Positions 1 through 64,000 of a stretch of DNA of 64,000 nucleotides are shown here, one piece after another (positions within the stretch are counted from its first letter, which is position 1; each line of letters opens with the position of its first letter). Origin of the DNA: Parvicella tangerina (GTDB lineage Bacteria; Bacteroidota; Bacteroidia; Flavobacteriales_D; Parvicellaceae); the NCBI RefSeq assembly GCF_907165195.1, contig NZ_OU015584.1, positions 2,108,001 to 2,172,000 on the forward strand, read 5' to 3'. A program made the translations under genes and the position numbers. The notes beneath the pieces were generated by a model. The model had not been told where the DNA came from. It ran no database searches and worked only from the letters and a program-made list of their open reading frames with translations.

Positions 1-275
1 TCGATCCTGAGGACAACTTTAACTATCCGAAAAATTTTAACTTTGAATTACCTCCCATGTTATTCATTACTGGAAAAGGAGATAAAATACTTGGACATCC
101 AAGAGATGTAAAAAGGTTAATGAAAGAAGTAAACCCAGAAACTGTAACCTACAAGGTAATTGGTAAAGAAACTGGACACCTTCACGATTATGATCATATT
201 AATCTTCTAACACACAGGGATGCGCCAAAAGATCATTTTAAATTGGTCTTGAATTTCCTAGAAAAATTCAATTAA
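1..275 (+). CDS. alpha/beta hydrolase, C-terminal part (partial)
   Basis: The frame is open from the first bases of the window, so this is the 3' end of a gene that begins upstream. The visible residues fit the end of an alpha/beta-hydrolase fold: a beta strand followed by the likely catalytic acid in FITGKGDKI, then the likely catalytic histidine in the GHLHDYDH segment about 40 residues later, and a final amphipathic helix. An internal ATG at 57 would remove part of this fold and is not the start. The nucleophile elbow is outside the window, so substrate and subfamily cannot be judged. The next gene begins 12 bases later on the same strand. Confidence 0.6.
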
Positions 276-286
276 CTTTACCCCTC

Positions 287-937
287 GTGATCGAGGTAAA
301 AAATATACGTAAAAACTTTGATGATCTTGAGGTCCTAAAAGGAGTTAACCTCATGATTCAAAAAGGTGAAATCGTTTCCATAGTAGGAGCTTCTGGCGCA
401 GGAAAGACAACTTTACTCCAAATTTTGGGCACACTAGACAAAGCAGATAGTGGTGACATTCTTTTTGAAGGCACTTCGATCATGAAATTGAGAAAAAAAG
501 CGCTATCTGAATTTCGAAACGATAATATTGGCTTCGTTTTTCAGTTCCATCATTTACTTCCTGAATTCACGGCACTTGAAAATGTTGTTCTTCCTGCCCT
601 TATTGGGAACAAGAACAAAAAGGAAGCAGAAAAAAGAGCGAAGGATCTACTGGGTCAGCTTGGGCTTTCAGAACGTTTGAACCACAAACCTGCTCAATTA
701 TCTGGAGGTGAACAGCAAAGAACCAGTGTAGCTCGGGCGCTAATTAATAATCCGAAGTTGATTCTGGCTGATGAACCGAGTGGAAACCTGGATTCTGAAA
801 ACGCAGATGAACTACATGAGTTATTTTTTAAACTAAGAGAAGAAACTAATCAAACATTTGTCATCGTCACTCACAATGAAGATTTAGCAGATATGGCTGA
901 TCGTAAAATTCTGATGAAGGATGGCGTAACCATTTAA
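287..937 (+). CDS. lolD: ABC transporter ATP-binding protein, LolD-like
   Basis: A 216-residue ABC ATPase of the MacB/LolD type. Visible motifs are Walker [10 protein letters not shown] (about residues 34-42), the signature LSGGEQQR (about 138-145), Walker [13 protein letters not shown] and the switch histidine in VIVTHN. The family energises extraction of lipoproteins from the inner membrane with LolC/LolE permeases; no permease gene is in the window, so assignment to LolD rather than another MacB-type exporter comes from size and motif style. The start is GTG, because the first residues [10 protein letters not shown] are the normal N-terminus of the family and no ATG lies closer. It is 12 bases after the hydrolase and 5 bases before a secreted protein. 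Confidence 0.85.
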
Positions 938-942
938 CAAGC

Positions 943-1314
943 ATGAAAAAGATCATATTTATCGCTACTCTACTCTCCATTTCAACCTTTGCATTCGCAC
1001 AAAATTCTATCGCTGAATTATCGAAAGGAGTGGACAAGGGGACTTATTCGATTTTGGAAGTAAGACTGAACATGGAAGATGAGTTCAGAACCGTTGAGGG
1101 ACGAGACACAGAGGGGCTGGCACGAGTAGCCTTGTTTCTAGGGGATAATCAGAAAAAGGAAGTGCTCTCTAAAGGTTTTACGGGGTATAATACGGTTGTC
1201 AATTATTTGAATGAGATGAAAGACAATGGGTGGGTTTTAGACAACACATATTCTCTCAAAGGGAGTTCACTGCTCATTACACATTATGTTTTCATTAAAA
1301 AGAAAAAGAGCTAA
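943..1314 (+). CDS. small secreted protein, function unknown
   Basis: A 123-residue protein with a clear N-terminal signal peptide (basic MKK, hydrophobic stretch, cleavage near FAFAQ) and a lysine-rich end. I do not recognise the family. The mature part has a mixed alpha/beta composition with one hydrophobic strand near its end (LLITHYVFI). It starts 5 bases after the LolD-like gene and is followed 4 bases later by the AhpD-like gene, so the three are probably co-transcribed. Confidence 0.7.
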   Translation: MKKIIFIATLLSISTFAFAQNSIAELSKGVDKGTYSILEVRLNMEDEFRTVEGRDTEGLARVALFLGDNQKKEVLSKGFTGYNTVVNYLNEMKDNGWVLDNTYSLKGSSLLITHYVFIKKKKS

Positions 1315-1318
1315 AATC

Positions 1319-1918
1319 ATGAAACAACCTTTAGTAAACCCCAAAGACGACCAGAACGACAAAGAGCTACAAGAATTGATTGAATTCTATGAAGAAACAT
1401 TAGGTTTCTGTCCGAATAGTGTAAGAACAATGCATCATCGCCCACGTATTGCTTACGCTTTCATTGAAATGAATAAAGCTGTGATGGAAAATAAGGGAAG
1501 AGTAACCTCTGCTTTAAAACGAATGGTGGGATACATTAGTAGTCAGGCGACTGGTTGCAGATATTGTGAGGCGCATACCATTCGAGCAGCAGAACGATAC
1601 GGTGCTTCTCAAGAACAACTAGACAATATCTGGGAATATAAAACACATTCAGCATTCAATGATGCTGAGAGAGCTGCTTTAGATCTAGCATTACATGCTT
1701 CAACAGTACCGAACTCTGTAACCGATGAAATTGCGGAAGAAGCAAGAAAACATTGGAATGAAGGAGAGATCGTTGAGATCATGGGAGTCATTGCTCTTTT
1801 TGGCTATCTCAATAGATGGAACGATAGTATGGGAACAGAAATGGAAGGTGGAGCAATCGAATCTGGGGAGGAGTTATTGAGTCAGAAGGGATGGTCTGTG
1901 GGGAAACATGCTTACTGA
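1319..1918 (+). CDS. carboxymuconolactone decarboxylase / AhpD-like (peroxidase-related) protein
   Basis: A 199-residue, all-helical AhpD-superfamily protein. The diagnostic CxxCxxxH motif is present as CRYCEAHT, with a preceding helix carrying SSQATG. In AhpD relatives the two cysteines form the redox centre that reduces peroxiredoxin partners or peroxides. The substrate here cannot be deduced. The ATG at 1319 is chosen because it follows the upstream stop by 4 bases and begins MKQPLVNP; an in-frame ATG at 1286 lies inside the upstream gene. Confidence 0.8.
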   Translation: MKQPLVNPKDDQNDKELQELIEFYEETLGFCPNSVRTMHHRPRIAYAFIEMNKAVMENKGRVTSALKRMVGYISSQATGCRYCEAHTIRAAERYGASQEQLDNIWEYKTHSAFNDAERAALDLALHASTVPNSVTDEIAEEARKHWNEGEIVEIMGVIALFGYLNRWNDSMGTEMEGGAIESGEELLSQKGWSVGKHAY

Positions 1919-1981
1919 TTTAATTGAGGAATAACATTTCATTAAGTGATTAAAGTCACCGAAGTCTTTTTCTTTTAGCCA

Positions 1982-1989
1982 TAGCTTTG
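1982..1989 (+). promoter_or_regulatory. Bacteroidota -7 promoter box for arsM
   Basis: TAGCTTTG matches the Bacteroidota -7 consensus TAnnTTTG exactly and lies 16 bases before the arsM ATG in the 87-base gap after the AhpD-like gene. A T-rich stretch about 20 bases upstream could serve as the -33 element. No palindrome resembling an ArsR operator was seen nearby. Confidence 0.5.
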
Positions 1990-2005
1990 TATAAAACTGG
2001 TAATC

Positions 2006-2890
2006 ATGAGTAAAGAACAAGAGTTAAAAAAAGTAGTTCAAGAACGATATACTGAAATCGCAAAGCAAGAGAAGACTACAAATGCCTCATCGTGCTGTGG
2101 TTCTACTCGTCCTTCAAATAAAATCTACAACATCATGATGGATGATTACACGGGCACTGGAGGCTATGTTGAAGAAGCCGATTTAGGACTTGGCTGTGGA
2201 TTACCAACTGCTTTTGCTCAAATTAATCACGGAGATACTGTACTCGACCTGGGATCTGGAGCTGGTAACGACTGTTTTGTTGCCAGGCATGAGACCGGTG
2301 CGGAGGGGAAAGTGATTGGCGTAGATTTCACTCCTGCTATGGTCAAAAAAGCCCGAAAAAATGCTGAGAAATTGGGCTACAATAATGTCGAATTTAGACA
2401 GGCAGATATTGACGACTTGCCAGTGAACTGCGAAACGATAGATGTAGTGGTTAGTAATTGTGTCTTAAACCTCGTACCTAACAAACCAAAAGTAATTACA
2501 GAGATTTTCCGTGTCCTAAAACCTGGCGGTCATTTTAGCATCTCAGACATCGTATTGGTTGGCGAATTGCCTGATGCGTTAAGAAGTGACGCAGAAATGT
2601 ACGCGGGCTGTGTTGCCGGAGCTATTCAAATGGATGATTATTTAGGTATGATCGAGAAAACAGGTTTCGTGAATATTAAGGTTCAAAAGCAAAAGCCGAT
2701 CACAATTCCTGAAGACATTTTGGAAAAGTACTTATCGGCTGAAGAAGTAACCTCTTTTATGAAAGGAGACACAGGAATCTTTAGCATAACGGTATATGGT
2801 GAAAAGTCAGGTCTGAAGCCTGAAAAAAAAACCATCGCATTATCCGAAATTGAAAAATCAAACTGTTCTCCTGGAGGAGGTTGTTGTTAA
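2006..2890 (+). CDS. arsM: arsenite S-adenosylmethionine methyltransferase
   Basis: A 294-residue class I SAM methyltransferase. The SAM-binding motif DLGSGAGND is at about residues 81-89. The conserved arsenic-binding cysteines of the ArsM family are in place: Cys30/Cys31 near the N-terminus, Cys64 in LGCGLP, Cys152 in SNCVLNL and Cys202 in YAGCVAGA. The C-terminus ends in a CSPGGGCC cluster seen in many ArsM proteins. The enzyme converts arsenite to methylated arsenicals in the cytoplasm. No arsR, arsB or arsC gene is adjacent; its neighbour 1 base downstream is a CYTH-domain gene, so the two are probably co-transcribed. Confidence 0.92.
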   Translation: MSKEQELKKVVQERYTEIAKQEKTTNASSCCGSTRPSNKIYNIMMDDYTGTGGYVEEADLGLGCGLPTAFAQINHGDTVLDLGSGAGNDCFVARHETGAEGKVIGVDFTPAMVKKARKNAEKLGYNNVEFRQADIDDLPVNCETIDVVVSNCVLNLVPNKPKVITEIFRVLKPGGHFSISDIVLVGELPDALRSDAEMYAGCVAGAIQMDDYLGMIEKTGFVNIKVQKQKPITIPEDILEKYLSAEEVTSFMKGDTGIFSITVYGEKSGLKPEKKTIALSEIEKSNCSPGGGCC

Positions 2891-2891
2891 G

Positions 2892-3344
2892 ATGGCTCAC
2901 GAGATCGAAAGAAAATACTTGGTTGATAAAAGTCTTTGGGAAAAAGTGATCAAAGATAAAGCTGAATACGTTCACCAGCTCTACCTGCACGCTGACACAC
3001 AAAAAGCTATTCGTGTACGGATAATCGGAAAAAAGGCGTTCATAACCATCAAAAGCAAGCTATCTGATATAAAGCGATTAGAGTTTGAATACGAAATTCC
3101 ACTGGAGGATGCAAAGCTTATGATGGAAGCTTACGCTGACTGTCCGCAGGTAGAAAAAACCAGATACTTTATCAAGGAGGAGCATCACACCTGGGAAATA
3201 GATGTTTTTCACGGAAAAAACGAAGGTCTTATCGTTGCAGAAATAGAACTTTCCCATGAAGATGAACTCTTTGCCCTACCCCATTGGGTTGCCGAAGAAG
3301 TTACGCATGATCCAACGTATCTAAATGTGAATCTTGCGAAGTAA
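2892..3344 (+). CDS. CYTH-domain triphosphate tunnel metalloenzyme
   Basis: A 150-residue protein that begins MAHEIERKYLV, containing the ExExK signature (Glu4, Glu6, Lys8) of the CYTH/triphosphate tunnel family. Later basic and acidic strands (IRVRIIGKKAFITIK, RLEFEYEIP, EIDVFHG, VAEIELSHEDE) fit the eight-stranded tunnel. Short bacterial members are usually inorganic triphosphatases; class IV adenylate cyclase is the alternative. The start at 2892, one base after the arsM stop, places the ExExK motif at the expected position; an in-frame ATG at 2850 lies within arsM. Confidence 0.85.
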   Translation: MAHEIERKYLVDKSLWEKVIKDKAEYVHQLYLHADTQKAIRVRIIGKKAFITIKSKLSDIKRLEFEYEIPLEDAKLMMEAYADCPQVEKTRYFIKEEHHTWEIDVFHGKNEGLIVAEIELSHEDELFALPHWVAEEVTHDPTYLNVNLAK

Positions 3345-3421
3345 TTTAAGATTCGGCACTTATGAGTTTAGGTCTGAGTAATTTTTAGTTATTTTAGGGC
3401 ACTCATTGCTGTCGGTTTCCT

Positions 3422-5596
3422 TTGAAAAATCTGCTCTACATAGTTCTTATCTTCTTGCCATTTCTAACTGGTGCTCAGCTTTCTTTGGAAGAAAAAAATA
3501 AGATTGCAGCGTTAAGGATTAAAATTGAAAATGCGTCTCACGACACTACCATAATACAAGCATGGATTGACTGGGATAACATGATCTATGTTGCCGATCC
3601 TGATCTCGATTTAGCCTTGAACAAGAAAATTGATAGTTTATGTGAAAAGAACCTGGCCAAGAAGAACTCCAAAAAAGAAAAAGAGTTCTATGTTAAGTCC
3701 AGATCATTTGCCCTCAATAACATCGGATTGATCTACAAACACCAAGGAGACTATGCTTTAGCCATAGAATATTACGAAGATGGACTTGCATTAAGCGAAT
3801 CAGTAGATGACAAAAAAGGAATCGCTAACAGTTACAACAACATCGCCAATGTCTATCGAAATCAAGGAAACTATGCGAAAGCAATAGAATACTACATGCT
3901 GGCATTGACGCTCAATGAGGAGATCGAAAACAAAACTGGCATTTCCATGTGTTTAAATAACATCGGCATCCTGTATGAGTTCCAGGGAGAATATGACAAG
4001 GCTGTTGAATATTATTCAAAAAGTCTCGAGATTGATAAAGAACTGGGAAATAAAAAGGGGATCGCTGCATCTTACGGCAACATTGGGAATATTTATTCAG
4101 ATGAATTTGAATATGCCAAGGCCATCGAATACATGATGAAAAGCCTTGAGTTGAAAAAGGAAATGGGTAACCAAAGTGGCATTGCAATTACTTTGATCAA
4201 TCTGGGTAACGTTTATAAAGGTCTTGAAGATTATGACAAAGCCATTGAATACTACACTGAGAGTTTGCAGATCAATGAAGAACTTGGTAATCTTCAAGGA
4301 AAAGCCATGTGCTTAAACAACATTGGTGTAGTTTATGTAAAACAAAACCTGCATCAAGAAGCCTTGAAGTATTGCTCAAAATCTCTGGACATTTCAAAGG
4401 AGTTAGGAGCTATTATCGAAATTCAAAACGCCTCAAAAACACTTTGGGAGATATACAAAACGATTGGCGAACCAGCCAAAGCTTTAGAAATGCATGAACT
4501 TTACGTAGTATCTAAAGACAGTGTTCTCTCTATGCAAAACCAAAAGGAAGTGTTGAATCAAGCCTATAAATACGCTTATGAGAAACAAGCAACTGCAGAT
4601 AGTATTAAGGCTGCAGAAGCCAACAAAGTAAAGGATGCATTGCTGGCCGCAGAACAAGCAGAAAATAAACAGCATCAACTCGAGGCAGAACAACAGGAAC
4701 TTCAAAAGTATTACTTAATCGGTTTTTTAGGGTTAGCCTTGCTTTTTGGAGGTTTTATCTACAACCGATTTAGAGTGACCAGAACCCAGAAGAATACTAT
4801 TGAAGACCAAAAAAATATCGTAGATCGAGCCTACGATGAGCTAGAAGAAAAAAACAAAGAAATCCTGGACTCCATTGTGTATGCCAAAAGAATTCAAAAT
4901 GCGATTCTTCCACCTCCGAAGTTGGTTAAGGAGTACCTTTCCAATTCTTTCGTACTATATCTACCCAAAGACATTGTAGCGGGTGATTTTTATTGGGTTG
5001 AACATCGAGATGACAAGATATTATTTGCAGCGTGTGACTGTACTGGACATGGCGTTCCAGGCGCCTTGGTATCTGTTATTTGCGTAAATGGTCTCAATAG
5101 AAGTGTTAGAGAACATGGTCTAACGGACCCTGGTAAGATCTTAGACAAGACCCGTGAAATGGTCATTGCAGAATTCGAGAAAAGCGAAGACGAAGTACAT
5201 GATGGTATGGATGTTTCACTTGCGAGTTTGGAAGGGAACAAGCTTGAATGGGCAGGAGCTAATAACCCTTTGTGGTTGGTTAGAAATGGGGAATTAATCG
5301 TCTACAAACCAGATCATCAACCTATTGGCAAATACACTCAACCTACACCATTTACTACTCATTCAATCGACCTGCAAAAGGGTGATACGATTTACGTATT
5401 TACGGATGGTTATCAGGATCAATTTGGAGGAGATAAAGGTAAAAAACTGAAGGCCGCAAATTTCAAAAAACTACTTCTGTCCATTCAGGGTGAAACTATG
5501 CCGAATCAAAAACAGATTATCGAAGCCCATTTTAATAAGTGGAAAGGTGAGTTCGAACAAATTGATGACGTTTGCGTGATTGGTGTAAGGGTATAA
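3422..5596 (+). CDS. TPR-repeat membrane protein with SpoIIE-type PP2C phosphatase domain
   Basis: A 724-residue protein with four parts: a signal peptide ending near LTGAQ; at least six tetratricopeptide repeats (about residues 95-330, each with the A-I-E-Y-Y pattern); a transmembrane segment (about 430-450) bracketed by charged coiled coil; and a C-terminal SpoIIE/PP2C phosphatase (about 515-724). The phosphatase shows the metal-binding aspartates in DIVAGDFYW, ACDCTGHGVPG and the final DDVCVIGV. The layout suggests extracytoplasmic TPRs sensing a protein signal and controlling a cytoplasmic serine/threonine phosphatase, perhaps acting on an anti-sigma antagonist. The start is TTG, directly before the basic residue of the signal peptide. 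The upstream gap holds no other gene. Confidence 0.85.
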   Translation: MKNLLYIVLIFLPFLTGAQLSLEEKNKIAALRIKIENASHDTTIIQAWIDWDNMIYVADPDLDLALNKKIDSLCEKNLAKKNSKKEKEFYVKSRSFALNNIGLIYKHQGDYALAIEYYEDGLALSESVDDKKGIANSYNNIANVYRNQGNYAKAIEYYMLALTLNEEIENKTGISMCLNNIGILYEFQGEYDKAVEYYSKSLEIDKELGNKKGIAASYGNIGNIYSDEFEYAKAIEYMMKSLELKKEMGNQSGIAITLINLGNVYKGLEDYDKAIEYYTESLQINEELGNLQGKAMCLNNIGVVYVKQNLHQEALKYCSKSLDISKELGAIIEIQNASKTLWEIYKTIGEPAKALEMHELYVVSKDSVLSMQNQKEVLNQAYKYAYEKQATADSIKAAEANKVKDALLAAEQAENKQHQLEAEQQELQKYYLIGFLGLALLFGGFIYNRFRVTRTQKNTIEDQKNIVDRAYDELEEKNKEILDSIVYAKRIQNAILPPPKLVKEYLSNSFVLYLPKDIVAGDFYWVEHRDDKILFAACDCTGHGVPGALVSVICVNGLNRSVREHGLTDPGKILDKTREMVIAEFEKSEDEVHDGMDVSLASLEGNKLEWAGANNPLWLVRNGELIVYKPDHQPIGKYTQPTPFTTHSIDLQKGDTIYVFTDGYQDQFGGDKGKKLKAANFKKLLLSIQGETMPNQKQIIEAHFNKWKGEFEQIDDVCVIGVRV

Positions 5597-5641
5597 CTTT
5601 AAATCCCTTTCAAAACACTGGCACAACCACACCGTAAAACA

Positions 5642-6526
5642 ATGAATTTAAAAGAGTTATATACTGAATTAATTCAGGCGTATTCCGACAATAATCTAAA
5701 TATTGTTTCAGGAAAAATAATAGCCTTATATAAAAATAAGAATTACGAAAAGCTTCAGGAAATAGCGAATAAAATCTCAAAATACGTGACGATTGATGAA
5801 GATCAGCTTCCAAAGCTATTTTCTAAACTAATTGTGCTCTATCATCCTGACAAAGGAGATGGATATCGTAAAAAGTTAACGCAGTATTACAAGAATAATG
5901 ATTTGGAATCTCTCCAAAGTTATTCACACATCCTCTCAATCAATGACCTTGAAAATACAACAGTGACTTCCCTTGACGAAAGCGTAGATTATCAGCCTGA
6001 ATATAGCTGGGAAGCGGAAGAAAAAGCTGGGGATTACTTTTATGACGTAGACGACACAGGTCCCGGAAGAGAAGATATTAACTTAGATGATTATGAAAAA
6101 TCATTTTACAACGAAGTGAAATTCAGGGTATATGGTGATCCTACAATTGAATTTCCACCCTACTACCTTGAAGATTTTGAAGAATACGAACTTGCTGAAT
6201 GCGGTTTGGAGTCTTTAGATGGTGTTCAATACTGCATTCACGCTACTGTGTTGGATTTTTCTGACAACTTACTAACGGACATTTCTGAACTAGGTAAGCT
6301 GGAAAGATTGGAAGAAATTTATCTGGCTAATAACCAGATCGGTTACATTGACGCTTTAAGTAACCTATTCGAACTAAAAGTGATCGATCTTTCAAACAAT
6401 TTGATTGATGACATTTCTCCCCTATTCGATCTCAAAAAACTTAGCTATGTCAACTTGAGTAATAACCCTGTTCCGATTAGTCAGATTAATCAATTAAAGC
6501 GGAAAGGAATGGTCGTGATCAGCTAA
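5642..6526 (+). CDS. degenerate J-domain plus leucine-rich-repeat protein
   Basis: A 294-residue cytoplasmic protein without signal peptide. The first 100 residues contain LYHPDKGDGYRKK, where HPD (about 68-70) sits between two helices as in a DnaJ J domain. The middle is acidic and tyrosine-rich. Residues about 185-285 form four 22-residue leucine-rich repeats of the SDS22/internalin type (LTDISELGKLERLEEIYLANN and similar units). The combination suggests an adaptor that brings Hsp70 to an LRR-bound client; this is inference. Homology of the N-terminus to true J domains rests on the HPD loop and flanking helices only. Confidence 0.6.
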   Translation: MNLKELYTELIQAYSDNNLNIVSGKIIALYKNKNYEKLQEIANKISKYVTIDEDQLPKLFSKLIVLYHPDKGDGYRKKLTQYYKNNDLESLQSYSHILSINDLENTTVTSLDESVDYQPEYSWEAEEKAGDYFYDVDDTGPGREDINLDDYEKSFYNEVKFRVYGDPTIEFPPYYLEDFEEYELAECGLESLDGVQYCIHATVLDFSDNLLTDISELGKLERLEEIYLANNQIGYIDALSNLFELKVIDLSNNLIDDISPLFDLKKLSYVNLSNNPVPISQINQLKRKGMVVIS

Positions 6527-6551
6527 TTTAATGCCTTAATTTAATACCGTA

Positions 6552-7913
6552 TTAATCGTTTGGAAAAATAATCCCTTTGTATTCATTTACATTTACTTTT
6601 GGAATATTACTTCCGTATTTCTCATTAATTGCATCAATGAAGAAGTTGGCAATGATAGCATAGCCTTTTGTGTTTGGGTGAACACCGTCTAGGCTAAACA
6701 CCCCTCCTTCTACAAATTTTGCAGAAAACTCAACACCATCCAGATAAAAACCACTCGCAAAATCGTCCAAGTACTGATGCATGTCCACTACGCCAAAATC
6801 ATACTTTGCAGCCAATTCTCTGATTACCGTATTTAACTCAGCTGTTCGCTGTTGTACGATTGCCATTTCATCTCGGTCCATCACATAAATATGTTCTATT
6901 GGATTAGCTTGAGTTAATCCCTTATCGTTTTGCTGGATGCTTTCTAAGCCATACAAGAGAATCATGTCTTCATCTGTCTTCAAACGTACATTTCCAGTAG
7001 CGCCTTCAGTAATCCACAACTCCTCCACTTCAAGATATGCTTCGTTGACCGTAGTTACCATCGGAATGCTTGTGACATCAGGCAATGTAGCACAAACTCC
7101 TTTTGCTCCCATATTGTGAAAGGCAACTAATGCAGAATCGTATTTTTCTCTAAACTCATCTACTTCTGTTAGAGGCGTAGTTTCAATGATTCCTATACCC
7201 GCAACTGAAAACTCACCAGGATCTCCTCCGTTCAAGGTCCATCCTAATACATCATTATTACCTAACCAACAAGTAAAAAAGGTTGCATCACTTTCCTTGA
7301 TCTTATCAATGTAGTTATACGTTTCACCTCCTCCACCTATGGAAACTGGATCCGCACCAAAATTTAAAAATCTTCCATACGGATTAAGCGGTTCTCCTCC
7401 CAACAGTCCCACTCCCCCTAGCGTTGCATGATTTACAATTCGTTCTTGTAGGTTTCTTCCCATAATTTGCCATACAGCAATACCTGCAACCCCAAGGTTG
7501 TTATATTTTACTCTTTTTTCTCCCCAAGCATCAAAAGACGGATCTGCTTCCATTCCTCCTTCATCACTAGGAGCTAAAACAGTTAGTTCTCCCTCACTGT
7601 CAGTACTCAAAATTCTGAACCCACTGCCGTTTCCTGAAACAAGAGGTTGAATAAACTCATCCATATCAGGGTTACACATCTTCATTTGTCTGGCAATAAT
7701 TGCTGGATAGGAGTTACTTTGCTGTGCTTTTTCATTGTGTAATCCACCATCTTGATATCCCTGAGTGAGTGAATTTCCAACCGAAACATAATGGGTGAAA
7801 TCAGCCTCCCCCTCACTTCTTGAAACAATCTCAAAATCAGACTTTAAACAACTATTTGTCAACGTACTAAAACATAGTACCGGAACTATATATTTAATCG
7901 ATTTAAGTTTCAT
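6552..7913 (-). CDS. SGNH/GDSL hydrolase-like lipoprotein
   Basis: A 453-residue protein with a lipoprotein signal peptide (lipobox ending at Cys22, LTNSC). SGNH-hydrolase blocks are visible: block I as SVGNSLTQG (the nucleophile Ser follows Asn rather than Asp), block III as WLGNNDVLG, and block V as DGVHPNTKGY with the catalytic Asp and His. The family hydrolyses ester bonds in lipids or polysaccharides. The ATG at 7913 is chosen because it directly precedes the lipoprotein signal and lies 1 base after the stop of the upstream FadL-like gene. The longer frame to 7973 lies inside that gene. Tight linkage suggests the hydrolase releases fatty acids taken up by the FadL-type porin. Confidence 0.82.
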   Translation of the reverse strand: MKLKSIKYIVPVLCFSTLTNSCLKSDFEIVSRSEGEADFTHYVSVGNSLTQGYQDGGLHNEKAQQSNSYPAIIARQMKMCNPDMDEFIQPLVSGNGSGFRILSTDSEGELTVLAPSDEGGMEADPSFDAWGEKRVKYNNLGVAGIAVWQIMGRNLQERIVNHATLGGVGLLGGEPLNPYGRFLNFGADPVSIGGGGETYNYIDKIKESDATFFTCWLGNNDVLGWTLNGGDPGEFSVAGIGIIETTPLTEVDEFREKYDSALVAFHNMGAKGVCATLPDVTSIPMVTTVNEAYLEVEELWITEGATGNVRLKTDEDMILLYGLESIQQNDKGLTQANPIEHIYVMDRDEMAIVQQRTAELNTVIRELAAKYDFGVVDMHQYLDDFASGFYLDGVEFSAKFVEGGVFSLDGVHPNTKGYAIIANFFIDAINEKYGSNIPKVNVNEYKGIIFPND

Positions 7914-7914
7914 A

Positions 7915-9198
7915 TTATTCAAATTTTGCTTTTGATTCATCATCCTCTTCCTGACCACCACCGAAGCTGGCATTCACCGCAAAACCAACCACATCTACTA
8001 TCCGGTGGTATTTCGCTGTGAAACCAGCATCATCAAGCGACCCTTCCATTTCAATATTCTGACGAAGAAAATTCACGTCAAAACCAATATTTTCTGTAAG
8101 CTGTACACCCAGTCCAAATGTAAAATTAGCTTGATCTGCATCAGGTAACTCTGGACTCACTCTACCATCAGGAATAGGTGTCTTGTCAGCATAAAAACCA
8201 ACTCTAAAGCTGAAACGTTCCTTGAAAGTAACATCTAATCCTACTCGGTGTACTCCAGTACTCTTCCACGCCTTAATCGTTTCACTATCTGGTGTGTCTG
8301 GGTTGGCAAAGTCAAAGGCCAGTGTATCATAAGACTTCCAACCTGTATAACTATAATCATATAGTGCTGTGATGTCCAGTTCATCGTTAAGGTGATAGGT
8401 AAATCTCAAGCCTCCTGTCGCTACGTCAGGAAGTGTCAAACCTCCTGAGAAAGTTGTAGATTCAGGGAACTGATAACGAAGTGATGAAGGAATATTGTAA
8501 AACTCTGCCTTTCCCTCGGGGAGGTTAACATTTAACTTTGATCGGTAATTTAAACCAAGAGCAAGCACCATTTTTTCATTATCGATCAGCTTTGAATGAA
8601 GCCCAAGATTAAAACCGAAAGCTACCCCACTTCCTTCTAAATGAGCTTGACCATACTTATAATCTGCAGAACTAACGGGAACAGCCTTTTCTGTCGAAAA
8701 AGCACCAGTGGTAAACACAAATCCTGCTCCAATCCCTAACTTCTCATGGATCTTGTAAGAAACTGTTGGCTGAAACATAAACGTTCGCAAAGAAATATTC
8801 TGAATAATATAACGACCCTCCCAGTTGTCTGCAAACGAAGAAGAAGATCCGAATTGATTATTCACTGCAAAGCCAACATTTAGTTTATCCGTGAGTTGAC
8901 CTGTATAGTAAAAATGGATCGGGTTGGCATTCGGTGTGGTTTGATTAATATTATCCGTTGAAGGCGTCTGCAATGAAACCCTAGGCATTACGTAGTGCAA
9001 ACCAGCTATGAAGTGATGTCCTTTGACCTGATACATGGCTCCAGGGTTAAAAAACAAAGCACTTGGATCATTTGCCCAAGCAGTAAATGCACCTCCTAAA
9101 CCCAACGCTCGTACGCTCTGCGTGTTCAACTGAAACCCACCTCCAAAAGCACTTATGCTCATGAAAGTCAACACTATAATACTCCAACCTTTTCTCAT
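7915..9198 (-). CDS. OmpP1/FadL-family outer-membrane transport protein
   Basis: A 427-residue outer-membrane beta-barrel. After a signal peptide the mature N-terminus GGFQLNTQSVRALGLGG and the following AWANDPSALFFNPG match the plug-region signature of FadL/OmpP1/TodX proteins. The remainder alternates polar and aromatic residues as in a 14-strand barrel. The family moves hydrophobic molecules such as long-chain fatty acids across the outer membrane. The C-terminus is hydrophilic (EEDDESKAKFE) instead of ending in an aromatic residue, a mild oddity. It is the first gene of a two-gene operon with the SGNH lipoprotein. Confidence 0.88.
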   Translation of the reverse strand: MRKGWSIIVLTFMSISAFGGGFQLNTQSVRALGLGGAFTAWANDPSALFFNPGAMYQVKGHHFIAGLHYVMPRVSLQTPSTDNINQTTPNANPIHFYYTGQLTDKLNVGFAVNNQFGSSSSFADNWEGRYIIQNISLRTFMFQPTVSYKIHEKLGIGAGFVFTTGAFSTEKAVPVSSADYKYGQAHLEGSGVAFGFNLGLHSKLIDNEKMVLALGLNYRSKLNVNLPEGKAEFYNIPSSLRYQFPESTTFSGGLTLPDVATGGLRFTYHLNDELDITALYDYSYTGWKSYDTLAFDFANPDTPDSETIKAWKSTGVHRVGLDVTFKERFSFRVGFYADKTPIPDGRVSPELPDADQANFTFGLGVQLTENIGFDVNFLRQNIEMEGSLDDAGFTAKYHRIVDVVGFAVNASFGGGQEEDDESKAKFE

Positions 9199-9322
9199 TG
9201 TTTATTACCTAATTTTAAACTAAAGATTCTTAAAAGTACAATTTTGAAGGTTAAATCGCAAGTTCTATTATCAAGATGACGAAGTTAGGCCCTGTTGTAG
9301 CAAGCATTCAAGTTGCTTTTAT

Positions 9323-9330
9323 TACTTTTG
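9323..9330 (+). promoter_or_regulatory. -7 promoter box close to the amidohydrolase start
   Basis: TACTTTTG matches TAnnTTTG and ends 6 bases before the ATG at 9337, so transcription would begin at or almost at the start codon. A TTG at 9296-9298 is a possible -33 element about 24 bases upstream. Confidence 0.4.
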
Positions 9331-9336
9331 CGCTCC

Positions 9337-10986
9337 ATGTTAAAGGCAACCATATTAATCACTCTTCTCTTGGCGTTTTTGCTGACTTCTTGCTACAGGT
9401 CAGCAGAAGCAGATCTCATCATTCATAATGCGAACATCGTCTCTATGGATACGGACAGTACAGTTCACGAAGCTATGGCGATAAAAGATGGGAAAATCAT
9501 TGCCTTGGGTAAAGAAAACCAAATCCTAAACAAATATACTGCTGCAACAAAGGTTGATGCTCAAACCGCTACTATTCTACCTGGTTTTTATGATGCTCAC
9601 TGTCATTTTTTAGGATATGGATTGAGTAAAATGCAACTAGAATTGTACGATCTCAATTCTATGGAAGAAATCGTTGAGGCTTGCAAGGGTTATCAGTTAT
9701 CCAACGCAGAAGAGTGGATTGTTGGTAGGGGTTGGGACAATACAGATTGGGAAGACCAATCCTTTCCTGATAACAAGTTGTTGAACGAAGCATTTCCGAA
9801 CACCCCTGTGTTATTAAGGAGAATTGATGGACATGGGGCGCTGGCCAATCAAAAAGCACTGACATTGGCAGGAATTTCAGATACAACTTCTATTTCAGGC
9901 GGACACATTGAAATTCTAGATGGACAACTTACTGGAATGTTAATGGATAACGCTGTTGACAAAGTACTCGATGTCATTCCTGAGCCTTCAAAAAACAAGA
10001 AAACTCAGGCGATTCTTAAAGCTCAGGAAGATTGCCTTGAGTACGGATTGACTACCGTAACAGATGCAGGACTTAAAAAAGATGAAGCACTTCTGCTTCA
10101 GGAATTAGAAAAAGAAGGACTCCTGAAAATGAGAGTTTACGTCATGCTCGCTGATAGTAAGGAGAATTTTGACTATTTCCTAGACAGTATTGGTCACCCA
10201 GTTGAAACGGAACGCGTGAACATCAGAGGGTTTAAATTCTATGGTGATGGTTCATTAGGGAGTCGATCCGCTTGCCTAACACGACCGTATTACGATATTC
10301 AAGATACCACAGTGTACGGTTTTATGCTAAATGAAGCCGCTTACTTCAAGGAGATGGCACAAAGAATTCTCAAAACAGATTTTCAGATGTGTACACACTG
10401 TATTGGAGATAGCGCTGCCAGAACACTTTTGAACATTTACGGGGAAGTTCTGGGAGGCTACAATGATAAACGGTGGCGTATAGAACATGCTCAGATCATT
10501 CATCCTGACGACTATCACTTATTTGCAGACTATACGATCATTCCGTCTGTTCAGCCTACACATGCTACTTCTGATATGTTATGGGCCGTGAATCGTTTAG
10601 GAGACAAACGACTTAGAGATAGCTATGCTTATAAAAAGTTAATGCAACAAAACTACCTGATTGCTCTGGGAACAGATTTTCCTATTGAAAACATTAGCCC
10701 CATCGAAACCTTTTACGCAGCAGTGGCTCGAAAGAACCTTGAAGGCAACCCAAAGAACGGTTTTCAAATAGAAAATGCCTTATCCAGATGGAATGCAATG
10801 AAAGGTATGACAATCTGGGCGGCTTTGGCTAATTTTGAAGAGACGCACAAAGGATCACTGGAAGTAGGAAAAGATGCAGATTTTGTAATCCTCTCACAGG
10901 ATATCCTCGGAGTACCAGAGGAGTTGATTCTGGACACTTATGTAAAATCCACCTATATCTTAGGTGAAAAAGTTTATGGAGAATAA
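9337..10986 (+). CDS. YtcJ-like amidohydrolase, lipoprotein
   Basis: A 549-residue metal-dependent hydrolase of the amidohydrolase superfamily, subtype 3. The N-terminus is a lipoprotein signal with lipobox LLTSC (Cys19). The composite N-terminal beta-sandwich (NIVSMDTDSTVHEAMAIKDG) leads to the metal ligands DAHCHF. Further ligands are likely in the FKFYGDGSLGSR region, EHAQIIHPDD and GTDFPI. The C-terminal strands GKDADFVILSQD complete the composite domain. The family hydrolyses exocyclic amide or related bonds in small molecules; the substrate is unknown. An upstream in-frame TTG at 9313 exists, but the ATG gives the normal signal peptide. Its stop overlaps the next start by 1 base (TAATG), so the genes are co-translated. 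Confidence 0.85.
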   Translation: MLKATILITLLLAFLLTSCYRSAEADLIIHNANIVSMDTDSTVHEAMAIKDGKIIALGKENQILNKYTAATKVDAQTATILPGFYDAHCHFLGYGLSKMQLELYDLNSMEEIVEACKGYQLSNAEEWIVGRGWDNTDWEDQSFPDNKLLNEAFPNTPVLLRRIDGHGALANQKALTLAGISDTTSISGGHIEILDGQLTGMLMDNAVDKVLDVIPEPSKNKKTQAILKAQEDCLEYGLTTVTDAGLKKDEALLLQELEKEGLLKMRVYVMLADSKENFDYFLDSIGHPVETERVNIRGFKFYGDGSLGSRSACLTRPYYDIQDTTVYGFMLNEAAYFKEMAQRILKTDFQMCTHCIGDSAARTLLNIYGEVLGGYNDKRWRIEHAQIIHPDDYHLFADYTIIPSVQPTHATSDMLWAVNRLGDKRLRDSYAYKKLMQQNYLIALGTDFPIENISPIETFYAAVARKNLEGNPKNGFQIENALSRWNAMKGMTIWAALANFEETHKGSLEVGKDADFVILSQDILGVPEELILDTYVKSTYILGEKVYGE

Positions 10987-11918
10987 TGAAAGATTTCAGT
11001 TTACTAAAAGAAATGGTTGGAATTCACGCACCTTCAGGAAATGAAGGCGCAATGACAAAATTCCTACTGGATTATATTGAAAAGAATAAAAAGAATTGGA
11101 AAGTTCAACCTGAAATCTTTTCTGGGGACGGCTTTCAAGACTGTATCATTTTAAAATTCGGGAATCCCAGAACAGCCATTTTTGCACATACAGACTCTAT
11201 TGGTTTTACGGTTAAATATGGTAAGGAATTAATCAAAGTGGGAGGACCTGTCACTGAAGACGGCTTTAAACTTTGTGGAACGGATAGCAAAGGTTATTTT
11301 GAAACCGAGCTAGTGGTCTTAGAGAATGAAGACGAACCAACGAAATATGAATATTTGTTAGATCGGGAAATAGATCGCGGAACTGATCTTTCTTTTTTGC
11401 CCAACTGGAGAGAAGATGAGCGCTTCATACAATCCTGTTACATGGATAATCGATTAGGTGTTTGGACAGCTCTTCAGGTTGCCGAAACACTCGAAAACGG
11501 TGTCATCTGCTTTTCTACTTATGAAGAACACAGAGGAGGATCAGTAGGCTTCCTAGGAAAGTACATTTATGAGAACTGGAGTGTAAAACAAGCCCTGATT
11601 AGTGATATCACGTGGGTTACTGAAGGGATTCTTCACGATAAGGGAGTGGCTATCAGCATTAGGGACAGTGGTATTCCAAGAAAAAGCTATGTAGATAGGA
11701 TACGTTCGTTGGCTAAAGAATCTGGCATTGCTTATCAATTGGAAGTAGAATCTGCAGGAGGAAGTGATGGAAATCAATTACAAGCTTCCCCCTACCCTTT
11801 TGATTGGTGCTTTATTGGTGCTCCAGAAGACCATGTTCATACTCCTAATGAAAAGGTTCATAAAAATGATATTGCCGCCATGGTTGATTTATATGTATAT
11901 TTAATGAAACATTTATAA
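10986..11918 (+). CDS. M42/M20-like metallopeptidase
   Basis: A 310-residue cytoplasmic zinc peptidase. Metal-ligand and catalytic regions are recognisable: AIFAHTDSIGF (His-x-Asp), CYMDNRLGVW (bridging Asp), STYEEHRGG (catalytic and ligand Glu), LISDITWV (ligand Asp) and a terminal GAPEDHVHTPNE (ligand His), the order typical of M42 glutamyl/lysine aminopeptidases. There is no signal peptide. It overlaps the upstream amidohydrolase by one base, suggesting that the two act on the same class of amides or peptides. The exact subfamily is uncertain because it is shorter than typical M42 enzymes (about 340-360 residues). Confidence 0.78.
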   Translation: MKDFSLLKEMVGIHAPSGNEGAMTKFLLDYIEKNKKNWKVQPEIFSGDGFQDCIILKFGNPRTAIFAHTDSIGFTVKYGKELIKVGGPVTEDGFKLCGTDSKGYFETELVVLENEDEPTKYEYLLDREIDRGTDLSFLPNWREDERFIQSCYMDNRLGVWTALQVAETLENGVICFSTYEEHRGGSVGFLGKYIYENWSVKQALISDITWVTEGILHDKGVAISIRDSGIPRKSYVDRIRSLAKESGIAYQLEVESAGGSDGNQLQASPYPFDWCFIGAPEDHVHTPNEKVHKNDIAAMVDLYVYLMKHL

Positions 11919-11924
11919 GTGATT

Positions 11925-12287
11925 ATGATGATTGCTCCTAAAACACTATTACTACCCTTATTTATCGTGATAAGTTTGGGGATATGGAGTCAACATAAGA
12001 CTTCTCCGAAAATGGTTAATGAAAATGATGTTTTAGAAGGAGTAGCAATTCAACCTTCAGAGGCATTAGCGATTGCTGCACCCTATCTTGAGGAACACGC
12101 AACTGATCATTGGAACACTGAAAAGCCTTTGCTTACTTACATCATTTGGAGGGGTAACTATTACTATATTTCTAAAACCAATTACCCGGCAAAAACGATT
12201 AACTACTATTTACAACCAGCCGTAAAAGTAAACACACGGTCAGGTAAAGTAAGTTTTACAACAACATCGAATAAAAAGAAGAAATAG
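11925..12287 (+). CDS. small secreted protein, function unknown
   Basis: About 120 residues with an N-terminal signal peptide (hydrophobic core LLLPLFIVISLGIW) and a lysine-rich C-terminal end. The mature part contains SEALAIAAPYLEEHA and a tyrosine-rich strand WRGNYYYISKTNYP. I do not recognise the family; the pattern recalls small PepSY-like domains but this is weak. The in-frame GTG at 11919 directly abuts the previous stop; the ATGs at 11925 and 11928 are more likely starts. It sits between the M42-like gene and ybaB in one tightly spaced operon. Confidence 0.6.
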   Translation: MMIAPKTLLLPLFIVISLGIWSQHKTSPKMVNENDVLEGVAIQPSEALAIAAPYLEEHATDHWNTEKPLLTYIIWRGNYYYISKTNYPAKTINYYLQPAVKVNTRSGKVSFTTTSNKKKK

Positions 12288-12295
12288 ATCAGACT

Positions 12296-12616
12296 ATGTT
12301 TGGAAACCAAAACATGCAAGAGATGATGGCTAAACTGCAAGAAATGCAAGGAGCCGTTGAAGAATCCAAAAAAAGACTTGAAGCAGTTTATGTTAAAGGC
12401 GAATCGGATGATGAACGTGTCCGTTTCGTCATGAATGGGAACCGGGAGGTATCTGATGTTAGAATTGACGAATCGCTTTTAGCTCCAGAACATAAAGTAG
12501 CTCTTGAACGAATGATTGAACAAGCCTTTAACAAGTGTATTGAGAATGTGAATCACATTAATGAAGGCGAAATGAAAAACACAGCAATGGGAATGTTCCC
12601 AGGGTTTGGAGGATAA
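12296..12616 (+). CDS. ybaB: YbaB/EbfC family nucleoid-associated protein
   Basis: A 106-residue protein of typical YbaB/EbfC length. The glycine/methionine-rich ends, the first helix (MQEMMAKLQEMQGAVEESKKRLEA) and the central strands VRFVMNGNREVSDVRIDESLL followed by a long second helix match the family, whose dimer binds DNA like tweezers. In many bacteria ybaB is linked to dnaX and recR; here it lies in an operon with an M42-like peptidase and a repeat protein instead. The next gene starts 2 bases after its stop. Confidence 0.85.
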   Translation: MFGNQNMQEMMAKLQEMQGAVEESKKRLEAVYVKGESDDERVRFVMNGNREVSDVRIDESLLAPEHKVALERMIEQAFNKCIENVNHINEGEMKNTAMGMFPGFGG

Positions 12617-12618
12617 TC

Positions 12619-13095
12619 ATGGGCTTATTAGACATTTTCAAAAACAAGGGCAAGCAGGATCTGTCTAAAGCGGAACCGCTCAAAATGCAGGTAACTGCAT
12701 ACCCCATAAAGATTCTCGTAGCATGGGGTGAAGCCATTGAAGGCAATCAAAAGCTAAGAAATTGGCTAATCAAGAATAACTACGAAGAGTTAGGAATGTT
12801 TTGTTTCGCACTGCGCAATGATCGGAAAGCACAGAAATGGTTAATGAAACAAGGTTACCCCCACTTTGTCGCTTTGATCAAAGGTATTGAAGGGGATAAG
12901 AAAGCTCGTGAATGGTTAATCAAAAATAATTTTGAAGTCCTTTACCACATGTCACTGGCTGCTGACGGAAGTGTGGATGCAAAGCGATTTCTTCTTTCCT
13001 ATGATAAAGTTTACGCTGCATTGGCTAAAAAAATGGAGAGAGTAAAAGATGATATCGAATGGAGTAATAATGATATTCACACCATCAACCCTTAA
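12619..13095 (+). CDS. uncharacterised repeat protein linked to ybaB
   Basis: A 158-residue cytoplasmic protein built largely of three related helical units of about 35 residues, each containing a basic W-L-x-K-x-x-Y/F core: RNWLIKNNYEEL, QKWLMKQGYPHF and REWLIKNNFEVL, preceded by acidic glycine turns (IEGNQK, RNDRK, IEGDKK). I do not know a named family. It starts 2 bases after ybaB and is probably translationally coupled to it. Confidence 0.7.
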   Translation: MGLLDIFKNKGKQDLSKAEPLKMQVTAYPIKILVAWGEAIEGNQKLRNWLIKNNYEELGMFCFALRNDRKAQKWLMKQGYPHFVALIKGIEGDKKAREWLIKNNFEVLYHMSLAADGSVDAKRFLLSYDKVYAALAKKMERVKDDIEWSNNDIHTINP

Positions 13096-13133
13096 AGGTT
13101 AATTGCTATATTTACAAGACAAACGGAGCAACT

Positions 13134-13880
13134 ATGAGTAAGATTAAAGCTATTATTATAGACGATATCAAAGACGCCAGAGACAACATTAGACTAGACA
13201 TTGAGTCTTACACACCAGATGTTGAGGTTATTGGTGAAGCGGATGGAGTCGTATCGGGTGCCAAAGCAATCAAAGAACTCAACCCTGATGTAGTTTTTCT
13301 GGACATCCAAATGCAGGACGGCACTGGCTTTGACCTTTTAGATATTGTAAATTCTTCTCAATTTAAAGTGATCTTTACCACAGCTAGTGATGAGTATGCG
13401 ATAAGGGCCTTTAGAATGTCAGCGATAGACTATCTATTGAAACCCATTGACCCTGATGAACTCGTTGAGTCGGTTAAGAAAGTAAAAGAAATGGAAAAGC
13501 TTTCTAAAGACAGTTACGAGATTCTTCAAGAAGGTATTAAGAATCACAAGCAACTTACTAGACTAGCTCTTAACACCCTAGAAAAAATTCATATTATTGA
13601 AATTGAAGATATCGTTAGATGCGAATCATCTGTTAACTACACTTCTTTTTATCTAAAGGATGGCACCAGACACATGGTGACCAAAACACTTAAAGAATAT
13701 GATGAACTCTTAAGTCCGCTTGGTTTCATCCGTGTACATCAGACGCATCTCGTGAACGCAAAACTGGTCAAAGAGTTTGTCAAAACAGATGGAGGTTACT
13801 TGATTATGAAAGATGGATCAAATGTTCCAGTTTCCACAAGAAAGAAGCAAGCGGTTGTTGAGGCATTGAGCAATTTATAG
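13134..13880 (+). CDS. LytTR-family response regulator
   Basis: A 248-residue two-domain regulator. The receiver domain (about 1-120) has the acidic pocket IIDDIKD, the phosphoacceptor Asp in VVFLDIQMQDGTG and the conserved Lys in YLLKPID. The LytTR DNA-binding domain (about 145-245) shows EDIVRCESSVNYTSFYLKDG and the terminal VPVSTRKK. Such regulators usually pair with a membrane LytS/histidine kinase of the His_kinase family; none is adjacent, so it is an orphan here. It is 38 bases downstream of the repeat protein and has an AT-rich TATATTTA motif at 13107-13114, which may be its own promoter. Confidence 0.9.
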   Translation: MSKIKAIIIDDIKDARDNIRLDIESYTPDVEVIGEADGVVSGAKAIKELNPDVVFLDIQMQDGTGFDLLDIVNSSQFKVIFTTASDEYAIRAFRMSAIDYLLKPIDPDELVESVKKVKEMEKLSKDSYEILQEGIKNHKQLTRLALNTLEKIHIIEIEDIVRCESSVNYTSFYLKDGTRHMVTKTLKEYDELLSPLGFIRVHQTHLVNAKLVKEFVKTDGGYLIMKDGSNVPVSTRKKQAVVEALSNL

Positions 13881-13909
13881 TATTGCTTGCTTTACACTAT
13901 CTAAATCGA

Positions 13910-16354
13910 CTACTCTCGAGTCACGCTAATGAAAGTTGTTTTATCTTCTGTGCTACATCTAAGCAGATAAACGCCTGGAGCATGCGGTAATTCTATCATT
14001 TCTCCACTAGAAGATATCCTATTTGTTTGGCAGTGCTTACCGTCTATTTGATAAACATCAATAATCATTGTTTCCAACAAATTATAAACTACTGTCAAAT
14101 GCCCATTAGAGGGGTTAGGATATACGACTAAATTCAATTCATCAAGCGGTTCAGACACGCCTAATCCCTGAACAAGTGTACAAGAGGAAGTGTCACTGCA
14201 AGCTCCTTCCGTAACTATCACTGCATAATTTCCGTCTACTGATGGTGTGAAGGTTGATAGGTTCTCTCCTGAAAGACCTGAGCCGTCCCCGCAGTCTATC
14301 CATTGATATCCAGATGCAGCTGTATTGTTCGCTGTTAACTCATTATTAACCAAAGAAACGCCAACATCAATAGCTGATGGTTCAGTAATCGTCACCATTC
14401 CCTGTGTTATACATCCATTCCCATCTGTAACAGTATAGTTATATGTTCCAGCGGAAAGATTTGCAGGATCATTGACTCCCCAATCCTCGGTATATGGAGA
14501 AGTCCCTCCCGTTATCGATAAACTCGCTGAACCATCAGACAAACCATAGCAACTTACCATATTAGTTGTACTAGAAACCGTTGGACCACCCACATCGGTT
14601 ATGGTTACACTTTCTGTAATACTACAACCCGCACCATCTGTGATCAACACGCTATAAGTTCCTGCACTTAATGCCATCGGGTCTTCACTGCCCCAATTTT
14701 CTGAATAAGGTGAAGTTCCCCCAGAAATACTCAAGGTAGCCGATCCGTCCGAATTGCCACAATTAGAAGAGGTTGTTGATGAACTTGCTACCAACTGAGA
14801 GGGCTCATTAATGGTTACGCTTCCTTGAGTTGCACATCCATTCCCATCCGTAATAGTATAGTTATATGTTCCAGCGGAAAGATTTGCAGGATCATTGGCT
14901 CCCCAATCCTCGGTATATGGAGAAGTCCCTCCCGATATCGATAAACTTGCTGAACCATCAGACAAACCATAGCAACTTACCATATTAGTTGTACTAGAAA
15001 CCGTTGGACCACCCACATCGGTTATGGTTACACTTTCTGTAATACTACAACCCGCACCATCTGTGATCAACACGCTATAAGTTCCTGCACTTAATGCCAT
15101 CGGGTCTTCACTCCCCCAATCTTCTGAATAAGGTGAAGTTCCCCCAGAAATACTCAAAGTAGCCGATCCGTCCGAATTACCACAATTAGAAGACGTTGTT
15201 GACGAACTTGCTACCAACTGAGAGGGCTCATTGATGGTTACAGTTCCTTGCACACTGCAACCATCACTATCTGTAACAGTATAGTTATGAGTACCCGCAT
15301 TCAAATTATTTGGATCACTTGTCCCCCATGACTCTATATATCCCGCTGTTCCACCAGAAATAGTCAGCGTTGAAGATCCATCTGAAAGACCATTACAACT
15401 TACATCCTGAACACTTGAGGATACTGAGAGCGACATGTAGTTACATGACTGCTCATACGTAACTCTGGACGAAGACATTACAGAATCTTGAAATACATCA
15501 AACTTTTCACATTCCCCTTTTAACGTGTGTGCCAACCACGGTTCAACAAAGTCAAAAAGCACTTGATGTTGCTCAGTTCTAGAAATAGATATCCCAGAGG
15601 AAGAAGTTGATTCTCCAAAGTCACAGTTAAAATTTGAATTAGCAAAGTAGCAATGCGCACCTCCCGTTATGGAAACTAGTGTTTTACAGTCACTTGCCAA
15701 ACTATCATACATTGGAATGTGATGATCTGCTGGAGGGGTAACCCCATCCTGACTACCACTAAAAATAACCGAAGGCACGGTAATCGATCGTGCAGAGTTT
15801 ATAGAAGAAACCCCATTTGTTGTCGACTCAGCTGGTGCTAAACCTACAAGCGTCTTCAGGTTTGAATTACCATTTTGACACAATGAATCAGCTGCGAGAA
15901 AAGCCGCACCACCTCCCATGGAATGCCCCATCAAAGCAGTATTTGCAGCCACACCGTTATATAGGATAGAAGAAGCATTTGATCCTTCTGACTGAATTTT
16001 ACTTACTAAGAACTGTAGATCCCACCCAAACTCTTGATGATCTGTTCCAAGGATACTACCCTCTGTTCTTGGAAAAACCATGATATACCCTTTGGGCACC
16101 AATTCCTCCCAAATGTTCTCATAAGCACTCCAAGCCATCACAAACCCATGTCCGAAGACAATGACGGGGTATTGGCCGCTGGCGATAGGAACGTTATTCC
16201 CTGCTGTATTAGCGGGATAATATACCTCTGTTTGGATTACCCGGTTTGATCTATCAGGATCAACATAATCTTCTTGAAAATGACCCACTGCATATTGGGC
16301 GTTAATATTTATTAAGCAGAAAAGAGTGATTAGGGTGGTAAAAAAAGTTTTCAT
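13910..16354 (-). CDS. secreted alpha/beta hydrolase with SprB repeats and T9SS sorting domain
   Basis: An 814-residue exported protein. After a signal peptide (ending NINAQ) comes a chlorophyllase/polyester-hydrolase-like domain (about 20-285): oxyanion segment VIVFGHGFVMAW, nucleophile elbow MGHSMGGG, acid region GSQDGVTPP and histidine in GGAHCYF. Five SprB repeats of about 70 residues follow, each with the pattern GxSDGSAxLxISGGTxPY-W-L-AGTY. Next is an Ig-like segment and a type A T9SS C-terminal domain (VVYPNPSNGH ... GVYLLRC). It is probably secreted and anchored on the cell surface. The ATG at 16354 is used because it gives a normal signal peptide; the frame extends to 16399. Repeats 2-3 and 4-5 are near-identical copies. 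Confidence 0.85.
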   Translation of the reverse strand: MKTFFTTLITLFCLININAQYAVGHFQEDYVDPDRSNRVIQTEVYYPANTAGNNVPIASGQYPVIVFGHGFVMAWSAYENIWEELVPKGYIMVFPRTEGSILGTDHQEFGWDLQFLVSKIQSEGSNASSILYNGVAANTALMGHSMGGGAAFLAADSLCQNGNSNLKTLVGLAPAESTTNGVSSINSARSITVPSVIFSGSQDGVTPPADHHIPMYDSLASDCKTLVSITGGAHCYFANSNFNCDFGESTSSSGISISRTEQHQVLFDFVEPWLAHTLKGECEKFDVFQDSVMSSSRVTYEQSCNYMSLSVSSSVQDVSCNGLSDGSSTLTISGGTAGYIESWGTSDPNNLNAGTHNYTVTDSDGCSVQGTVTINEPSQLVASSSTTSSNCGNSDGSATLSISGGTSPYSEDWGSEDPMALSAGTYSVLITDGAGCSITESVTITDVGGPTVSSTTNMVSCYGLSDGSASLSISGGTSPYTEDWGANDPANLSAGTYNYTITDGNGCATQGSVTINEPSQLVASSSTTSSNCGNSDGSATLSISGGTSPYSENWGSEDPMALSAGTYSVLITDGAGCSITESVTITDVGGPTVSSTTNMVSCYGLSDGSASLSITGGTSPYTEDWGVNDPANLSAGTYNYTVTDGNGCITQGMVTITEPSAIDVGVSLVNNELTANNTAASGYQWIDCGDGSGLSGENLSTFTPSVDGNYAVIVTEGACSDTSSCTLVQGLGVSEPLDELNLVVYPNPSNGHLTVVYNLLETMIIDVYQIDGKHCQTNRISSSGEMIELPHAPGVYLLRCSTEDKTTFISVTRE
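14405..15245 (-). repeat. 423-bp tandem duplication inside the SprB-repeat gene
   Basis: Two adjacent near-identical blocks are offset by exactly 423 bases at several anchor points (14411/14834, 14589/15012, 14791/15214). The period is 141 codons, two SprB repeats, so the frame is kept. Few substitutions separate the copies, pointing to recent duplication. Confidence 0.85.
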
Positions 16355-16444
16355 GGTTCTATTAGTTTGGATGCATAAATATAAACTAATAACACACATT
16401 AGTTTACCTTAGTTTGATAAGCGGTTTATTACAATCATGAACGG

Positions 16445-16757
16445 TTATCTAAGGTAATAGTGAGACGACACATTGTTTAGTCTAATATTCGCCTGCGTTA
16501 TTTCTCCTCCATTCAGAATGATAAATTTACCAAACTCTTCGGGCTCTCCATCTTCATTCTTCATACCTTATTCTTTCTAAGTATGTTGAGTAATACCGAT
16601 TGTCTGACACCAAGTAATTGGTATCTTCATCCGTCAACAATTTCTTATCTATTATCATTTGTAAAGCGAAGACCTTATTTCTTTTCCAATCTTTGTATCC
16701 AAGTGAAATTTTGGTAAAAAAATAAACTGCTGCCTGCGAATAAAACTCATGAACGAA
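16445..16757 (-). pseudogene. decayed gene remnant on the minus strand
   Basis: The 473-base gap between the SprB hydrolase and the next + gene is not featureless. On the minus strand an open stretch from 16757 to 16554 (about 67 codons, no upstream ATG or obvious start) has protein-like composition, for example LGYKDWKRNKVFALQM and LLTDEDTNYLVSDNRYY. It overlaps a 39-codon ATG frame at 16564-16445 in a frame shifted by one base. The two fit as one broken gene with a frameshift near 16560 and a lost 5' end. No family recognised. The remaining bases to 16827 show no other feature. Confidence 0.35.
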
Positions 16758-16827
16758 TCATTTAAATGTATGAATGACCAACAGAAATACTACAATTTCG
16801 TAAATTGCCAGTAATATTTAACACATT

Positions 16828-17457
16828 ATGAACGAACACAATCAGGAAACGGACTTCAGATTGGTAGAACGAAAACGAATTCTTAGAGGACTCCGTAATT
16901 ACGATTTGTATACTGACTCTGGCACCTCCCCTATTTATACGATTGAAGAAAAAGGTGGATTCTTTAAAAAACTAATTCGAGTTGTTTTTGGAGAAGCCAT
17001 GGCTGGAATGCGTTTTTTGGTTAAAGATGAGCATGGTCAACTTAGATTTCAACTAAAAAAGAGTGTTGGTCCTGCAACTACGGCTTATTTAAGACTGCTG
17101 AATGCAGAGGGAATTGAAATCTGCAGAGCAGGCAATCCAATTAAGTTTAAGGACGATTCTTTTATTGAGATCTTTGACATGAATAAAAAGATCATCTTCA
17201 AGTCAGGCCTATCGCACCAACGGAGATGGTTTCCCCTTCACATATACCGTTCTGAGCATGTACAAACCGACTGGTTGAGCGCTACCATTTCTGGAGACAT
17301 TTACATGAGATTACGAAGAGAAGACAGTCGTATTGCCAGTTCAGGCAACGAATACTCCCTTGACTTTACGGAAGCTCCCAAATCGGAAGAAGAGTTGATC
17401 AACATGGTCAACTTTGCCATTCTGGCGGACTATCAGTTTGACCATAGGAATGATTGA
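16828..17457 (+). CDS. cytoplasmic protein, function unknown
   Basis: A 209-residue protein without signal peptide or membrane segment. The core (about 20-130) alternates strands such as YDLYTDSGTSPIYTIEE, MRFLVKDEHGQLRFQLKK, AYLRLLNAEGIEICRAG and IIFKSGLS. It vaguely recalls the LURP-one/Tubby-like beta-barrel, but I would not assign it. It is the last backbone gene before the cassette region. Confidence 0.6.
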   Translation: MNEHNQETDFRLVERKRILRGLRNYDLYTDSGTSPIYTIEEKGGFFKKLIRVVFGEAMAGMRFLVKDEHGQLRFQLKKSVGPATTAYLRLLNAEGIEICRAGNPIKFKDDSFIEIFDMNKKIIFKSGLSHQRRWFPLHIYRSEHVQTDWLSATISGDIYMRLRREDSRIASSGNEYSLDFTEAPKSEEELINMVNFAILADYQFDHRND

Positions 17458-17559
17458 GGCCCATAATTTATCCCCTGATAACCTCTAATAAAACAAGGGC
17501 TGAAACAGCAATAGCCTCATCATTCTAAAAGCAAATGAAATTTATTAAATTTGTGGAAC

Positions 17560-17607
17560 ACATAATGGATATATCAACCACTAGTGGTTGATATATATAA
17601 GTTAGGC
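17560..17607 (+). other. attC-like site 0: left boundary of the cassette array
   Basis: A perfect 28-bp palindrome (17569-17596, centre at 17582/17583, containing ACTAGT) is followed 4 bases later by GTTAGGC (17601-17607), an exact match to the integron core GTTRRRY. The extended GTTAGGCTCC is the exact inverse of GGAGCCTAAC at 18682-18691, so the two bracket the first cassette. The left box is degenerate (around ACATAAT, 17560-17566). No integrase gene or attI-like site was seen upstream. Confidence 0.45.
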
Positions 17608-17685
17608 TCCATTAAGAAATAACAACATATCCAGAAGGATATATAAGCCTAATTTACTGGCATTAATTATGCAAGTTTGTAATAA

Positions 17686-18672
17686 ATGATAAAATCGATT
17701 CTATTAATATCAGGAGTATTTCTTAGCTCTTCATTGTGGTGCCAATTTCATCTTGGGGAGCTAATGGATCAGCAGTTTTATATTGAACCAATCAACCTAA
17801 AGCAAAGAACTGAATATATAGTTGATTCAATGACAAATGATGAGATTGTCACTCATATCGAAAGGTATAACTCTAAAGGCTATTGCTATGAAGAAAGGTT
17901 TCTAGACCATAAGTATTTACATCGTCATATAGCCACTACATATGAAGATAATGGCTGGATTAAACATCGAAATATAGTTGTTGACGACTCAATTAGAATT
18001 GAAGAAGTTTATGCGAATAACCTTCTGCGCTCAATTAAGAGTTCTGTTAATTGGAGCGAACCAACCCTAGAAGAGTTTCAATATGACGTAGAACAAAGGT
18101 TGATCCAAAAGACTAACACTAGTGTAACTAGTGATGGGGATACCTCTTTATATAAAACCAAATATAAATACTCAGCTAAGAGTAATTATGAAAAATATCA
18201 AAGGAAAAATTCTAATTCAGATAATTACAAGTCTATATATTCAATCACTAACAATTATGACGAATTAGGCAGGATTATCACTTACTCATACTACGATTTT
18301 CGAAACCCTGAAGATTCTGTTCTATATGAAACAAGAAATTACGGTTACACTAATGGAAATTTGAGTAGCATAGAATACCTTACTTACCAAGGTTTCGGAA
18401 TTATTGATACCACATTAGAATTACTTTACTATGATAAAGAGACCAGTAAATTAGATAGCCTTAAAACTAAATATGGTGACTTTGTTTCCTTAAGGGTCTG
18501 GGAAAGGGATGAATTTGGAAACCTTATTGATTTCACATATTTCAAAAATGGGATAACAGACTATGTCGAGAAATACAAGTATGATGAAATGAATAATGTT
18601 ATTGAGAAAACTATTATCGAAGAGGATACGGACACTAGCTATACTTTCTTCTATTTGAATCTCTACAGATAA
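17686..18672 (+). CDS. secreted YD/RHS-like repeat protein (cassette 1)
   Basis: A 328-residue exported protein with a signal peptide ending near SLWCQ. The mature protein consists of divergent YD-type units, seen as YDELGRIITYSYYD, RDEFGNLIDFTYFKNG and KYDEMNNVIEKTI, with many Tyr and Asp residues, like short RHS/YD-repeat shells in Bacteroidota. No toxin domain follows, and the protein ends 13 codons after the last unit. It is the only gene between two opposed attC-type boxes (GTTAGGC and GCCTAAC) and so forms a typical one-gene cassette. A small inverted repeat (ATATCC-AGAA-GGATAT, 17627-17642) lies 43 bases before the start. Confidence 0.65.
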   Translation: MIKSILLISGVFLSSSLWCQFHLGELMDQQFYIEPINLKQRTEYIVDSMTNDEIVTHIERYNSKGYCYEERFLDHKYLHRHIATTYEDNGWIKHRNIVVDDSIRIEEVYANNLLRSIKSSVNWSEPTLEEFQYDVEQRLIQKTNTSVTSDGDTSLYKTKYKYSAKSNYEKYQRKNSNSDNYKSIYSITNNYDELGRIITYSYYDFRNPEDSVLYETRNYGYTNGNLSSIEYLTYQGFGIIDTTLELLYYDKETSKLDSLKTKYGDFVSLRVWERDEFGNLIDFTYFKNGITDYVEKYKYDEMNNVIEKTIIEEDTDTSYTFFYLNLYR

Positions 18673-18681
18673 AATAATCAC

Positions 18682-18861
18682 GGAGCCTAACAATGGCTAT
18701 AAAAAATGCGGACAGTTGAACTAAATATTAACTTTACTACTACCATGCGCCAAAGCTCCGCTTTGACGTTTTGCATGAATAAACTAAACACAAACCGTAG
18801 CTTTGGCTTACACACGTGCTCAATTGAGAACTATCGCTTCTCAATTCCGCACTTTTCATAG
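18682..18861 (+). other. attC-like site 1, left part (interrupted by IS110 element)
   Basis: The site starts with GGAGCCTAAC (core GCCTAAC, 18685-18691, fits RYYYAAC). Nested inverted repeats follow: outer CTATAAAAAATGCGGA against TCCGCACTTTTCATAG, inner GCCAAAGCT against AGCTTTGGC. The outer arm stops at CATAG (18857-18861); its continuation GCGTTGTGCC is found at 20222-20231, on the far side of the IS. Rejoined, the right end complements the left end GGCTATAA/AACAATGG and ends in GTTGTGC (20224-20230), the degenerate right box, 10 bases before the next gene. A second copy of the same hairpin is at 27051-27235. Confidence 0.65.
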
Positions 18862-18899
18862 GTACTGTGTCAAAAAACAACTATTTTTGATAAAAAATA

Positions 18900-19973
18900 T
18901 TAGGAAGTTACAAATTTCGGTTTGTTTCTATCCTGCGCAGCAAAGACTTGATTCTTTGCTGCTTTTTTTTGCTCAAATTCGGGATCATAATATTGTTCGT
19001 TTTTCCACAGCGTATACATTAGCAATAGCATTTTGCGTTGCACCGCTACTAATGCGACTATTGGCTTTTCTTTTTTGGGTTTTAAACGTTGATAAAAAGG
19101 CTTTAAGGTTGGATTTAATCGTACTGCTGTCATGGAAGGCATGTGCAACACAGCTCGAATGTGTTTATTCCCCTTTTTGCTGATTTTTGTTTTACCGTGA
19201 AAACTCCCTGAATCTCGTAAAACCACGTCATAACCAGCATAACTCGTTAGTTGTTTCCTATTATTGATCAATGCAAATCCACCTGTCTCTGCTACGACCG
19301 TAGTTGCTGATATAAATGATACTCCTGGTATACTCTCTAGGTAATTGATCTTTCTGCTTAACTCTGCATCTTTTTGAACACATCTGCCCATTTCCTCTTC
19401 TATTTCTGCTATCTGAGTGTTGATCAACTTCAACCTTTTTTCAAAGCGTTTTATCGTTCTTGACTCCGTATGAACGCCTACCTTCAGTGCTTCAAGTCGA
19501 TTCTTTTCTACACTCCGTTCTTTTACTAACATCGACCTTTCTCTACTCAAACTCTTTAGCTCCTGAAGCGTCTCACTGGGAGGGGACCAGATCTGTAACT
19601 CACGTTCACATCCTAACATCGAAAGCATCTTGCTATCTAGAGCATCTGTTTTGGAACGTTGATTTAAACTCTGTGCATATTTCTTTACACGACCTGATTG
19701 CATGATACATACATTATAACCCAAATCGTGTAGGTAATGCGAAACGCCTTCATGATAAACTCCTGTGGCCTCCATTACTACAATTAACTGGTCTTGTTTC
19801 ATTGTTCGCTTTAACCATTTTACTAGCTCTGAGAAGCCCTCCTTGTTATTGGCAACATCTTTTCGTGATACAAACTCCTTGGTTAAATCACTTCTCAAAA
19901 AACCTAAACAAATCGACAACGTATCTTTCGATACATCTAGTCCCAATGCTTGTTTTAATACTTTTAATTCCAT
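18900..19973 (-). CDS. IS110-family transposase (DEDD recombinase)
   Basis: A 357-residue intact transposase. The N-terminal RuvC-like domain shows LGLDVSKDT (first Asp), VVMEATGVYHEG (Glu) and KTDALDSKML (Asp). A coiled coil at about 120-200 leads to the C-terminal Transposase_20 domain with PGVSFISATTVVAETG, YAGYDVVLRDSG and KISKKGNKHIRAVLH, including the serine-containing segment typical of the family. The ATG at 19973 starts MELKVLKQ next to the catalytic domain; an alternative ATG is at 19994. It is transcribed against all cassette genes. Nothing suggests inactivation. Confidence 0.92.
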   Translation of the reverse strand: MELKVLKQALGLDVSKDTLSICLGFLRSDLTKEFVSRKDVANNKEGFSELVKWLKRTMKQDQLIVVMEATGVYHEGVSHYLHDLGYNVCIMQSGRVKKYAQSLNQRSKTDALDSKMLSMLGCERELQIWSPPSETLQELKSLSRERSMLVKERSVEKNRLEALKVGVHTESRTIKRFEKRLKLINTQIAEIEEEMGRCVQKDAELSRKINYLESIPGVSFISATTVVAETGGFALINNRKQLTSYAGYDVVLRDSGSFHGKTKISKKGNKHIRAVLHMPSMTAVRLNPTLKPFYQRLKPKKEKPIVALVAVQRKMLLLMYTLWKNEQYYDPEFEQKKAAKNQVFAAQDRNKPKFVTS

Positions 19974-20077
19974 GAATATTTCTTTTTTTACCAATATTTT
20001 CCTTTGTAACCTTTGCTCGCTTTTGATTCGATCTCTTTGTTTTTGGACCTAGGTACTGTTCAGGCTCTAAGAAAAAT

Positions 20078-20150
20078 ATAGAAGGGTGGTCAATCTATGA
20101 AGCGATATCATATCTCTATGTATCTAGCCGAAGCTCCCTATCCCTTCTAT
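20078..20150 (-). ncRNA. candidate structured RNA in the IS110 5' non-coding end
   Basis: The 9-base arms ATAGAAGGG (20078-20086) and CCCTTCTAT (20142-20150) pair perfectly and enclose 55 bases with smaller hairpins (AGCTTCGGCT-type loop on the minus strand). The position, 105 bases upstream of the transposase on its own strand, is where IS110-group elements encode the bridge RNA. An AT-rich promoter-like stretch lies upstream. Guide loops were not verified. Confidence 0.35.
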
Positions 20151-20240
20151 TTTGGTTTTGTTTGTTTATTAGTATACTTTTAATGTCTAATTTGGTTCTG
20201 ATTGTAAACATACGAGCCTAGGCGTTGTGCCTAATGTAAA

Positions 20241-22811
20241 ATGATACGAAAAGACAAAATCAAACAAATCGACTTTCTCCTAAATAAATTTAGAGAGACA
20301 AATCACGATTTTAAAGAATTGCCTAAGTGTTCATTCTTACTTGGTGCAGGATGTTCTAGAAGTTCTGAAATACCGACAGGTTATGAGATAATAGAACTTC
20401 TAAGAAAGCATTGGTACCTAAAGAACTTTGCGAATAGTTCCGAATTCTTGGAATCTACATACGACATAGACAATGAAGCTTTTCAAGTCATACAGGCTAA
20501 TTTTCAAAGTAAATATCTTGAAGAAGAAACTACCTTAAAGGAAAAGGTTGAAAAAGTACTTGAAGACCTAAAGAAAAACACACCACCCTATCTTTCAAAT
20601 CTTTTCAAAACGAGTGATGCGAAAACCTTAAAGCAGTTCGTTTTTGATGATTTGCTTTATGGTTTTTGGTTTGAGCGTTTTTCTGAAAGTCCAAAAGAAA
20701 GGCAAAAACTGATAGAACACCTGATTGACTTTAAAGAACCTTCAGGTGCATATTTGTTGTTTTCTCATTTAATATCAAATGGAAAAATTACCAATGTATT
20801 CACCACAAATTTTGATGACCTCATTTATGATTCGCTAATTAGATATACTGAAACTAAGCCAAAAATATATTCACATAATGAAGTTGCTCAGTACATTAAT
20901 ACCCTGAGCAAACGACCAAACATTATCAAATTACACGGAGATTTTTTATTCGAGAATATCAAGAATACTAAACCCGAAACAGGGTTGCTTTGGAGTAATA
21001 TGGAGAATAAATTGGAAGAATGCTTAAAATCATTTGACCTTATTGTAGTTGGCTATAATGGAGCAGATGACTCTGTTATGAATGCTCTTGCTAAGTTGAA
21101 GTCTAAGGATTATGGTTTGCTTTGGTGTGGTCGCAACCCAGAAAACCTAAATTGGAGAGTAAAGGAACTGATAAACCAGACGAACAATTCATACTTTATT
21201 CAAATAGAGTCATTTGAACTTTTATCAATGAAGCTTTTTGAAGTCTACAAAGATGAAATTGATTATCCGGATTTTAGAAGCAACGCTGAAAGAAAAGAAA
21301 AAGAGTTTCACCAATATATTACAGAGTTCAAAACTGAATTAACAGAAAATGTAAAGCTTGAAGAAAAAGAAATTGAGAGTATAAACTCAACTTTAGATAT
21401 TGTTCTAGACAGAAACAGTTTTTTTAGAGTTGCTGAATTAAACCATTCAGAACAGTTGGAATTTCTCAGAAAGTTAAGAATTGATGGTATAAGTCGTACA
21501 CTAAAAAACATACACACGAATATTAATTGGGAGCACTCAAAAACCCTGTATGCGGATTTAGACAAAGATGATTTCTTCCAAAACAAGCTTTATGAAGTAT
21601 CTATTCAGCATATTTCCAATGCCCTCTCAAATTTGAGAAAAATTGACGCTGAAAGAACCAAGAGTATTTTAGATTCATTAAATGATGAAAATCTCCTAGA
21701 TAAAATTAATAGTGCTTCTTCCTCTGACTTGTATTCAGGTATTTCAGAACTAAAATCTATTAGTCCTAAAAAAATTGAATCAATTCTAAATAAAAGAAAG
21801 GTGTCTCCTGAATTGTTGGTTATAGAAAACCAAGACCTTAGAAAAGTTGCTTTCAAGCTTAAAACATTATCACCAAAAGATGGATTAGAGCTATTGATTT
21901 CGAATAATGAAGCTCTTCAAACTAAAATTAAAGAAGAGCCAATAAAAGAAGTTGTCATTTTTTTAGAGAATGTTTCTAGTATTTACTTTAAAGAATGTCA
22001 AGCACTATTTGAACAACTAGAAAACTCCTTTTTAGCTGATAGAATATTAGAACAAAATCTGACACTACTTAGTATTTCGTTGAGAGTATTTAATCACCTC
22101 AATAGAAATAAAACTAAACAACTTATAAAGCTACTTGATAAGGATAAATTACAATCCAAACTGACTACAACAAGTTTGCAAGCAATCAAGTCGTTACTAT
22201 TTGCATTAAAAGATGTGGACTTTCAATTATCTAAGTACTTACTAGGCTTGATTACTGATGAGCAATTTCAGGAAAAAATTGAAAAGTCAGATTTACTTAG
22301 TATTGCGGAGTCACTCGAATATTTATCCAAAATTGACAATCCAAGAATTTCAAAAATTGCAAAGGAGATAAACAGCGAATTAATTACTCATAAGATAGAC
22401 AATGAAGATTTTACATTCCAACAATTTGGCAATGCAATGTCCAAGTTAATCGTTTTCGATTTTGACAAATTTTGTCTTGCTGCCAGAGAAATTGATGTTC
22501 CAAGATTGACTGACAAAATATCAAAGACTATAAATAAAACGGGAGAGCAAGTATTTCTGCATTTTGTTCCAATCTACTTCAAGGTAAATCGTGTGTTATT
22601 CTCTAAAATCATAAAAGAATCTCCACAAGACTATATTGACTCGATTTTAAAGTGGCCAAAAATTGACTTATACACCGTAAACCTACCTTATCTAAACAGA
22701 GTCTTTATTGAAAACAAAATGGATAAAGAGAAGGAATATGTTGATTACATAATTAGTAACAATCAAGATAAGTTTAGGAAAAAGAAAAGGAGAAAAAAGA
22801 AAAAACACTAG
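20241..22811 (+). CDS. SIR2-domain protein with long helical C-terminus, probable anti-phage effector (cassette 2)
   Basis: An 856-residue protein. The N-terminal SIR2-like domain (about 25-300) shows the Rossmann motif LLGAGCSR (about 34-40), the TTNFDDL motif (about 188-194), the catalytic LHGD (about 231-234) and a late GYNGADDS. In standalone bacterial SIR2 defence proteins this domain hydrolyses NAD+. Residues about 310-840 are predicted to be almost entirely helical with repeated L-x-x-L units and may be the sensor; the end is strongly basic (KKKRRKKKKH). The layout resembles DSR2-type abortive-infection proteins, but equivalence is inference. No helicase or second component is adjacent. 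It begins 10 bases after the attC right box, and its stop lies next to the left box of the following site. Confidence 0.75.
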   Translation: MIRKDKIKQIDFLLNKFRETNHDFKELPKCSFLLGAGCSRSSEIPTGYEIIELLRKHWYLKNFANSSEFLESTYDIDNEAFQVIQANFQSKYLEEETTLKEKVEKVLEDLKKNTPPYLSNLFKTSDAKTLKQFVFDDLLYGFWFERFSESPKERQKLIEHLIDFKEPSGAYLLFSHLISNGKITNVFTTNFDDLIYDSLIRYTETKPKIYSHNEVAQYINTLSKRPNIIKLHGDFLFENIKNTKPETGLLWSNMENKLEECLKSFDLIVVGYNGADDSVMNALAKLKSKDYGLLWCGRNPENLNWRVKELINQTNNSYFIQIESFELLSMKLFEVYKDEIDYPDFRSNAERKEKEFHQYITEFKTELTENVKLEEKEIESINSTLDIVLDRNSFFRVAELNHSEQLEFLRKLRIDGISRTLKNIHTNINWEHSKTLYADLDKDDFFQNKLYEVSIQHISNALSNLRKIDAERTKSILDSLNDENLLDKINSASSSDLYSGISELKSISPKKIESILNKRKVSPELLVIENQDLRKVAFKLKTLSPKDGLELLISNNEALQTKIKEEPIKEVVIFLENVSSIYFKECQALFEQLENSFLADRILEQNLTLLSISLRVFNHLNRNKTKQLIKLLDKDKLQSKLTTTSLQAIKSLLFALKDVDFQLSKYLLGLITDEQFQEKIEKSDLLSIAESLEYLSKIDNPRISKIAKEINSELITHKIDNEDFTFQQFGNAMSKLIVFDFDKFCLAAREIDVPRLTDKISKTINKTGEQVFLHFVPIYFKVNRVLFSKIIKESPQDYIDSILKWPKIDLYTVNLPYLNRVFIENKMDKEKEYVDYIISNNQDKFRKKKRRKKKKH

Positions 22812-22816
22812 GCACA
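22811..22816 (+). other. attC-like site 2, left box (split by intron a)
   Basis: GGCACA directly after the SIR2 stop, followed by the intron 3' end. The right part is at 23475-23533: a hairpin with arms GTGTATAGTGCATACC and GGATACGCACCATACAC, then CCGTTGTGGCAC, which complements the left box GGCACAA. Removing the intron restores one compact hairpin site between the SIR2 gene and the small hydrolase. Confidence 0.55.
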
Positions 22817-23474
22817 ATCGAGTAGACGGCTCCGCCAAAAATTGACGGAGTGCGCCTCTCACACCACCCAGCGTACGGTTCTCGTACTGGGCGGTTCGAT
22901 ACTCATCAATACAAAGCTCTTTTCACCCTTGTAGCTATTCCTTTTTACTTTAAGCATAGGCTATACTTTTGTATTCCTATGCGAATTTCTAGAAGAGTAT
23001 CGTTCGGTCCTTCCATACGCTGTGAGTCCTCCGATGCTTATCCCTTAGGTCACCGACTCGTTGCTTGTATGTACTATGACCTCTGCTGACTTCTCCTCTA
23101 TGCTAACGCGTAGCTAAGGAGACCTCCCCCGGTAAGAGCTTTTTCTTCCCGTCAATAACTGCCGCATCTACATAACCAACCTTTTCTTGTGGGCGTTACA
23201 ATGATGTGCTTGCTTACCCAAATTGGCTATGCCTCTGTATGCGATTCCTGTTCGTCAGTACCGACTTTTGTAGTCCTGCTTCCTTCAGTCCTAGCTTCAC
23301 AACTAACAACCTTGCAGCTTACTAATGGTTATAGGAACGACCCTAACCCACAAGGGACTTTAACCCTCTAGAAAGATAACACCCGCTTTTCTTTCGTTTC
23401 TAATCAATAATTTGCATTATTGATATCAAAAACAAAATTCAAACGGGTGTGTCCTGCTCATGCAGGGCACACAC
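22817..23474 (-). mobile_element. ORF-less group II intron, copy a (658 nt, canonical domain V)
   Basis: Read on the minus strand the element begins GTGTG (consensus GUGYG) and ends ...CTACTCGAT. Domain V (22863-22895, 33 nt) has a 9-bp lower stem ACCGCCCAG/CTGGGTGGT, with the catalytic CGC triad containing a G-U pair, a 2-nt CG bulge and a 4-bp upper stem with a five-base loop. It is followed by GTGAGAGG. Domain VI (22818-22850) is a hairpin with a likely branch-point A (22823) 7 nt from the 3' end. The 5' part contains domain I-like segments (AGGACTGAAGGAAGC). There is no reverse-transcriptase or maturase frame; domain IV is short. It lies in antisense to the cassette genes, in attC-like site 2. 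Confidence 0.75.
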
Positions 23475-23533
23475 AAAGTGTATAGTGCATACCTTGCGGG
23501 ATACGCACCATACACAAACCGTTGTGGCACATT
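23475..23533 (+). other. attC-like site 2, right part
   Basis: A strong hairpin (about 16-bp imperfect arms, loop TTGCG) followed by AAACCGTTGTGGCAC. GTTGTGGC (23521-23528) stands where the right attC box is expected, 14-20 bases before the hydrolase ATG. The sequence AAA at 23475-23477 is the last part of the intron 5' exon (TTT on the minus strand), directly after the stem. Confidence 0.5.
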
Positions 23534-23546
23534 TAAGAAAGACGAA

Positions 23547-24197
23547 ATGAATATCTATGGAATAAGTGGTTTAGGTGCTGATAAAAGAGTCTTTGAAAGA
23601 CTGTCTTTAGAGCAAAACCTAATTCCGATAGATTGGATTGATCCAGAGCCAAACGAATCAATCGAATCTTATTCCAATAGATTAAAAGAGGTCATCGATA
23701 CCTCTGAGCCATTTATTTTGATAGGAGTTAGTTTTGGAGGATTAATAGCTACTGAGATTTCGAAAATTCTTAATCCTGAATTAACCATATTGATTTCCTC
23801 AGCTGAAACAAAAAACGAATTGCGCTCAATCTATCGTGGATTTGGGAAAACTAATTTAATAAAATTGATTCCCAATAAGTTGTTCGATATGCCACGAGGT
23901 TTCGCCACTTTTATGTTCGGCACTAATGAGAAAAAATTACTTTCTGACATCTTGGACGATACAGATCTAAAATTTACCAAATGGGCAATTAATGAATTGA
24001 CTAACTGGAAGAATGAAACCAAGTTGGAAAAAGTGGTTAAAATAAATGGCTCAAAGGACAAACTTATTCCACCGTCTCAATCTGATTATTTAATTGATGG
24101 AGGCGAACATTTTATGGTTGTCGATAAGGCGGATGAAATAAGTACGATAATCAACAACGAAATAAAAAAATACGTGCCACAACAAAGACTAAAATAA
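23547..24197 (+). CDS. small alpha/beta hydrolase (cassette 3)
   Basis: A 216-residue cytoplasmic alpha/beta hydrolase. It starts with MNIYGISGLGADKRVFERL, the short first strand and oxyanion region of this group. The nucleophile elbow is GVSFGG (Ser), the acid probably lies in KINGSKDKLIPP, and the histidine in DGGEHFMV. Proteins of this compact form are common hypothetical hydrolases in Bacteroidota, with unknown substrates. The ATG at 23547 is chosen; the frame continues upstream through the attC hairpin, which is not coding. The last eight codons (VPQQRLK and stop) lie inside the following attC-like site. Confidence 0.75.
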   Translation: MNIYGISGLGADKRVFERLSLEQNLIPIDWIDPEPNESIESYSNRLKEVIDTSEPFILIGVSFGGLIATEISKILNPELTILISSAETKNELRSIYRGFGKTNLIKLIPNKLFDMPRGFATFMFGTNEKKLLSDILDDTDLKFTKWAINELTNWKNETKLEKVVKINGSKDKLIPPSQSDYLIDGGEHFMVVDKADEISTIINNEIKKYVPQQRLK

Positions 24198-24251
24198 ACA
24201 GCCCTTCCCTACCAAACCGTTTCTGCTTATTTTAGCCTAAACGTTGGGCAC
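24174..24251 (+). other. attC-like site 3 (intact)
   Basis: The only uninterrupted, complete site. It starts GTGCCACAAC (24174-24183) and ends GTTGGGCAC (24243-24251; core GTTGGGC fits GTTRRRY), which are imperfect inverses. The stem is CTAAAATAAACAG (24189-24201) against CTGCTTATTTTAG (24223-24235) with one mismatch and a 21-base loop. The left end overlaps the 3' end of the hydrolase gene. Total length 78 bp, within the range of integron attC sites. The 213 bases from here to the next ATG hold no recognisable gene. Confidence 0.65.
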
Positions 24252-24464
24252 AATTCAACACATCAGAGAACCGATTAAGTTCTCAAGCAAACGACAAAAT
24301 GACCAGTAGAATTGACAAAAATGACCGAAAAAATAAAACATGTAACAAACTGAAAATCAAACAACTAAATTGACGTTAGTCAAAATTAAAACGAACACAC
24401 ATTAAACCTTTCTATAAATCTTGAGTCAAATGTGTATTTGAACAAATTAAATACAAAACAGAAT

Positions 24465-25655
24465 ATGAAAACTCTTTTAACCTCTCTACTAATTGTACTA
24501 TCAATAAATGAGTCCTTTTCTCAAAATAGTTTTTACGTTCAGCCTGTATTGACCGACCCTTCTTATACTGCAGCTCAAGATAGCCATCTTGTTATCCGGC
24601 CAAACACAACGCCTTTGAATAAGCTATTTGTTTTTTTTGGTGGCACAGGTTCAAAAACTATGTTTCTTCAAAGAATATCTAATAAAGCATCGGACTTGGG
24701 CTACCATGTCATCAATCTTGCTTATCCAAACTCAGTACCTGCTCTTTTTTGCTCTAACTCTTCTGACTTAATGTGCTTTGATAATTTTAGAGAAGAGTTG
24801 TTCTATGGCACACCTGTAAGCAGTATTGTTTCAATCGATTCTCTGAATTCGCTTAACACAAGGTTGAAGAATTTGCTAAACTACCTTTCAGTAACCTATC
24901 CTTCAGACAATTGGAATCAATATATATCTCAAGACTCAATTCATTGGAATAAAATTGCGGTTGGTGGACATTCGCAAGGGGCGGGTCATGCAGCTTATTG
25001 TGCCAAAAAAAACAATGTTGACAGAGTTTTAATGTTTTCTGGCGCAAATGATTTCAGTGATTATTATAATTCGCCTGCAAATTGGATAACGGGTTCTTCT
25101 TTAACAGACGCTTCGCGATTTTATGCATTCTTAAATCTGTTTGATGAAGCTGCTGGCTTTGCTGATCAATATCAAAATCTTATCGGTTTTGGCATGACAC
25201 AAACAACTGATACAATAAGAGTTGACAATGTTAGTAGTCCTTACAATAACTCCCAATGTCTTTATACAACATCAAACGCTCAGCCTCCACAGACTAATAA
25301 ATTTCATGGTTCTACAGTTGTTGACCCAAGAACTCCATTGGACTCAAACGGTAACCCAATATTCGACCCTGTTTGGGATTATATGCTTACTTCAGCCACA
25401 GTTTTAGGACTTAATGAAACGTCTCAAGTCAATCAAACTGCAGCATATCCCAATCCGACAAATGGATTGGTACGTTTGAAAGTAGACACTCAAATAGAAG
25501 ACAATTTTATCATCGACATTAATGGAAGACACTTAGGCTCACTTAAAATTATTGACAATGAACTAGACATATCTCATCTCCCAAATGCAACATATTTCGT
25601 TTATTTCAAATTGCAAAATGGGGAATGGAGCTATTGTAAAATAATGAAAGAATAA
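24465..25655 (+). CDS. secreted alpha/beta-hydrolase-like protein with T9SS sorting domain (cassette 4)
   Basis: A 396-residue exported protein with a signal peptide ending near NESFSQ. The central domain contains FVFFGGTGSKTMFL and the nucleophile elbow VGGHSQGAGHAAY (GHSQG), placing it among alpha/beta hydrolases of the BPSS1187-like secreted group; the exact family is uncertain. A histidine near NKFHGSTVVDPRTP may complete the active site. The C-terminus is a T9SS type A domain (AAYPNPTNGLVRLKV ... NATYFVYFK). Start at 24465 gives the normal signal peptide; an in-frame GTG at 24432 is less likely. It needs the host's T9SS to be exported, which suggests the cassette circulates among Bacteroidota. 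Confidence 0.72.
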   Translation: MKTLLTSLLIVLSINESFSQNSFYVQPVLTDPSYTAAQDSHLVIRPNTTPLNKLFVFFGGTGSKTMFLQRISNKASDLGYHVINLAYPNSVPALFCSNSSDLMCFDNFREELFYGTPVSSIVSIDSLNSLNTRLKNLLNYLSVTYPSDNWNQYISQDSIHWNKIAVGGHSQGAGHAAYCAKKNNVDRVLMFSGANDFSDYYNSPANWITGSSLTDASRFYAFLNLFDEAAGFADQYQNLIGFGMTQTTDTIRVDNVSSPYNNSQCLYTTSNAQPPQTNKFHGSTVVDPRTPLDSNGNPIFDPVWDYMLTSATVLGLNETSQVNQTAAYPNPTNGLVRLKVDTQIEDNFIIDINGRHLGSLKIIDNELDISHLPNATYFVYFKLQNGEWSYCKIMKE

Positions 25656-25664
25656 CTGTGCCCA

Positions 25665-26402
25665 ATCGAGTAGACGGCTCCGCCAATAATTGACGGAGTG
25701 CGCCTCTCACATTTATCTACCGAAATACAATGTAGGCATGACCACCCAGCGTACGCGAGCAACGCTCCTTCCCTTCCAAAAATAATTCACTGGATTATTT
25801 TTGTCGTGAACATACTGGGCGGTTCGATACTCATCAATACAAAGCTCTTTTCACCCTTGTAGCTATTCCTTTTTACTTTAAGCATAGGCTATACTTTTGT
25901 ATTCCTATGCGAATTTCTAGAAGAGTATCGTTCGGTCCTTCCATACGCTGTGAGTCCTCCGATGCTTATCCCTTAGGTCACCGACTCGTTGCTTGTATGT
26001 ACTATGACCTCTGCTGACTTCTCCTCTATGCTAACGCGTAGCTAAGGAGACCTCCCCCGGTAAGAGCTTTTTCTTCCCGTCAATAACTGCCGCATCTACA
26101 TAACCAATCTTTTCTTGTGGGCGTTACAATGATGTGCTTGCTTACCCAAATTGGCTATGCCTCTGTATGCGATTCCTGTTCGTCAGTACCGACTTTTGTA
26201 GTCCTGCTTCCTTCAGTCCTAGCTTCACAACTAACAACCTTGCAGCTTACTAATGGTTATAGGAACGACCCTAACCCACAAGGGACTTTAACCCTCTAGA
26301 AAAATAACACCCGCTTTTCTTTCGTTTCTAATCAATAATTTGCATTATTGATATCAAAAACAAAATTCAAACGGGTGTGTCCTGCTCATGCAGGGCACAC
26401 AC
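25665..26402 (-). mobile_element. ORF-less group II intron, copy b (738 nt, expanded domain V)
   Basis: About 580 bases of the 5' part are the same as copy a except for a couple of substitutions, and the ends match (GTGTG start, ...CTACTCGAT end, branch A at 25671). The exon at the 3' side is the left attC box TGCCCA. Two insertions account for the extra 80 nt. One is 50 nt at the tip of domain V (25741-25823), containing its own hairpin AAAAATAAT/ATTATTTTT. The other is 30 nt between domain V and GTGAGAGG. The lower stem, the CGC triad and the two-base bulge are kept. There is no coding frame. At the 5' side the exon is a stem with arms AATAAACGCA/TGCGTTTATT followed by T residues. Confidence 0.75.
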
Positions 26403-26527
26403 AAAAAATAAACGCAATGTGGCTTTAATCCCGCTCCGGTTGGGCATTTTCGGTTGACAGAGAAACCTTTCGTTTCTTTACAACACCACGGACGAAGCCG
26501 CCCTGCGTTTATTCAGAACCGTTGTCC
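26403..26527 (+). other. attC-like site 4, right part (split by intron b)
   Basis: The arms AATAAACGCA (26407-26416) and TGCGTTTATT (26504-26513) close a hairpin of about 107 bases with an inner GGC...GCC stem. GTTGTCC (26521-26527) is the right box, 20 bases before the next ATG. The left box GTGCCCA is at 25658-25664 on the far side of intron b. An extra GTTGGGC in the loop (26439-26445) could be a remnant of another site. Confidence 0.5.
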
Positions 26528-26546
26528 ATAATCTAAAAAAACTCCA

Positions 26547-27062
26547 ATGACAAAACCAATCAGTGCTCTAACCTATAAAGTTGTAGCTTTTTCCGAGCTT
26601 CAAGAGGTTGACACTAACGAATGTATTGATTGGGCCAATGAGATGATAGAACTTGGTTATGACAGTCCATCACTTTATATGTTAGCTGCAACCGAAAAGC
26701 CGACTAACTATTTTGAAATAATTGATTATCTAAAATCTACTGTTCAGGAACTCGGACTGGAGATGAAAACTGGAGATGCTGCAACATTGAGCTATGCTAG
26801 TTATTACGTAGAGCAAATCGCAGAAGAAAAAGACATTCGTGAAAACCTGACTTTTCTGTATAAGTTTTGTCAAATCAGAGATTACGAGGAGTTGGTCAAC
26901 GATTTCTACATGCTATATTGGGCTTGGGATCAATTGGACTACGCAGACGATAACAACAATCACTATTGGCCAGGAATAACCCGACAAAACATCAAAGAAA
27001 CAGTTATTAAGGTAGCCAATGATTGGATAGCTATGAATAAAAAATACTATGCACAACAATAG
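26547..27062 (+). CDS. cytoplasmic helical protein, function unknown (cassette 5)
   Basis: A 171-residue soluble protein, probably all alpha-helical, acidic, rich in Tyr, Trp and Asp. Segments such as NECIDWANEMIELGYDS, YYVEQIAEEKDIRENLTFLYKFCQ and YWAWDQLDYADDNNNHYWPG suggest a helical-repeat or immunity-like fold, but I do not recognise a family. It has no partner gene. Its last codons (YAQQ and stop) lie inside the next attC-like site, whose left box GCACAAC overlaps them. Confidence 0.6.
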   Translation: MTKPISALTYKVVAFSELQEVDTNECIDWANEMIELGYDSPSLYMLAATEKPTNYFEIIDYLKSTVQELGLEMKTGDAATLSYASYYVEQIAEEKDIRENLTFLYKFCQIRDYEELVNDFYMLYWAWDQLDYADDNNNHYWPGITRQNIKETVIKVANDWIAMNKKYYAQQ

Positions 27063-27235
27063 CTATAAAAAATGCGGACAGTTGAACTAAATATTAACTT
27101 TACTACTATCAAGCGCCAAAGCTCCGCTTTAGCGTTTTGTATAAATAAATTAAACTTAAACCGTAGCTTTGGCTTACACGCGTGCTCAATTGATCCCGAA
27201 GTTTCGGGAGCTTCTCAATTCCGCACTTTTCATAG
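27051..27235 (+). other. attC-like site 5, same hairpin family as site 1
   Basis: The left box GCACAAC (27051-27057) leads into CTATAAAAAATGCGGA, which pairs with TCCGCACTTTTCATAG (27220-27235). The internal GCCAAAGCT/AGCTTTGGC stem is shared with site 1; this copy has an additional hairpin (TCCCGAAGTTTCGGGA). The expected right end (TATTGTTGTGC-like) is missing. The homology stops at CATAG, exactly where the IS110 element enters site 1, and continues GTACAGT, similar to the IS end GTACTGT. Confidence 0.55.
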
Positions 27236-27308
27236 GTACAGTAAAAAAACCTCTTTGAATCAAGCAACTTTTTAGTTACTTTTGACGTTACTAACGAGAA
27301 CAGTAACT

Positions 27309-27590
27309 ATGATAAAGTCTTTTGGCAATAAGGAAACTGAGAAAATTTGGAACGGACAGAGGTCTAAGAAACTTCCGAATGAAATTCAGGAAATTGCAAG
27401 AAGAAAATTAAGAATGTTAAATAACTCTCAGGACATTCAAGATTTACGCATTCCTCCATCGAATCGACTAGAAAAACTTGGAGGAAATTTAAAAGATTAT
27501 CATAGCATTAGAATAAACAAGCAATGGAGAATCATTTTCATTTGGGAGAATGGGAATGCTTTTCAAGTTGAAATAGTTGATTATCATTAA
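27309..27590 (+). CDS. higB: HigB-type toxin (RelE superfamily mRNA interferase)
   Basis: A 93-residue protein of normal HigB length. Diagnostic features are WNGQRSKKLP near the N-terminus, ARRKLRMLNNS, LRIPPSNRLEKLGG and the terminal YHSIRINKQWRIIFIWENG, containing the conserved Arg/Trp/Arg of the RelE-fold active site. Family members cleave ribosome-bound mRNA. The toxin precedes the antitoxin, the usual higBA order. The ATG at 27309 is the natural start; the frame extends 9 codons upstream. The pair is the last cassette of the array, and a TTGACG-like element about 25 bases upstream may be its promoter. Confidence 0.88.
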   Translation: MIKSFGNKETEKIWNGQRSKKLPNEIQEIARRKLRMLNNSQDIQDLRIPPSNRLEKLGGNLKDYHSIRINKQWRIIFIWENGNAFQVEIVDYH

Positions 27591-27600
27591 TTTAATTAAT

Positions 27601-27897
27601 ATGAGTAATTTAAAGAACATACATCCTGGAGAGATTCTTTTAGAAGAGTTTCTTAAACCTCTTGAAATTTCTGCCTACAGACTTTCAAAAGACACCTTTA
27701 TTCCTCAAACTAGAATTAGTGAAATAATTAAAGGACGAAGAAGAATTACTGCGGACACCGCTCTAAGACTTTCCAAGTACTTTGGTACTTCTGCTAAATT
27801 CTGGCTGGGCCTACAAGACGATTACGATATTGAGGAAGAAAAGGCTAATAAAAAAGCCGAACTCGACAGTATCAAACAAATAAGTAACGCAGCCTAA
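27601..27897 (+). CDS. higA: HigA-type antitoxin (HTH/XRE family)
   Basis: A 98-residue antitoxin beginning MSNLKNIHPGEILLEEFLKPLEIS, the conserved HigA N-terminus, followed by a helix-turn-helix (YRLSKDTFIPQTRISEIIKGRRRIT) and TALRLSKYFGTSAKFWLGLQ. HigA neutralises HigB and represses the operon. It starts 10 bases after higB. Its TAA stop is formed with the left attC box: GCCTA belongs to the site and the last A is the first base of the truncated intron copy c, so intron insertion changed the sequence immediately after the coding end without harming the gene. Confidence 0.9.
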   Translation: MSNLKNIHPGEILLEEFLKPLEISAYRLSKDTFIPQTRISEIIKGRRRITADTALRLSKYFGTSAKFWLGLQDDYDIEEEKANKKAELDSIKQISNAA

Positions 27898-28081
27898 TCG
27901 AGTAGACGGCTCCGCCAATAATTGACGGGGTGAGCCTCTCACATTTATCAACCGAAATACAATGTAGGCATGACCACCTAGCAGACGAGAGCAACGCTCC
28001 TTCCCTTCCAAAAATAATTCACTGGATTATTTTTGTCGTGAACATACTGGGCGGTTCGATACTCATCAATACAAAGCTCTT
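27897..28081 (-). mobile_element. group II intron remnant, copy c (3' end only)
   Basis: This 185-bp stretch has the 3' end, domain VI, linker insertion and expanded domain V of copy b, including the hairpin insertion, with some substitutions (for example GCTAGGTGGT in place of GCTGGGTGGT, which weakens the lower stem). Homology to copies a and b ends abruptly at 28081, so domains I-IV and the right half of the attC-like site are deleted. The 49 bases to the next gene contain nothing recognisable. It marks the right edge of the cassette array. Confidence 0.75.
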
Positions 28082-28130
28082 GAGTATAAAACCTACCTTA
28101 TAGCATCAAGACAAAGCGTGAAACACAAAA

Positions 28131-30545
28131 CTAGAATTCACTGCCTTGTTCCGTACGTATCTTGTCTTGATTGTTAAAGTTATTTAACCTTACGGAAACG
28201 GCTAACGTAATAACTGGGTATTTGGGTGTTGCCAAACGATAAGAATAGAGCGTTTCAGTATCTACCCAGGTTTCTCTTCGTTGCGTGGCCAACATGTTTT
28301 GAAACTGTAGTGTTGCTGAAACTTTTCGTTCGAGAAAATCCTTTTTAATGGCTAAATCTACCGAAGTAAAGCCTTTGTCCACACCTTGAACGCTCACAAC
28401 ATCAGATTCATGTAGTGTGATCAATTGTACTTTCCAGTCATTGGGTAAAATAAAGCTGTTTGCCAATCTAGCTCGATAAGAAAAACTTTCCTGATCAAGA
28501 CTAGAACCAGGAATCTGCCCTGTGATTTTATAATAGAATAAATTGGCTCCTACATCTAAAGACCACCACTTAAAGAGTTTCTTATTGAAAGCTAACTCAG
28601 CACCCAAAGCCTGAGATACACCAGCATTCACTGGACGTTTTATAATGACGTTAGTGTCATAAACCTCTTGAATTCGTTCTCTGATATTATTGGTATTTCT
28701 AAAATAGAGCTCAGTAGAGAAACTCCCCTTCTCAAGCTCTCTGATATACCCCAACTCATAAGATTGAATATACTCAGGCAACAGGTTAGGATTACCCTGT
28801 CTCACTGTATAAGGGTCTTCCCAGGCAATGAATGGCTCTAAATGCCAGCTCCTAGGACGATTGATCCTTCTGGAAGCACTAGCCTTGAACTGATTCTTTT
28901 CATCCAACTCATAAGAAAAATGCGCAGATGGGAACCAGTCCAAACGCTGAATCGAAGTATTCTGTGTACTATTGGTCAATTCTATAAAACGATCTGTATA
29001 CTCAGCTCTTAAACCAACCTGATAACCGAGTTTTTCTTTAATCTTTCCGTTGAGTATCGTGTAACCAGCATATACATTCTGAGCATAAGCAACATCTGTT
29101 GAGAATGAGTCTAACCGAACGTATTCCTCCTCGGCAAAACTATAGGCATATGAATCTTGATCATCTCCACTAAAACCAAAGTCACCTCGTGCCCCAACCT
29201 GTAGTTTCATTTTATTCTTGAAAGGATATTGATAATCCAGACTTACTCTAATCGCATTTGAAGGTCCTACTTCGGTATTTCGATTTCCTCCTTGATAAAC
29301 ACCTTCAGTGGTATAAAATTCCGTTTGGGCGTCTTCTTCCCCGTCATAAAGGTTATACGTAGAGGTTAGCGACAAGTAATGATCTTTGTTCTCCTGAAAC
29401 AGGTGCTGATATCCCAGACTACCTGAAACCACAAAAAAGTTTCTCAGTGTTCGTTCATCGTTGCGATAAGCAGAAACCAAGGTGTCATTCGAATATTCGT
29501 CAAAATCGTATTTTGCAGCCGCATTCCATTGGCGCTGCCTTACATCTAAACCAACTGATAGCACGTTATTATCGTTGGGAGCATACTCCATTGCAGCATT
29601 ACCACCGAAATTTTTACCGAAGAATCGGTGTAAACCACTACTTTCTATCTTTGACTCATCGCTTCCAATCGTTGTTATTCTTTCTTGTTCTATATCTCTA
29701 AAACGATTTCTATTTACAAACTGACCACCAATATTGAACTTGAATTTTCCTTTATTAATACTCGTCAGAAAGTCACCATTATAGTTCCAATATTCAGACG
29801 TATAGCCAGAGTTACCTCCACTTACATTGATCAAGGTTGAAACTCCTTCTAACTTATTCTTTTTGAGAATTACATTTATGATTCCACTTGTACCTTCTGC
29901 ATCATACTTAGCTGATGGATTCGTAATGATTTCAATATCCTTGATATTAGAAGCCTGAATCATTTGTAAGGCATCAGATGGAGGCAAAGCAGAAGGCCTT
30001 CCATCAATTAACAGCGTAAATCCTGCAGAACCTCTTAATGATATATTTCCATCCATATCCACAGATATACTTGGGATGTTTGCTAACACCTCAACGGCAG
30101 TCTGAGAAGCAACCGTGTTCATATTTTCTACGTTAACAACCTTTTTATCAATCTCGTAAGTAACTGTAGGACGATCTACTGTTACATCTACCCCATCCAA
30201 TTCATTTGTTCCTGGAGCCATCACTACATCTCCCAAATCAATAGACTTCTTATTCGTAAAATCAACTGCGATATACTGCGTTCCGTAACCAATAAAAGAA
30301 CACTTAAACAAGTACTTATCTCCAACTGGCACGTCTGTAATTTTAAACTTCCCTTCCATATCCGTTATTCCGCCTGTCACCAAGGAGGTATCAGTCAAGT
30401 TATGCAAACTGACCGTAACGTAAAGCATTGCTTCATCAGATTGTTTATCCATCACTCTCCCAGATAACTGTCCTTTCTGAGCGATGAGTTGCACGCCCAC
30501 TAAAACCCCAATTAACACAAAAAATATTCTCATAAGTTTCAACAT
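28131..30545 (-). CDS. TonB-dependent receptor-like outer-membrane protein
   Basis: An 804-residue protein: signal peptide (FFVLIGVLVGVQLIAQ), CarboxypepD_reg-like beta-sandwich (about 28-110), a plug domain (about 125-230, with LLIDGRPSALPPSDA and IEIITNPSAKYDAEG followed by GIINVILKK), and a long beta-barrel with many aromatic strands of the 'outer membrane protein beta-barrel' type. Such receptors import large ligands; the substrate cannot be predicted because no SusD partner or siderophore genes are near. It starts at 30545, with a second ATG at 30533 that fits the signal peptide equally well. It is the first backbone gene right of the cassette array and is convergent to it. Confidence 0.85.
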   Translation of the reverse strand: MLKLMRIFFVLIGVLVGVQLIAQKGQLSGRVMDKQSDEAMLYVTVSLHNLTDTSLVTGGITDMEGKFKITDVPVGDKYLFKCSFIGYGTQYIAVDFTNKKSIDLGDVVMAPGTNELDGVDVTVDRPTVTYEIDKKVVNVENMNTVASQTAVEVLANIPSISVDMDGNISLRGSAGFTLLIDGRPSALPPSDALQMIQASNIKDIEIITNPSAKYDAEGTSGIINVILKKNKLEGVSTLINVSGGNSGYTSEYWNYNGDFLTSINKGKFKFNIGGQFVNRNRFRDIEQERITTIGSDESKIESSGLHRFFGKNFGGNAAMEYAPNDNNVLSVGLDVRQRQWNAAAKYDFDEYSNDTLVSAYRNDERTLRNFFVVSGSLGYQHLFQENKDHYLSLTSTYNLYDGEEDAQTEFYTTEGVYQGGNRNTEVGPSNAIRVSLDYQYPFKNKMKLQVGARGDFGFSGDDQDSYAYSFAEEEYVRLDSFSTDVAYAQNVYAGYTILNGKIKEKLGYQVGLRAEYTDRFIELTNSTQNTSIQRLDWFPSAHFSYELDEKNQFKASASRRINRPRSWHLEPFIAWEDPYTVRQGNPNLLPEYIQSYELGYIRELEKGSFSTELYFRNTNNIRERIQEVYDTNVIIKRPVNAGVSQALGAELAFNKKLFKWWSLDVGANLFYYKITGQIPGSSLDQESFSYRARLANSFILPNDWKVQLITLHESDVVSVQGVDKGFTSVDLAIKKDFLERKVSATLQFQNMLATQRRETWVDTETLYSYRLATPKYPVITLAVSVRLNNFNNQDKIRTEQGSEF

Positions 30546-30661
30546 AGAATAGGCTGCAAAGGTGGTAATAAAATCAAAGAATTGCCAAAACGTTTTTGAA
30601 TAGTAGTAATGAGGTTATTATTTGTTAATTAAAACTTATTTTCGTGCCAAGTTAAGATCAT

Positions 30662-31264
30662 TTGAAAACAGTTATCATAGATAATTACGATTCGTTCACG
30701 TATAACCTTGTTCATTACATCGAGGAGGCAAATGGTGTGCGCCCAACTGTTTTTCGCAATGATGAGTTAACGCTTTCTCAGCTTGATCAATTTGATGTTA
30801 TTGTATTATCACCAGGCCCTGGTCTTCCAAGCGAGGCTAACCTGATGATGGACATCATTGCAGCCTATGTGAAACGTAAAATTATGTTGGGAGTATGTTT
30901 AGGTCATCAAGCAATAGCTCAACACTTTGGCTGTGAACTTAAAAATCTAGAAAAGGTTTATCATGGTGTTTCCTCATTTATTTCAATCACCAAACAGGAT
31001 GAAATGCATCAGAATTATAAGGGTTTAGAAGTGGGGAGATATCACTCTTGGGTAGTTGATCGCTCCAATTTCTCACCAGAATTGATCATAACTTCAGAAG
31101 ACCAAGATGGTCAAATCATGAGTTTCAGGCACAAAGAACTTCCTGTTTTTGGTATACAATATCACCCAGAATCAGTACTCACTCCAAAGGGTAAGGAACT
31201 CCTGAGTAATTTTTTTACCTATTGGAGAAGTAATTCACAATCTTTCGTTTTTACAGATAAATAA
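30662..31264 (+). CDS. pabA: anthranilate / aminodeoxychorismate synthase glutamine amidotransferase
   Basis: A 200-residue class I glutamine amidotransferase. The catalytic Cys is in GVCLGHQ and the His/Glu pair in IQYHPES, with the start TVIIDNYDSFTYNLVHYIE typical of TrpG/PabA. It supplies ammonia from glutamine to chorismate-using partners in tryptophan or folate synthesis. Neither trpE nor pabB is adjacent, so the choice between TrpG and PabA, or a dual role, is open; the stand-alone setting favours PabA. The start codon is TTG, fixed by the conserved first strand. Confidence 0.88.
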   Translation: MKTVIIDNYDSFTYNLVHYIEEANGVRPTVFRNDELTLSQLDQFDVIVLSPGPGLPSEANLMMDIIAAYVKRKIMLGVCLGHQAIAQHFGCELKNLEKVYHGVSSFISITKQDEMHQNYKGLEVGRYHSWVVDRSNFSPELIITSEDQDGQIMSFRHKELPVFGIQYHPESVLTPKGKELLSNFFTYWRSNSQSFVFTDK

Positions 31265-31297
31265 ATTATCTTCATGCGCCTAAAAACCTGTTCTGTT

Positions 31298-32434
31298 ATG
31301 AAAAAGTTCTACCTACTTATTCTTACATCGATTACCTTTTCGGCCGTTGGTCAATTTAATGCTGACTATAAGTATGTGACCATGAACCCTGCTCTTGGCT
31401 TTGGGTTAGGAACATCCAACTACTATGGAGAGCTAAATAACGTAGACGGAAACTCAGGAGCAAAAGCTTCTAGCCTTGGTTTGCATTTACAGTACTTTCA
31501 TCCGATATCACCTTCAGTATATGGTAGAGCATCCCTGAACTACAATAATCTGAGTCATTGGGGAATTGATAGCGGAGAGGTACGCAATTTTCATTCTACC
31601 TTACTTGGAATGGATGTTGGAGGGTTTTATCGACTGGACAATGATATCGTTTTCAGCAGCCAAAAAACGTTAACTGTTTTTGTTGGAGGTGGTTTTGGAG
31701 CAACTTACGTGAACGCTAAAGAGGATGCTCTTGACGAAAATGGTCTCCCTTACAATTATTGGACAGATGGTTCCATCCGTTCTACACCGCAGGACGACAC
31801 TACAGGCGTGCTTACTTACAGGGATTATGACTACGAAACCGATTTAAGCATAGAAAAGAAGGTTGCTCCCTATGTTTATCTGGAGGTTGGTTTCGGATTG
31901 AAGATCACACAAAACTTATCTGCTAACTTAAGTTATAAACATAGCTTCATGTTTAGTGATGAATTGGATGGAGTGGTTTCGAGCAATAACAAAGATCGGT
32001 TTGATTATTTTAATGTAACAGCTATTTGGAGTTTTGGAGAACCAGCTTACACGGCTGATGAAATTGAACGAAATCGAGAAGCAGAAGTTATTGACGATAG
32101 TGATTTGGATGGTGATGGGGTTCGAGATTTGGATGATCTATGCGCCAAAACACCCTATGGCTGGGAAGTTGACATTACAGGATGTCCACTAGATGCCGAT
32201 GGAGATAAGGTACCTGATGCTATTGACAAAGAAGCTGACACCCCCTCTGGAAGTGTAGTGAATGAGGAAGGAGTGGCGTTGAGTGACGAAGAAATTGAAA
32301 TCATCTACTTATTACAAACTGACCAAATGGCTGGTCACGAAAAGTTTGAGGAATGGAGAACAACGTATCCTGAATTATTTGAAGGATACTACAGTAAAAG
32401 TTCTTCTAACGCCAGTGAAAGTGAGGAAGAATAA
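31298..32434 (+). CDS. outer-membrane beta-barrel protein with thrombospondin type 3-like calcium repeats
   Basis: A 378-residue exported protein. After the signal peptide (ending FSAVGQ) residues about 25-260 form a small outer-membrane barrel (GFGLGTSNYYGELN, VFVGGGFGATYV, YLEVGFGLKITQNLSANLSYKH). A linker then leads to aspartate-rich repeats, DSDLDGDGVRDLDDLC and DADGDKVPDAID, which resemble thrombospondin type 3 calcium-binding units. These units often connect OmpA-like domains in Bacteroidota, but no OmpA domain follows; the C-terminus is a short acidic helix ending SESEEE. The ATG at 31298 gives the normal signal peptide; another ATG is at 31274. Confidence 0.75.
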   Translation: MKKFYLLILTSITFSAVGQFNADYKYVTMNPALGFGLGTSNYYGELNNVDGNSGAKASSLGLHLQYFHPISPSVYGRASLNYNNLSHWGIDSGEVRNFHSTLLGMDVGGFYRLDNDIVFSSQKTLTVFVGGGFGATYVNAKEDALDENGLPYNYWTDGSIRSTPQDDTTGVLTYRDYDYETDLSIEKKVAPYVYLEVGFGLKITQNLSANLSYKHSFMFSDELDGVVSSNNKDRFDYFNVTAIWSFGEPAYTADEIERNREAEVIDDSDLDGDGVRDLDDLCAKTPYGWEVDITGCPLDADGDKVPDAIDKEADTPSGSVVNEEGVALSDEEIEIIYLLQTDQMAGHEKFEEWRTTYPELFEGYYSKSSSNASESEEE

Positions 32435-32468
32435 AATTGTCTGACCGAAAACAATAATAAAACGGCAA

Positions 32469-35261
32469 TTAATGCGCATCCAGCCAATTATCTGCTACTC
32501 CCTCCTCTACTTCTAGCGGGACTTCTAGTTGAACAGCACGCTCCATTTCTTCTTTAGCAAGTGTTCTCATAAGATCAACTTCATCTTTATGCACATCGAA
32601 AACCAATTCATCATGCACCTGTAGTAATAGTTTGGACTTCAACGCTTCTTTTTTCATCCGTTCCTGCACATTGATCATGGCTATTTTGATTACATCAGCA
32701 GCAGAACCTTGAATCGGAGCATTGATCGCATTGCGCTCTGCAAAACCTCTTTCCATTCCGTTACCTGCATTGATTTTTGGTAAATATCTTCTTCGCTTCA
32801 GAATGGTTTCGACATATTCATGTTTGCGTGCAAATTCAATACTTTCATCCATGTACTCTTTGATGCGACTGTATTTCTCAAAATAGTTATCAATGATCTC
32901 TTTAGCCTCCGTACGGGAAATCCCTAAACGCTGTGACAATCCAAAAGCCGAAATTCCGTAGATAATCCCAAAGTTCACCATTTTGGCTTTACTTCTTTGC
33001 TCACGAGACACTTCTTCTAAAGGAACGTCAAACACTTTTGCCGCAGTAGCCGCATGAATATCCTGTCCGGACTTAAACGCTTCTATCATTCCTTTATCAC
33101 CACTTAAAGCAGCAATGATCCTCAATTCGATCTGCGAATAATCCGCTGCCATAATTTTATAATCCGTTGATCTCGCTTTGAACGCCTTTCTGATCTCTTT
33201 CCCTCTAGTACTTCTTATAGGAATATTTTGTAGGTTGGGATGATTACTGCTTAAACGTCCTGTAGCTGCTACCGTTTGAAAATAAGTGGTATGAATACGC
33301 CCTGTTTTAGGATTGACCAATTTAGGTAACGCATCTACATAAGTTGACTTCAGCTTCTTCATCTGTCGATATTCAAGAATATCATCAATGATCGGGTGCT
33401 TACCTTGAAGTTTAACTAAAGTAGCTTCATCTGTTTTGTATTGTCCAGTTTTTGTTTTCTTGGCCTTCTCACTCAGGTTCATGGTCTCGAATAGCACATC
33501 TCCCAATTGCTTTGGAGAATCCACGTTAAACTCAACACCGGCAGCGTCTATGATTCGCTGTTGTAAATCGATCAGTTCTGTGTTTAACTCTTCACTAAAC
33601 TCACCCAAGGCTTCCACGTCAAGGTTAATTCCTTCCATTTCCATTTCCATCAAAACTCTGACTAGCGGCATTTCTACCTCGTAAAAGAGTTTTTCTAAAT
33701 AGGAGTCATCCACACGATCCTTAAACAATTGAAACAGCTGGAAAGTGACATCAGCATCTTCACAAGCATAGTCCTTGATCTCTGATGGCTGTAGGTCTGC
33801 CATGCTCTTTTGGTTCTTTCCTTTTGGGCCTATCAAGGTCTCAATAGAGACGGGTTTATAATTCAAGTAGGTTTCTGAAAGAACATCCATATTATGTCTT
33901 TGTTCAGGTTCCAAGAGATAGTGAGCGATCATCGTATCGAAAAGTTGACCTTGCACAGTAATCTTCTCTCTTTTTAACACTTTTAGATCGAACTTAACGT
34001 TATGAGCGATCCAGGTAATTTTTTCATTTGAAAAGAATTTTTGCAAGGCTTTTCTGAAAATCATTCTAGCGTTGAACTCCTGAGGAACAGCAATATACCA
34101 AGCTTCATTTTTAGCTCCACTTAATGCTATACCCAACAATGTTGTGTCGAGTTCATCCAAACTAGAAGTCTCCGTATCGAAGCATATTTCCTTATATTTT
34201 GACAAACTCTTCAATGCTTTTTTCAATCCTTTTTCATCTTCTACAAGAGTATAGTTCAACTCTTTAGCGTTTTCCAAAGATTTAAACTCGTCTGGAAGTT
34301 CTTCCACTGTTTCTTGTTGTTCGCCAAAGAGTGACATCTGACCATTATCCTCTTCACTCGGTGTTGAAGCGGTTGGAACTAGAGAAGCATCTTCATCTTT
34401 CACTACTTTTTTGAGCAGTGTCCTGAACTCTAATTCAGAAAAAACCTCAATTACTTTATCATTGTCCGGATCTTCATAAACCAACGCTTTCTCATCCAAT
34501 TCAACAGGTACATCTAAAATAATCGTAGCCAATTCTTTTGACATCAACCCTTGCTCAGCGAAATTAATCACATTCTCCTTCTGTTTTCCTTTGAGTTCTT
34601 CAGCATGTTCGATCAATCCTTCTACACTTCCATACTGTTTAACAAGCTTTTTAGAAGTTTTCTCTCCAATGCCTGGAATTCCTGGAATATTATCTACTGA
34701 ATCTCCCCATAGACCAAGAATATCAATTACTTGTTCAGGTCGCTCCACATCAAACTTTTCTTTTACTTTCTCCACATCCCAAACCTCAGAAGGATTACCA
34801 GATCGTCCGGGTTTCCACATAAAAATATTCTCTGACACCAGTTGAGCATAATCCTTATCAGGAGTCACCATGTAGGTCTGAAACCCTGCTTTCTCAGCTT
34901 TCTTCGCTAATGTACCGATCACATCATCAGCTTCATACCCCTCAACACCAAGAGCTGGAATATTCATTGCTTCTAAAATCTTATGAATATATGGTACTGC
35001 CAACCGTATATCTTCTGGAGTTTCATCTCTATTCGCCTTATACTCTTCGTAAATTTTCTCCCTTACATTACGACCCGCTACGTCAAAAACAACCGCAATA
35101 TGGGTTGGTTTTTCCTTATTGAGCACCTCAAGTAATGAGTTCACAAAACCAAAAATTGCAGAAGTATTTAATCCTTTGCTATTGATTCTAGGATTTCGAA
35201 TAAAGGCGAAATGAGCACGAAAGATCAATGCGTATGCATCCAGCAAATAAAGTTTTTTCAT
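32469..35261 (-). CDS. polA: DNA polymerase I
   Basis: A full-length 930-residue Pol I. The 5' nuclease domain (about 1-290) has LLDAYALIFRAHF, VEGYEADDVIG and the helix-hairpin-helix IPGIPGIGEKTSKKL. The 3'-5' exonuclease domain (about 330-520) retains ICFDTETSSLDE with the DxE metal ligands, so proofreading is probably active. The polymerase domain (about 560-930) has motif A AADYSQIELRI, motif B RSKAKMVNFGIIYG and motif C LLQVHDELVFD. It fills gaps in repair and removes Okazaki primers. The M28 lipoprotein gene ends 8 bases upstream on the same strand, so they may be co-transcribed. Confidence 0.97.
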   Translation of the reverse strand: MKKLYLLDAYALIFRAHFAFIRNPRINSKGLNTSAIFGFVNSLLEVLNKEKPTHIAVVFDVAGRNVREKIYEEYKANRDETPEDIRLAVPYIHKILEAMNIPALGVEGYEADDVIGTLAKKAEKAGFQTYMVTPDKDYAQLVSENIFMWKPGRSGNPSEVWDVEKVKEKFDVERPEQVIDILGLWGDSVDNIPGIPGIGEKTSKKLVKQYGSVEGLIEHAEELKGKQKENVINFAEQGLMSKELATIILDVPVELDEKALVYEDPDNDKVIEVFSELEFRTLLKKVVKDEDASLVPTASTPSEEDNGQMSLFGEQQETVEELPDEFKSLENAKELNYTLVEDEKGLKKALKSLSKYKEICFDTETSSLDELDTTLLGIALSGAKNEAWYIAVPQEFNARMIFRKALQKFFSNEKITWIAHNVKFDLKVLKREKITVQGQLFDTMIAHYLLEPEQRHNMDVLSETYLNYKPVSIETLIGPKGKNQKSMADLQPSEIKDYACEDADVTFQLFQLFKDRVDDSYLEKLFYEVEMPLVRVLMEMEMEGINLDVEALGEFSEELNTELIDLQQRIIDAAGVEFNVDSPKQLGDVLFETMNLSEKAKKTKTGQYKTDEATLVKLQGKHPIIDDILEYRQMKKLKSTYVDALPKLVNPKTGRIHTTYFQTVAATGRLSSNHPNLQNIPIRSTRGKEIRKAFKARSTDYKIMAADYSQIELRIIAALSGDKGMIEAFKSGQDIHAATAAKVFDVPLEEVSREQRSKAKMVNFGIIYGISAFGLSQRLGISRTEAKEIIDNYFEKYSRIKEYMDESIEFARKHEYVETILKRRRYLPKINAGNGMERGFAERNAINAPIQGSAADVIKIAMINVQERMKKEALKSKLLLQVHDELVFDVHKDEVDLMRTLAKEEMERAVQLEVPLEVEEGVADNWLDAH

Positions 35262-35269
35262 AAGGTCAA

Positions 35270-36295
35270 TTAGATTTTTTGATAAATGACATGCAGTACA
35301 GTCTGACCAACTGCCTTCAGCGTATTTTTATCAATAATAGACATGTTATCACCGTGTGTATGATGAAAGGAACCAAAAGAAGAATACTGATTATCAACTT
35401 TCATGTCAATAATGTCTAACATCGGTATCCCTGCCATATTGTTTACAAATGTGTGATCATCGGTAATACCACCTGCCAACTTTTTCACAAAGTAAGAACC
35501 GTAACCCAGCGCCTCAGCCGCATTCCAAATGGCAGTCACCTTAGGCGCTGCATATTGCATCGACACTCCTTCTTTTGGGAAAGTAGCATTTTTAGCCCCC
35601 ACCATATCCAGCAAAATTCCATACTTCGGATCATAATTAGGAATAGGCTGATTCTTCGCCCAATATTGTGAGCCAAGACACCAATCGTTCAACATTTGAT
35701 TCACACTTTGATAGACTTTACCATCAAAGGTTCCATAATCTTCAGCATCAAAGAATATGATGTCAACACCATACCCTGGGTTCTTAAGACTTATTTGTCT
35801 GGCGATTTCCAATAGCACGCCTACTCCACTCGCTCCATCATTTGCACCGTCAATGGGTTTATATTGATCAACAGAATCTCTATCTGCATAAGGTCTCGTA
35901 TCCCAGTGTGCGGCAAGTAAAATTCGCTCTTCAGCGTCTTTATTGAATTGGCCAATGATGTTCGTCATATTGAGCTCTTGTTCATCCCAAGTAGTGACCA
36001 CTCCTGATTGTTGAATCACAGAAAAATTGAATCTTTCTAGTTGCTCCACCAACCATACCCTACAAGAGTCATGTGCAGGGGTATTAGGTACTCTCGGACC
36101 AAAGTCTACTTGCTTTTGAATAAAATAATAGGCTGAATCAGCACTAAAGTCTGGTGTTGGAACTTTAGGTGTATCGTCCTTTACCACTACTACATCTTCT
36201 TCTGGCTTCGTTTCATCCTGCTCTTCTTTACATCCTGTAAGAAAAGTTAGTCCTGCGAAACACAAGACCAATCCGCTCCTCAAAAATTTGTTCAT
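35270..36295 (-). CDS. M28-family peptidase / glutaminyl-cyclase-like lipoprotein
   Basis: A 341-residue lipoprotein with lipobox ending at Cys22 (LTGC) and an acidic linker. The M28 zinc-binding pattern is visible: LAAHWDTRP (His, Asp), PIDGANDGASGVGVLLE (bridging Asp), IIFFDAEDYG (Glu) and GGITDDHTFVNNMAGIP (late ligand region with His). The HWDTRPYAD form and the DWCLGSQYW segment are characteristic of glutaminyl-peptide cyclotransferase relatives, which convert N-terminal glutamine to pyroglutamate, rather than general aminopeptidases. Many T9SS proteins carry pyroglutamate N-termini, so such a role is plausible; this is inference. Confidence 0.82.
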   Translation of the reverse strand: MNKFLRSGLVLCFAGLTFLTGCKEEQDETKPEEDVVVVKDDTPKVPTPDFSADSAYYFIQKQVDFGPRVPNTPAHDSCRVWLVEQLERFNFSVIQQSGVVTTWDEQELNMTNIIGQFNKDAEERILLAAHWDTRPYADRDSVDQYKPIDGANDGASGVGVLLEIARQISLKNPGYGVDIIFFDAEDYGTFDGKVYQSVNQMLNDWCLGSQYWAKNQPIPNYDPKYGILLDMVGAKNATFPKEGVSMQYAAPKVTAIWNAAEALGYGSYFVKKLAGGITDDHTFVNNMAGIPMLDIIDMKVDNQYSSFGSFHHTHGDNMSIIDKNTLKAVGQTVLHVIYQKI

Positions 36296-36371
36296 TGTTT
36301 AATAATAAGTCTCCTTCAAAGATAGCGTTTCTTCCAGCACGGTCAAGGCTGAATTATTAACAAACTAGAAA

Positions 36372-37328
36372 TTACGACTTCACTTGATGTTTCACCTTAG
36401 TTTCTGACAAAGTTTTAGTTCTTTGCTGTTTATTGATCAGCAATACACCTCCAATAAGGATAGCCATTCCGAGCACTTCAAATAGTGATATTGACTCGCC
36501 ATACAAGACTCCAAAAATAGTTGCTACCACAGGTATAAAATAAGTAACCGAAGATGCAAATAACGGAGAGCTTATCTTGATCAGATGATTAAATAAATAG
36601 ACCGCTACTGCCGTGCCCACCACTGCTAAAAGTGAAACGAATTCAACTCCTTCCCAAATATGTTCCTGAGATTGTACTTGCCCTATAATATCAGTTGACA
36701 AGAGGTAGACCAAACTTGGTAGACCAACAGCCAAAAACGCAGCACTTGTGATGGTCATAGGTCTAAGATCTGTGAGTTGATACTTTATGACATTCAAACT
36801 AATGGCATAACAGAGTGTTGCCAGCAATACTAAAGCAAAAGGAATTAGCTCGTCTTGCGTTAACGTAACATCTTTAAGCTTACTGTACATAATGACGTAC
36901 GCCCCTACTATCCCAAAAACAATTCCTACCAAGTGATTCCACTTCACTTTAAATCCAAAAACCAATGCCGATATAGTAATCGCAAAGATCGGAACGAACG
37001 AATTCAGCATTCCAGTAATGGCACTTTCGAGATGCGTTTGCGCATAAGCAAAAAGATAAGCAGGTAAGCCATTTCCACAGAGGCCAGAGATCACAATGGG
37101 CAGGATATGTTTACGCTTTATGTTTTTATAATACTTAAAGAAAAAAGGCAATAATACGAGGGAGGCGATAACCATTCTCACTGCTCCCAGTTGATCTGGT
37201 TGCAACCTGACATTGCCATCAAAATCCTTAAGAGAAAATCGAATTAAAATGTAGGAAGCACCCCAAACCACCGACAGTAATATCAATAAAAACCAGGCTA
37301 GTTTCTTACTATTTGTTGCGCTTTCCAA
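36372..37328 (-). CDS. EamA/DMT-family transporter
   Basis: A 318-residue inner-membrane protein with ten predicted transmembrane segments in two EamA repeats. The first repeat starts FLLILLSVVWGASYILIRF, and the second ends with a typical VTYFIPVVATIFGVLYGESI and a last helix GMAILIGGVLLI. The family exports small metabolites such as amino acids. The C-terminus is a basic cytoplasmic tail. It is a single-gene unit, divergent from the membrane protein at 37411. Confidence 0.88.
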   Translation of the reverse strand: MESATNSKKLAWFLLILLSVVWGASYILIRFSLKDFDGNVRLQPDQLGAVRMVIASLVLLPFFFKYYKNIKRKHILPIVISGLCGNGLPAYLFAYAQTHLESAITGMLNSFVPIFAITISALVFGFKVKWNHLVGIVFGIVGAYVIMYSKLKDVTLTQDELIPFALVLLATLCYAISLNVIKYQLTDLRPMTITSAAFLAVGLPSLVYLLSTDIIGQVQSQEHIWEGVEFVSLLAVVGTAVAVYLFNHLIKISSPLFASSVTYFIPVVATIFGVLYGESISLFEVLGMAILIGGVLLINKQQRTKTLSETKVKHQVKS

Positions 37329-37410
37329 ATCCCTATAAATTCGGACGCAAATGTAACGTCTTTTTTATGAGGAGGTGTATTCTGCTAAATAATTCCTTAC
37401 TTTTATTGCG

Positions 37411-37902
37411 ATGAAATTTTTACAGGTTTTAGTTGGTGTTCTAGTGCTTGGAATTTTAGGGTTTAGTGTTATGATGCTCTATTCTCAATATCAATATTAT
37501 ACGATCGCAACAGCACATCAACGTTACTCCTTTTCGCTGACGAATGAGTTTTATCTTGTGCTCATCTCTACCATCGTGTTAACAATTCTTTCAATACCTA
37601 CACTGATCTATCAAGTGAAGGTTATTTTTTTCAAAAAAAATCTCCGTCAGCAAGTTGTTGAAGACGCAGACCTCATTGATGGTGACAACATCATTATCAG
37701 TGAACGAACTGGACCAGGAAGGTTACTAAGTGGCAGTGCAAAACTTTACGCATTTGCGCTACTTACACAGGTTATATTACTGGGTAAGCGTTCAAGCGGT
37801 GTTCTTAGTCGGCTGAATAGCACAACAGATTGGCTATTGCTTGCGGGCTTTGCGCTATCTATGTTTGTAGCCATTTACTTTTTGGCTATTGACAGACGTT
37901 AA
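37411..37902 (+). CDS. four-helix integral membrane protein, function unknown
   Basis: A 163-residue protein with four hydrophobic segments: about 5-25 (VLVGVLVLGILGFSVMML), 47-68 (FYLVLISTIVLTILSIPTLIY), 109-125 (LYAFALLTQVILLG) and 140-158 (WLLLAGFALSMFVAIYFLA). Between helices 2 and 3 lies a cytoplasmic-looking acidic loop (VVEDADLIDGDNIIIS). No family recognised. A promoter-like TACTTTTA (37398-37405) ends 5 bases before the ATG. A 7-bp inverted repeat (TTAACCT/AGGTTAA, 37899-37926) at the convergent end with the efflux operon may act as a weak terminator. Confidence 0.65.
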   Translation: MKFLQVLVGVLVLGILGFSVMMLYSQYQYYTIATAHQRYSFSLTNEFYLVLISTIVLTILSIPTLIYQVKVIFFKKNLRQQVVEDADLIDGDNIIISERTGPGRLLSGSAKLYAFALLTQVILLGKRSSGVLSRLNSTTDWLLLAGFALSMFVAIYFLAIDRR

Positions 37903-37915
37903 CCTCTTAGGTCAT

Positions 37916-39052
37916 TTAAAGGTTAAATCCTCCCTTACTCACTACTTTCGAATTGGGCGGTAACTGATCAAAATTAATGACTTCCGTAAATCCCTTAACC
38001 GTTTCTCCTGGCTCGATGACCATCTTTTTTAACTTTACTTCCCCTTCATTTGCTTCGTTCACCACCCAAGCGAAGAAACCACCTTCATCCTTAATAATTG
38101 CTGTTGCAGGCAAAGCCCATCTTAAGGTGGTGGCTGACTTAACTTCTCCACTAACATAACCTCCTGCGATGAGCTGAGTAGAATCATTGACTGCTCTTGC
38201 ATATACCCTCAAGGATTTTTTGGCGCCATCAATATATGGAAGAACGTTGACAATAGCTGCCTTATGAGACATAACATCATTAGGTCTTTTGAAGTCAATG
38301 GTTTGCACTCCAGACATTGCATCTATGTCCTTTTCAAAAATCTCAAACACCAAGTATTTTCCCTGGTTTCCAGATATCTTCAGAGCCGTAACACTCGGAC
38401 TAACATGAGTTCCAATTTCAATGTTCATAGCGGTTACATTTCCGCTGATAGGGGCGAAAACAGCAATCTCAGAAGTTAAATTACCCGCATGCAATTTATC
38501 TGGCCGCACGTTCATCAGATTCAACTCAGTCTCTAATGCAGCTAACTTAGCTTTGGTTAGGAGCAATTCCTTTTCAGCTTTCTGAAATGCTTTTAGCGAA
38601 GTAATTTGTTCATCAGCCAATCCTTTCTGGCGATCATATTCAATTTGTAAGTTCTCCTTCTCAATGGAGGTAATCAAATACTCCTCCTGCGTTTTAATAA
38701 ACGATGGATTTTTGATGGTAAAAAGTTGTTGCCCTTTCTCTACTTTCTCTCCAGGTTCAACGAATACCTTTACCACATTTCCCTCGAAGAATGATGAAAC
38801 ACTGGCTGAATGATCTGGCATCAATTCAACGCGACCATTAACTGATATGGTCGTAGTAAATGCTTGTTGAGAGAATTCAGCGTATTGAATATCACCATTA
38901 CTAATTTGTTCCTCGTTGAGGATAATCTCTCCTTCTGTTGTTGCAGGTTCATTAGTATTTTCTACTTCCTCTTCAGAGGAACAGCCACTGACAATTCCTC
39001 CTAAAACGAGGACAATCAACGCGTATTTTCTGTATTTAGACATTTGTTTCAT
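37916..39052 (-). CDS. RND efflux periplasmic adaptor, CusB/CzcB type, lipoprotein
   Basis: A 378-residue membrane-fusion protein. The N-terminus is a lipoprotein signal (Cys24 in GIVSGC) with an acidic linker. The barrel-sandwich hybrid halves are FFEGNVVKVFVEPGEKVEKGQQLFTI and LTSEIAVFAPISGNVTAMNIEIGTHV, flanking a helical hairpin (about 125-185). Beta-barrel and membrane-proximal domains follow. It connects the inner-membrane pump to the outer-membrane channel. The ATG at 39052 overlaps the TGA of the pump gene by 4 bases, so the genes are translationally coupled; a second ATG at 39043 is possible. No histidine- or methionine-rich metal domain is visible. Confidence 0.9.
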   Translation of the reverse strand: MKQMSKYRKYALIVLVLGGIVSGCSSEEEVENTNEPATTEGEIILNEEQISNGDIQYAEFSQQAFTTTISVNGRVELMPDHSASVSSFFEGNVVKVFVEPGEKVEKGQQLFTIKNPSFIKTQEEYLITSIEKENLQIEYDRQKGLADEQITSLKAFQKAEKELLLTKAKLAALETELNLMNVRPDKLHAGNLTSEIAVFAPISGNVTAMNIEIGTHVSPSVTALKISGNQGKYLVFEIFEKDIDAMSGVQTIDFKRPNDVMSHKAAIVNVLPYIDGAKKSLRVYARAVNDSTQLIAGGYVSGEVKSATTLRWALPATAIIKDEGGFFAWVVNEANEGEVKLKKMVIEPGETVKGFTEVINFDQLPPNSKVVSKGGFNL

Positions 39053-42000
39053 GGTATTGTGATGTAATTCGCTGAGACAATCTCTAGGTTGTACTCCAGC
39101 AATGTTTTTAAATAATTTTCATTTACAGCATAAGCAGATTGCATCATCTGGGTAAACTCAAATATGCTCACTTCTCCAGCTGACAAGGTTTTAAGAGCGT
39201 TCTGAACAAATCGGTCATAGATGGGCATCCCTTCTGTTTCGTAGTAATCCAGCTTTTGACCCAAAAGAGAAATGTTTCCCATTAATTCTTGCTGTTTCAA
39301 TAGGAGCATTTTCTTTTGATCTTCAAAATCCAATTCATTTGCATTGATCATTTGCCTTTTAGCATCCCATTTACTCTTTTCTATCTTCGGTTGGATATTG
39401 AACGACACCCCGACTTGCACACCAAAGTAGGAATTAGGTTTAACACCTTGATTAACCCCATTAAAAACACCAACATTTAACTCTGGAGATTCCGCTTTTT
39501 TCGCCACGAGAAATTCCTGTATATACGTCTTGTTTGATGCTTTGCTAACCTCTAAAAAAGGGTTATTTGAAGTGTCTAGCAACTTAAGTTGCGCCTTTAT
39601 AAAACGTCCTGATTCAACAGTATATAGCGTATCTGACTGTAACCAATAATTCAGTGCATTGTTCGCATTTCTCAGCGAAACGATGTTCTCTTCTAGCTTC
39701 AACTTGAGGTCATTGTATTGCAAGTTAATCACATCTTGCTGGGGAGGAGCAAATTCACCAGCTTCAACGCCCTTCTCAACAAATGAGTTCAACTGATCAA
39801 AGAGTGAATCCAGCACCATTAACTGTTCCATTCGTTGCTTAAAATAGTGCACGTTGTAGTAAGCCATCGCTACTTCCCTATCCAAATAAAATCGATCAGC
39901 CTCCAACTGATAGTTACTCAGTTCGGTTTTTGAGGACAACCATTCCTTTTTAGATTTGTAATAACCCGGTGACTTAAAGCTCTGCGTTACCCCAAACACG
40001 TGTAAAGGCAATTCATTAACTGCAACGTTATTTTGATCAAAACCATAGTAAACCTCTGTTTTTTCCAAATCATAAGCAGTCTTCTCCATGTACTCGTTTG
40101 ATTGAACTATTTCTTCTCCTGATTGAATTCGCAAGTTATGCTGTTGTGCAATTCGCTGTGCTTCTTCTAAAGATACCGCCTCTTGTCCATAGGTTTGTCC
40201 TACAACAAGGATTAATAAAACAGTTATCACTTTAACCACTTTAGACATCCCTTTTTTCGAAGACTTCTTGTTGAACAACACATATAAATTAGGAAGTATA
40301 ATCAACGTCAGTAAGGTAGCAGAAATCAACCCTCCAATTACTACAGTTGCCAAAGGTCTTTGCACTTCTGCACCAGCATTTGTAGAAATCGCCATTGGCA
40401 GGAAACCTAACGCTGCCGCACTAGCTGTAAGCAGCACAGGACGCAGCCTTACTCTTGTACCTTTCAGGATAATCCTATTTAAGTTGGTGTATCCTTTTTC
40501 TTTCAATTCTCTGAATTCCTCAATAAGTACAATACCGTTAAGAACTGAAATACCGAACAAGGCAATAAAACCTACTCCTGCAGAAATACTGAAGGGCATA
40601 TCTCTTAGGTAAAGCATAAAGACTCCACCTACAGCTGATAATGGAATCGCTGAAAAGATCATCAACGTTTCCTTCAGGCTCCTAAAGGCAAAATAAAGCA
40701 GTACTAAAATCAGCAACAAGGAAATGGGAATCACAATCAGGAGTCTATTGGTTGCATTGGCCAGGTTTTCGTATTGGCCTCCATAGGTTACCGTATACCC
40801 TTCAGGAATATTGACTTCATTCTGAATAATGGTTTGGATATCTTTTACTACTGATTCGAGATCTCGCCCTCTAACATTTACACCAATCACTACTCTTCGT
40901 TTCGTATCGTCTCGAGATATTTTAGCAGGACCTTCGTCATAATAGACATCCGCAAAAGCTTCCAATGGCATAACTGTTTGATTCGGTAAAATAACAGGTA
41001 ACTGTTTGATATTATCAATATCTTTTCTAAACTTCTCATCCAATCGAACCACCAGGTCAAACTGTTTTTCTCCTTCAAATACAACTCCCGCAGATTTACC
41101 TCCAAACCCCATGGTCAACAGATCATTCAATGATTTTGTATCCACTCCGTATTTTGCAATTTGGTCTTTTTTGTATTTGACGATCATTTGTGGTAACCCA
41201 GCTGTTTTTTCCACAATAATATCTGAAGCACCCTCAACCCCCTGAATCGCTTCTTCAACTCTTTTTGCGAGCACACTTAGCGTATCCAAGTTATCTCCGA
41301 ATATCTTGATAGCCAAATCGGCTCTCACCCCCGTAATCAATTCATTAAAACGCATTTCAATGGGTTGTGTAAACTCGTATTCTACACCCGGAATTTTCTG
41401 CAACTCCGTTTTGAATAGCCCTACCAGCTCATCCTTGGTATGAGCGGATTTCCAGGTAGATTTTGGTTTTAATTTGATGATCACATCACTTTCCTCCATC
41501 GACATTGGATCAGTAGGAACTTCAGCGGCACCGATACGAGAAACCACACCTTCCACTTCAGGAAAAGCTAACAGTTGTTTTTCAACCTCTGTAGTGATTC
41601 TAATGGTTTCCGAAAGGGATGTTCCTGTCTTTAACGTTGGCTGAATAACCAAATCTCCTTCATCCAAAGTCGGAACAAACTCACCTCCCATCCTAACGAA
41701 TAAACCGACAGCTAATATCATAAGCAGTGCGGCTCCGCTTATAAAAACAGCCTTAGATCGTATCGATCGTCTGAACACTGGCATATACCATCTAGAGATG
41801 ACACGCATTAATCGATCTGCCAAACTAGGTCGATTAGCTTTTCTTGGCTTCAGCAGTAAACTTGCCACTACGGGTACATACGTAAAGCAAAGAAACATGG
41901 CTCCGAGAATCGCAAAAACAAACACCAGTGCCATCGGCCTAAACATTTTCCCTTCTACTCCGGCTAACGTTAGAATAGGGATAAAAACAATCATGATAAT

Positions 42001-43371
42001 GATCTGTCCGAAAACGGCTGAGCGCATCATTTTGGCCGTACTTGAAATCGTGATTTCATCCACTTCTTGTTGAGATAGCTTTTGTCGATCGCCTAACAAT
42101 TGGTTGGACCTGGCTACAATCTTAAAAGCGATGAACTCAACAATGATAACGGCTCCATCGATGATGATCCCAAAATCTATTGCTCCCAAACTCATCAAAT
42201 TAGCATCTACACCAAAAACATACATGGCCGTTAATGCAATTAGCAAGGTCAATGGGATAATCGAGGCCACTACTAAACCAGACCTTATGTCTCCCAGTAA
42301 CACAACGACTACAACGAAAACAATTAAGAAACCAAGAATCAGATTCTCAGAAATCGTGAAAGAAGTTTTATTGATCAACTCGCTTCTCTCTAAAAACGGC
42401 TTAATGTAAACACCTTCTGGAAGGCTTTTATTCACTAATGCTACTTTCTCATTAACCGCGCTTATAACCTCTTTTGAGTTAGCGCCTTTGAGCATCATGA
42501 TCTGCCCCATTACCTTCTCTCCTTCTCCGTTACCCGTAATCGCTCCAAAACGATTAGCTGCACCAATTTTAACGGTAGCGACATCCTTTATGAGCAGCGG
42601 AATTCCGTTAACCAACTTGACCGGAATTTGTTCAATATCTTCTTTGGAAGTAACTAAACCTTCCCCTCTTACAAAATAGGTTTGTTCTCCTTTTTCAATA
42701 TATCCCCCACCTGCAACACTATTGTTTTTCTCTAATGCCTCATAGATTTCAGTCATTGAAACTTCCATTGTAGCAATACTTGTGGGGTCTACACTTATTT
42801 CATATTGTTTCAAATACCCACCCCATGTATTTACTTCAACCACTCCTGGAATTCCTGAGAGCTGTCTTTTGACGATCCAATCCTGGATGGTACGAAGTTC
42901 TGTAACCGAGTATTCTCCTTTGTGAGCTTTATCCACCTCTAAAGTGTACTGATAAATCTCTCCTAAGCCAGTAGTAATAGGTCCCATAAATGGCACTCCG
43001 AATCCTGCGGGAATATTCTCAGCTGCCAGCTTTAACTTTTCCTCAATCAGTTGTCTGGGCACATACGTTCCTATTTCATCGTCAAAAACTAACGTTACTA
43101 CTGAGAGCCCAAACTTAGATACCGATCTGATCTCTTTTAAGTTTGGGAGATTGGCCATTTCCAACTCTACTGGATAGGTCAAGTATTTTTCAACATCCTG
43201 AGTAGAGAGATTTCTAGAAGTAGTAATTACCTGCACCTGATTGTTGGTAATATCAGGCACCGATCCCACTGGAATGTGAACAAATGAATAAATTCCTCCA
43301 CCTATTAAAGCGAAAACAAGCAAAAAAACAAGGAGCTTATTCTTAACGCTAAATTGAATTATTTTTTCCAT
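39049..43371 (-). CDS. CusA/CzcA-type RND heavy-metal efflux pump fused to a TolC-like outer-membrane factor
   Basis: A 1440-residue fusion. Residues 1-1035 are a complete heavy-metal RND pump: first helix, PDITNNQVQV, two porter domains and the helix clusters with DFGIIIDGAVIIVEF, which in this family carries the proton-relay acids. Residues 1042-1440 start MSKVVKVITVLLILVVGQ, which looks like an old signal peptide (its ATG is at 40248), and continue as a TolC/CzcC-type coiled-coil protein (SLEEAQRIAQQHNLRI). The frame is continuous, so one polypeptide is expected unless the internal ATG is also used. Such fusions occur in other Bacteroidota. The metal cannot be deduced with certainty. It is encoded between the sensor kinase genes and the adaptor. 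Confidence 0.9.
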   Translation of the reverse strand: MEKIIQFSVKNKLLVFLLVFALIGGGIYSFVHIPVGSVPDITNNQVQVITTSRNLSTQDVEKYLTYPVELEMANLPNLKEIRSVSKFGLSVVTLVFDDEIGTYVPRQLIEEKLKLAAENIPAGFGVPFMGPITTGLGEIYQYTLEVDKAHKGEYSVTELRTIQDWIVKRQLSGIPGVVEVNTWGGYLKQYEISVDPTSIATMEVSMTEIYEALEKNNSVAGGGYIEKGEQTYFVRGEGLVTSKEDIEQIPVKLVNGIPLLIKDVATVKIGAANRFGAITGNGEGEKVMGQIMMLKGANSKEVISAVNEKVALVNKSLPEGVYIKPFLERSELINKTSFTISENLILGFLIVFVVVVVLLGDIRSGLVVASIIPLTLLIALTAMYVFGVDANLMSLGAIDFGIIIDGAVIIVEFIAFKIVARSNQLLGDRQKLSQQEVDEITISSTAKMMRSAVFGQIIIMIVFIPILTLAGVEGKMFRPMALVFVFAILGAMFLCFTYVPVVASLLLKPRKANRPSLADRLMRVISRWYMPVFRRSIRSKAVFISGAALLMILAVGLFVRMGGEFVPTLDEGDLVIQPTLKTGTSLSETIRITTEVEKQLLAFPEVEGVVSRIGAAEVPTDPMSMEESDVIIKLKPKSTWKSAHTKDELVGLFKTELQKIPGVEYEFTQPIEMRFNELITGVRADLAIKIFGDNLDTLSVLAKRVEEAIQGVEGASDIIVEKTAGLPQMIVKYKKDQIAKYGVDTKSLNDLLTMGFGGKSAGVVFEGEKQFDLVVRLDEKFRKDIDNIKQLPVILPNQTVMPLEAFADVYYDEGPAKISRDDTKRRVVIGVNVRGRDLESVVKDIQTIIQNEVNIPEGYTVTYGGQYENLANATNRLLIVIPISLLLILVLLYFAFRSLKETLMIFSAIPLSAVGGVFMLYLRDMPFSISAGVGFIALFGISVLNGIVLIEEFRELKEKGYTNLNRIILKGTRVRLRPVLLTASAAALGFLPMAISTNAGAEVQRPLATVVIGGLISATLLTLIILPNLYVLFNKKSSKKGMSKVVKVITVLLILVVGQTYGQEAVSLEEAQRIAQQHNLRIQSGEEIVQSNEYMEKTAYDLEKTEVYYGFDQNNVAVNELPLHVFGVTQSFKSPGYYKSKKEWLSSKTELSNYQLEADRFYLDREVAMAYYNVHYFKQRMEQLMVLDSLFDQLNSFVEKGVEAGEFAPPQQDVINLQYNDLKLKLEENIVSLRNANNALNYWLQSDTLYTVESGRFIKAQLKLLDTSNNPFLEVSKASNKTYIQEFLVAKKAESPELNVGVFNGVNQGVKPNSYFGVQVGVSFNIQPKIEKSKWDAKRQMINANELDFEDQKKMLLLKQQELMGNISLLGQKLDYYETEGMPIYDRFVQNALKTLSAGEVSIFEFTQMMQSAYAVNENYLKTLLEYNLEIVSANYITIP

Positions 43372-43417
43372 ACCTTAATTTCTGAAACTAAGGTAGGAGC
43401 CCTTTCTAAAAAGAGGC

Positions 43418-44815
43418 TTAGTTCATTCTTAAGATTCCCTTAAAATCTACAGTAAAGGTTGTTCCACTCCCCTCTTGGCTTTCAACCGAAAGGTCCGCAT
43501 TAATTGCATCGGCTGCTTTTCGTACAATCGACAATCCGAGACCTACTCCTTTGATTTGTTTATGCTGCAGTGCTTGCGATCTAAAGAAGGGCTGGAAAAT
43601 ACGTTCTAAATCATCCTTTTTAATACCAATTCCTTGATCTTTAATTACAAACGAAACCCTATCATCACTGCTTTTTATAGAAATTGAAATGGCTCCCTCT
43701 TGTTTAGAATACTTTATGGCGTTAGAAATGAGATTATCTAAAATGATCTCTCCATGGAAAGCCGAAACGCGCAACACATTACTATAGTTGGTAAGGTCTA
43801 GTTCTATTTTCAGTTGTTTATCCTCTATTTGAATATCTCTGCGCAATAGAATCTGCTTAACGATTTCTGCAACTGGGAGCGTGTTCTTCTCATCCAGAAC
43901 TGGGTGATTGTCAAACCTTGCCAATTCAAGCAACTGATCAATAATTCGATTCATTCTTGCCACTTCATCGAGACATAGCCCTGCCTTTTCCTGGTATTCC
44001 TCTGGTTGACGTGGTTTTCGAACCAATACTTCTAATGTACCCTGCAAAACAGAAAGTGGCGTCCTCAACTCGTGTGATGCATCAGATGTGAACTGCTTTT
44101 CCCGGACAATTGCTCCTTGAATACGATCTAGTAAATTATTAATAGAAACGACCAATTCATGCAACTCATCGTCTTTCTCTGGTAACTCTACACGCTCAGA
44201 TAAATTGGACTGTGTTATACGTCTGGTAGTAGCAGTAATATCCATAACTGGAACAATGCTTCTGGCTGCTAACTTATAAGAGATTAGGAATAACCCGAGA
44301 AGAATTATGGGATAGGAAATCAATAGTGTATAGAGTAAATTATTGAGGACTACTAATGTTGACTCCAGCGACATGGCCGTAACAATATACCCTTTTATTT
44401 CTCCATCCTTAATATAAGGAATCTGAAACTGTCTTATTTGTTTATCTGCTAATACGGTAGTGACATGAGATCCCACATTCTGTTTGTCTAAAACAAGACT
44501 ATTCTCTTTAAGGTTGGGCGACTTATCAGAAGGAGATCCATCCTTATTGTAAAGCTGAATAAACACGGGGTTCACTTGCACCTCGCGATGTTCTGCTTCC
44601 TTTAAACCGGTAAGATCTATATAAACTAGGCTACCCTCGTGCAAATGCACTTCAGAGATGTGCTTTTCAGCTTCATAAGATAAATCATTGTCGAGTCGGT
44701 TGTACACCGTGAAATAAACTGTGAAGTAAACGACAATAAACACGACCGCTACAATGACGGCAGTAGCCACGATAAAACTGGAAGCGATCCTTCTTTTAAA
44801 GCTTAATTTGCTCAT
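43418..44815 (-). CDS. sensor histidine kinase of the efflux operon
   Basis: A 465-residue membrane kinase. Transmembrane helices at about 12-36 and 158-180 bracket a periplasmic sensor of about 120 residues. Then come a HAMP domain (RSIVPVMDITATTRRI), the H-box SDASHELRTPLSVLQ with the phosphorylated His, and the ATPase domain with N-box DNLISNAIKYSKQ, G1 VIKDQGIGIKKDD and G2 GVGLGLSIVRKA. The architecture is that of CusS-type heavy-metal kinases. Its start overlaps the stop of the response-regulator gene by 4 bases. The pump gene follows 46 bases after its stop, so it probably controls that operon. Confidence 0.92.
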   Translation of the reverse strand: MSKLSFKRRIASSFIVATAVIVAVVFIVVYFTVYFTVYNRLDNDLSYEAEKHISEVHLHEGSLVYIDLTGLKEAEHREVQVNPVFIQLYNKDGSPSDKSPNLKENSLVLDKQNVGSHVTTVLADKQIRQFQIPYIKDGEIKGYIVTAMSLESTLVVLNNLLYTLLISYPIILLGLFLISYKLAARSIVPVMDITATTRRITQSNLSERVELPEKDDELHELVVSINNLLDRIQGAIVREKQFTSDASHELRTPLSVLQGTLEVLVRKPRQPEEYQEKAGLCLDEVARMNRIIDQLLELARFDNHPVLDEKNTLPVAEIVKQILLRRDIQIEDKQLKIELDLTNYSNVLRVSAFHGEIILDNLISNAIKYSKQEGAISISIKSSDDRVSFVIKDQGIGIKKDDLERIFQPFFRSQALQHKQIKGVGLGLSIVRKAADAINADLSVESQEGSGTTFTVDFKGILRMN

Positions 44816-45477
44816 AGCTCTTTTGCAATGTAACCAACACCTCTGACGGTTTGAATGTAGTTCTCTTCATCATTGAGCGTTAATTTTTTCCTAAGTGCAT
44901 TGATGTAGACATCGATCACACCTGTGCTATAGTCGAAATGTATATCCCAAACTTTTTCAATGATTCGGGTGCGAGTACAAACTCTTCCTTTATTACGCAT
45001 CAACATCTCCAAAAGAGCAAACTCTTTTTGGGTGAGGGCAATTTCTTCACCATTTTTCATTACCAAATGTGCCTCTGGGTTGAGTTCGATCGGCCCTAAC
45101 TTTAAAACTTCTTCAGTTGGAATATCTCTCAACTGCACCCGGATACGTTGCAACAACTCTTCAAAATGAAAAGGCTTTTTGATATAATCATTCCCTCCCA
45201 TTTTAAGCCCAAAAATCGTTTCTTCAACAGTATCTTTTGCGGTTAGGAAAATAACGGGAGTTGATTGATCTACTTTACGAAACTGCGTACAGATCTCAAT
45301 TCCTGTCAATTCTGGGACCATCCAATCAAGTATCAACAAGTCATAGTTCTCTGACAAGGCAAGATCTAACCCTCGTTTACCTGCATTCGCAACATCCACA
45401 ACAAAGCCTTCTTCTTCTAGCCCCTGTTTAAGAAAGTTAGCAATACCTGGTTCATCTTCTACCACCAATAGTTTCAT
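44812..45477 (-). CDS. OmpR-family response regulator of the efflux operon
   Basis: A 221-residue regulator. The receiver domain (1-120) has LLVVEDEPG (acidic pocket), LLILDWMVPELTG (phosphoacceptor Asp near 51), VIFLTAKD and YIKKPFHFEELLQRI. The winged-helix DNA-binding domain (about 128-221) shows LTQKEFALLEMLMRNKGRVCTRTRIIEKVWDIHFD and TVRGVGYIAKEL. It is the first gene of the regulator-kinase-pump-adaptor run, all on the minus strand. In this family a DNA inverted repeat upstream is usual; none was obvious in the 136-base gap to the divergent gene. Confidence 0.93.
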   Translation of the reverse strand: MKLLVVEDEPGIANFLKQGLEEEGFVVDVANAGKRGLDLALSENYDLLILDWMVPELTGIEICTQFRKVDQSTPVIFLTAKDTVEETIFGLKMGGNDYIKKPFHFEELLQRIRVQLRDIPTEEVLKLGPIELNPEAHLVMKNGEEIALTQKEFALLEMLMRNKGRVCTRTRIIEKVWDIHFDYSTGVIDVYINALRKKLTLNDEENYIQTVRGVGYIAKEL

Positions 45478-45613
45478 ACTTCAAATATCTGTAAAACATT
45501 TTATTGAAACCAACGGTATTTCTTAAAAATGGCTTAAAATCCTTTCGATCAATGGGTAACACCGATAATTAACTCACATTTCTAAGAAGCGACAAAAGTC
45601 GTATTTTTAATCT

Positions 45614-46075
45614 ATGAGATACCTTGTTTTATTTCTTCTTGGTGTATGCACTTCCTATCATTGGTCGCAAACGAACACCCATTATTCAGCGGACAGCTTT
45701 CCTACACCTCCGCCTGTTCACCTAAACAACTATCCTGAGAATGAAGTTACTTCAGACCATATTTTAATGGACCCAATAGAGTTAGCACCAGCGTTTCCTG
45801 GAGGACAAAAAGCCATGTATAGTTTTCTTTCTGATCATCTAGTTATTCCAGCTTACATCATTGAAAATGGCTTACAGGGAAAGCTATATGTTCAATTCAC
45901 CATTGATTCAACTGGTGATATTAAAGATGTTTCCGTCTTAAAAAGTTTTCACCAAGTGATGGATGCAGAAATCATAAGAGTCATTGAGATGATGCCTTGT
46001 TGGAAACCTGGACAAATTGGCCTTGAAAAAGTGGACATGAAGTTTACACTTCCCATAACGGTATCATTAAATTAG
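45614..46075 (+). CDS. small exported TonB C-terminal-domain protein
   Basis: A 153-residue protein: a signal peptide, a proline-rich 50-residue linker and a TonB C-terminal domain (about 65-153) with PAFPGGQKAMYSFLSDHLVIP, GLQGKLYVQFTIDSTGDI and MMPCWKPGQ. The signal sequence could instead stay as a membrane anchor as in classical TonB; the typical proline/lysine repeat is short. It is clearly related to the C-terminal domain of the 51435-54863 protein (same PxFPGG, GKxxVQFT and MPxWxPG landmarks). It lies between two divergent units and is not linked to ExbB/ExbD. Confidence 0.8.
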   Translation: MRYLVLFLLGVCTSYHWSQTNTHYSADSFPTPPPVHLNNYPENEVTSDHILMDPIELAPAFPGGQKAMYSFLSDHLVIPAYIIENGLQGKLYVQFTIDSTGDIKDVSVLKSFHQVMDAEIIRVIEMMPCWKPGQIGLEKVDMKFTLPITVSLN

Positions 46076-46084
46076 CTGGTCTTT

Positions 46085-47752
46085 TTATTTCCCCCAAAGA
46101 TGATAAGTCGCTGAAATAAACCCCGTATTGACCTTTCTAATAAGATAAAAGTCATCGGTCCAACTCCATTCAAAACCAAACCTAACGTCAAACCTTGCGT
46201 AGTGCAATCCCGCATATAGTGTGAGCCCATTCATTTTCTGCCAAATAGAACTACGTGATGAAGCATAATCATCCAGCGGTTCGTAACCGTCTTTGGTCTC
46301 CACCAGATAGGCAAAAGCCTCATCACTCAAGTAATAATTCTCATCTTCAGTGCTGTAATAATTCTCTCCACTTCCAACACCACTTTCTCCATTAAAAGAA
46401 CGCACCATATCAGTAGCCAGTTCAAGTCCCTGGGAGTTCACACTTTCTAAATTTGAGCTCTTAATAGCGTAATAGTTCTGGTTCCAACCAGCGCCCAAAT
46501 AAATCGGAAACCCATTGCTATCTGAGGGTTTGAACTTGTACTTCATCGCCACAGTCACTCCTGAAGACTGAATCGTATTGATTAATGAAAAGTCTAGACT
46601 GTTGTAGTTAAAGTCGCCCTCTCTAAAATAGTCATAAGCATTTCCGTTCGTAATGTACCTTGAAATTTTGTCATAGGTAAACTCATATTCATGTCTATTG
46701 ATGAATTGGTAGTAATGCCCCATTATCTCAACCTCAACATTTCCTTTGTGCAATGCCAAGCCTAGATTATATCTTGGAATACCCGTGTTTTCAGAACTGT
46801 AATAACCAAACTTCATCATCGTTATTTCCGTATCTTCTCGATCAGTAGCTGAAGATATTTGAGTAGTGGTGGTTTTCAGGTTTAAAAAAGTAACATCATC
46901 CGTAACATCCTTCGCCATACCAGCTCCACCCACATAGATGTGAGCACCTACCCCCCCAATAATTGAGAAGTATTTAGGTGATCGCTTGACGTAGTTCAGT
47001 TGATGGGTATACCCTTCCTTTGGTGAACTGACCGTTCTACCCGCACTCTTGTAGAATTTCTCCCGAATAAAGAAATAAGTTATCCCGAAACTATACAAAC
47101 GTCTTTTGTTATATGGGATATCTTTCCCCTCTCCATCATAAACCAGTTCTTCTCTCATTCGGTGGATATCAAATGAAAAAACGAGGTCTCTCCACTCAAA
47201 GCCCAGACTTAAACCAAACCTACGCTTAATATCTATGGAAGAATATAGTGATAGATCTGGTGTTTCAGTAAATCCTTCATGAATGAGTTGAGTTGATAAT
47301 ATTTTATCGCTGTAATTTGCCATTAAACCGAGATCAACAAAAACAAAGGGCCTAAACGTTTTAAAAGCATTATGACGGTATCCTATACGGTAAGCATACG
47401 AGAACAATAATCCCGACTTTTGAATAGCAAATTGCCCCAGTGTATTATCCGAATGTCTTTGTGTATAACCTTTATACGTTGTTTCAAATCGATTCAATGT
47501 GAAGGACATTCCAAAGATCAAAGGAAAGTCGCGCATCCGCATCCCGCCATAAAACTCAAAAGCTGGTAAACTATTAGAAGTTACTTCTTCCGTATAAAAA
47601 TCGAGCCCTTTTTCATCTAAAAAAGGTTGAGATGTGGGCTTATCATTCAGCTGTACAAATCCCTGACTCACCTTAGCAGAAGCTTCTAAGACCTGTGTAT
47701 AGGAAGTGAAGCTCCAAAGGATCAGAAGACTCAATAAACTAGTAGATTTCAA
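46085..47752 (-). CDS. outer-membrane beta-barrel-like protein linked to the caspase gene
   Basis: An exported protein of about 555 residues. A signal peptide (STSLLSLLILWSFTSYTQ) is followed by many amphipathic strands ending in aromatics (FGMSFTLNRFETTYKGYTQ, YRIGYRHNAFKTFRPFVFVDLGL, FDVRFGFEWSWTDDFYLI) and a terminal strand YHLWGK, typical of a beta-barrel of unknown type. The best start is TTG at 47752, immediately before the signal peptide and overlapping the upstream caspase gene by 14 bases; the ATG at 47800 would overlap by 62 bases and give an unusually long signal. The overlap suggests coupled expression with the caspase protein. Confidence 0.65.
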   Translation of the reverse strand: MKSTSLLSLLILWSFTSYTQVLEASAKVSQGFVQLNDKPTSQPFLDEKGLDFYTEEVTSNSLPAFEFYGGMRMRDFPLIFGMSFTLNRFETTYKGYTQRHSDNTLGQFAIQKSGLLFSYAYRIGYRHNAFKTFRPFVFVDLGLMANYSDKILSTQLIHEGFTETPDLSLYSSIDIKRRFGLSLGFEWRDLVFSFDIHRMREELVYDGEGKDIPYNKRRLYSFGITYFFIREKFYKSAGRTVSSPKEGYTHQLNYVKRSPKYFSIIGGVGAHIYVGGAGMAKDVTDDVTFLNLKTTTTQISSATDREDTEITMMKFGYYSSENTGIPRYNLGLALHKGNVEVEIMGHYYQFINRHEYEFTYDKISRYITNGNAYDYFREGDFNYNSLDFSLINTIQSSGVTVAMKYKFKPSDSNGFPIYLGAGWNQNYYAIKSSNLESVNSQGLELATDMVRSFNGESGVGSGENYYSTEDENYYLSDEAFAYLVETKDGYEPLDDYASSRSSIWQKMNGLTLYAGLHYARFDVRFGFEWSWTDDFYLIRKVNTGFISATYHLWGK

Positions 47753-50699
47753 TATCGTTGTAAATATTCTCAATTCTTGATGTTGGGTTTTGCGCTCCAT
47801 TCGTGAGCTTTACTACATTATTTAACACATATTTTGTGATCTCAGATAACATCACCTTGCCGTCAGCATTGAAGTCCGCTGCTTTGTTTGATAATCCACT
47901 CAAGAAGCTGTAAGTAAACACGCCATTCTTCCAGGAATCCCCTTCTAAGGCAAATTCTGACCCACCTGCACTGGAAACAATGGTCACGCCATGATTAGGA
48001 ATCATATCAGCAAACAGATTTTTGGATAATTGAAAAGAATTCTGTTCGGCAATATTGGTTCCACCATTAAAGCTTCTGAACTTGATATCACCATCCTCAG
48101 TTGTAGATTCCACCTGAGCCAATTCCACCTCTGTTTTATCGATCTCTCCTGAATGACAAGCATCAAGAAAAAGACACTTATGTCGACTCTTAGAAGAAGC
48201 GATGATCGTCTCCAATTGGTTATAGGCAATTCCATTTTCCTCAGGATGCAAGAAATCCATGTCATGTGTAGCGAGATAAAGGTCATAATTCTTGCTCAGC
48301 ACACCATGCCCTGCCACATAAACCATCACCACATCATTGATATCTGCATTTGCTATATGGTTTTTGATCACTGATAAACTACTTTTCATTACCTCTTCGT
48401 CAAGGATCGTTAGAATGTTAGCTTTTTCAAATCGATCACTTTTGCTCATAAAGTTCGCCACATCTGCTGCATCTTTACTTGCATAATCTAGGTCATACTG
48501 ATCTTCTAAATACTTTGAGCAACCGATGGTGACCAAATAGAGATCTGTAGGGTTATTCGCTTGCCATTCAACATTTACGATCACTTCGCTACGTAAAGAT
48601 TTCATTCCCTTGTCTGTGGAAATATATGCGACCACATTATTCTTACCTTCTTCTAGTTCCAGCAAAGTTGTAGAAGTATTCTTGTTTTGAGTGATTTCCA
48701 ATCCTTGAACACCATATACAGGCACTCCATTAATGTAAATATGCAAACGGGATTGCGTTTCCTTCTTCAATTCCCAATCTAAAGAGAGTTTATATCGATT
48801 CTCTTCTAGCTCCCCTTCCATAGAAAGCACTGGTATTTCAGTTGCATTTAGCACTAAATTATCCTCTTTCAGACCAAGTCTTTGCAACCTTTTTTGATAA
48901 GCCAAAGCATAATCTTCGATCACTTCATTGCCCAGTACGGATTCCAGTCCACGAAAAACTCTATCTGGCCGATTATAGAGTAAGTCAAACTGTTCAAAGG
49001 AATACATCGCATTGTCCATTCTAAAGCCTATATTTTTAATCCCATTCTTGCTGGAATAGTAATAGTCTTCATTATCAAATAGAGCGAATTGATTGCGGTC
49101 AAATAGGTATATACGATTGAGGAGTCCTTTTGTCGATTTATCCCAAAGACATACTGAACCGTCCCATGATGCACTTGCCAGGTAATGATCACATTCAGCT
49201 ATAGCCGTGATGACATCATTGTGGGTGATGGAAACATTTCCTCCTGTCGTGGAAATGAATTGACTGTTAGATCCCGATAACTTTGCTTCACCATCGTAAG
49301 TGGTTATCTTATTTGGATAGAGATAGGCCAACCTGCTTCTTTGCGTGATCCCATTACTGAGTAACCCTCTATCATACTGAACTGAAAACTGGGGTATTCC
49401 AACCCTCTTAATATCATCAAGCTTTTCACTACTTAAGTCCCAGTAAGCCTCGTATTCTTTCACATAGTCGTATCGATCTCTGATCTCAATACTGGTCTTC
49501 TTTTTGAGGAAAGTCACTTTCACACGATCACCATCCCATGAAACCTCTACTACTTCTGTTTGGTAACGTTCGCTAGAATTCTTGTTGACCAATGCCGTAT
49601 TAGAGATGGTTTGCAGATTTGATAAATTGAAAACATTCAGTTCGTTATTTTGAAAAGCCACCGCAATCATTTTTCCATTAGCAGAAGCAGAAATAGCCGT
49701 CACTCTTTTAATTTTAGCTTCGTAGACCTCTTTAACCGACAAATTTTTCAGGTCTAAAATAAATATCTTACCCGCCTCATCAGCCACCAAGACTTCATTC
49801 GATAACTCATTCACTTTTACCGAAGTAATTTTAAAATCACTGATCTTAACCGTCTTCTTAATAAACACGCTTTTTGTATTCAGGACTAACAAATTGCCAT
49901 TTCCAGTTCCTATGTAGGCTAACTTTTCATGCTTATCTACCGCTGACTTTACGGATTGGTCACGGCCTAAAATCAAACGAGTTCCAATTCCCTGAACATC
50001 AGATATCCGAATAGCTCCTCCTGAGAAACACTGTAATACTTTTTTTCCGTTATGGACCAAAAGGACTTTCTCTATAGAAGGCTTTTGCTGTGCATACATT
50101 TGCTCACCTCCTTCAAGCTTAAATGCCACTGCTTTTCCTGCACCATTGGTTACCGAACACCAGGTTTCATCATCACTAACATCAACATCCGTCACCATAG
50201 AACCAGAATCATCAAAGATCCCTATTTCTGAAAATATCCCAAAAGACTTAAGCACGTTAAAATTGGCATCGTAAAGCACTACACCTTCACACCCTACCAC
50301 AAATCTTTTAGAGTCTGGAAGGTAAATCAATTTAGAAACCGGACTTCCCACGTTAGTCATCAATTCAGACTCACTGGAGAACAGGTTATGTGAATAAACC
50401 TTACCATCCATCGAAGACGAATAAAACACAGCAGGATCTTGAGGGTGTAGAATAATACTCGTCACGACATCCGAATGCACTCTGAATTCCTTGAACTGTT
50501 TTTGTGTTGTTCTATCCCAAACCAATATCCTACCATCCTTACTACAGGATATCAGATAATTGCCATCAGTGGTTAATGCAAGATCAAGGACATTTGCCGA
50601 GTGACCTGTTTGCACTACGACTTCAGGTGCCAAATCCTGAGCAATGGATAGTTCACCAAAAACAATGCAAGCGAGAATTAAGAAATAGGCTTTGACCAT
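47739..50699 (-). CDS. WD40-repeat protein with C-terminal caspase (peptidase C14) domain
   Basis: A 986-residue exported protein. After the signal peptide (ending LSIAQ) come WD40 blades (about 30-360, for example LALTTDGNYLISCSKDGRILVWD, and one further blade near 510-545 with LASASWDGSVCLWD). A beta-rich linker follows, then a caspase-fold domain (about 710-985) with YVAGHGVL (catalytic His) and CLFLDACHSGE (catalytic Cys). Both catalytic residues are present, so protease activity is likely. Such WD40-caspase proteins occur in many bacteria, with roles that are mostly unknown. The export signal argues for action outside the cytoplasm and against a classical intracellular death role. Confidence 0.88.
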   Translation of the reverse strand: MVKAYFLILACIVFGELSIAQDLAPEVVVQTGHSANVLDLALTTDGNYLISCSKDGRILVWDRTTQKQFKEFRVHSDVVTSIILHPQDPAVFYSSSMDGKVYSHNLFSSESELMTNVGSPVSKLIYLPDSKRFVVGCEGVVLYDANFNVLKSFGIFSEIGIFDDSGSMVTDVDVSDDETWCSVTNGAGKAVAFKLEGGEQMYAQQKPSIEKVLLVHNGKKVLQCFSGGAIRISDVQGIGTRLILGRDQSVKSAVDKHEKLAYIGTGNGNLLVLNTKSVFIKKTVKISDFKITSVKVNELSNEVLVADEAGKIFILDLKNLSVKEVYEAKIKRVTAISASANGKMIAVAFQNNELNVFNLSNLQTISNTALVNKNSSERYQTEVVEVSWDGDRVKVTFLKKKTSIEIRDRYDYVKEYEAYWDLSSEKLDDIKRVGIPQFSVQYDRGLLSNGITQRSRLAYLYPNKITTYDGEAKLSGSNSQFISTTGGNVSITHNDVITAIAECDHYLASASWDGSVCLWDKSTKGLLNRIYLFDRNQFALFDNEDYYYSSKNGIKNIGFRMDNAMYSFEQFDLLYNRPDRVFRGLESVLGNEVIEDYALAYQKRLQRLGLKEDNLVLNATEIPVLSMEGELEENRYKLSLDWELKKETQSRLHIYINGVPVYGVQGLEITQNKNTSTTLLELEEGKNNVVAYISTDKGMKSLRSEVIVNVEWQANNPTDLYLVTIGCSKYLEDQYDLDYASKDAADVANFMSKSDRFEKANILTILDEEVMKSSLSVIKNHIANADINDVVMVYVAGHGVLSKNYDLYLATHDMDFLHPEENGIAYNQLETIIASSKSRHKCLFLDACHSGEIDKTEVELAQVESTTEDGDIKFRSFNGGTNIAEQNSFQLSKNLFADMIPNHGVTIVSSAGGSEFALEGDSWKNGVFTYSFLSGLSNKAADFNADGKVMLSEITKYVLNNVVKLTNGAQNPTSRIENIYNDIEIY

Positions 50700-50870
50700 T
50701 AAATGTGTACTAAGTCTAAACTAAGAACAAAATAACTAAAAAAATGTGTGCTATCCTATCCTCCTGAAAACATAGAAGGACATCAAAAGAGATTTCTTTA
50801 AGATAAAAACGGTTACCTTTAAAGAATGATGACATAAAGAGGTTGAAAGTCAATAAATAAACAGCCCGTT

Positions 50871-51416
50871 ATGACAGATCAGGAAATCATAAATAGCATC
50901 CGTAAAGGCAAAAACGAAAGGCCAATCAAACAGCTTTACAAGGAATTCCCCAAAGTAAAAGCATTGATCCTCAAAGAAGGTGGGGATGCACAAATAGCAC
51001 AGGAGATCTTTAACGATAGCCTCGTCATTCTCATCGAAAAAATAATTCAACCAGAGTTTCAACTTACTTCTAAATTAACTACCTACCTATATGGTATCAA
51101 CCGTTTTATATTAAAGAATGAACTCAGAAAAAAACACAAAAACGTAGAACTCGAATGGCGTGATACACTTATTCTCACAGAGGAGGATTTAGGATATGAC
51201 GAAGAAAAAGAAGCCAAGCTCAATGCTATGGAGCGCATTCTCAATCAAATTTCAGAGAAATGTAAAGAAATGCTGCAGCTCTTCTATTTCAAAAAGCAGT
51301 CCATGGCTGAAATCGCGAAGAAACTCAATTTCTCTAGCGTTAACTCAGCTAAAACTCAAAAGTACAAATGCATTGAGCGAGCTTCGAAACTTGCTCAAGA
51401 AATGCAAAATGCTTAA
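50871..51416 (+). CDS. ECF-type RNA polymerase sigma factor
   Basis: A 181-residue sigma-70-like factor. Region 2 (about 20-90) includes IKQLYKEFPKVKALI and LTTYLYGINRFILKNEL; region 4 (about 120-175) includes SEKCKEMLQLFYFKKQSMAEIAKKL with the helix-turn-helix. It is followed 18 bases later by a large membrane protein whose N-terminus resembles anti-sigma factors, the standard sigma/anti-sigma arrangement. A long upstream gap (171 bases) holds no other gene. The target promoter of this sigma was not identified. Confidence 0.85.
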   Translation: MTDQEIINSIRKGKNERPIKQLYKEFPKVKALILKEGGDAQIAQEIFNDSLVILIEKIIQPEFQLTSKLTTYLYGINRFILKNELRKKHKNVELEWRDTLILTEEDLGYDEEKEAKLNAMERILNQISEKCKEMLQLFYFKKQSMAEIAKKLNFSSVNSAKTQKYKCIERASKLAQEMQNA

Positions 51417-51434
51417 TCCTAAATCCCATCAATC

Positions 51435-54400
51435 ATGAGAAACGAATTACAACATATAGAACAGATCGAAAAGTATCTCAACGGAGAGATGACACAATTG
51501 GAAACTCAGGCTTTCGAACAATCAATGGCCAAAGATTCAGAACTAGCAGAACAAGTCAACACCCAACAACTTGTGATGCAAGCAGCTGTGCGAAAAGCAA
51601 TTAAAGCAGATATTGCCAAATACGCAACTGGTGGCTCCTCTGGTTTCAAGTGGTCGAAATGGTTAAGTATCACTACTGGGGTCATCATTGTAGCAATCAT
51701 TGCTTACTTTACGATAGCGTATGTAATGGATACTTTTGATAAGAAGTATGATCCTCAGATTTCTGCTGAAACCATATCTGAAAACAATTTAGGTGTTGAG
51801 GACACCACACCGGTTGACCACAAGCAAACCTTGAGTGATTCAGCAAACTCCCACCCTCCTATTGACACGCTAAAATCCATTTCAAAAAACACCGTAACCC
51901 CCAGTATTTTCTATAAAGAAGACACGGAATGTGGTGGTTTAAAAACATGGGTGGAACCCGATCGTCAGTTCACAAAAATAGACCCGAAAAAAGGGGCAAC
52001 AATAGAAGGAAAAGAAGGAACTTTAATCATTGTTCCTTCAGACGCTTTTCTGGATGAAGAGGGAAAAACCATTGCTGAGCCAGTAGACCTAGAGCTTGTT
52101 GAGGCTCTCAAAGTTTCGGACATGTTAGCTTACAATCTGACAACGATGAACGATGACCAAAGTTTGCAATCAGGAGGCATGCTCTATTTACAACCTAGGG
52201 TTGATGGCAAAGAAGTCTTTATCAATCCAGAGCGCCCTTTATACATTGAGGTTCCAACTAATGATTACAACCCAGACATGAAAGCTTGGAAGGGCGAAGT
52301 TGATGAGAACGGTAATATCAACTGGACAGCACCAAAGGAGCTAGAAAAGTACTTAACAATTGTTGACTTTGAGCTCTTAGATTTTCTACCGACAGGGTTT
52401 GAGGAAGCTGTAGAAGCTGGAATGCCCTTTAAGGGACATAAAGTAGCAAGCAAAGATCTAGTGAATAGTTTGTATTATAGTTTAGGGATTGACGTTTCTT
52501 CCAATTCTTTGAATAAGTCAGAGTCATGTAATACGTTTGATGAGGCCTACTTCTTTTCTGGAGAGCTTATGCCCATGGTTAAGAATAATTTTGTTATTAA
52601 CATCAGGTGTCAAGACGACACCCCAGTTTCAGGTGCTTTTCTCGAAATTTTGAATTCTGGAAAGAGCTATCTTGCCCAAAACTTAAATTCACAAGGTTCT
52701 GTTATTTTAAATGAATTTCCAGCTGGAGCTTTTCAAATAAAAATATGTCAGGAAAAACAAGTTACCTATTTCAATAATGTCCACTTGAAAGAGAATACAC
52801 CCAATAACTTCGCTTTGTATTTACCTGAGGAGAACCCTGAGTTTGGCAATCGTGTTGTTGCTTATGATCGAAAAACTAAGTCCGATCCATTTTCGAGCAT
52901 CAATGTTAGAACATTTGAAATCAATGAGAAAGATCTTTCATTCTCAAGCTGCGATAAATGCGATCTTGAAAACACCTATGACAGCCCTAATTTTAAGGAT
53001 GGTGAGGCGAATGCTTCAATTACTTTGAAGCTAATAGACGAAAACTACGCTCCATTACGGTATGTGACCTGTGACTTGAGAATCGGAAACTATTCCGTTT
53101 TCAGTTCAGTGTCTGATAAAAATGGAAACATCAATTTTCCTGCGGTTATCAGCGGATCATATCAACTCAAGACCTGTGATGGACAAAACACTTCTTACAT
53201 CAACGATTTTAAAATTAGAAAAGGATCAAACCCTATAACCCCAATAATGCCATTTATAGATCCAACGCAACTTAAAGAAATGCAGTGGGGAAAAAGAGTT
53301 TTGTGTGCATTAGAAAATAATAAAACGAAACAAACACTACTTTCCAATGACCCTTCTTGTTTTATTTCTCCCCAAAGCATTCAAACGATCAAAACCGACC
53401 AGTTTGCCAAGACTTTTCTATCCACCAAAGAATTTGAACAGCGTCTGAAGATACTGCACCAGATGCCCAATGCTCAGGCTTTATTTGATCTATATGTCAA
53501 CAATCTGGAAAAAAATCTCTGGGAAGTAGATGAAATGGTAGCTGAAAAACTGAGCGGAGCCAACCAAAACTATTTCAATGAATTTGCTGCTGAAAAGTTG
53601 ACGAATGTAAAAGATGTAGATATCTATCAAGATCAGTTGAGCGAATACTACAATGAGAAGAAGAAAGCTCACTATGATGCAGCTAAAGAAGCCAATGCTA
53701 CCTATCAAAAGAAGTCCACTGAACAATTGAATCAATACCTAAAGGATATTGCTGCGTACAAATCTGAAGTCAACTTATTGACCAAAGCTCAAAATGAACT
53801 TTCTGCAAGCTTAACATCCTCTTCCGCTTCAGGAACTACTTACACTTCTTCGAATAAAATCGGGAAGATAAACCTCCCCTATCCAAGCAAAAAACTACCA
53901 AAAAGAAATGTAACAACTACTAAAAGCTCTTATGGAACAAAGTGGTATTCTTCTGGGTGGGTGAACATAGATGCTTACTTGAAAACTATAAACAACGGTG
54001 AGAAAACCGTAACGATTAACGTGAATAAGAATAAGGGAAGAGTTTATCAATGCATTAACACGTTAAAAGCTATTATTCCACTAACGGTATCAGGACTGAT
54101 CGCAAAAGCAAAATTCCCAAAATGGGGCAAGCCATCTTCTACAAAGATGTCCAGCACATTTGCCATTGGCATACAACGTGAGGGAGATCAACTCCAGTTT
54201 GCTCAGGTCAATTACAATCCTTATAAAACATCAAAAGTGGACTTGATTTGGGAGAAAGTATCCTCAGCAGAACTTAAGGAAAAACTAATGTTTTTAGATG
54301 GCACGGGACCATTACTAGAGGACATCAAACAACAAGAAGAATACATCCAGAAACAACTAGCCATTAAGCAAAAACGAGAAGAACTTGAAATTCAGAAAGA

Positions 54401-54863
54401 GATCATCAAAAAAGAGATCAATGATCTGGAATCTAAAGTGAACGACATCAAAGCCAAGTTAGCCAAGGAAAGAGCATTTACGCAGTCACTTGAAAAAGTC
54501 ATCAACAAGTGCGGTATATCATTTCCAATAACGGTCACCACAGAGAGTGACATCTTGGATGTGGCAGATGTAATGCCTGAATTTCCTGGAGGGTTTGAAT
54601 ATTTGTATAAATACTTGGGCTCCAACATCATTTACCCTCAAGAAGCTATTGACAATAATATTCAGGGAAAAGTCTTTGTACAGTTCACAGTGGATGAGTC
54701 TGGACAGATCCTCAACCCTTTTGTTATAAAATCGGATAGCCAAGTACTGAATGAAGAAGCGCTGCGAATTGTGCAAAGCATGCCGAATTGGAACCCCGGC
54801 ATGAACGCAGGAACTGCAGTAAAAGTAAGATACACTTTGCCGATAAATTTTATCTTGGAATAA
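51435..54863 (+). CDS. anti-sigma-like transmembrane protein fused to a TonB C-terminal domain
   Basis: An 1142-residue protein with an unusual series of parts. Residues 1-70 are helical and acidic like anti-sigma factor N-termini (IEQIEKYLNGEMTQLE ... FEQSMAKDSELAEQV). Residues about 72-98 form one transmembrane helix. The large extracytoplasmic part includes two carboxypeptidase-regulatory-like repeats with cysteines (about 380-480 and 530-600). A basic Ser/Thr-rich segment and a coiled coil (about 962-1012) follow. A TonB C-terminal domain (1045-1142) with MPEFPGGFEYLYKYLG, GKVFVQFTVDESGQI and MPNWNPG ends the protein. It probably holds the ECF sigma factor at the membrane; the TonB domain may contact outer-membrane or other TonB-domain partners. 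Confidence 0.75.
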   Translation: MRNELQHIEQIEKYLNGEMTQLETQAFEQSMAKDSELAEQVNTQQLVMQAAVRKAIKADIAKYATGGSSGFKWSKWLSITTGVIIVAIIAYFTIAYVMDTFDKKYDPQISAETISENNLGVEDTTPVDHKQTLSDSANSHPPIDTLKSISKNTVTPSIFYKEDTECGGLKTWVEPDRQFTKIDPKKGATIEGKEGTLIIVPSDAFLDEEGKTIAEPVDLELVEALKVSDMLAYNLTTMNDDQSLQSGGMLYLQPRVDGKEVFINPERPLYIEVPTNDYNPDMKAWKGEVDENGNINWTAPKELEKYLTIVDFELLDFLPTGFEEAVEAGMPFKGHKVASKDLVNSLYYSLGIDVSSNSLNKSESCNTFDEAYFFSGELMPMVKNNFVINIRCQDDTPVSGAFLEILNSGKSYLAQNLNSQGSVILNEFPAGAFQIKICQEKQVTYFNNVHLKENTPNNFALYLPEENPEFGNRVVAYDRKTKSDPFSSINVRTFEINEKDLSFSSCDKCDLENTYDSPNFKDGEANASITLKLIDENYAPLRYVTCDLRIGNYSVFSSVSDKNGNINFPAVISGSYQLKTCDGQNTSYINDFKIRKGSNPITPIMPFIDPTQLKEMQWGKRVLCALENNKTKQTLLSNDPSCFISPQSIQTIKTDQFAKTFLSTKEFEQRLKILHQMPNAQALFDLYVNNLEKNLWEVDEMVAEKLSGANQNYFNEFAAEKLTNVKDVDIYQDQLSEYYNEKKKAHYDAAKEANATYQKKSTEQLNQYLKDIAAYKSEVNLLTKAQNELSASLTSSSASGTTYTSSNKIGKINLPYPSKKLPKRNVTTTKSSYGTKWYSSGWVNIDAYLKTINNGEKTVTINVNKNKGRVYQCINTLKAIIPLTVSGLIAKAKFPKWGKPSSTKMSSTFAIGIQREGDQLQFAQVNYNPYKTSKVDLIWEKVSSAELKEKLMFLDGTGPLLEDIKQQEEYIQKQLAIKQKREELEIQKEIIKKEINDLESKVNDIKAKLAKERAFTQSLEKVINKCGISFPITVTTESDILDVADVMPEFPGGFEYLYKYLGSNIIYPQEAIDNNIQGKVFVQFTVDESGQILNPFVIKSDSQVLNEEALRIVQSMPNWNPGMNAGTAVKVRYTLPINFILE

Positions 54864-54981
54864 TGAACTCTCTGGTAAATAATCATCAAAAAAACCAATA
54901 GAACGTTTTTCGAACCGTTCGTTAAAATAATCTAAGAATTTCTATTCCTCTCACCTACCTTTAAGATCAAAACAAAGAATT

Positions 54982-55296
54982 ATGATCATCACAACAACAG
55001 AGAATATCCCCAACAAAGAAATTGAAGAAATCGTTGGTATTGCAAGAGGCAGTACAGTAAGAGCAAGAAGCGTTTTCAGTGATTTCTTTGCAGGAATAAA
55101 AAACCTTGTGGGAGGAGAGATTGATGAGTACACGAGACTTCAAGGAGACTCCAGAGAGCAAGCCATTAAACGCATGAAAGATGACGCAACTCGTCTGGGT
55201 GCTGATGCCGTTGTAAATATCAGATTAACCACTTCAACAGTAATGCAAGGCGCTTCTGAAATCCTCGCTTATGGAACTGCCGTGAAACTAAAATAA
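54982..55296 (+). CDS. ybjQ: YbjQ/UPF0145 family protein
   Basis: A 104-residue cytoplasmic protein typical of the UPF0145 (YbjQ) family: IITTTENIPNKEIEEIVGIARGSTV, the middle helix with AIKRMKDDATRLGADAVVNIRL and the terminal EILAYGTAVKL. The family has a heavy-metal-binding-like pentameric fold, with no established reaction. It starts 118 bases after the anti-sigma-like gene and may share a transcript with the tiny membrane gene 6 bases downstream. Confidence 0.9.
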   Translation: MIITTTENIPNKEIEEIVGIARGSTVRARSVFSDFFAGIKNLVGGEIDEYTRLQGDSREQAIKRMKDDATRLGADAVVNIRLTTSTVMQGASEILAYGTAVKLK

Positions 55297-55302
55297 AAGA
55301 AC

Positions 55303-55446
55303 ATGGAAAGCATTCCCGTATTTGCAATAATCATTTGGATTGTTGAAGGTTTGGTTGTTCTTGCTGCCTTGATCGCTATTATTTATTTTGGGGTCAGACG
55401 AATTAAGAACTATGACAAAGAGGATTTTGAACATAGATCCAACTAA
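55303..55446 (+). CDS. small single-span membrane protein
   Basis: A 47-codon ATG frame starting 6 bases after the ybjQ stop. It has one hydrophobic helix (about 6-30, FAIIIWIVEGLVVLAALIAIIYF) followed by a basic then acidic tail (VRRIKNYDKEDFEHRSN), a normal pattern for a small membrane protein with the positive end inside. It is too short for standard ORF cut-offs. Position and codon usage support a real gene; I do not recognise the family. Confidence 0.5.
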   Translation: MESIPVFAIIIWIVEGLVVLAALIAIIYFGVRRIKNYDKEDFEHRSN

Positions 55447-55468
55447 TTGGTAATTAACCAGTATTTAA

Positions 55469-57055
55469 TCACTTCTTAGCAATCACTACATACCTTGTAG
55501 AGGGACACGTGTCTGCATCTTCAGCAATCTCATTTAAACTAATGGCATCCAGTAGTAACACCTTGTTGAAATACTTTTCAAAATAAGCCCTAACCCGATG
55601 AATGGGAACTAGAAAACGCCTATGTTTTCCTGCATAATTAATCACCAGCTCATCGTGAGAATAGTCCACGTTAATGATCTCACTTTCCTGAAACATTTTC
55701 CCATCGACTTCTCGTAATCGAGGAGTTCTTAATGAAATGATCTTCTTATCAGGTGATCTCATGACGTTTGGATACCATCGTATATGATCAGGAGTAATGA
55801 AATCACCAACAAAAAAGCCTTCATCATTCAAAATAGCTGATGTTTTCTGAATAGCTTTTTCTAGCTTAGTACTATCCAAATACTGGTAAACGTTCAAGCC
55901 ACTAAACGCAATATCCCAGGTTCTTACGGCTGGGTCCAGCGTTAGAATATCACCTTGATCAGCCTGTATTCTATTTCTTGCCTCTTCTACCATAGACTGA
56001 GAAAAATCGATTCCATAAACATTATTGTAAGGAATTTGAAACTGTTTCATCAGTTGTTCTTCTACCAGACCTGTACCACAGCCTAGCGATATCATCTTTT
56101 TTCCTGAAACGTTCGAACAAAAATTCTGGACAAAAAATTGAAAATAGTCTTTCATGAAATCCTCAAAACACGGCCTGCAGATCAAGGCATCGTATAGCTC
56201 AGCATATTTGTGAAATGCATCTTTATCACCCATGCGTTGTTCCAAAAAACAGGCAGTTGCCTTTAGCTCCATGTTCACCCCATTCCACTGCGCAGTGTCA
56301 TTTGTTTGATCTTCTCTATCCACAATTGTGCTCAGGTAAGACTGAAATGCTTGTAAATATTCTGGAGAAGAAATCTCCTGCTTGATTTGCTCTATTCTTT
56401 CATCAGCTGGATTTGATTTCGCAATTCTGTTACCCCATTCCACCATGTGACGAAGTTTGGTAGGAAAATCACCTTCTGGACCTTCAATTTGCTGCGATAT
56501 CTCTTCTGGAGGGAGGTCAAAAAACACTCCGCCATTAACGATTTGAATTTTGTTAGCGGCAAGGTCGTAAAGCCTTGCATCTCCTGTTACATTATCTACA
56601 GGTTCTTGGACTCCATAAACATGAAGTGTGAGAATATTCTGATCCGTTGCGTTTCCCATTTGATGAATCAGGTTGTGACCTACTCCAACAATTTGTCCGT
56701 AATCAAAGGTTGTTCGGTTTAAGGTACTTATTTCGGAATCCTGAACTCTAAACGTAGCATGTTCGTTCTCTCCAAATACTTGAACTGCTCCCCATGTTGT
56801 ATGGCCATGATCATGAATAGCTGAAAAATCACCGGGACACCACGACATGACCATAACCTCAAAATTTGGCGCTTTATGCACCATTTTTCTTCCATAACTA
56901 TCGGTTAGTGCATGTTCAAAATCAGTCCATTCTAGCAGGTCTACTTCTTGCACGTTTGCATCTTTCATGGCCTTTATTACCATTGCTGGAGTTAAACTAC
57001 TTTGAGATGACAATTCATTAATCAAGTATTGAATAGAATCAGGAAGTATTTTCAT
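55469..57055 (-). CDS. cysteine dioxygenase-like cupin fused to a class I SAM methyltransferase
   Basis: A 528-residue fusion. Residues about 1-200 match cysteine dioxygenase: iron ligands His81, His83 (AIHDHGHTTWG) and His131 (GHNLIHQM), with Gly89 where eukaryotic enzymes have the cross-linked cysteine. Residues about 315-528 are a methyltransferase: SAM motif MISLGCGTGLVEEQL, then YGIDFSQSMVEEARNR and WDIAFSGLNVYQYL. A helical linker (200-310) joins them. The first part would oxidise a thiol such as cysteine to a sulfinate; the second would methylate an unknown product. No related pathway genes flank it, so the substrate is unknown. Confidence 0.85.
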   Translation of the reverse strand: MKILPDSIQYLINELSSQSSLTPAMVIKAMKDANVQEVDLLEWTDFEHALTDSYGRKMVHKAPNFEVMVMSWCPGDFSAIHDHGHTTWGAVQVFGENEHATFRVQDSEISTLNRTTFDYGQIVGVGHNLIHQMGNATDQNILTLHVYGVQEPVDNVTGDARLYDLAANKIQIVNGGVFFDLPPEEISQQIEGPEGDFPTKLRHMVEWGNRIAKSNPADERIEQIKQEISSPEYLQAFQSYLSTIVDREDQTNDTAQWNGVNMELKATACFLEQRMGDKDAFHKYAELYDALICRPCFEDFMKDYFQFFVQNFCSNVSGKKMISLGCGTGLVEEQLMKQFQIPYNNVYGIDFSQSMVEEARNRIQADQGDILTLDPAVRTWDIAFSGLNVYQYLDSTKLEKAIQKTSAILNDEGFFVGDFITPDHIRWYPNVMRSPDKKIISLRTPRLREVDGKMFQESEIINVDYSHDELVINYAGKHRRFLVPIHRVRAYFEKYFNKVLLLDAISLNEIAEDADTCPSTRYVVIAKK

Positions 57056-57170
57056 GCTTTTTTTACAAAAGTAACATTTGAAAACAGAGTCCTTCTTAAG
57101 TTAAACGTTACAATTATGAAACAACCAAATCAGCGAATTGTTATTTACGAATCTTAATTATCTTTACGCC

Positions 57171-57491
57171 ATGTACGTTACAGTGACCTATCTGAGGCTT
57201 AAAAGCCCTTTAAAACTATTTGCTTTTTTAAAGCATGTGTATCATATCATGGCGCAACTACGAGAGTCAGATGCAAAGAAATACACCACCAAAGGGAAGT
57301 TTATGAATCACTACACGGTTTCGCTCTGGCCTAATGAAAAATCATTGAAGAAGTTTGCTCGCAGCGGAGCACATCAAAAAGCGATGAAAGACATTAGCAA
57401 CATTGCTAGTGAAGTTAAGGTATACACCTATAAGTCAGACACCTTGCCTAGCTGGACAAAAGCAAAAAGATTGCTCAATGACAATACTTAA
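57171..57491 (+). CDS. dimeric alpha-beta barrel (DUF3291/monooxygenase-like) protein
   Basis: A 106-residue soluble protein starting MYVTVTYLRLKSPLKLFAFLKHVYHIM, with a central NHYTVSLWPNEKSLKKFARSGAHQKAMK. This beta-alpha-beta pattern, with a Trp-Pro turn before a helix containing SGAHQKAM, resembles antibiotic-biosynthesis-monooxygenase-like and DUF3291 proteins. No reaction can be assigned. A promoter-like TATCTTTA (57159-57166) ends 4 bases before the ATG. Its 3' end overlaps the convergent bioA by 4 bases. Confidence 0.6.
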   Translation: MYVTVTYLRLKSPLKLFAFLKHVYHIMAQLRESDAKKYTTKGKFMNHYTVSLWPNEKSLKKFARSGAHQKAMKDISNIASEVKVYTYKSDTLPSWTKAKRLLNDNT

Positions 57492-58759
57492 TACTCAGAC
57501 AGGTAGTTCAGTAACTCATTTTGAATCTTATCCAAATCCTTTTGCGAGATGCAGTAAGGCGGTATTAACACCATAACATTACCCAAAGGACGCATAACGA
57601 CTCCTCGCTCAAGTAAAAAAGCATACGCATCCTTTCCTTTCGTATTGAAGTAGGAAGTTTCTCCTTCAGCTTCAAGCTCTATGGCAACAATACAGCCCAA
57701 TTGTCGAGCATCTCGAACTTTAGGATGATCCATAAAAGGTTGTTTAAACTCGATTAATCGCTGCTCAAGGTCTTTTATTTTCTGAAGCGTATTCTCCTGT
57801 TCAAACAATTGAAGATTAGCAACTGCCGATGCGCAAACAATCGTATTTCCTGTGTACGAATGACCATGTAAGAAAGTATGCCTTGCTTCATCGCTGTAAA
57901 AAGCATCATAAACCTCAGAAGAAACCACCGTTAATCCAAGAGGTAAGAATCCCCCCGTAATTCCTTTAGATATACAGATAATATCCGGAGCAATATCTAG
58001 ATGTTCTATCGCAAACATTTTTCCTGTTCTTCCCATTCCGGTCATGACTTCATCCGCTATACAGAGCGCTCCATGATTCTGGAAAAGTTGAATTACCTTA
58101 CTCAAGGCACTCGCATCATGCATCAACATGCCGCCTGCACCCTGCACCAAGGGCTCAAAAATAAAGCCTGCTACCCGACCTGATTTGCACAATTCTTTGA
58201 CTTTAGACAGGACTTCTTCCTCATTATTTAAAGTTGGGGCAGGAATATACGATACATCGAACATGTATTGTTCGAAAGGCTCATTGAATCCACCCCTTGC
58301 CGTTACACACATGCTACCAAAAGTATCACCGTGATAACCATTTTCAAGAGCTACGAATACAGGTTTTTCTTGATTTTTGTTGTAGTGATACTGCATGGTC
58401 ATTTTTAATGCCACTTCTGTGCTTGTGGAACCGTTGTCAGAGAAGAAAACCTTTGAAAATTTATTAGGTAGAAGGTTTAGCAATCTTTCCGAAAAATCTA
58501 TTGCTGGTTCATGGGTAAATCCACCGAAAGCCACATGTTCCATCTTTTTAGCCTGACGAGCAATTGCCTCTGCAATGTAAGGGTGTGAGTGACCGTGTAT
58601 ATTCACCCACCAACTACTAAATGCGTCTATATATGCTTTCCCTGATTCATCGTATAGATAAACTCCTTCAGCACGTGTTATAGGCATTATATCAGCTCCT
58701 TTCATTTGATTGAAAGGATGCCAGATCAATGCTTTGTCTTTTTCTTTCAGCCTACTCAT
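57488..58759 (-). CDS. bioA: adenosylmethionine-8-amino-7-oxononanoate aminotransferase
   Basis: A 423-residue class III PLP aminotransferase. Visible landmarks: WHPFNQMKGAD near the N-terminus, SSWWVNIHGHSHPYI, the FFSDNGSTSTEVALKM phosphate-binding segment, FEPLVQGAGGM, DEVMTGMGRTG and the PLP lysine in ICISKGITGGFLPL. The WWVNIHGH form is specific to BioA, which uses SAM as amino donor to make 7,8-diaminononanoate. It is the last gene of bioF-bioD-bioA, overlapping bioD by 4 bases. No bioB is in the window. Confidence 0.95.
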   Translation of the reverse strand: MSRLKEKDKALIWHPFNQMKGADIMPITRAEGVYLYDESGKAYIDAFSSWWVNIHGHSHPYIAEAIARQAKKMEHVAFGGFTHEPAIDFSERLLNLLPNKFSKVFFSDNGSTSTEVALKMTMQYHYNKNQEKPVFVALENGYHGDTFGSMCVTARGGFNEPFEQYMFDVSYIPAPTLNNEEEVLSKVKELCKSGRVAGFIFEPLVQGAGGMLMHDASALSKVIQLFQNHGALCIADEVMTGMGRTGKMFAIEHLDIAPDIICISKGITGGFLPLGLTVVSSEVYDAFYSDEARHTFLHGHSYTGNTIVCASAVANLQLFEQENTLQKIKDLEQRLIEFKQPFMDHPKVRDARQLGCIVAIELEAEGETSYFNTKGKDAYAFLLERGVVMRPLGNVMVLIPPYCISQKDLDKIQNELLNYLSEY

Positions 58760-59367
58760 TTTACTATTGTTTGAAATTGCTCACCTTGAGTAGATAAGAA
58801 TTTTTTAGTAAAACGCTTTGTCCATGAAACGTGACCAATTATCGGAACACCAGACACCTTGGCAATGATCTCTTCACTAGCTGGATTAGGATCTCCATTA
58901 ATAATGATTCCGATATTCTCGAGTCCATAGCTTGCCAGTACATGGCAAGACATCAGGGTATGGTTAATTGACCCCAGATAATTTTTAGAAACTAATACTA
59001 CTTTGGCATCTAGGTGTTTGATCAAATCTACCATGCAGTCTCCTTTGTCGTTCATCGGCACCATTAACCCTCCAGCTCCTTCTATGATCAGGTTTTCTTC
59101 TTTTGGAGCTTCAAATTTCTCTAAAATGATCTTCTTCTTGTCAATTCGCGCACTTTCGTGTGGGGACAATGGATTTTTCAACTTAATTGCTTCAGGGAAA
59201 CATCTTCGTTCTTTATCGATCCATCTCTTTACCTTTTTAGTGTCACTGTTTTTGAGGTCCCCACTTTGAATCGGTTTCCAGTAGTCATATCCCAAGGCAT
59301 TTGCCAAAATTGCTGATACCACTGTTTTTCCTACATTCGTATCTATTCCCGTCACAAATAATTTCAT
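58756..59367 (-). CDS. bioD: dethiobiotin synthetase
   Basis: A 203-residue P-loop ATPase starting KLFVTGIDTNVGKTVVSAIL (Walker A with GxxxxVGKT). Other landmarks are YWKPIQSGD, SPHESARID and the ENLIIEGAGGLMVPM segment. It inserts CO2 into diaminononanoate to form the ureido ring of dethiobiotin. It abuts bioF directly (start one base after the bioF stop) and overlaps bioA by 4 bases, so the three genes are one operon. Confidence 0.95.
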   Translation of the reverse strand: MKLFVTGIDTNVGKTVVSAILANALGYDYWKPIQSGDLKNSDTKKVKRWIDKERRCFPEAIKLKNPLSPHESARIDKKKIILEKFEAPKEENLIIEGAGGLMVPMNDKGDCMVDLIKHLDAKVVLVSKNYLGSINHTLMSCHVLASYGLENIGIIINGDPNPASEEIIAKVSGVPIIGHVSWTKRFTKKFLSTQGEQFQTIVK

Positions 59368-60468
59368 CTACCCTTCTTCTTTTTTAATTTGCAGCAGCAA
59401 AGATATCAATCCCTCTACTTCCTTTTGTGTATTAAAGTCGTGAAAACAGATTCGGAGACGCTCACTGCCTTTCGGTACTGTTGGAGAAAGAATTGCTCGC
59501 ACATCGTAACCTCCTTTTTGGAGCCTTTTCGCATAGCTCTTCGCCTTATCAATATCTCCTAGAATCAAACTAACTATATTTCCGTACTCACCTCCTAGCA
59601 GTTGAAAATGACTGGATAAGTATTGCCTAAAAGTAGCTTTAAGTCTTTGGGCATTCTTGTTTAATTCAGGCCTATCTTCCCAACTATTCAGTTGCTCATT
59701 GATCAAAGCTATTTTATGCGGTGAAGGAGCGGTGCTATATATAAATGACCTAGAAAAGTTGATCAAATAATTACGAATTAGATCGGAACACAAAACGGCA
59801 GCACCATCAGCTCCTAGAGCTTTACCAAAAGTAATCACTCGTGCTGTTGCAATACTTGCAAGTTCTTGCTGAAAAGGATCTTCTTTGGATAAACCAAATG
59901 AATGGGCTTCGTCAATCAATAAATTAAACCTATACTTTTCTTGAGCCGATCTAATTTCTTGAATACCAACATCATCACCATCCATTGAATAAACAGATTC
60001 GACTACCACAAACACTTGATTATCTCCGCTCCACTTTTCCAGTTTATCTTTCAAATCTCGAAGATCATTATGAACAAATGAATAGGCTTTTGCATGACTT
60101 AATCGAATACCATCACGAATACTTGCATGCACCAATTCATCGTAAAAGATGACATCACCTCGCTGTGGTAAACTAGACAATAATCCGACATTCGCTGCAT
60201 ACCCACTGGAATAGATCAATGAAGTTTCAGCTTTTGTTATTCTGGCGACCCTTTTTTCAAGCTGCTCAATAGCGTGATAATTTCCACTGAGTAAACGAGA
60301 CCCTGTACTTCCGCTGTCAACAGGATCAATAAGGACGTTGTTTTTACCCAACCCCAGGTAATCATTACTGCTAAAATCAACCAAATCAGCAGTTAACTCT
60401 AAACTTCTAAGCGTGTTTTCAGCCTTTCGATCTGCCAACTTCTTAGCTATTCTTTTCTCTAGAGACAT
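59368..60468 (-). CDS. bioF: 8-amino-7-oxononanoate synthase
   Basis: A 366-residue alpha-oxoamine synthase. Landmarks: VDFSSNDYLGLG, the glycine turn DSGSTGSRLLSGNYHAIEQLE, SSGYAANVGLLSSL, YDELVHASIRDGIRLS, VVESVYSMDGD, LIDEAHSFG and the PLP lysine in VITFGKALGADGA (the usual serine before the lysine is glycine). It condenses pimeloyl thioester with alanine, the first committed step of ring assembly. It is the promoter-proximal gene of the biotin operon and is divergent from the T9SS gene at 60554; no BirA-type operator was recognised in the 85-base gap. Confidence 0.94.
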   Translation of the reverse strand: MSLEKRIAKKLADRKAENTLRSLELTADLVDFSSNDYLGLGKNNVLIDPVDSGSTGSRLLSGNYHAIEQLEKRVARITKAETSLIYSSGYAANVGLLSSLPQRGDVIFYDELVHASIRDGIRLSHAKAYSFVHNDLRDLKDKLEKWSGDNQVFVVVESVYSMDGDDVGIQEIRSAQEKYRFNLLIDEAHSFGLSKEDPFQQELASIATARVITFGKALGADGAAVLCSDLIRNYLINFSRSFIYSTAPSPHKIALINEQLNSWEDRPELNKNAQRLKATFRQYLSSHFQLLGGEYGNIVSLILGDIDKAKSYAKRLQKGGYDVRAILSPTVPKGSERLRICFHDFNTQKEVEGLISLLLQIKKEEG

Positions 60469-60553
60469 CGCACAAATATAGGAGGTTATCTGGTTACAAA
60501 CTTCAATGATAAAAAAATCGTATTTTTACTCATCATACCAACGAACTAGAACA

Positions 60554-62422
60554 ATGAACTTAAAACCTTTAATCTTAACTCTTACACTGCTAGCTGCTTC
60601 CGTCTTATCTGCTCAAACCGTGCAGCAATTTGCAATTACTAAATCTGGAAAAGTTATTCCAAGTGCGGTTGAAGAAAAGTGGAATGCTAACCTTCAGCAC
60701 ATGGAAATGCCTTCTGTAAACGGATCTGGAGAAAAAGCGAAGCTTCTCCGAATGAAGCAAGAACAACAGAAGAAGTACCCAAGAAAATCGACTACGCTCA
60801 CAACAAAAGACTTTAACAATTCACTTGGAAGCAATGTGTTTTCGAGTGTTGAAGGGTTTGAAGGCAATGATTACAACAATAGAGTCCCTAACGATAATAC
60901 GATAGCTATTTCGAATGATGGAATACTTGTTTCAGCAATCAATAGTAAGTACTTAGTTTACGACACTCAAGCAGATACTACCATGGAAATTGGGTATCTG
61001 AATCAAATGGTTACGCCCTTTGGAATTCCTGCCTCTCGTAGCAAGTATGATCCTAAATTGACCTACGATCCGAACGAAGATCGATTCATTCTTTCCTTTC
61101 TGATCGGAAACATCTATCAAACGAGTCAGATTGCCATGTGTTTTTCAATAACGAATAACCCTATTGATGGATGGCATATTTATTTTCTGGACGGTAATGC
61201 ATTGGGCACCAACCATTGGACCGACTATCCAGCTATGATCGTTAACGAAGATGAGGTTTTTCTTACAGGCAACTTGTTGGAGAATAACACCTCTTGGCAA
61301 ACTGGATTTCATGAGTCGATTATTTGGCAAATTGACAAATGGGGAGGCTACAGAGGTGATACTTCATTGAATTTTCAAGTTTGGAGTGGACTTTTAGACG
61401 ACACTATTAAAATCAGAAACATTCACCCTGTTGAAGGGGCAAGAAGCTTGAGTGGTCCAAAACAATACTTCTTAAGCAACAAAAACTTCTCAGCGGAAAG
61501 TGACACGGTATATCTAATATCTATTGACAACACATTGGCAAGTGGTAGTGCGCAAATTGACATCAAACCATTGAGCACCCCAGACCATTACTTCTTAGCC
61601 CCAAACGCCCAGCAAAGCATAACAAAAGAATTAGCAACTAATGACAGTCGTGTGCTTGGAGCTGTGGTGGATGGAGACTGGATTCAATACGTCCACAATA
61701 CGTTAGATACGGCAAACGGTACATGCGCAGTGTATCACGGAACTATTAGAGGTATTGACTCGCCAACACCAATCGTTTCTGGCGTAACGATTTCAGACAC
61801 TGTAATGGATTTGGGTTACCCAAACATTGCTTCCTCAGCGAGTGCTTATGGAGACGAAGAATGTGTGATTGGATTCAACTTTACTTCACCAGTAGACACT
61901 AACGGTGTGGCATGCGTTTACTACAACAATACGGAAGAATATAGCAACATCATCAAACTCAAAACGGGTGATGCTCCGATCGATATCCTTTCAGGTACGC
62001 TAGATCGATGGGGGGATTATTTTGGCATCCAACGAAAGTTCAACGAACCTTGTAGTATTTGGTTGGCTGGCATGTATGGTAAAACTAACGAGAACGGATG
62101 TTGGATCAGCAATGTACGAACCAGCAGCTTTTGTGAAGAAAACTTCACAAATGTAGATGAAACCTCCTCTCCACATGCCCAAGTATTTCCAAACCCTGTT
62201 CATGATGTGGCAAGTATTGATTTCGATTGGCCAACAACAGAACCCGGCAACATAAAAATCGTTGACCTCTCTGGGAAATTGATTACAACGCTCTACGAGG
62301 ACCTCATCAAAAAAGGAGCGAACAGAATTTCATTTTTTGTAGATCACCTGCCATCTGGCATCTACTTTATTCAGGTAAGTAGTGAACACCATAGCGTAAC
62401 TAAAAAGTTCATTGTAGAATAG
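60554..62422 (+). CDS. large secreted protein with T9SS sorting domain
   Basis: A 622-residue exported protein. The signal peptide (LILTLTLLAASVLSAQ) is followed by a basic pro-like segment with a coiled region (KAKLLRMKQEQQKKYPRKS) and a beta-rich body (for example VPNDNTIAISNDGILVSAINS, YDPKLTYDPNEDRFILSFL). The C-terminus is a T9SS type A domain (AQVFPNPVHDVASIDFD ... PSGIYFIQVSSEHHSVTKKF). Body motifs resemble secreted bacterial beta-propeller-like proteins; no catalytic site was recognised. The ATG at 60554 gives the normal signal; an ATG at 60506 lies further upstream. A TATTTTTA box at 60521-60528 may be its promoter. Confidence 0.75.
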   Translation: MNLKPLILTLTLLAASVLSAQTVQQFAITKSGKVIPSAVEEKWNANLQHMEMPSVNGSGEKAKLLRMKQEQQKKYPRKSTTLTTKDFNNSLGSNVFSSVEGFEGNDYNNRVPNDNTIAISNDGILVSAINSKYLVYDTQADTTMEIGYLNQMVTPFGIPASRSKYDPKLTYDPNEDRFILSFLIGNIYQTSQIAMCFSITNNPIDGWHIYFLDGNALGTNHWTDYPAMIVNEDEVFLTGNLLENNTSWQTGFHESIIWQIDKWGGYRGDTSLNFQVWSGLLDDTIKIRNIHPVEGARSLSGPKQYFLSNKNFSAESDTVYLISIDNTLASGSAQIDIKPLSTPDHYFLAPNAQQSITKELATNDSRVLGAVVDGDWIQYVHNTLDTANGTCAVYHGTIRGIDSPTPIVSGVTISDTVMDLGYPNIASSASAYGDEECVIGFNFTSPVDTNGVACVYYNNTEEYSNIIKLKTGDAPIDILSGTLDRWGDYFGIQRKFNEPCSIWLAGMYGKTNENGCWISNVRTSSFCEENFTNVDETSSPHAQVFPNPVHDVASIDFDWPTTEPGNIKIVDLSGKLITTLYEDLIKKGANRISFFVDHLPSGIYFIQVSSEHHSVTKKFIVE

Positions 62423-62519
62423 CTTTATAGTAGTTGACTTTTATCATAATTGGATTTGACATAAATCATAAATGGAACCTTAATTAAAGCTGAACTTTGG
62501 GTTGATTAAAAACTCAATT

Positions 62520-63560
62520 ATGAAACCGAATATTGCTTTAACTATTCTAACTCTAGGACTTGTTCAAATTGGAATCTCTCAAAAGGTCGTTACACTGATC
62601 AGTGGAGGAAACCATGCTTTCTACAAAGGAAGTAATCCTTATCAAAGTGCTTACAATGATGCGGTTGATGGTGATACGATTATTCTACCAGGAGGTACTT
62701 TCAACGCTTTCTCCATAGACAAAGGGATAACCATCCTTGGAGATGGATATCGACCAGATAGCACTACTGCCAATGACCGAACCACTGTGAACGGTGCTTT
62801 TACTATTTATGAAAATGCAGACAATGTTCACTTTGAAGGTATTTATTTCAACAACAATATTACTGTTCAAAACAACCACAAAGCAGACAGCATCACTTTA
62901 AAGCGTTGCGAAATTGATGGTTCTATCACATTCACCGGAACAAGGTCTACTTCGTGTCATTCTCCTAAGATAATCGAATCGATTATTCGTGGGAGTATAA
63001 ACCTAAGTAATACTTATAATGCCTTGGTATCAAATTGTATAATAGAGGTTTCTGTTTTACACGCCTATGATGCTGCTATCCGTAACAATATTTTTCTAGG
63101 TTCTGGAGGGTATCTAGGGTATCCATATTATGACAACGCAGCGATTTACTATGGTGAGACTAGCCTAGTGGCTAATAATATATTCTATGCAGATGCTGGA
63201 GTTGGAATTATGGACAATACCTCTTATTATCTAATTCAAAACAACGTCTTTGTCATAACTCTTGGAACTTACACCAATAACACCGTTACGTCTAATTATC
63301 AAGGACAAACCCAATCAGGGTTATTTGTTAACAACGTCTCTGGAGCCACTTATGATTACAGTTCGGATTTCAACCTACAATTACCGGGAGTTTATCTAGG
63401 TGATGATGGAACCCAATGTGGTATTTATGGTGGATTACACCCTTTCAAAGAAGGCGGGCTACCTTTTCATCCTCACTATATAGAGCAAACCATTGATGGT
63501 TTCACAGATCCAAGTGGTATGATCAACGTTGATATCAAGGTTTCTGCTCAAGATCAATAA
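62520..63560 (+). CDS. secreted parallel beta-helix-like protein (paralogue 1)
   Basis: A 346-residue exported protein with a signal peptide ending near IGISQ. The body begins SAYNDAVDGDTIILPGGTF, then shows repeated Asn-rich turns (NADNVHFEGIYFNNNI, HKADSITLKRCEIDG, YNALVSNCIIEVS, AIRNNIFLGSGG, LVANNIFYADAG), the pattern of a right-handed beta-helix as in NosD/pectate-lyase-like proteins. There is no T9SS domain. It lies 98 bases after the T9SS gene, and 4 bases before a close relative. Confidence 0.7.
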   Translation: MKPNIALTILTLGLVQIGISQKVVTLISGGNHAFYKGSNPYQSAYNDAVDGDTIILPGGTFNAFSIDKGITILGDGYRPDSTTANDRTTVNGAFTIYENADNVHFEGIYFNNNITVQNNHKADSITLKRCEIDGSITFTGTRSTSCHSPKIIESIIRGSINLSNTYNALVSNCIIEVSVLHAYDAAIRNNIFLGSGGYLGYPYYDNAAIYYGETSLVANNIFYADAGVGIMDNTSYYLIQNNVFVITLGTYTNNTVTSNYQGQTQSGLFVNNVSGATYDYSSDFNLQLPGVYLGDDGTQCGIYGGLHPFKEGGLPFHPHYIEQTIDGFTDPSGMINVDIKVSAQDQ

Positions 63561-63564
63561 GACT

Positions 63565-64000
63565 ATGAAAACCATCATCCTCTCAATCATTTTGTTAGCG
63601 GGGCTAACAATTGATGCTCAGTACAAATTTGCTCTACACAGCAATGGAAATTCACAATTCTTTAGCTCGCTAGACCTTGCTTATAGCAGTGCATCAAACG
63701 GTGACACCATCTATATTCCAGGAGGAGCTTTCAACATCGCAGGAAATATGATAACCATAGATAAAGAGATTCATTTGGTTGGTGTTGGACATTACCCTGA
63801 TTCTACTTCAGCCACCTATTACTCCTACCTAAACGGAAACATTCGATTTATAACAGGTAGTGACCAATCCTCGGTTACTGGCCTGTATATTAACGGCAAC
63901 ATTAACTTGGGTAGCTCTTCTAGCAATCAAGATGTTAATCATCTCACTATTTCAAGATGTAACGTAGGTTCGATTCAATTTGGCTATACAAGTTCTGTGC
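63565..64000 (+). CDS. secreted parallel beta-helix-like protein (paralogue 2, cut by window end)
   Basis: The frame starts with ATG 4 bases after paralogue 1 and is open to the end of the window (145 codons). The signal peptide (IILSIILLAGLTIDAQ) and the following SLDLAYSSASNGDTIYIPGGAF, KEIHLVGVGHYPDSTSA and VTGLYINGNINLG segments align with paralogue 1 (DGDTIILPGGTF, KGITILGDGYRPDSTTA). The two therefore arose by tandem duplication. Confidence 0.7.
   Translation, partial: MKTIILSIILLAGLTIDAQYKFALHSNGNSQFFSSLDLAYSSASNGDTIYIPGGAFNIAGNMITIDKEIHLVGVGHYPDSTSATYYSYLNGNIRFITGSDQSSVTGLYINGNINLGSSSSNQDVNHLTISRCNVGSIQFGYTSSV

Follow-up and report, generated by a model that had tools for sequence, protein, structure and literature searches.

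Group IIC-attC introns of the S.ma.I2 type, known from proteobacterial integrons, encode a class C reverse transcriptase (RT) and insert at the R'' box on the bottom strand of attC sites, antisense to the cassettes, with T as the first base of the 3' exon (PMC7923331). Bacterial group II introns lacking an ORF are held to be rare and short-lived, and are nearly always found beside a related RT (PMC4424553). Two described cases are closest to such introns. In Thermosynechococcus elongatus, ORF-less introns that keep ORF remnants lie beside RT-encoding copies in one genome, retain the D4a region with covarying changes, and are mobilised by driver RTs (PMC2882425), whereas C. tetani C.te.I1 is a single ORF-less intron that resides in a gene, undergoes alternative splicing, does not target attC and occurs in a genome without a related RT (PMC4424553). 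As for the target, integrons and CALINs are arrays of attC hairpins on one strand whose R'' matches the front of its own cassette; in Bacteroidota, the one complete integron reported by IntegronFinder 2.0 is from Salinibacter (PMC9024848).

The window analysed here, 64,000 nucleotides of Parvicella tangerina contig NZ_OU015584.1, contains three related elements on the minus strand. A preliminary description gave their coordinates and strand, a GTGTG start and an end in CTACTCGAT, all of which proved exact, and it rightly stated that copies a and b lack an RT gene. The elements and their parts are as follows.

22817 to 23474, minus strand: copy a, an ORF-less group IIC intron of 658 nt with intact domains (5' end 23474, 3' end 22817)
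22817 to 22896, minus strand: domains V and VI of copy a (RF00029, E 2.8e-6; fold z -5.7)
22891 to 23013, minus strand: domain IV of copy a, of the ORF-less type, with a basal stem, a D4a-like hairpin and a GGTGAAAAGAG-loop hairpin
25665 to 26402, minus strand: copy b, an ORF-less group IIC intron of 738 nt
25712 to 25741, minus strand: 30-nt insert at the domain V/VI junction of copy b, from alignment to copy a
25755 to 25812, minus strand: 58-nt insert in place of the domain V tip of copy b, from alignment to copy a
27897 to 28081, minus strand: remnant c, the final ~185 nt of a b-type intron, more decayed than copy b

All three can be assigned to ORF-less group IIC introns. The Rfam models of domains I-IV match both full-length copies (RF02001 at 110-112 bits and RF01998 at 42 bits; 110.5 and 42.4 bits in copy a), and domain IV of copy a scores 124 bits with a covariance model of the ORF-less domain IV. 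RF00029 matches copy a with 36.5 bits in a 111-base search and terminates exactly at the intron end; the curated cut-off is 40 bits, above this score, and known integron IIC introns themselves score just 47-49. Domains V and VI are thus present in copy a, and the preliminary count of two full copies stands for this copy, but copy b is not intact: 58 nt take the place of 8 nt at the domain V tip, the V/VI junction carries the second insert, and the region from domain V to the V/VI junction folds about as well as shuffled sequence (z -0.6). Remnant c is a 3' piece, as previously described, and can be specified further as b-type, since it is 96% identical to copy b over 190 nt and has both inserts in common with it. 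As domain V is split, copy b is probably inactive and both elements are probably dead.

The 3' ends of a, b and c lie at one identical point of an attC-like box, as had been noticed, and this box is R''. The sites they split, together with the neighbouring cassette genes, are listed below.

20241 to 22811, plus strand: cassette gene of 856 aa with a SIR2-like domain (PF13289, 44.5 bits)
22811 to 22816, plus strand: GGCACA, the R'' box of the site interrupted by copy a, complementing its own cassette front at ~20222 (GTTGTGCCTA); from empty-site comparison
23475 to 23527, plus strand: remainder of the attC-like site of copy a (L'' stem, L', and R' = ACCGTTGTGGCACA)
24168 to 24252, plus strand: unoccupied attC-like site (covariance model, 27.6 bits), with R'' GTGCCACAAC complementing its own cassette front GTTGTGGCAC
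24465 to 25655, plus strand: cassette gene whose product carries a secretion-system C-terminal sorting domain (PF18962)
25658 to 25664, plus strand: GTGCCCA, the R'' box of the site interrupted by copy b, complementing the front GTTGGGCACA at ~24239
26403 to 26530, plus strand: remainder of the attC-like site of copy b (covariance model, 30.1 bits at 26388-26530)
27312 to 27897, plus strand: cassette genes for a HigB-like toxin (PF05015, 84.5 bits) and a helix-turn-helix antitoxin (PF01381, 30.1 bits)
27891 to 27896, plus strand: AGCCTA, the R'' box abutting remnant c at its 3' end

The covariance model was trained on 22 intron target sites from Bacteroidota, in whose alignment 12 of the 13 stem pairs are compensated. 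Applied to 26 loci outside the training set, it finds a site at the 5' end of the intron in 19, and all sites found near RT-encoding introns (79/79) lie on the strand opposite the intron. Searching the genome with this model revealed an array of 18 sites over 26 kb, in which R'' mirrors the front of its own cassette in 15 of 19 cases and its own R' in 1 of 18; shuffling gave at most 7 matches, with 15/19 reached in none of 20,000 trials. Because R'' mirrors the front of its own cassette, these sites are, judged by sequence, integron attC sites, and the introns lend support to that assignment, as had been proposed. The first 3' exon base is T at 86 of 90 junctions, as in the S.ma.I2-type introns, and the last 5' exon base is T at 52 of 55; the other 5' exon bases are variable, unlike the TTGT consensus of that type (IBS1/IBS3 consensus TTGT/T). 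A search by eye for EBS1-IBS1 pairing gave no consistent pairing, the short IBS1 (the last 5' exon bases) being too variable among the copies.

The genome holds seven copies in total, each at that one point of an R'' box. Of the two observations named beforehand as refuting the reading, absence of domains V/VI from copy a and further copies at unrelated sites, neither was made. Four of the copies (d, e, f and g) are outside the window: two are ORF-less (d and e), and the other two encode an RT.

C1:1879656-1881522 and C1:3944217-3946083: identical full-length RT-encoding introns of 1867 nt, at other attC sites

Their 423-aa RT is of class C and has no endonuclease domain (TIGR04416, 349.8 bits); its nearest solved structures are the GsI-IIC RT (6ar1, 303 bits) and a group II maturase (7uim, 275 bits). 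A single mismatch in 658 nt separates copy a from copy d, which lies at an unrelated locus, and the initial 590 nt of copy b are identical to copy d except for one base. Copy e is the same as the RT-encoding copies at nt 1-403 and domain VI, and the same as the ORF-less copies in the part between; by its sequence, it is a product of recombination between the two lineages. Together, the near-identity of a and d and the mosaic copy e point to recent activity and to exchange between the two types of intron.

These data favour, with fair confidence, a mechanism in which ORF-less, non-autonomous IIC introns of a conserved family reverse-splice into the bottom strand of Bacteroidota attC sites at the single R'' point, which would place them antisense to the cassette genes. 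Here, the 423-aa RT/maturase of the two full-length introns would most likely act in trans to splice and copy them. Copies that are nearly identical yet occupy unrelated sites are consistent with mobilisation by a resident RT, and, as in T. elongatus, where ORF-less introns also accompany RT copies and keep a covarying D4a region (PMC2882425), this is the natural reading. The introns here differ from that set: they are IIC and attC-targeting, their domain IV is distinct and shows no evident ORF remnants, and they are spread over several families of a phylum. In comparison with the S.ma.I2 type (PMC7923331), the class C RT, the R'' insertion and the antisense orientation are alike. The earlier identification as group IIC introns inserted antisense at R'' of attC-type sites is upheld. 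Their description as relatives of IIC-attC introns holds for this behaviour, but the RT falls in a Bacteroidota clade of 67 rows (98*) that is separate from three proteobacterial integron introns (99*), in a tree with few references included. The existence of an ORF-less family and the membership of the targets in another attC family set the present system further apart; across 150 genomes of the order, no IntI scored above its cut-off.

The ORF-less copies did not arise by simple deletion of the ORF. Recent internal deletion of the RT introns was rejected, because nt 1-403 match exactly but the domain III tip, domain IV and domain VI show wholesale differences that include compensatory changes; the copies have their own domain III tip and a compensated domain IV. 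In the alignment of this domain IV, 29 pairs are 90.9% paired, 17 of them with changes on both sides (9.8 in shuffles), and covariation is 0.565, compared to at most 0.107 when slid. The D4a-like hairpin, which precedes the RT start in RT-encoding copies, is retained in ORF-less copies with changed but matching bases. This domain IV is common to ORF-less introns of other Bacteroidota genomes from several families, most of them without a detectable RT. No RVT_1 gene was detected in 8 of 12 genomes bearing ORF-less relatives, so that the family as a whole persists without needing a resident RT; with its conserved, compensated domain IV, it makes the persistence of such introns testable. Across genomes, co-occurrence of RT-encoding and ORF-less introns does not hold generally and gives no proof of trans action: a related intact RT is present here in two identical copies, but not in most other genomes with the family. 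The dependence on a maturase in trans proposed in the preliminary description is weaker than stated there: it would probably apply in this genome, and related ORF-less introns occur in genomes where no RT is detectable.

Those relatives also bear on an unlikely alternative, in which the ORF-less copies would be dead relics that spread as DNA, by moving cassettes or gene conversion, and were never mobilised by the RT. Where an RT of this clade is lacking, ORF-less relatives diverge between copies (95.5% identity in genome G063 and 85% in G578). Remnant c is truncated, and the split domain V of both b and c, at two different sites, counts against trans mobilisation, as it would need mobility despite the insert, or else gene conversion. 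Decayed copies are likewise found among other introns with domain V inserts. Yet copies a, d and e are intact and well folded, with exact ends and 98-99.8% identity, and have no flanks in common; moreover, the compensatory changes in domains IV and VI and in D4a indicate RNA under selection long after loss of the ORF.

Somewhat less probable still is splicing without an intron-encoded protein, either self-splicing or host-assisted, in which the RT would be irrelevant to splicing and cassette movement would spread the introns. C.te.I1, for which a related RT is absent (PMC4424553), provides a precedent that several relatives of the introns here resemble, being ORF-less where RVT_1 is unmatched; G063, for example, holds two copies and no RT candidate. 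Exact insertion at new sites nevertheless requires reverse transcription of the intron, and near-identical multicopy ORF-less introns are seen here alongside intact RT copies.

Ordinary terminator targeting with an incidental resemblance to attC, which would agree with the general habit of IIC introns to go in after terminator stem-loops (PMC4424553) and with the T run ahead of copy b, is very improbable and was rejected, as T runs longer than 3 are absent at a, d, e, f and g, an R' motif at ~120 nt is present in 25 of 53 sites compared to 4% of control windows (p 4e-21), and the target elements are homologous, compensated and part of arrays that obey the cassette rule. The T run had been described ahead of the 5' end of each full copy; it is found at copy b only, other 5' exons ending in CTTT, CGTT or CGGT.

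A shared functional extension was also considered for the domain V insert of copy b and rejected: the domain V inserts of other introns differ, are often palindromic, and several of the copies are decayed, making recurrent insertion the likelier origin.

The array adjoins an integrase at one end and, as in integrons and CALINs, its hairpins lie on one strand and include a tandem duplicated cassette. No IntI over cut-off was found in this genome, so a classical IntI was rejected; the best integrase scores 204.6 bits with the IntI profile TIGR02249 (cut-off 265), leaving profile positions 179-242, the IntI-specific segment, unmatched. Its nearest profile is the XerA-like NF040815, at 217.5 bits against a cut-off of 220. 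Unlike in integrons and CALINs, this XerA-like integrase lies upstream of the array in the same direction, and the first site follows shortly after the integrase stop codon. The introns serve as tags for recombination sites, revealing in Bacteroidota a cassette system that resembles an integron and collects genes without the usual integrase. On balance, many Bacteroidota may well have an integron type of their own (a XerA-like integrase in place of IntI, a first site shortly 3' of the stop codon and covarying attC arrays), which would sustain introns in two tiers: a Bacteroidota clade of IIC introns that encode an RT, and a conserved satellite family of ORF-less introns that has a domain IV of its own and persists even in genomes lacking an RT. 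Within 1.5-kb flanks of the integrase orthologs the covariance model gave few matches, because numerous contigs break off a few hundred bases or less beyond the 3' end of the integrase gene, and reading the sequence 3' of the stop codon was more telling.

The ends and minus-strand orientation of the three intron copies in the window agree with the preliminary description, and as stated there, none of them encodes a reverse transcriptase (RT):

22817-23474, minus strand: copy a, ORF-less group IIC intron
25665-26402, minus strand: copy b, ORF-less group IIC intron
27897-28081, minus strand: remnant c, 3' intron remnant

Group II domains D1-D4 are recognized in copies a and b by Rfam models RF02001 (110-112 bits) and RF01998 (42 bits). 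For domains V and VI of copy a, a short search gave a match to RF00029 that stops exactly at the intron end (E 2.8e-6); its 36.5 bits are below the curated cut-off of 40 bits, but control integron introns reach only 47-49 bits. The D5/D6 region of this copy has a fold z of -5.7. In copy b, 8 nt at the domain V tip are replaced by 58 nt and another 30 nt lie ahead of domain VI; both inserts are present in remnant c, in which decay is further advanced. Similar domain V inserts, mostly unrelated to that of copy b, are found in several other introns, and inserts in or just after domain V recur at the 3' ends of IIC introns in extracted loci L067, L072, L095, L118, L162, L175 and L200, where they are often palindromic. 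Simple death of one copy does not account for the same split domain V at two different attC sites (25665-26402 and 27897-28081); this distribution would require either mobility despite the split domain or gene conversion.

The genome, a single contig (C1) of 3.98 Mb, holds seven copies in total, and a group II RT, which the preliminary description suggested looking for elsewhere in the genome, was found in two of them:

C1:174307-174964: copy d, ORF-less, 658 nt
C1:1334931-1335588: copy e, ORF-less, 658 nt
C1:1879656-1881522: copy f, 1867 nt, encodes a 423-aa RT/maturase
C1:3944217-3946083: copy g, 1867 nt, identical to f, encodes the same 423-aa RT/maturase

The RT matches TIGR04416 at 349.8 bits and its closest solved structures are group II RTs (6ar1, GsI-IIC, 303 bits; 7uim, 275 bits), so the genome carries two copies of the gene for a candidate helper protein. 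Three of the ORF-less copies are 98-99.8% identical at unrelated sites, alongside the two intact RT copies, a situation that would be best explained by copying in trans by the RT. ORF-less and RT-encoding copies likewise share one genome in T. elongatus, where trans copying has been demonstrated (PMC2882425); in P. tangerina it is inferred. Among 12 other genomes checked, an RT of this clade was found only in G057, and 8 had no RVT_1 match at E <= 1e-10; some are drafts, but assembly quality is reasonable in G164 (10 contigs) and G041 (40 contigs, 99% complete). Copy-to-copy identity is lower in two genomes lacking an RT of this clade (G063, 95.5%; G578, 85%). The ORF-less form therefore outlasts its helper or travels with cassettes.

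Over nt 1-403 the RT and ORF-less copies are 99.5-100% identical, whereas past nt 403 the domain III tip and domain IV differ, with matching base changes, as does domain VI of copies a, b and d. Copy e equals f over nt 1-403 and in domain VI (1 difference in the last 85 nt) and equals a/d in between, and is thus a recombinant, which template switching or gene conversion could have produced. Three elements make up the ORF-less domain IV: a basal stem, a hairpin resembling D4a, and a further hairpin whose loop is GGTGWAAAGRG. ORF-less introns in other genomes share this domain. Across 8 sequences its 29 pairs are 90.9% paired, a percentage biased in favour of the structure, which came from the copy a fold; the less biased compensatory counts give change in 17 of 29 pairs against 9.8 when shuffled (0 of 500 shuffles as high), and the covariation score of 0.565 compares with 0.286 when shuffled and <=0.107 when slid. 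A covariance model of this domain (R2) scores 58-124 bits for ORF-less copies of P. tangerina and Maribacter sp. 4G9, both in its training set, and of a Bacteroidales MAG, compared with <=41 for all RT introns; over 396 genomes of the phylum it recovered further members in G578, G594, G598, G449 and G718 (72-114 bits). No description of ORF-less IIC-attC introns was found in the literature searched, mostly without subscription papers, and no priority is claimed.

Every copy stops at the same point: the 3' exon opens with a T and continues as the complementary strand of an R''-type box (GGCACA, TGCCCA, AGCCTA, GCTACA, CACCTA, CCACACA or CGCCAA), and copies d-g outside the window share this insertion point. 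The T run reported on the 5' side of each full copy is present only at copy b. Joined without the intron, the flanks fold as attC-like hairpins in which the R' box is ACCGTTR or GCGTTG. Relatives of the RT (57-73% identity) are encoded at 78 loci recovered by a scan, nearly all in Bacteroidota. In a tree with few references, the Bacteroidota RTs form one clade (98), separate from three integron introns carried by enterobacterial plasmids (99). The first exon base is T at 86 of 90 intron 3' ends, and AACGGYY lies <=180 nt upstream, mostly ~120 nt away, in 25 of 53 compared with 4% of control windows (p 4e-21). Alignment of 22 empty sites, four from P. tangerina, gave 13 pairs by RNAalifold, 12 of which changed on both sides. 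In 19 of 26 loci outside the training set, the covariance model built from them (R1) located a site at the 5' end of the intron. It also found 48 additional sites with no intron at their end; all sites (79/79) are on the strand opposite to the intron. Among the extracted loci, one IIC intron starts directly behind another copy's 3' end (tandem introns, L102:1-200), a second group II intron type lies near IIC introns (L072:6601-6676, minus strand, RF00029 64.7 bits; also L084, L114 and L125), and attC-like elements of L109 contain TTG...TAnnTTTG on the cassette strand, resembling a Bacteroidota promoter.

At E <= 0.01, R1 detects 21 sites in P. tangerina, 13 of them on one strand at 3918629-3943473 (18 sites with local search). 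This array of ~18 attC-like sites (26 kb; L216/L217, C1:3912000-3948000) adjoins a XerA-like integrase, with intron g at its far end, and one cassette is duplicated in tandem (98.6% identical), the duplication stopping at the GTT of R'. In integrons, each R'' is complementary to the front of the cassette it belongs to, a front supplied by the R' tail of the site before. This rule holds in 15 of 19 cassettes, among them the first, whose front comes from a site immediately 3' of the integrase, and that of intron g; none of 20,000 shuffles exceeded 7, and the alternative, in which R'' pairs with the R' of its own site, is seen in 1 of 18. The rule is also seen in Polaribacter filamentus. Within the window, the cassettes interrupted by copy a (front GTTGTGCCTA at ~20222) and copy b (front GTTGGGCACA at ~24239) obey it, as does the free site at 24168; the intron targets in the window are therefore attC sites by sequence, which bears out the earlier proposal that the introns support this assignment. 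Cassette genes in the window are:

20241-22811: SIR2-domain protein
27312-27897: HigBA-type toxin-antitoxin pair

Upstream of this group, an ORF at 18900-19994 (minus strand) resembles an IS110-type transposase (putative), and array cassette genes encode a penicillin-binding transpeptidase domain (L216:12943-13782, possibly class D beta-lactamase-like) and an rRNA adenine dimethylase domain (L216:15716-16516, possibly Erm-like).

The integrase, a 381-aa tyrosine recombinase (3916380-3917525) ~1.1 kb 5' of the first R1 site, reaches 204.6 bits with the IntI model, under its cut-off of 265, and leaves profile positions 179-242 unmatched; with XerA it reaches 217.5 bits (cut-off 220). Among solved structures, an archaeal XerC-like protein and IntI4 are nearest to it. 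Judged by these profiles it is not an IntI, and 150 genomes of the order yielded no IntI above cut-off. The IntegronFinder 2.0 study lists a single complete integron for Bacteroidetes proper, in Salinibacter (PMC9024848), and the same literature, again mostly without subscription papers, yielded no description of this Bacteroidota cassette system; no priority is claimed here either. Just after the stop codon of many integrase orthologs (L220-L249) is a short conserved palindrome ending GTTR, a possible attI. Many ortholog contigs break off a few hundred bases or less 3' of the integrase, as a repeated site there would cause, and in larger flanks within complete contigs R1 sites are found downstream of the integrase in several genomes.

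Follow-up and report, generated by a model that had tools for sequence, protein, structure and literature searches.

A group IIC-type intron of Parvicella tangerina with a two-hairpin module at the tip of domain V

The window that we analyzed, a 64,000-nucleotide stretch of the P. tangerina genome (one contig, 3.98 Mb), contains a full-length ORF-less intron, intron b, whose domain V has 83 nt instead of the 33 nt found in its sibling, intron a. We think it quite likely that intron b is a non-autonomous intron of group IIC type that is served in trans by the intron-encoded protein (IEP) of its siblings, and that its domain V represents a conserved form of its own with a two-hairpin tip. This form of domain V is new; the element itself is of a known kind, a group IIC intron. 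The features are as follows:

22817..23472, minus strand: intron a, the ORF-less sibling with a normal domain V, 656 nt
22863..22895, minus strand: the normal 33-nt domain V of a
25665..26400, minus strand: intron b, full-length, ORF-less, group IIC-type, 736 nt, GTGTG...GAT, between TTGT and T, with Rfam D1D4 matches
25665..25710, minus strand: domain VI and 3' end of b, with 1 difference from a
25711..25740, minus strand: insertion of 30 nt between domains V and VI of b (J5/6), weakly folded
25741..25823, minus strand: domain V of b, 83 nt
25750..25751, minus strand: the 2-nt domain V bulge of b, CG, kept
25756..25810, minus strand: tip module of b, 55 nt, in place of the 5-nt loop AGAAC; a basal stem with hairpin 1 (AAAAATAAT-CCAGTGA-ATTATTTTT), then hairpin 2 (GAGC-GTT-GCTC)
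25815..25823, minus strand: 5' strand of the domain V lower stem of b, ACCGCCCAG, with the CGC triad
27897..28081, minus strand: c, a 5'-truncated 3' fragment with b's domain V module and linker insert; the 3' strand of its domain V is mutated

A preliminary description of this region, made from the sequence alone, had noted that a and b are almost identical over about 580 nt and differ by 80 nt in the 3' region. Both points hold: up to the tip of domain V, the introns differ at 2 of 588 positions (the 575 nt upstream of domain V are identical except at 2 positions), and the 80 nt are a net gain of 50 nt in the tip, where 55 nt replace a's AGAAC loop, plus 30 nt in the linker, which separate domain V from GTGAGAGG as had been stated. 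Positions 25741-25823 had also been marked correctly as domain V. The tip was said to be replaced by an extra hairpin: it is indeed replaced, but not by a single hairpin, as two hairpins turn the tip into a three-way junction. In b, hairpin 1 is built of A-U pairs and of modest strength (z = -1.7). As had been reported, the lower stem (9 bp), the CGC triad of group IIC (in the ACCGCCCAG strand), and the 2-nt CG bulge are all kept, and so is the 4-bp upper stem, UAUG/CGUA. Only the distal loop and the linker are altered, and the catalytic half is intact. Thus, domain V of b has the canonical lower stem with the triad, 2-nt bulge, and upper stem above it, but it lacks the compactness of the usual hairpin, which has about 34 nt and ends in a small loop.

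Domain V, where the catalytic metal site is located, is regarded as the most conserved element of these introns; the preliminary description, too, called it the most conserved part of group II introns. The normal length that it gave, 34 nt, needs a small correction for b's family: in the Bacteroidota sequences that we saw, the normal form has 33 nt and a pentaloop, mostly NGANC. Domains V of normal length are also found in ORF-less relatives from plasmids of Tenacibaculum and Chryseobacterium, so the short form is probably ancestral. As for the 30-nt insertion in the linker, we found just one other case among 399 genomes. It is probably a tolerated second insertion, or passenger, and may be incidental; we claim no function for it.

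Besides a and b, the genome contains two further ORF-less copies (656 nt each) and two identical ORF-bearing copies (1865 nt). All six start with GTGTG and end with GAT, in agreement with the group IIC consensus (5' GUGYG and 3' AY), and all six are inserted at [T/G]TGT|T, with hairpins predicted in the joined exons; in a and b, the ends read GTGTG...GAT|T. Within the window, Rfam recognized domains I-IV of both a and b. The ORF encodes a 423-amino-acid group II reverse transcriptase/maturase (TIGR04416) that lacks an endonuclease domain, and its best match in PDB is the GsI-IIC reverse transcriptase, so that the class assignment comes from TIGR04416 and the structure match. Introns of group IIC, including IIC-attC, insert at TTGT/T beside hairpins and encode no endonuclease domain (PMC7923331, PMC4424553). 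The P. tangerina introns resemble this group (bacterial class C) in these respects, in the nearest relative of their IEP, and in the CGC triad; intron b differs from it by having a three-way junction at the tip of domain V instead of a small closed loop, by the lack of an ORF, and by the 30-nt insertion in J5/6. We also considered whether the cluster of introns might be part of an integron, but no integron integrase scored above the cut-off, and we set this reading aside.

Fragment c has both of b's insertions, as the preliminary description had it. Of 183 positions, 7 are different between c and b; they all lie in the 3' half, and 4 of them are in the 3' part of domain V, where they break pairs. 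Because of this distribution, and because the first 92 aligned nucleotides are identical, we rejected a far greater age of c. Between b and c, at about 27195-27215 of the window, is an intergenic palindrome (TCCCGAAACTTCGGGA) of a kind that is inserted in some domains V (loci L164 and L160). Two small adjoining ORFs by c (about 27300-27700, minus strand) have, by eye only, the look of a HigB/HigA-type toxin-antitoxin pair.

We then scanned about 85,000 species with a gapped pattern for domain V. This gave at least 115 stretches, mostly from Bacteroidota; a few of the matches, such as those in Sphingomonas, Acidobacteria, and Thermoleophilaceae, look like chance. Among the matches listed, at least nine relatives have the b-type tip, from Draconibacterium, Mangrovibacterium, Mangrovivirga, Cytophagales, Flavobacteriales, and unclassified Bacteroidota metagenome-assembled genomes (MAGs). 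When nine relatives were folded singly, they shared one broad plan, with the lower stem, bulge, and upper stem, then an internal-loop stem (often UGA/GAAA) with a variable hairpin 1, and finally hairpin 2, which is short; the minimum-energy folds of L136 and L151 deviate at the junction or in hairpin 2. RNAalifold arrived at the same three-way junction unprompted. The form is rare: random samples returned it from P. tangerina only. Searches of the family (39 genomes) and the class (395 genomes) and a model search of the phylum (375 genomes) found it in no other genome, with almost all other matches in the phylum being normal domains V of 34-35 nt, and it was not found in viral contigs.

The helices of the b-type tip covary. 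In an alignment of 11 sequences, 92.9% of cells pair, and both partners vary in 10 of the 22 pairs. Cells with such both-side changes numbered 21, compared to 6.3 +/- 2.0 in shuffled alignments (0 of 500 shuffles reached this), and the signal was lost when the partners were slid. Within the insert, helix 2 has double changes in all five of its pairs, although it pairs in only 76% of cells, and helix 3 has them in one of four. The arms of hairpin 1 are unlike in sequence; across nine sequences (L136 and L078 were left out), arms folded with their own partners at a mean of -13.3 kcal/mol, versus -4.1 kcal/mol with foreign partners (0 of 20000 permutations). Finally, a covariance model (R2) that was built without b and c gave 78.3 bits for b and 62.9 for c, versus 34.3 for the normal domain V of a and 34 or less for introns with other insertions in domain V. 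As R2 recovered b and c from the window with E values of 9e-19 and 1e-14, these matches are not due to chance. Together with the relatives, these data support a distinct and conserved form of domain V that is also present outside P. tangerina, across several bacterial orders. The suggestion that b and c represent a distinct intron form, to be checked by a search for homologues and for covariation, thus gains support.

Copy numbers also hint at activity. Draconibacterium aestuarii has two full-length ORF-less b-type introns, which are almost the same in sequence and occupy different sites, with a normal-domain-V copy next to them, and several other b-type genomes have 2-4 copies each. Mangrovivirga has a full-length ORF-type intron with a b-type domain V; two hairpin inserts of about 50 nt interrupt its maturase gene close to the C-terminal end. 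These inserts, about 100-250 bases upstream of domain V in locus L229, begin with AATGC..GCATTCATGAA and resemble copies of a small hairpin element. Several b-type relatives are truncated copies. Judging from these sequences, b-type introns are probably functional.

Other modules are found in the domains V of Bacteroidota IIC introns. We collected at least 86 distinct extended domains V, a few of them chance matches. Recurring modules are found in three places, namely in the terminal loop, at the 3' bulge, and at the junction between lower and upper stem on the 5' side. A given palindrome may occupy the tip in one intron but the bulge in the next, and there are domains V with two modules (in L150, L163, and L076, one hairpin is in the terminal loop and another is in the 3' bulge). 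A near-identical palindrome, CCTATGCTGAAGCTTCGGCG[C/T]AAGCAT, is in the linker between domains V and VI (J5/6) in L035 and inside domain V in L066. Introns with such other inserts have uninterrupted maturase ORFs of 433-449 codons in L139, L160, L166, and L091, among others, and some are present at several sites per genome in Zobellia uliginosa, Reichenbachiella agariperforans, and Pedobacter puniceum. A tentative reading, to which we give somewhat less than even weight, is that domain V of these introns is a modular platform, with interchangeable tip and bulge cassettes that are exchanged between introns, replace the terminal-loop contact, and supply contacts with RNA or the maturase.

These patterns are also consistent with small hairpin elements entering domain V repeatedly, and b's insert might itself be a hairpin element, small and mobile or REP-like, which is tolerated in the loop and has no role, with domain V being a hot spot. 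The recurrence of the same palindromes at different points of domain V, the one that is shared by domain V in L066 and the linker in L035, and the hairpin inserts within a maturase gene all point this way. However, the two hairpins of the b-type tip follow a specific plan, with covariation across orders, and within P. tangerina the insert is present only in b and c. REP or MITE elements would have many intergenic copies independent of introns, but in the relatives the model matched only domains V (E <= 1e-4). The genome-wide check for a REP origin used the core of another module (module B) in eleven genomes: in Vicingaceae, it is restricted to the three intron domains V, and in Draconibacterium, there are three further occurrences. 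Overall, we consider a roleless mobile insert to be unlikely. Separately, in a Draconibacterium genome, GAGCGTAGCCGAAGG occurs three times within 420 bases (L179, L182, and L184; G786:C20:171457-171879), outside the introns that we examined.

It is less likely still, and in our view improbable, that b is a dead intron whose domain V and linker are decaying by insertion. Insertions in domain V are expected to disturb the zeta-zeta' contact (PMC10255950), and c is truncated with a mutated domain V. But b itself is free of decay: it is nearly identical to a, and the catalytic elements of its domain V are all intact. Also, its homologues covary and are present in several copies per genome, which runs against the idea that b-type sequences are limited to this genome and decay at random. 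That b is an assembly chimera, which might be suspected because b has a near-identical repeat, a, at a distance of 2.9 kb, is excluded, as c independently has both inserts and homologues in other genomes carry the form, and the genome is a single contig.

We return to the reading of b as a trans-served intron with a conserved form of domain V. The preliminary description raised an exchange of domain V between introns, and this too found support. In a tree of domains I-III, the three b-type sources (P. tangerina, Draconibacterium, and Mangrovivirga) fall apart, and well-supported branches force at least three changes of label. On this tree, b lies inside its own genome's family of introns with normal domains V, and it is a sibling of these except in domain V and the linker. 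Furthermore, in the MAG GWA2_32_17, an extended and a normal domain V are each followed by the same domain VI, one base apart near the 3' end. For these reasons, introns have probably exchanged domain V, or domain V with the linker, by a route that we take to be homologous recombination or template switching by the reverse transcriptase. Instead of being swapped, the form may have been gained and lost repeatedly.

The terminal loop of domain V docks into domain I (zeta-zeta'), and this matters for the positioning of domain V in a IIC intron (PMC10255950); lariat formation by IIC introns requires the IEP (PMC7161350). We propose that the two-hairpin module, which replaces the terminal loop and makes the tip a three-way junction with the catalytic half unchanged, entered an a-type intron by recombination or template switching within identical flanking intron sequence. 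The contact of the tip with domain I would then be lost or rebuilt: the module may make a contact instead, the maturase may make the contact dispensable, or both may compensate. Intron b presumably still splices, and it is probably spliced and mobilized in trans by the maturase/reverse transcriptase of the two identical ORF-bearing copies.

In the open-access papers that we searched, which leave out most subscription journals, we found no earlier description of an insertion in domain V of group II introns. Some class B introns have a 3' extension, domain VII, which is also a natural addition to the catalytic 3' region, but it extends beyond domain VI, whereas b's additions are inside domain V and between domains V and VI (PMC4424553).

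Similar introns are also present on plasmids. ORF-less introns whose short domains IV closely resemble one another are found on Tenacibaculum and Chryseobacterium plasmids (L025, 2430-3090, and L026, 2450-3110) and in P. tangerina. A lineage without an ORF thus seems to be maintained in several genera, although ORF-less introns are called rare in bacteria. On an E. coli plasmid (NZ_CP037911; L027, 2960-3060), the 3' remnant of a related IIC intron, with the end of the maturase gene, a normal 33-nt domain V, and domain VI, is placed between ISVsa3 and tet(X4), and its domain VI is matched by about 200 plasmid records at 95-99%. This would fit with a Bacteroidota source for the tet(X4) segment.

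Domain V is also used, as RF00029 (Intron_gpII, canonical domains V-VI), to find introns in genomes. Intron b shares the lower stem, triad, bulge, and domain VI with RF00029, but its domain V of 83 nt is not matched even at permissive E values, where Rfam gives only chance snoRNA matches within it. On the Draconibacterium contig, RF00029 at its gathering score matched the copy with a normal domain V but not its two extended neighbors. The insert alone does not explain why b is missed, because the normal domains V of b's family are missed as well. Surveys that are based on domain V can thus miss introns.

More broadly, a covarying, multi-copy domain V with a three-way junction at its tip implies that the distal half can be rebuilt, and that this "invariant" domain tolerates add-on modules and seems to exchange them. 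The b-type form offers a direct test of the extent to which zeta-zeta' is needed when the maturase is present. If domain V of Bacteroidota IIC introns is indeed modular, then a supposedly invariant catalytic domain would have evolved accessory subdomains, much like domain IV.
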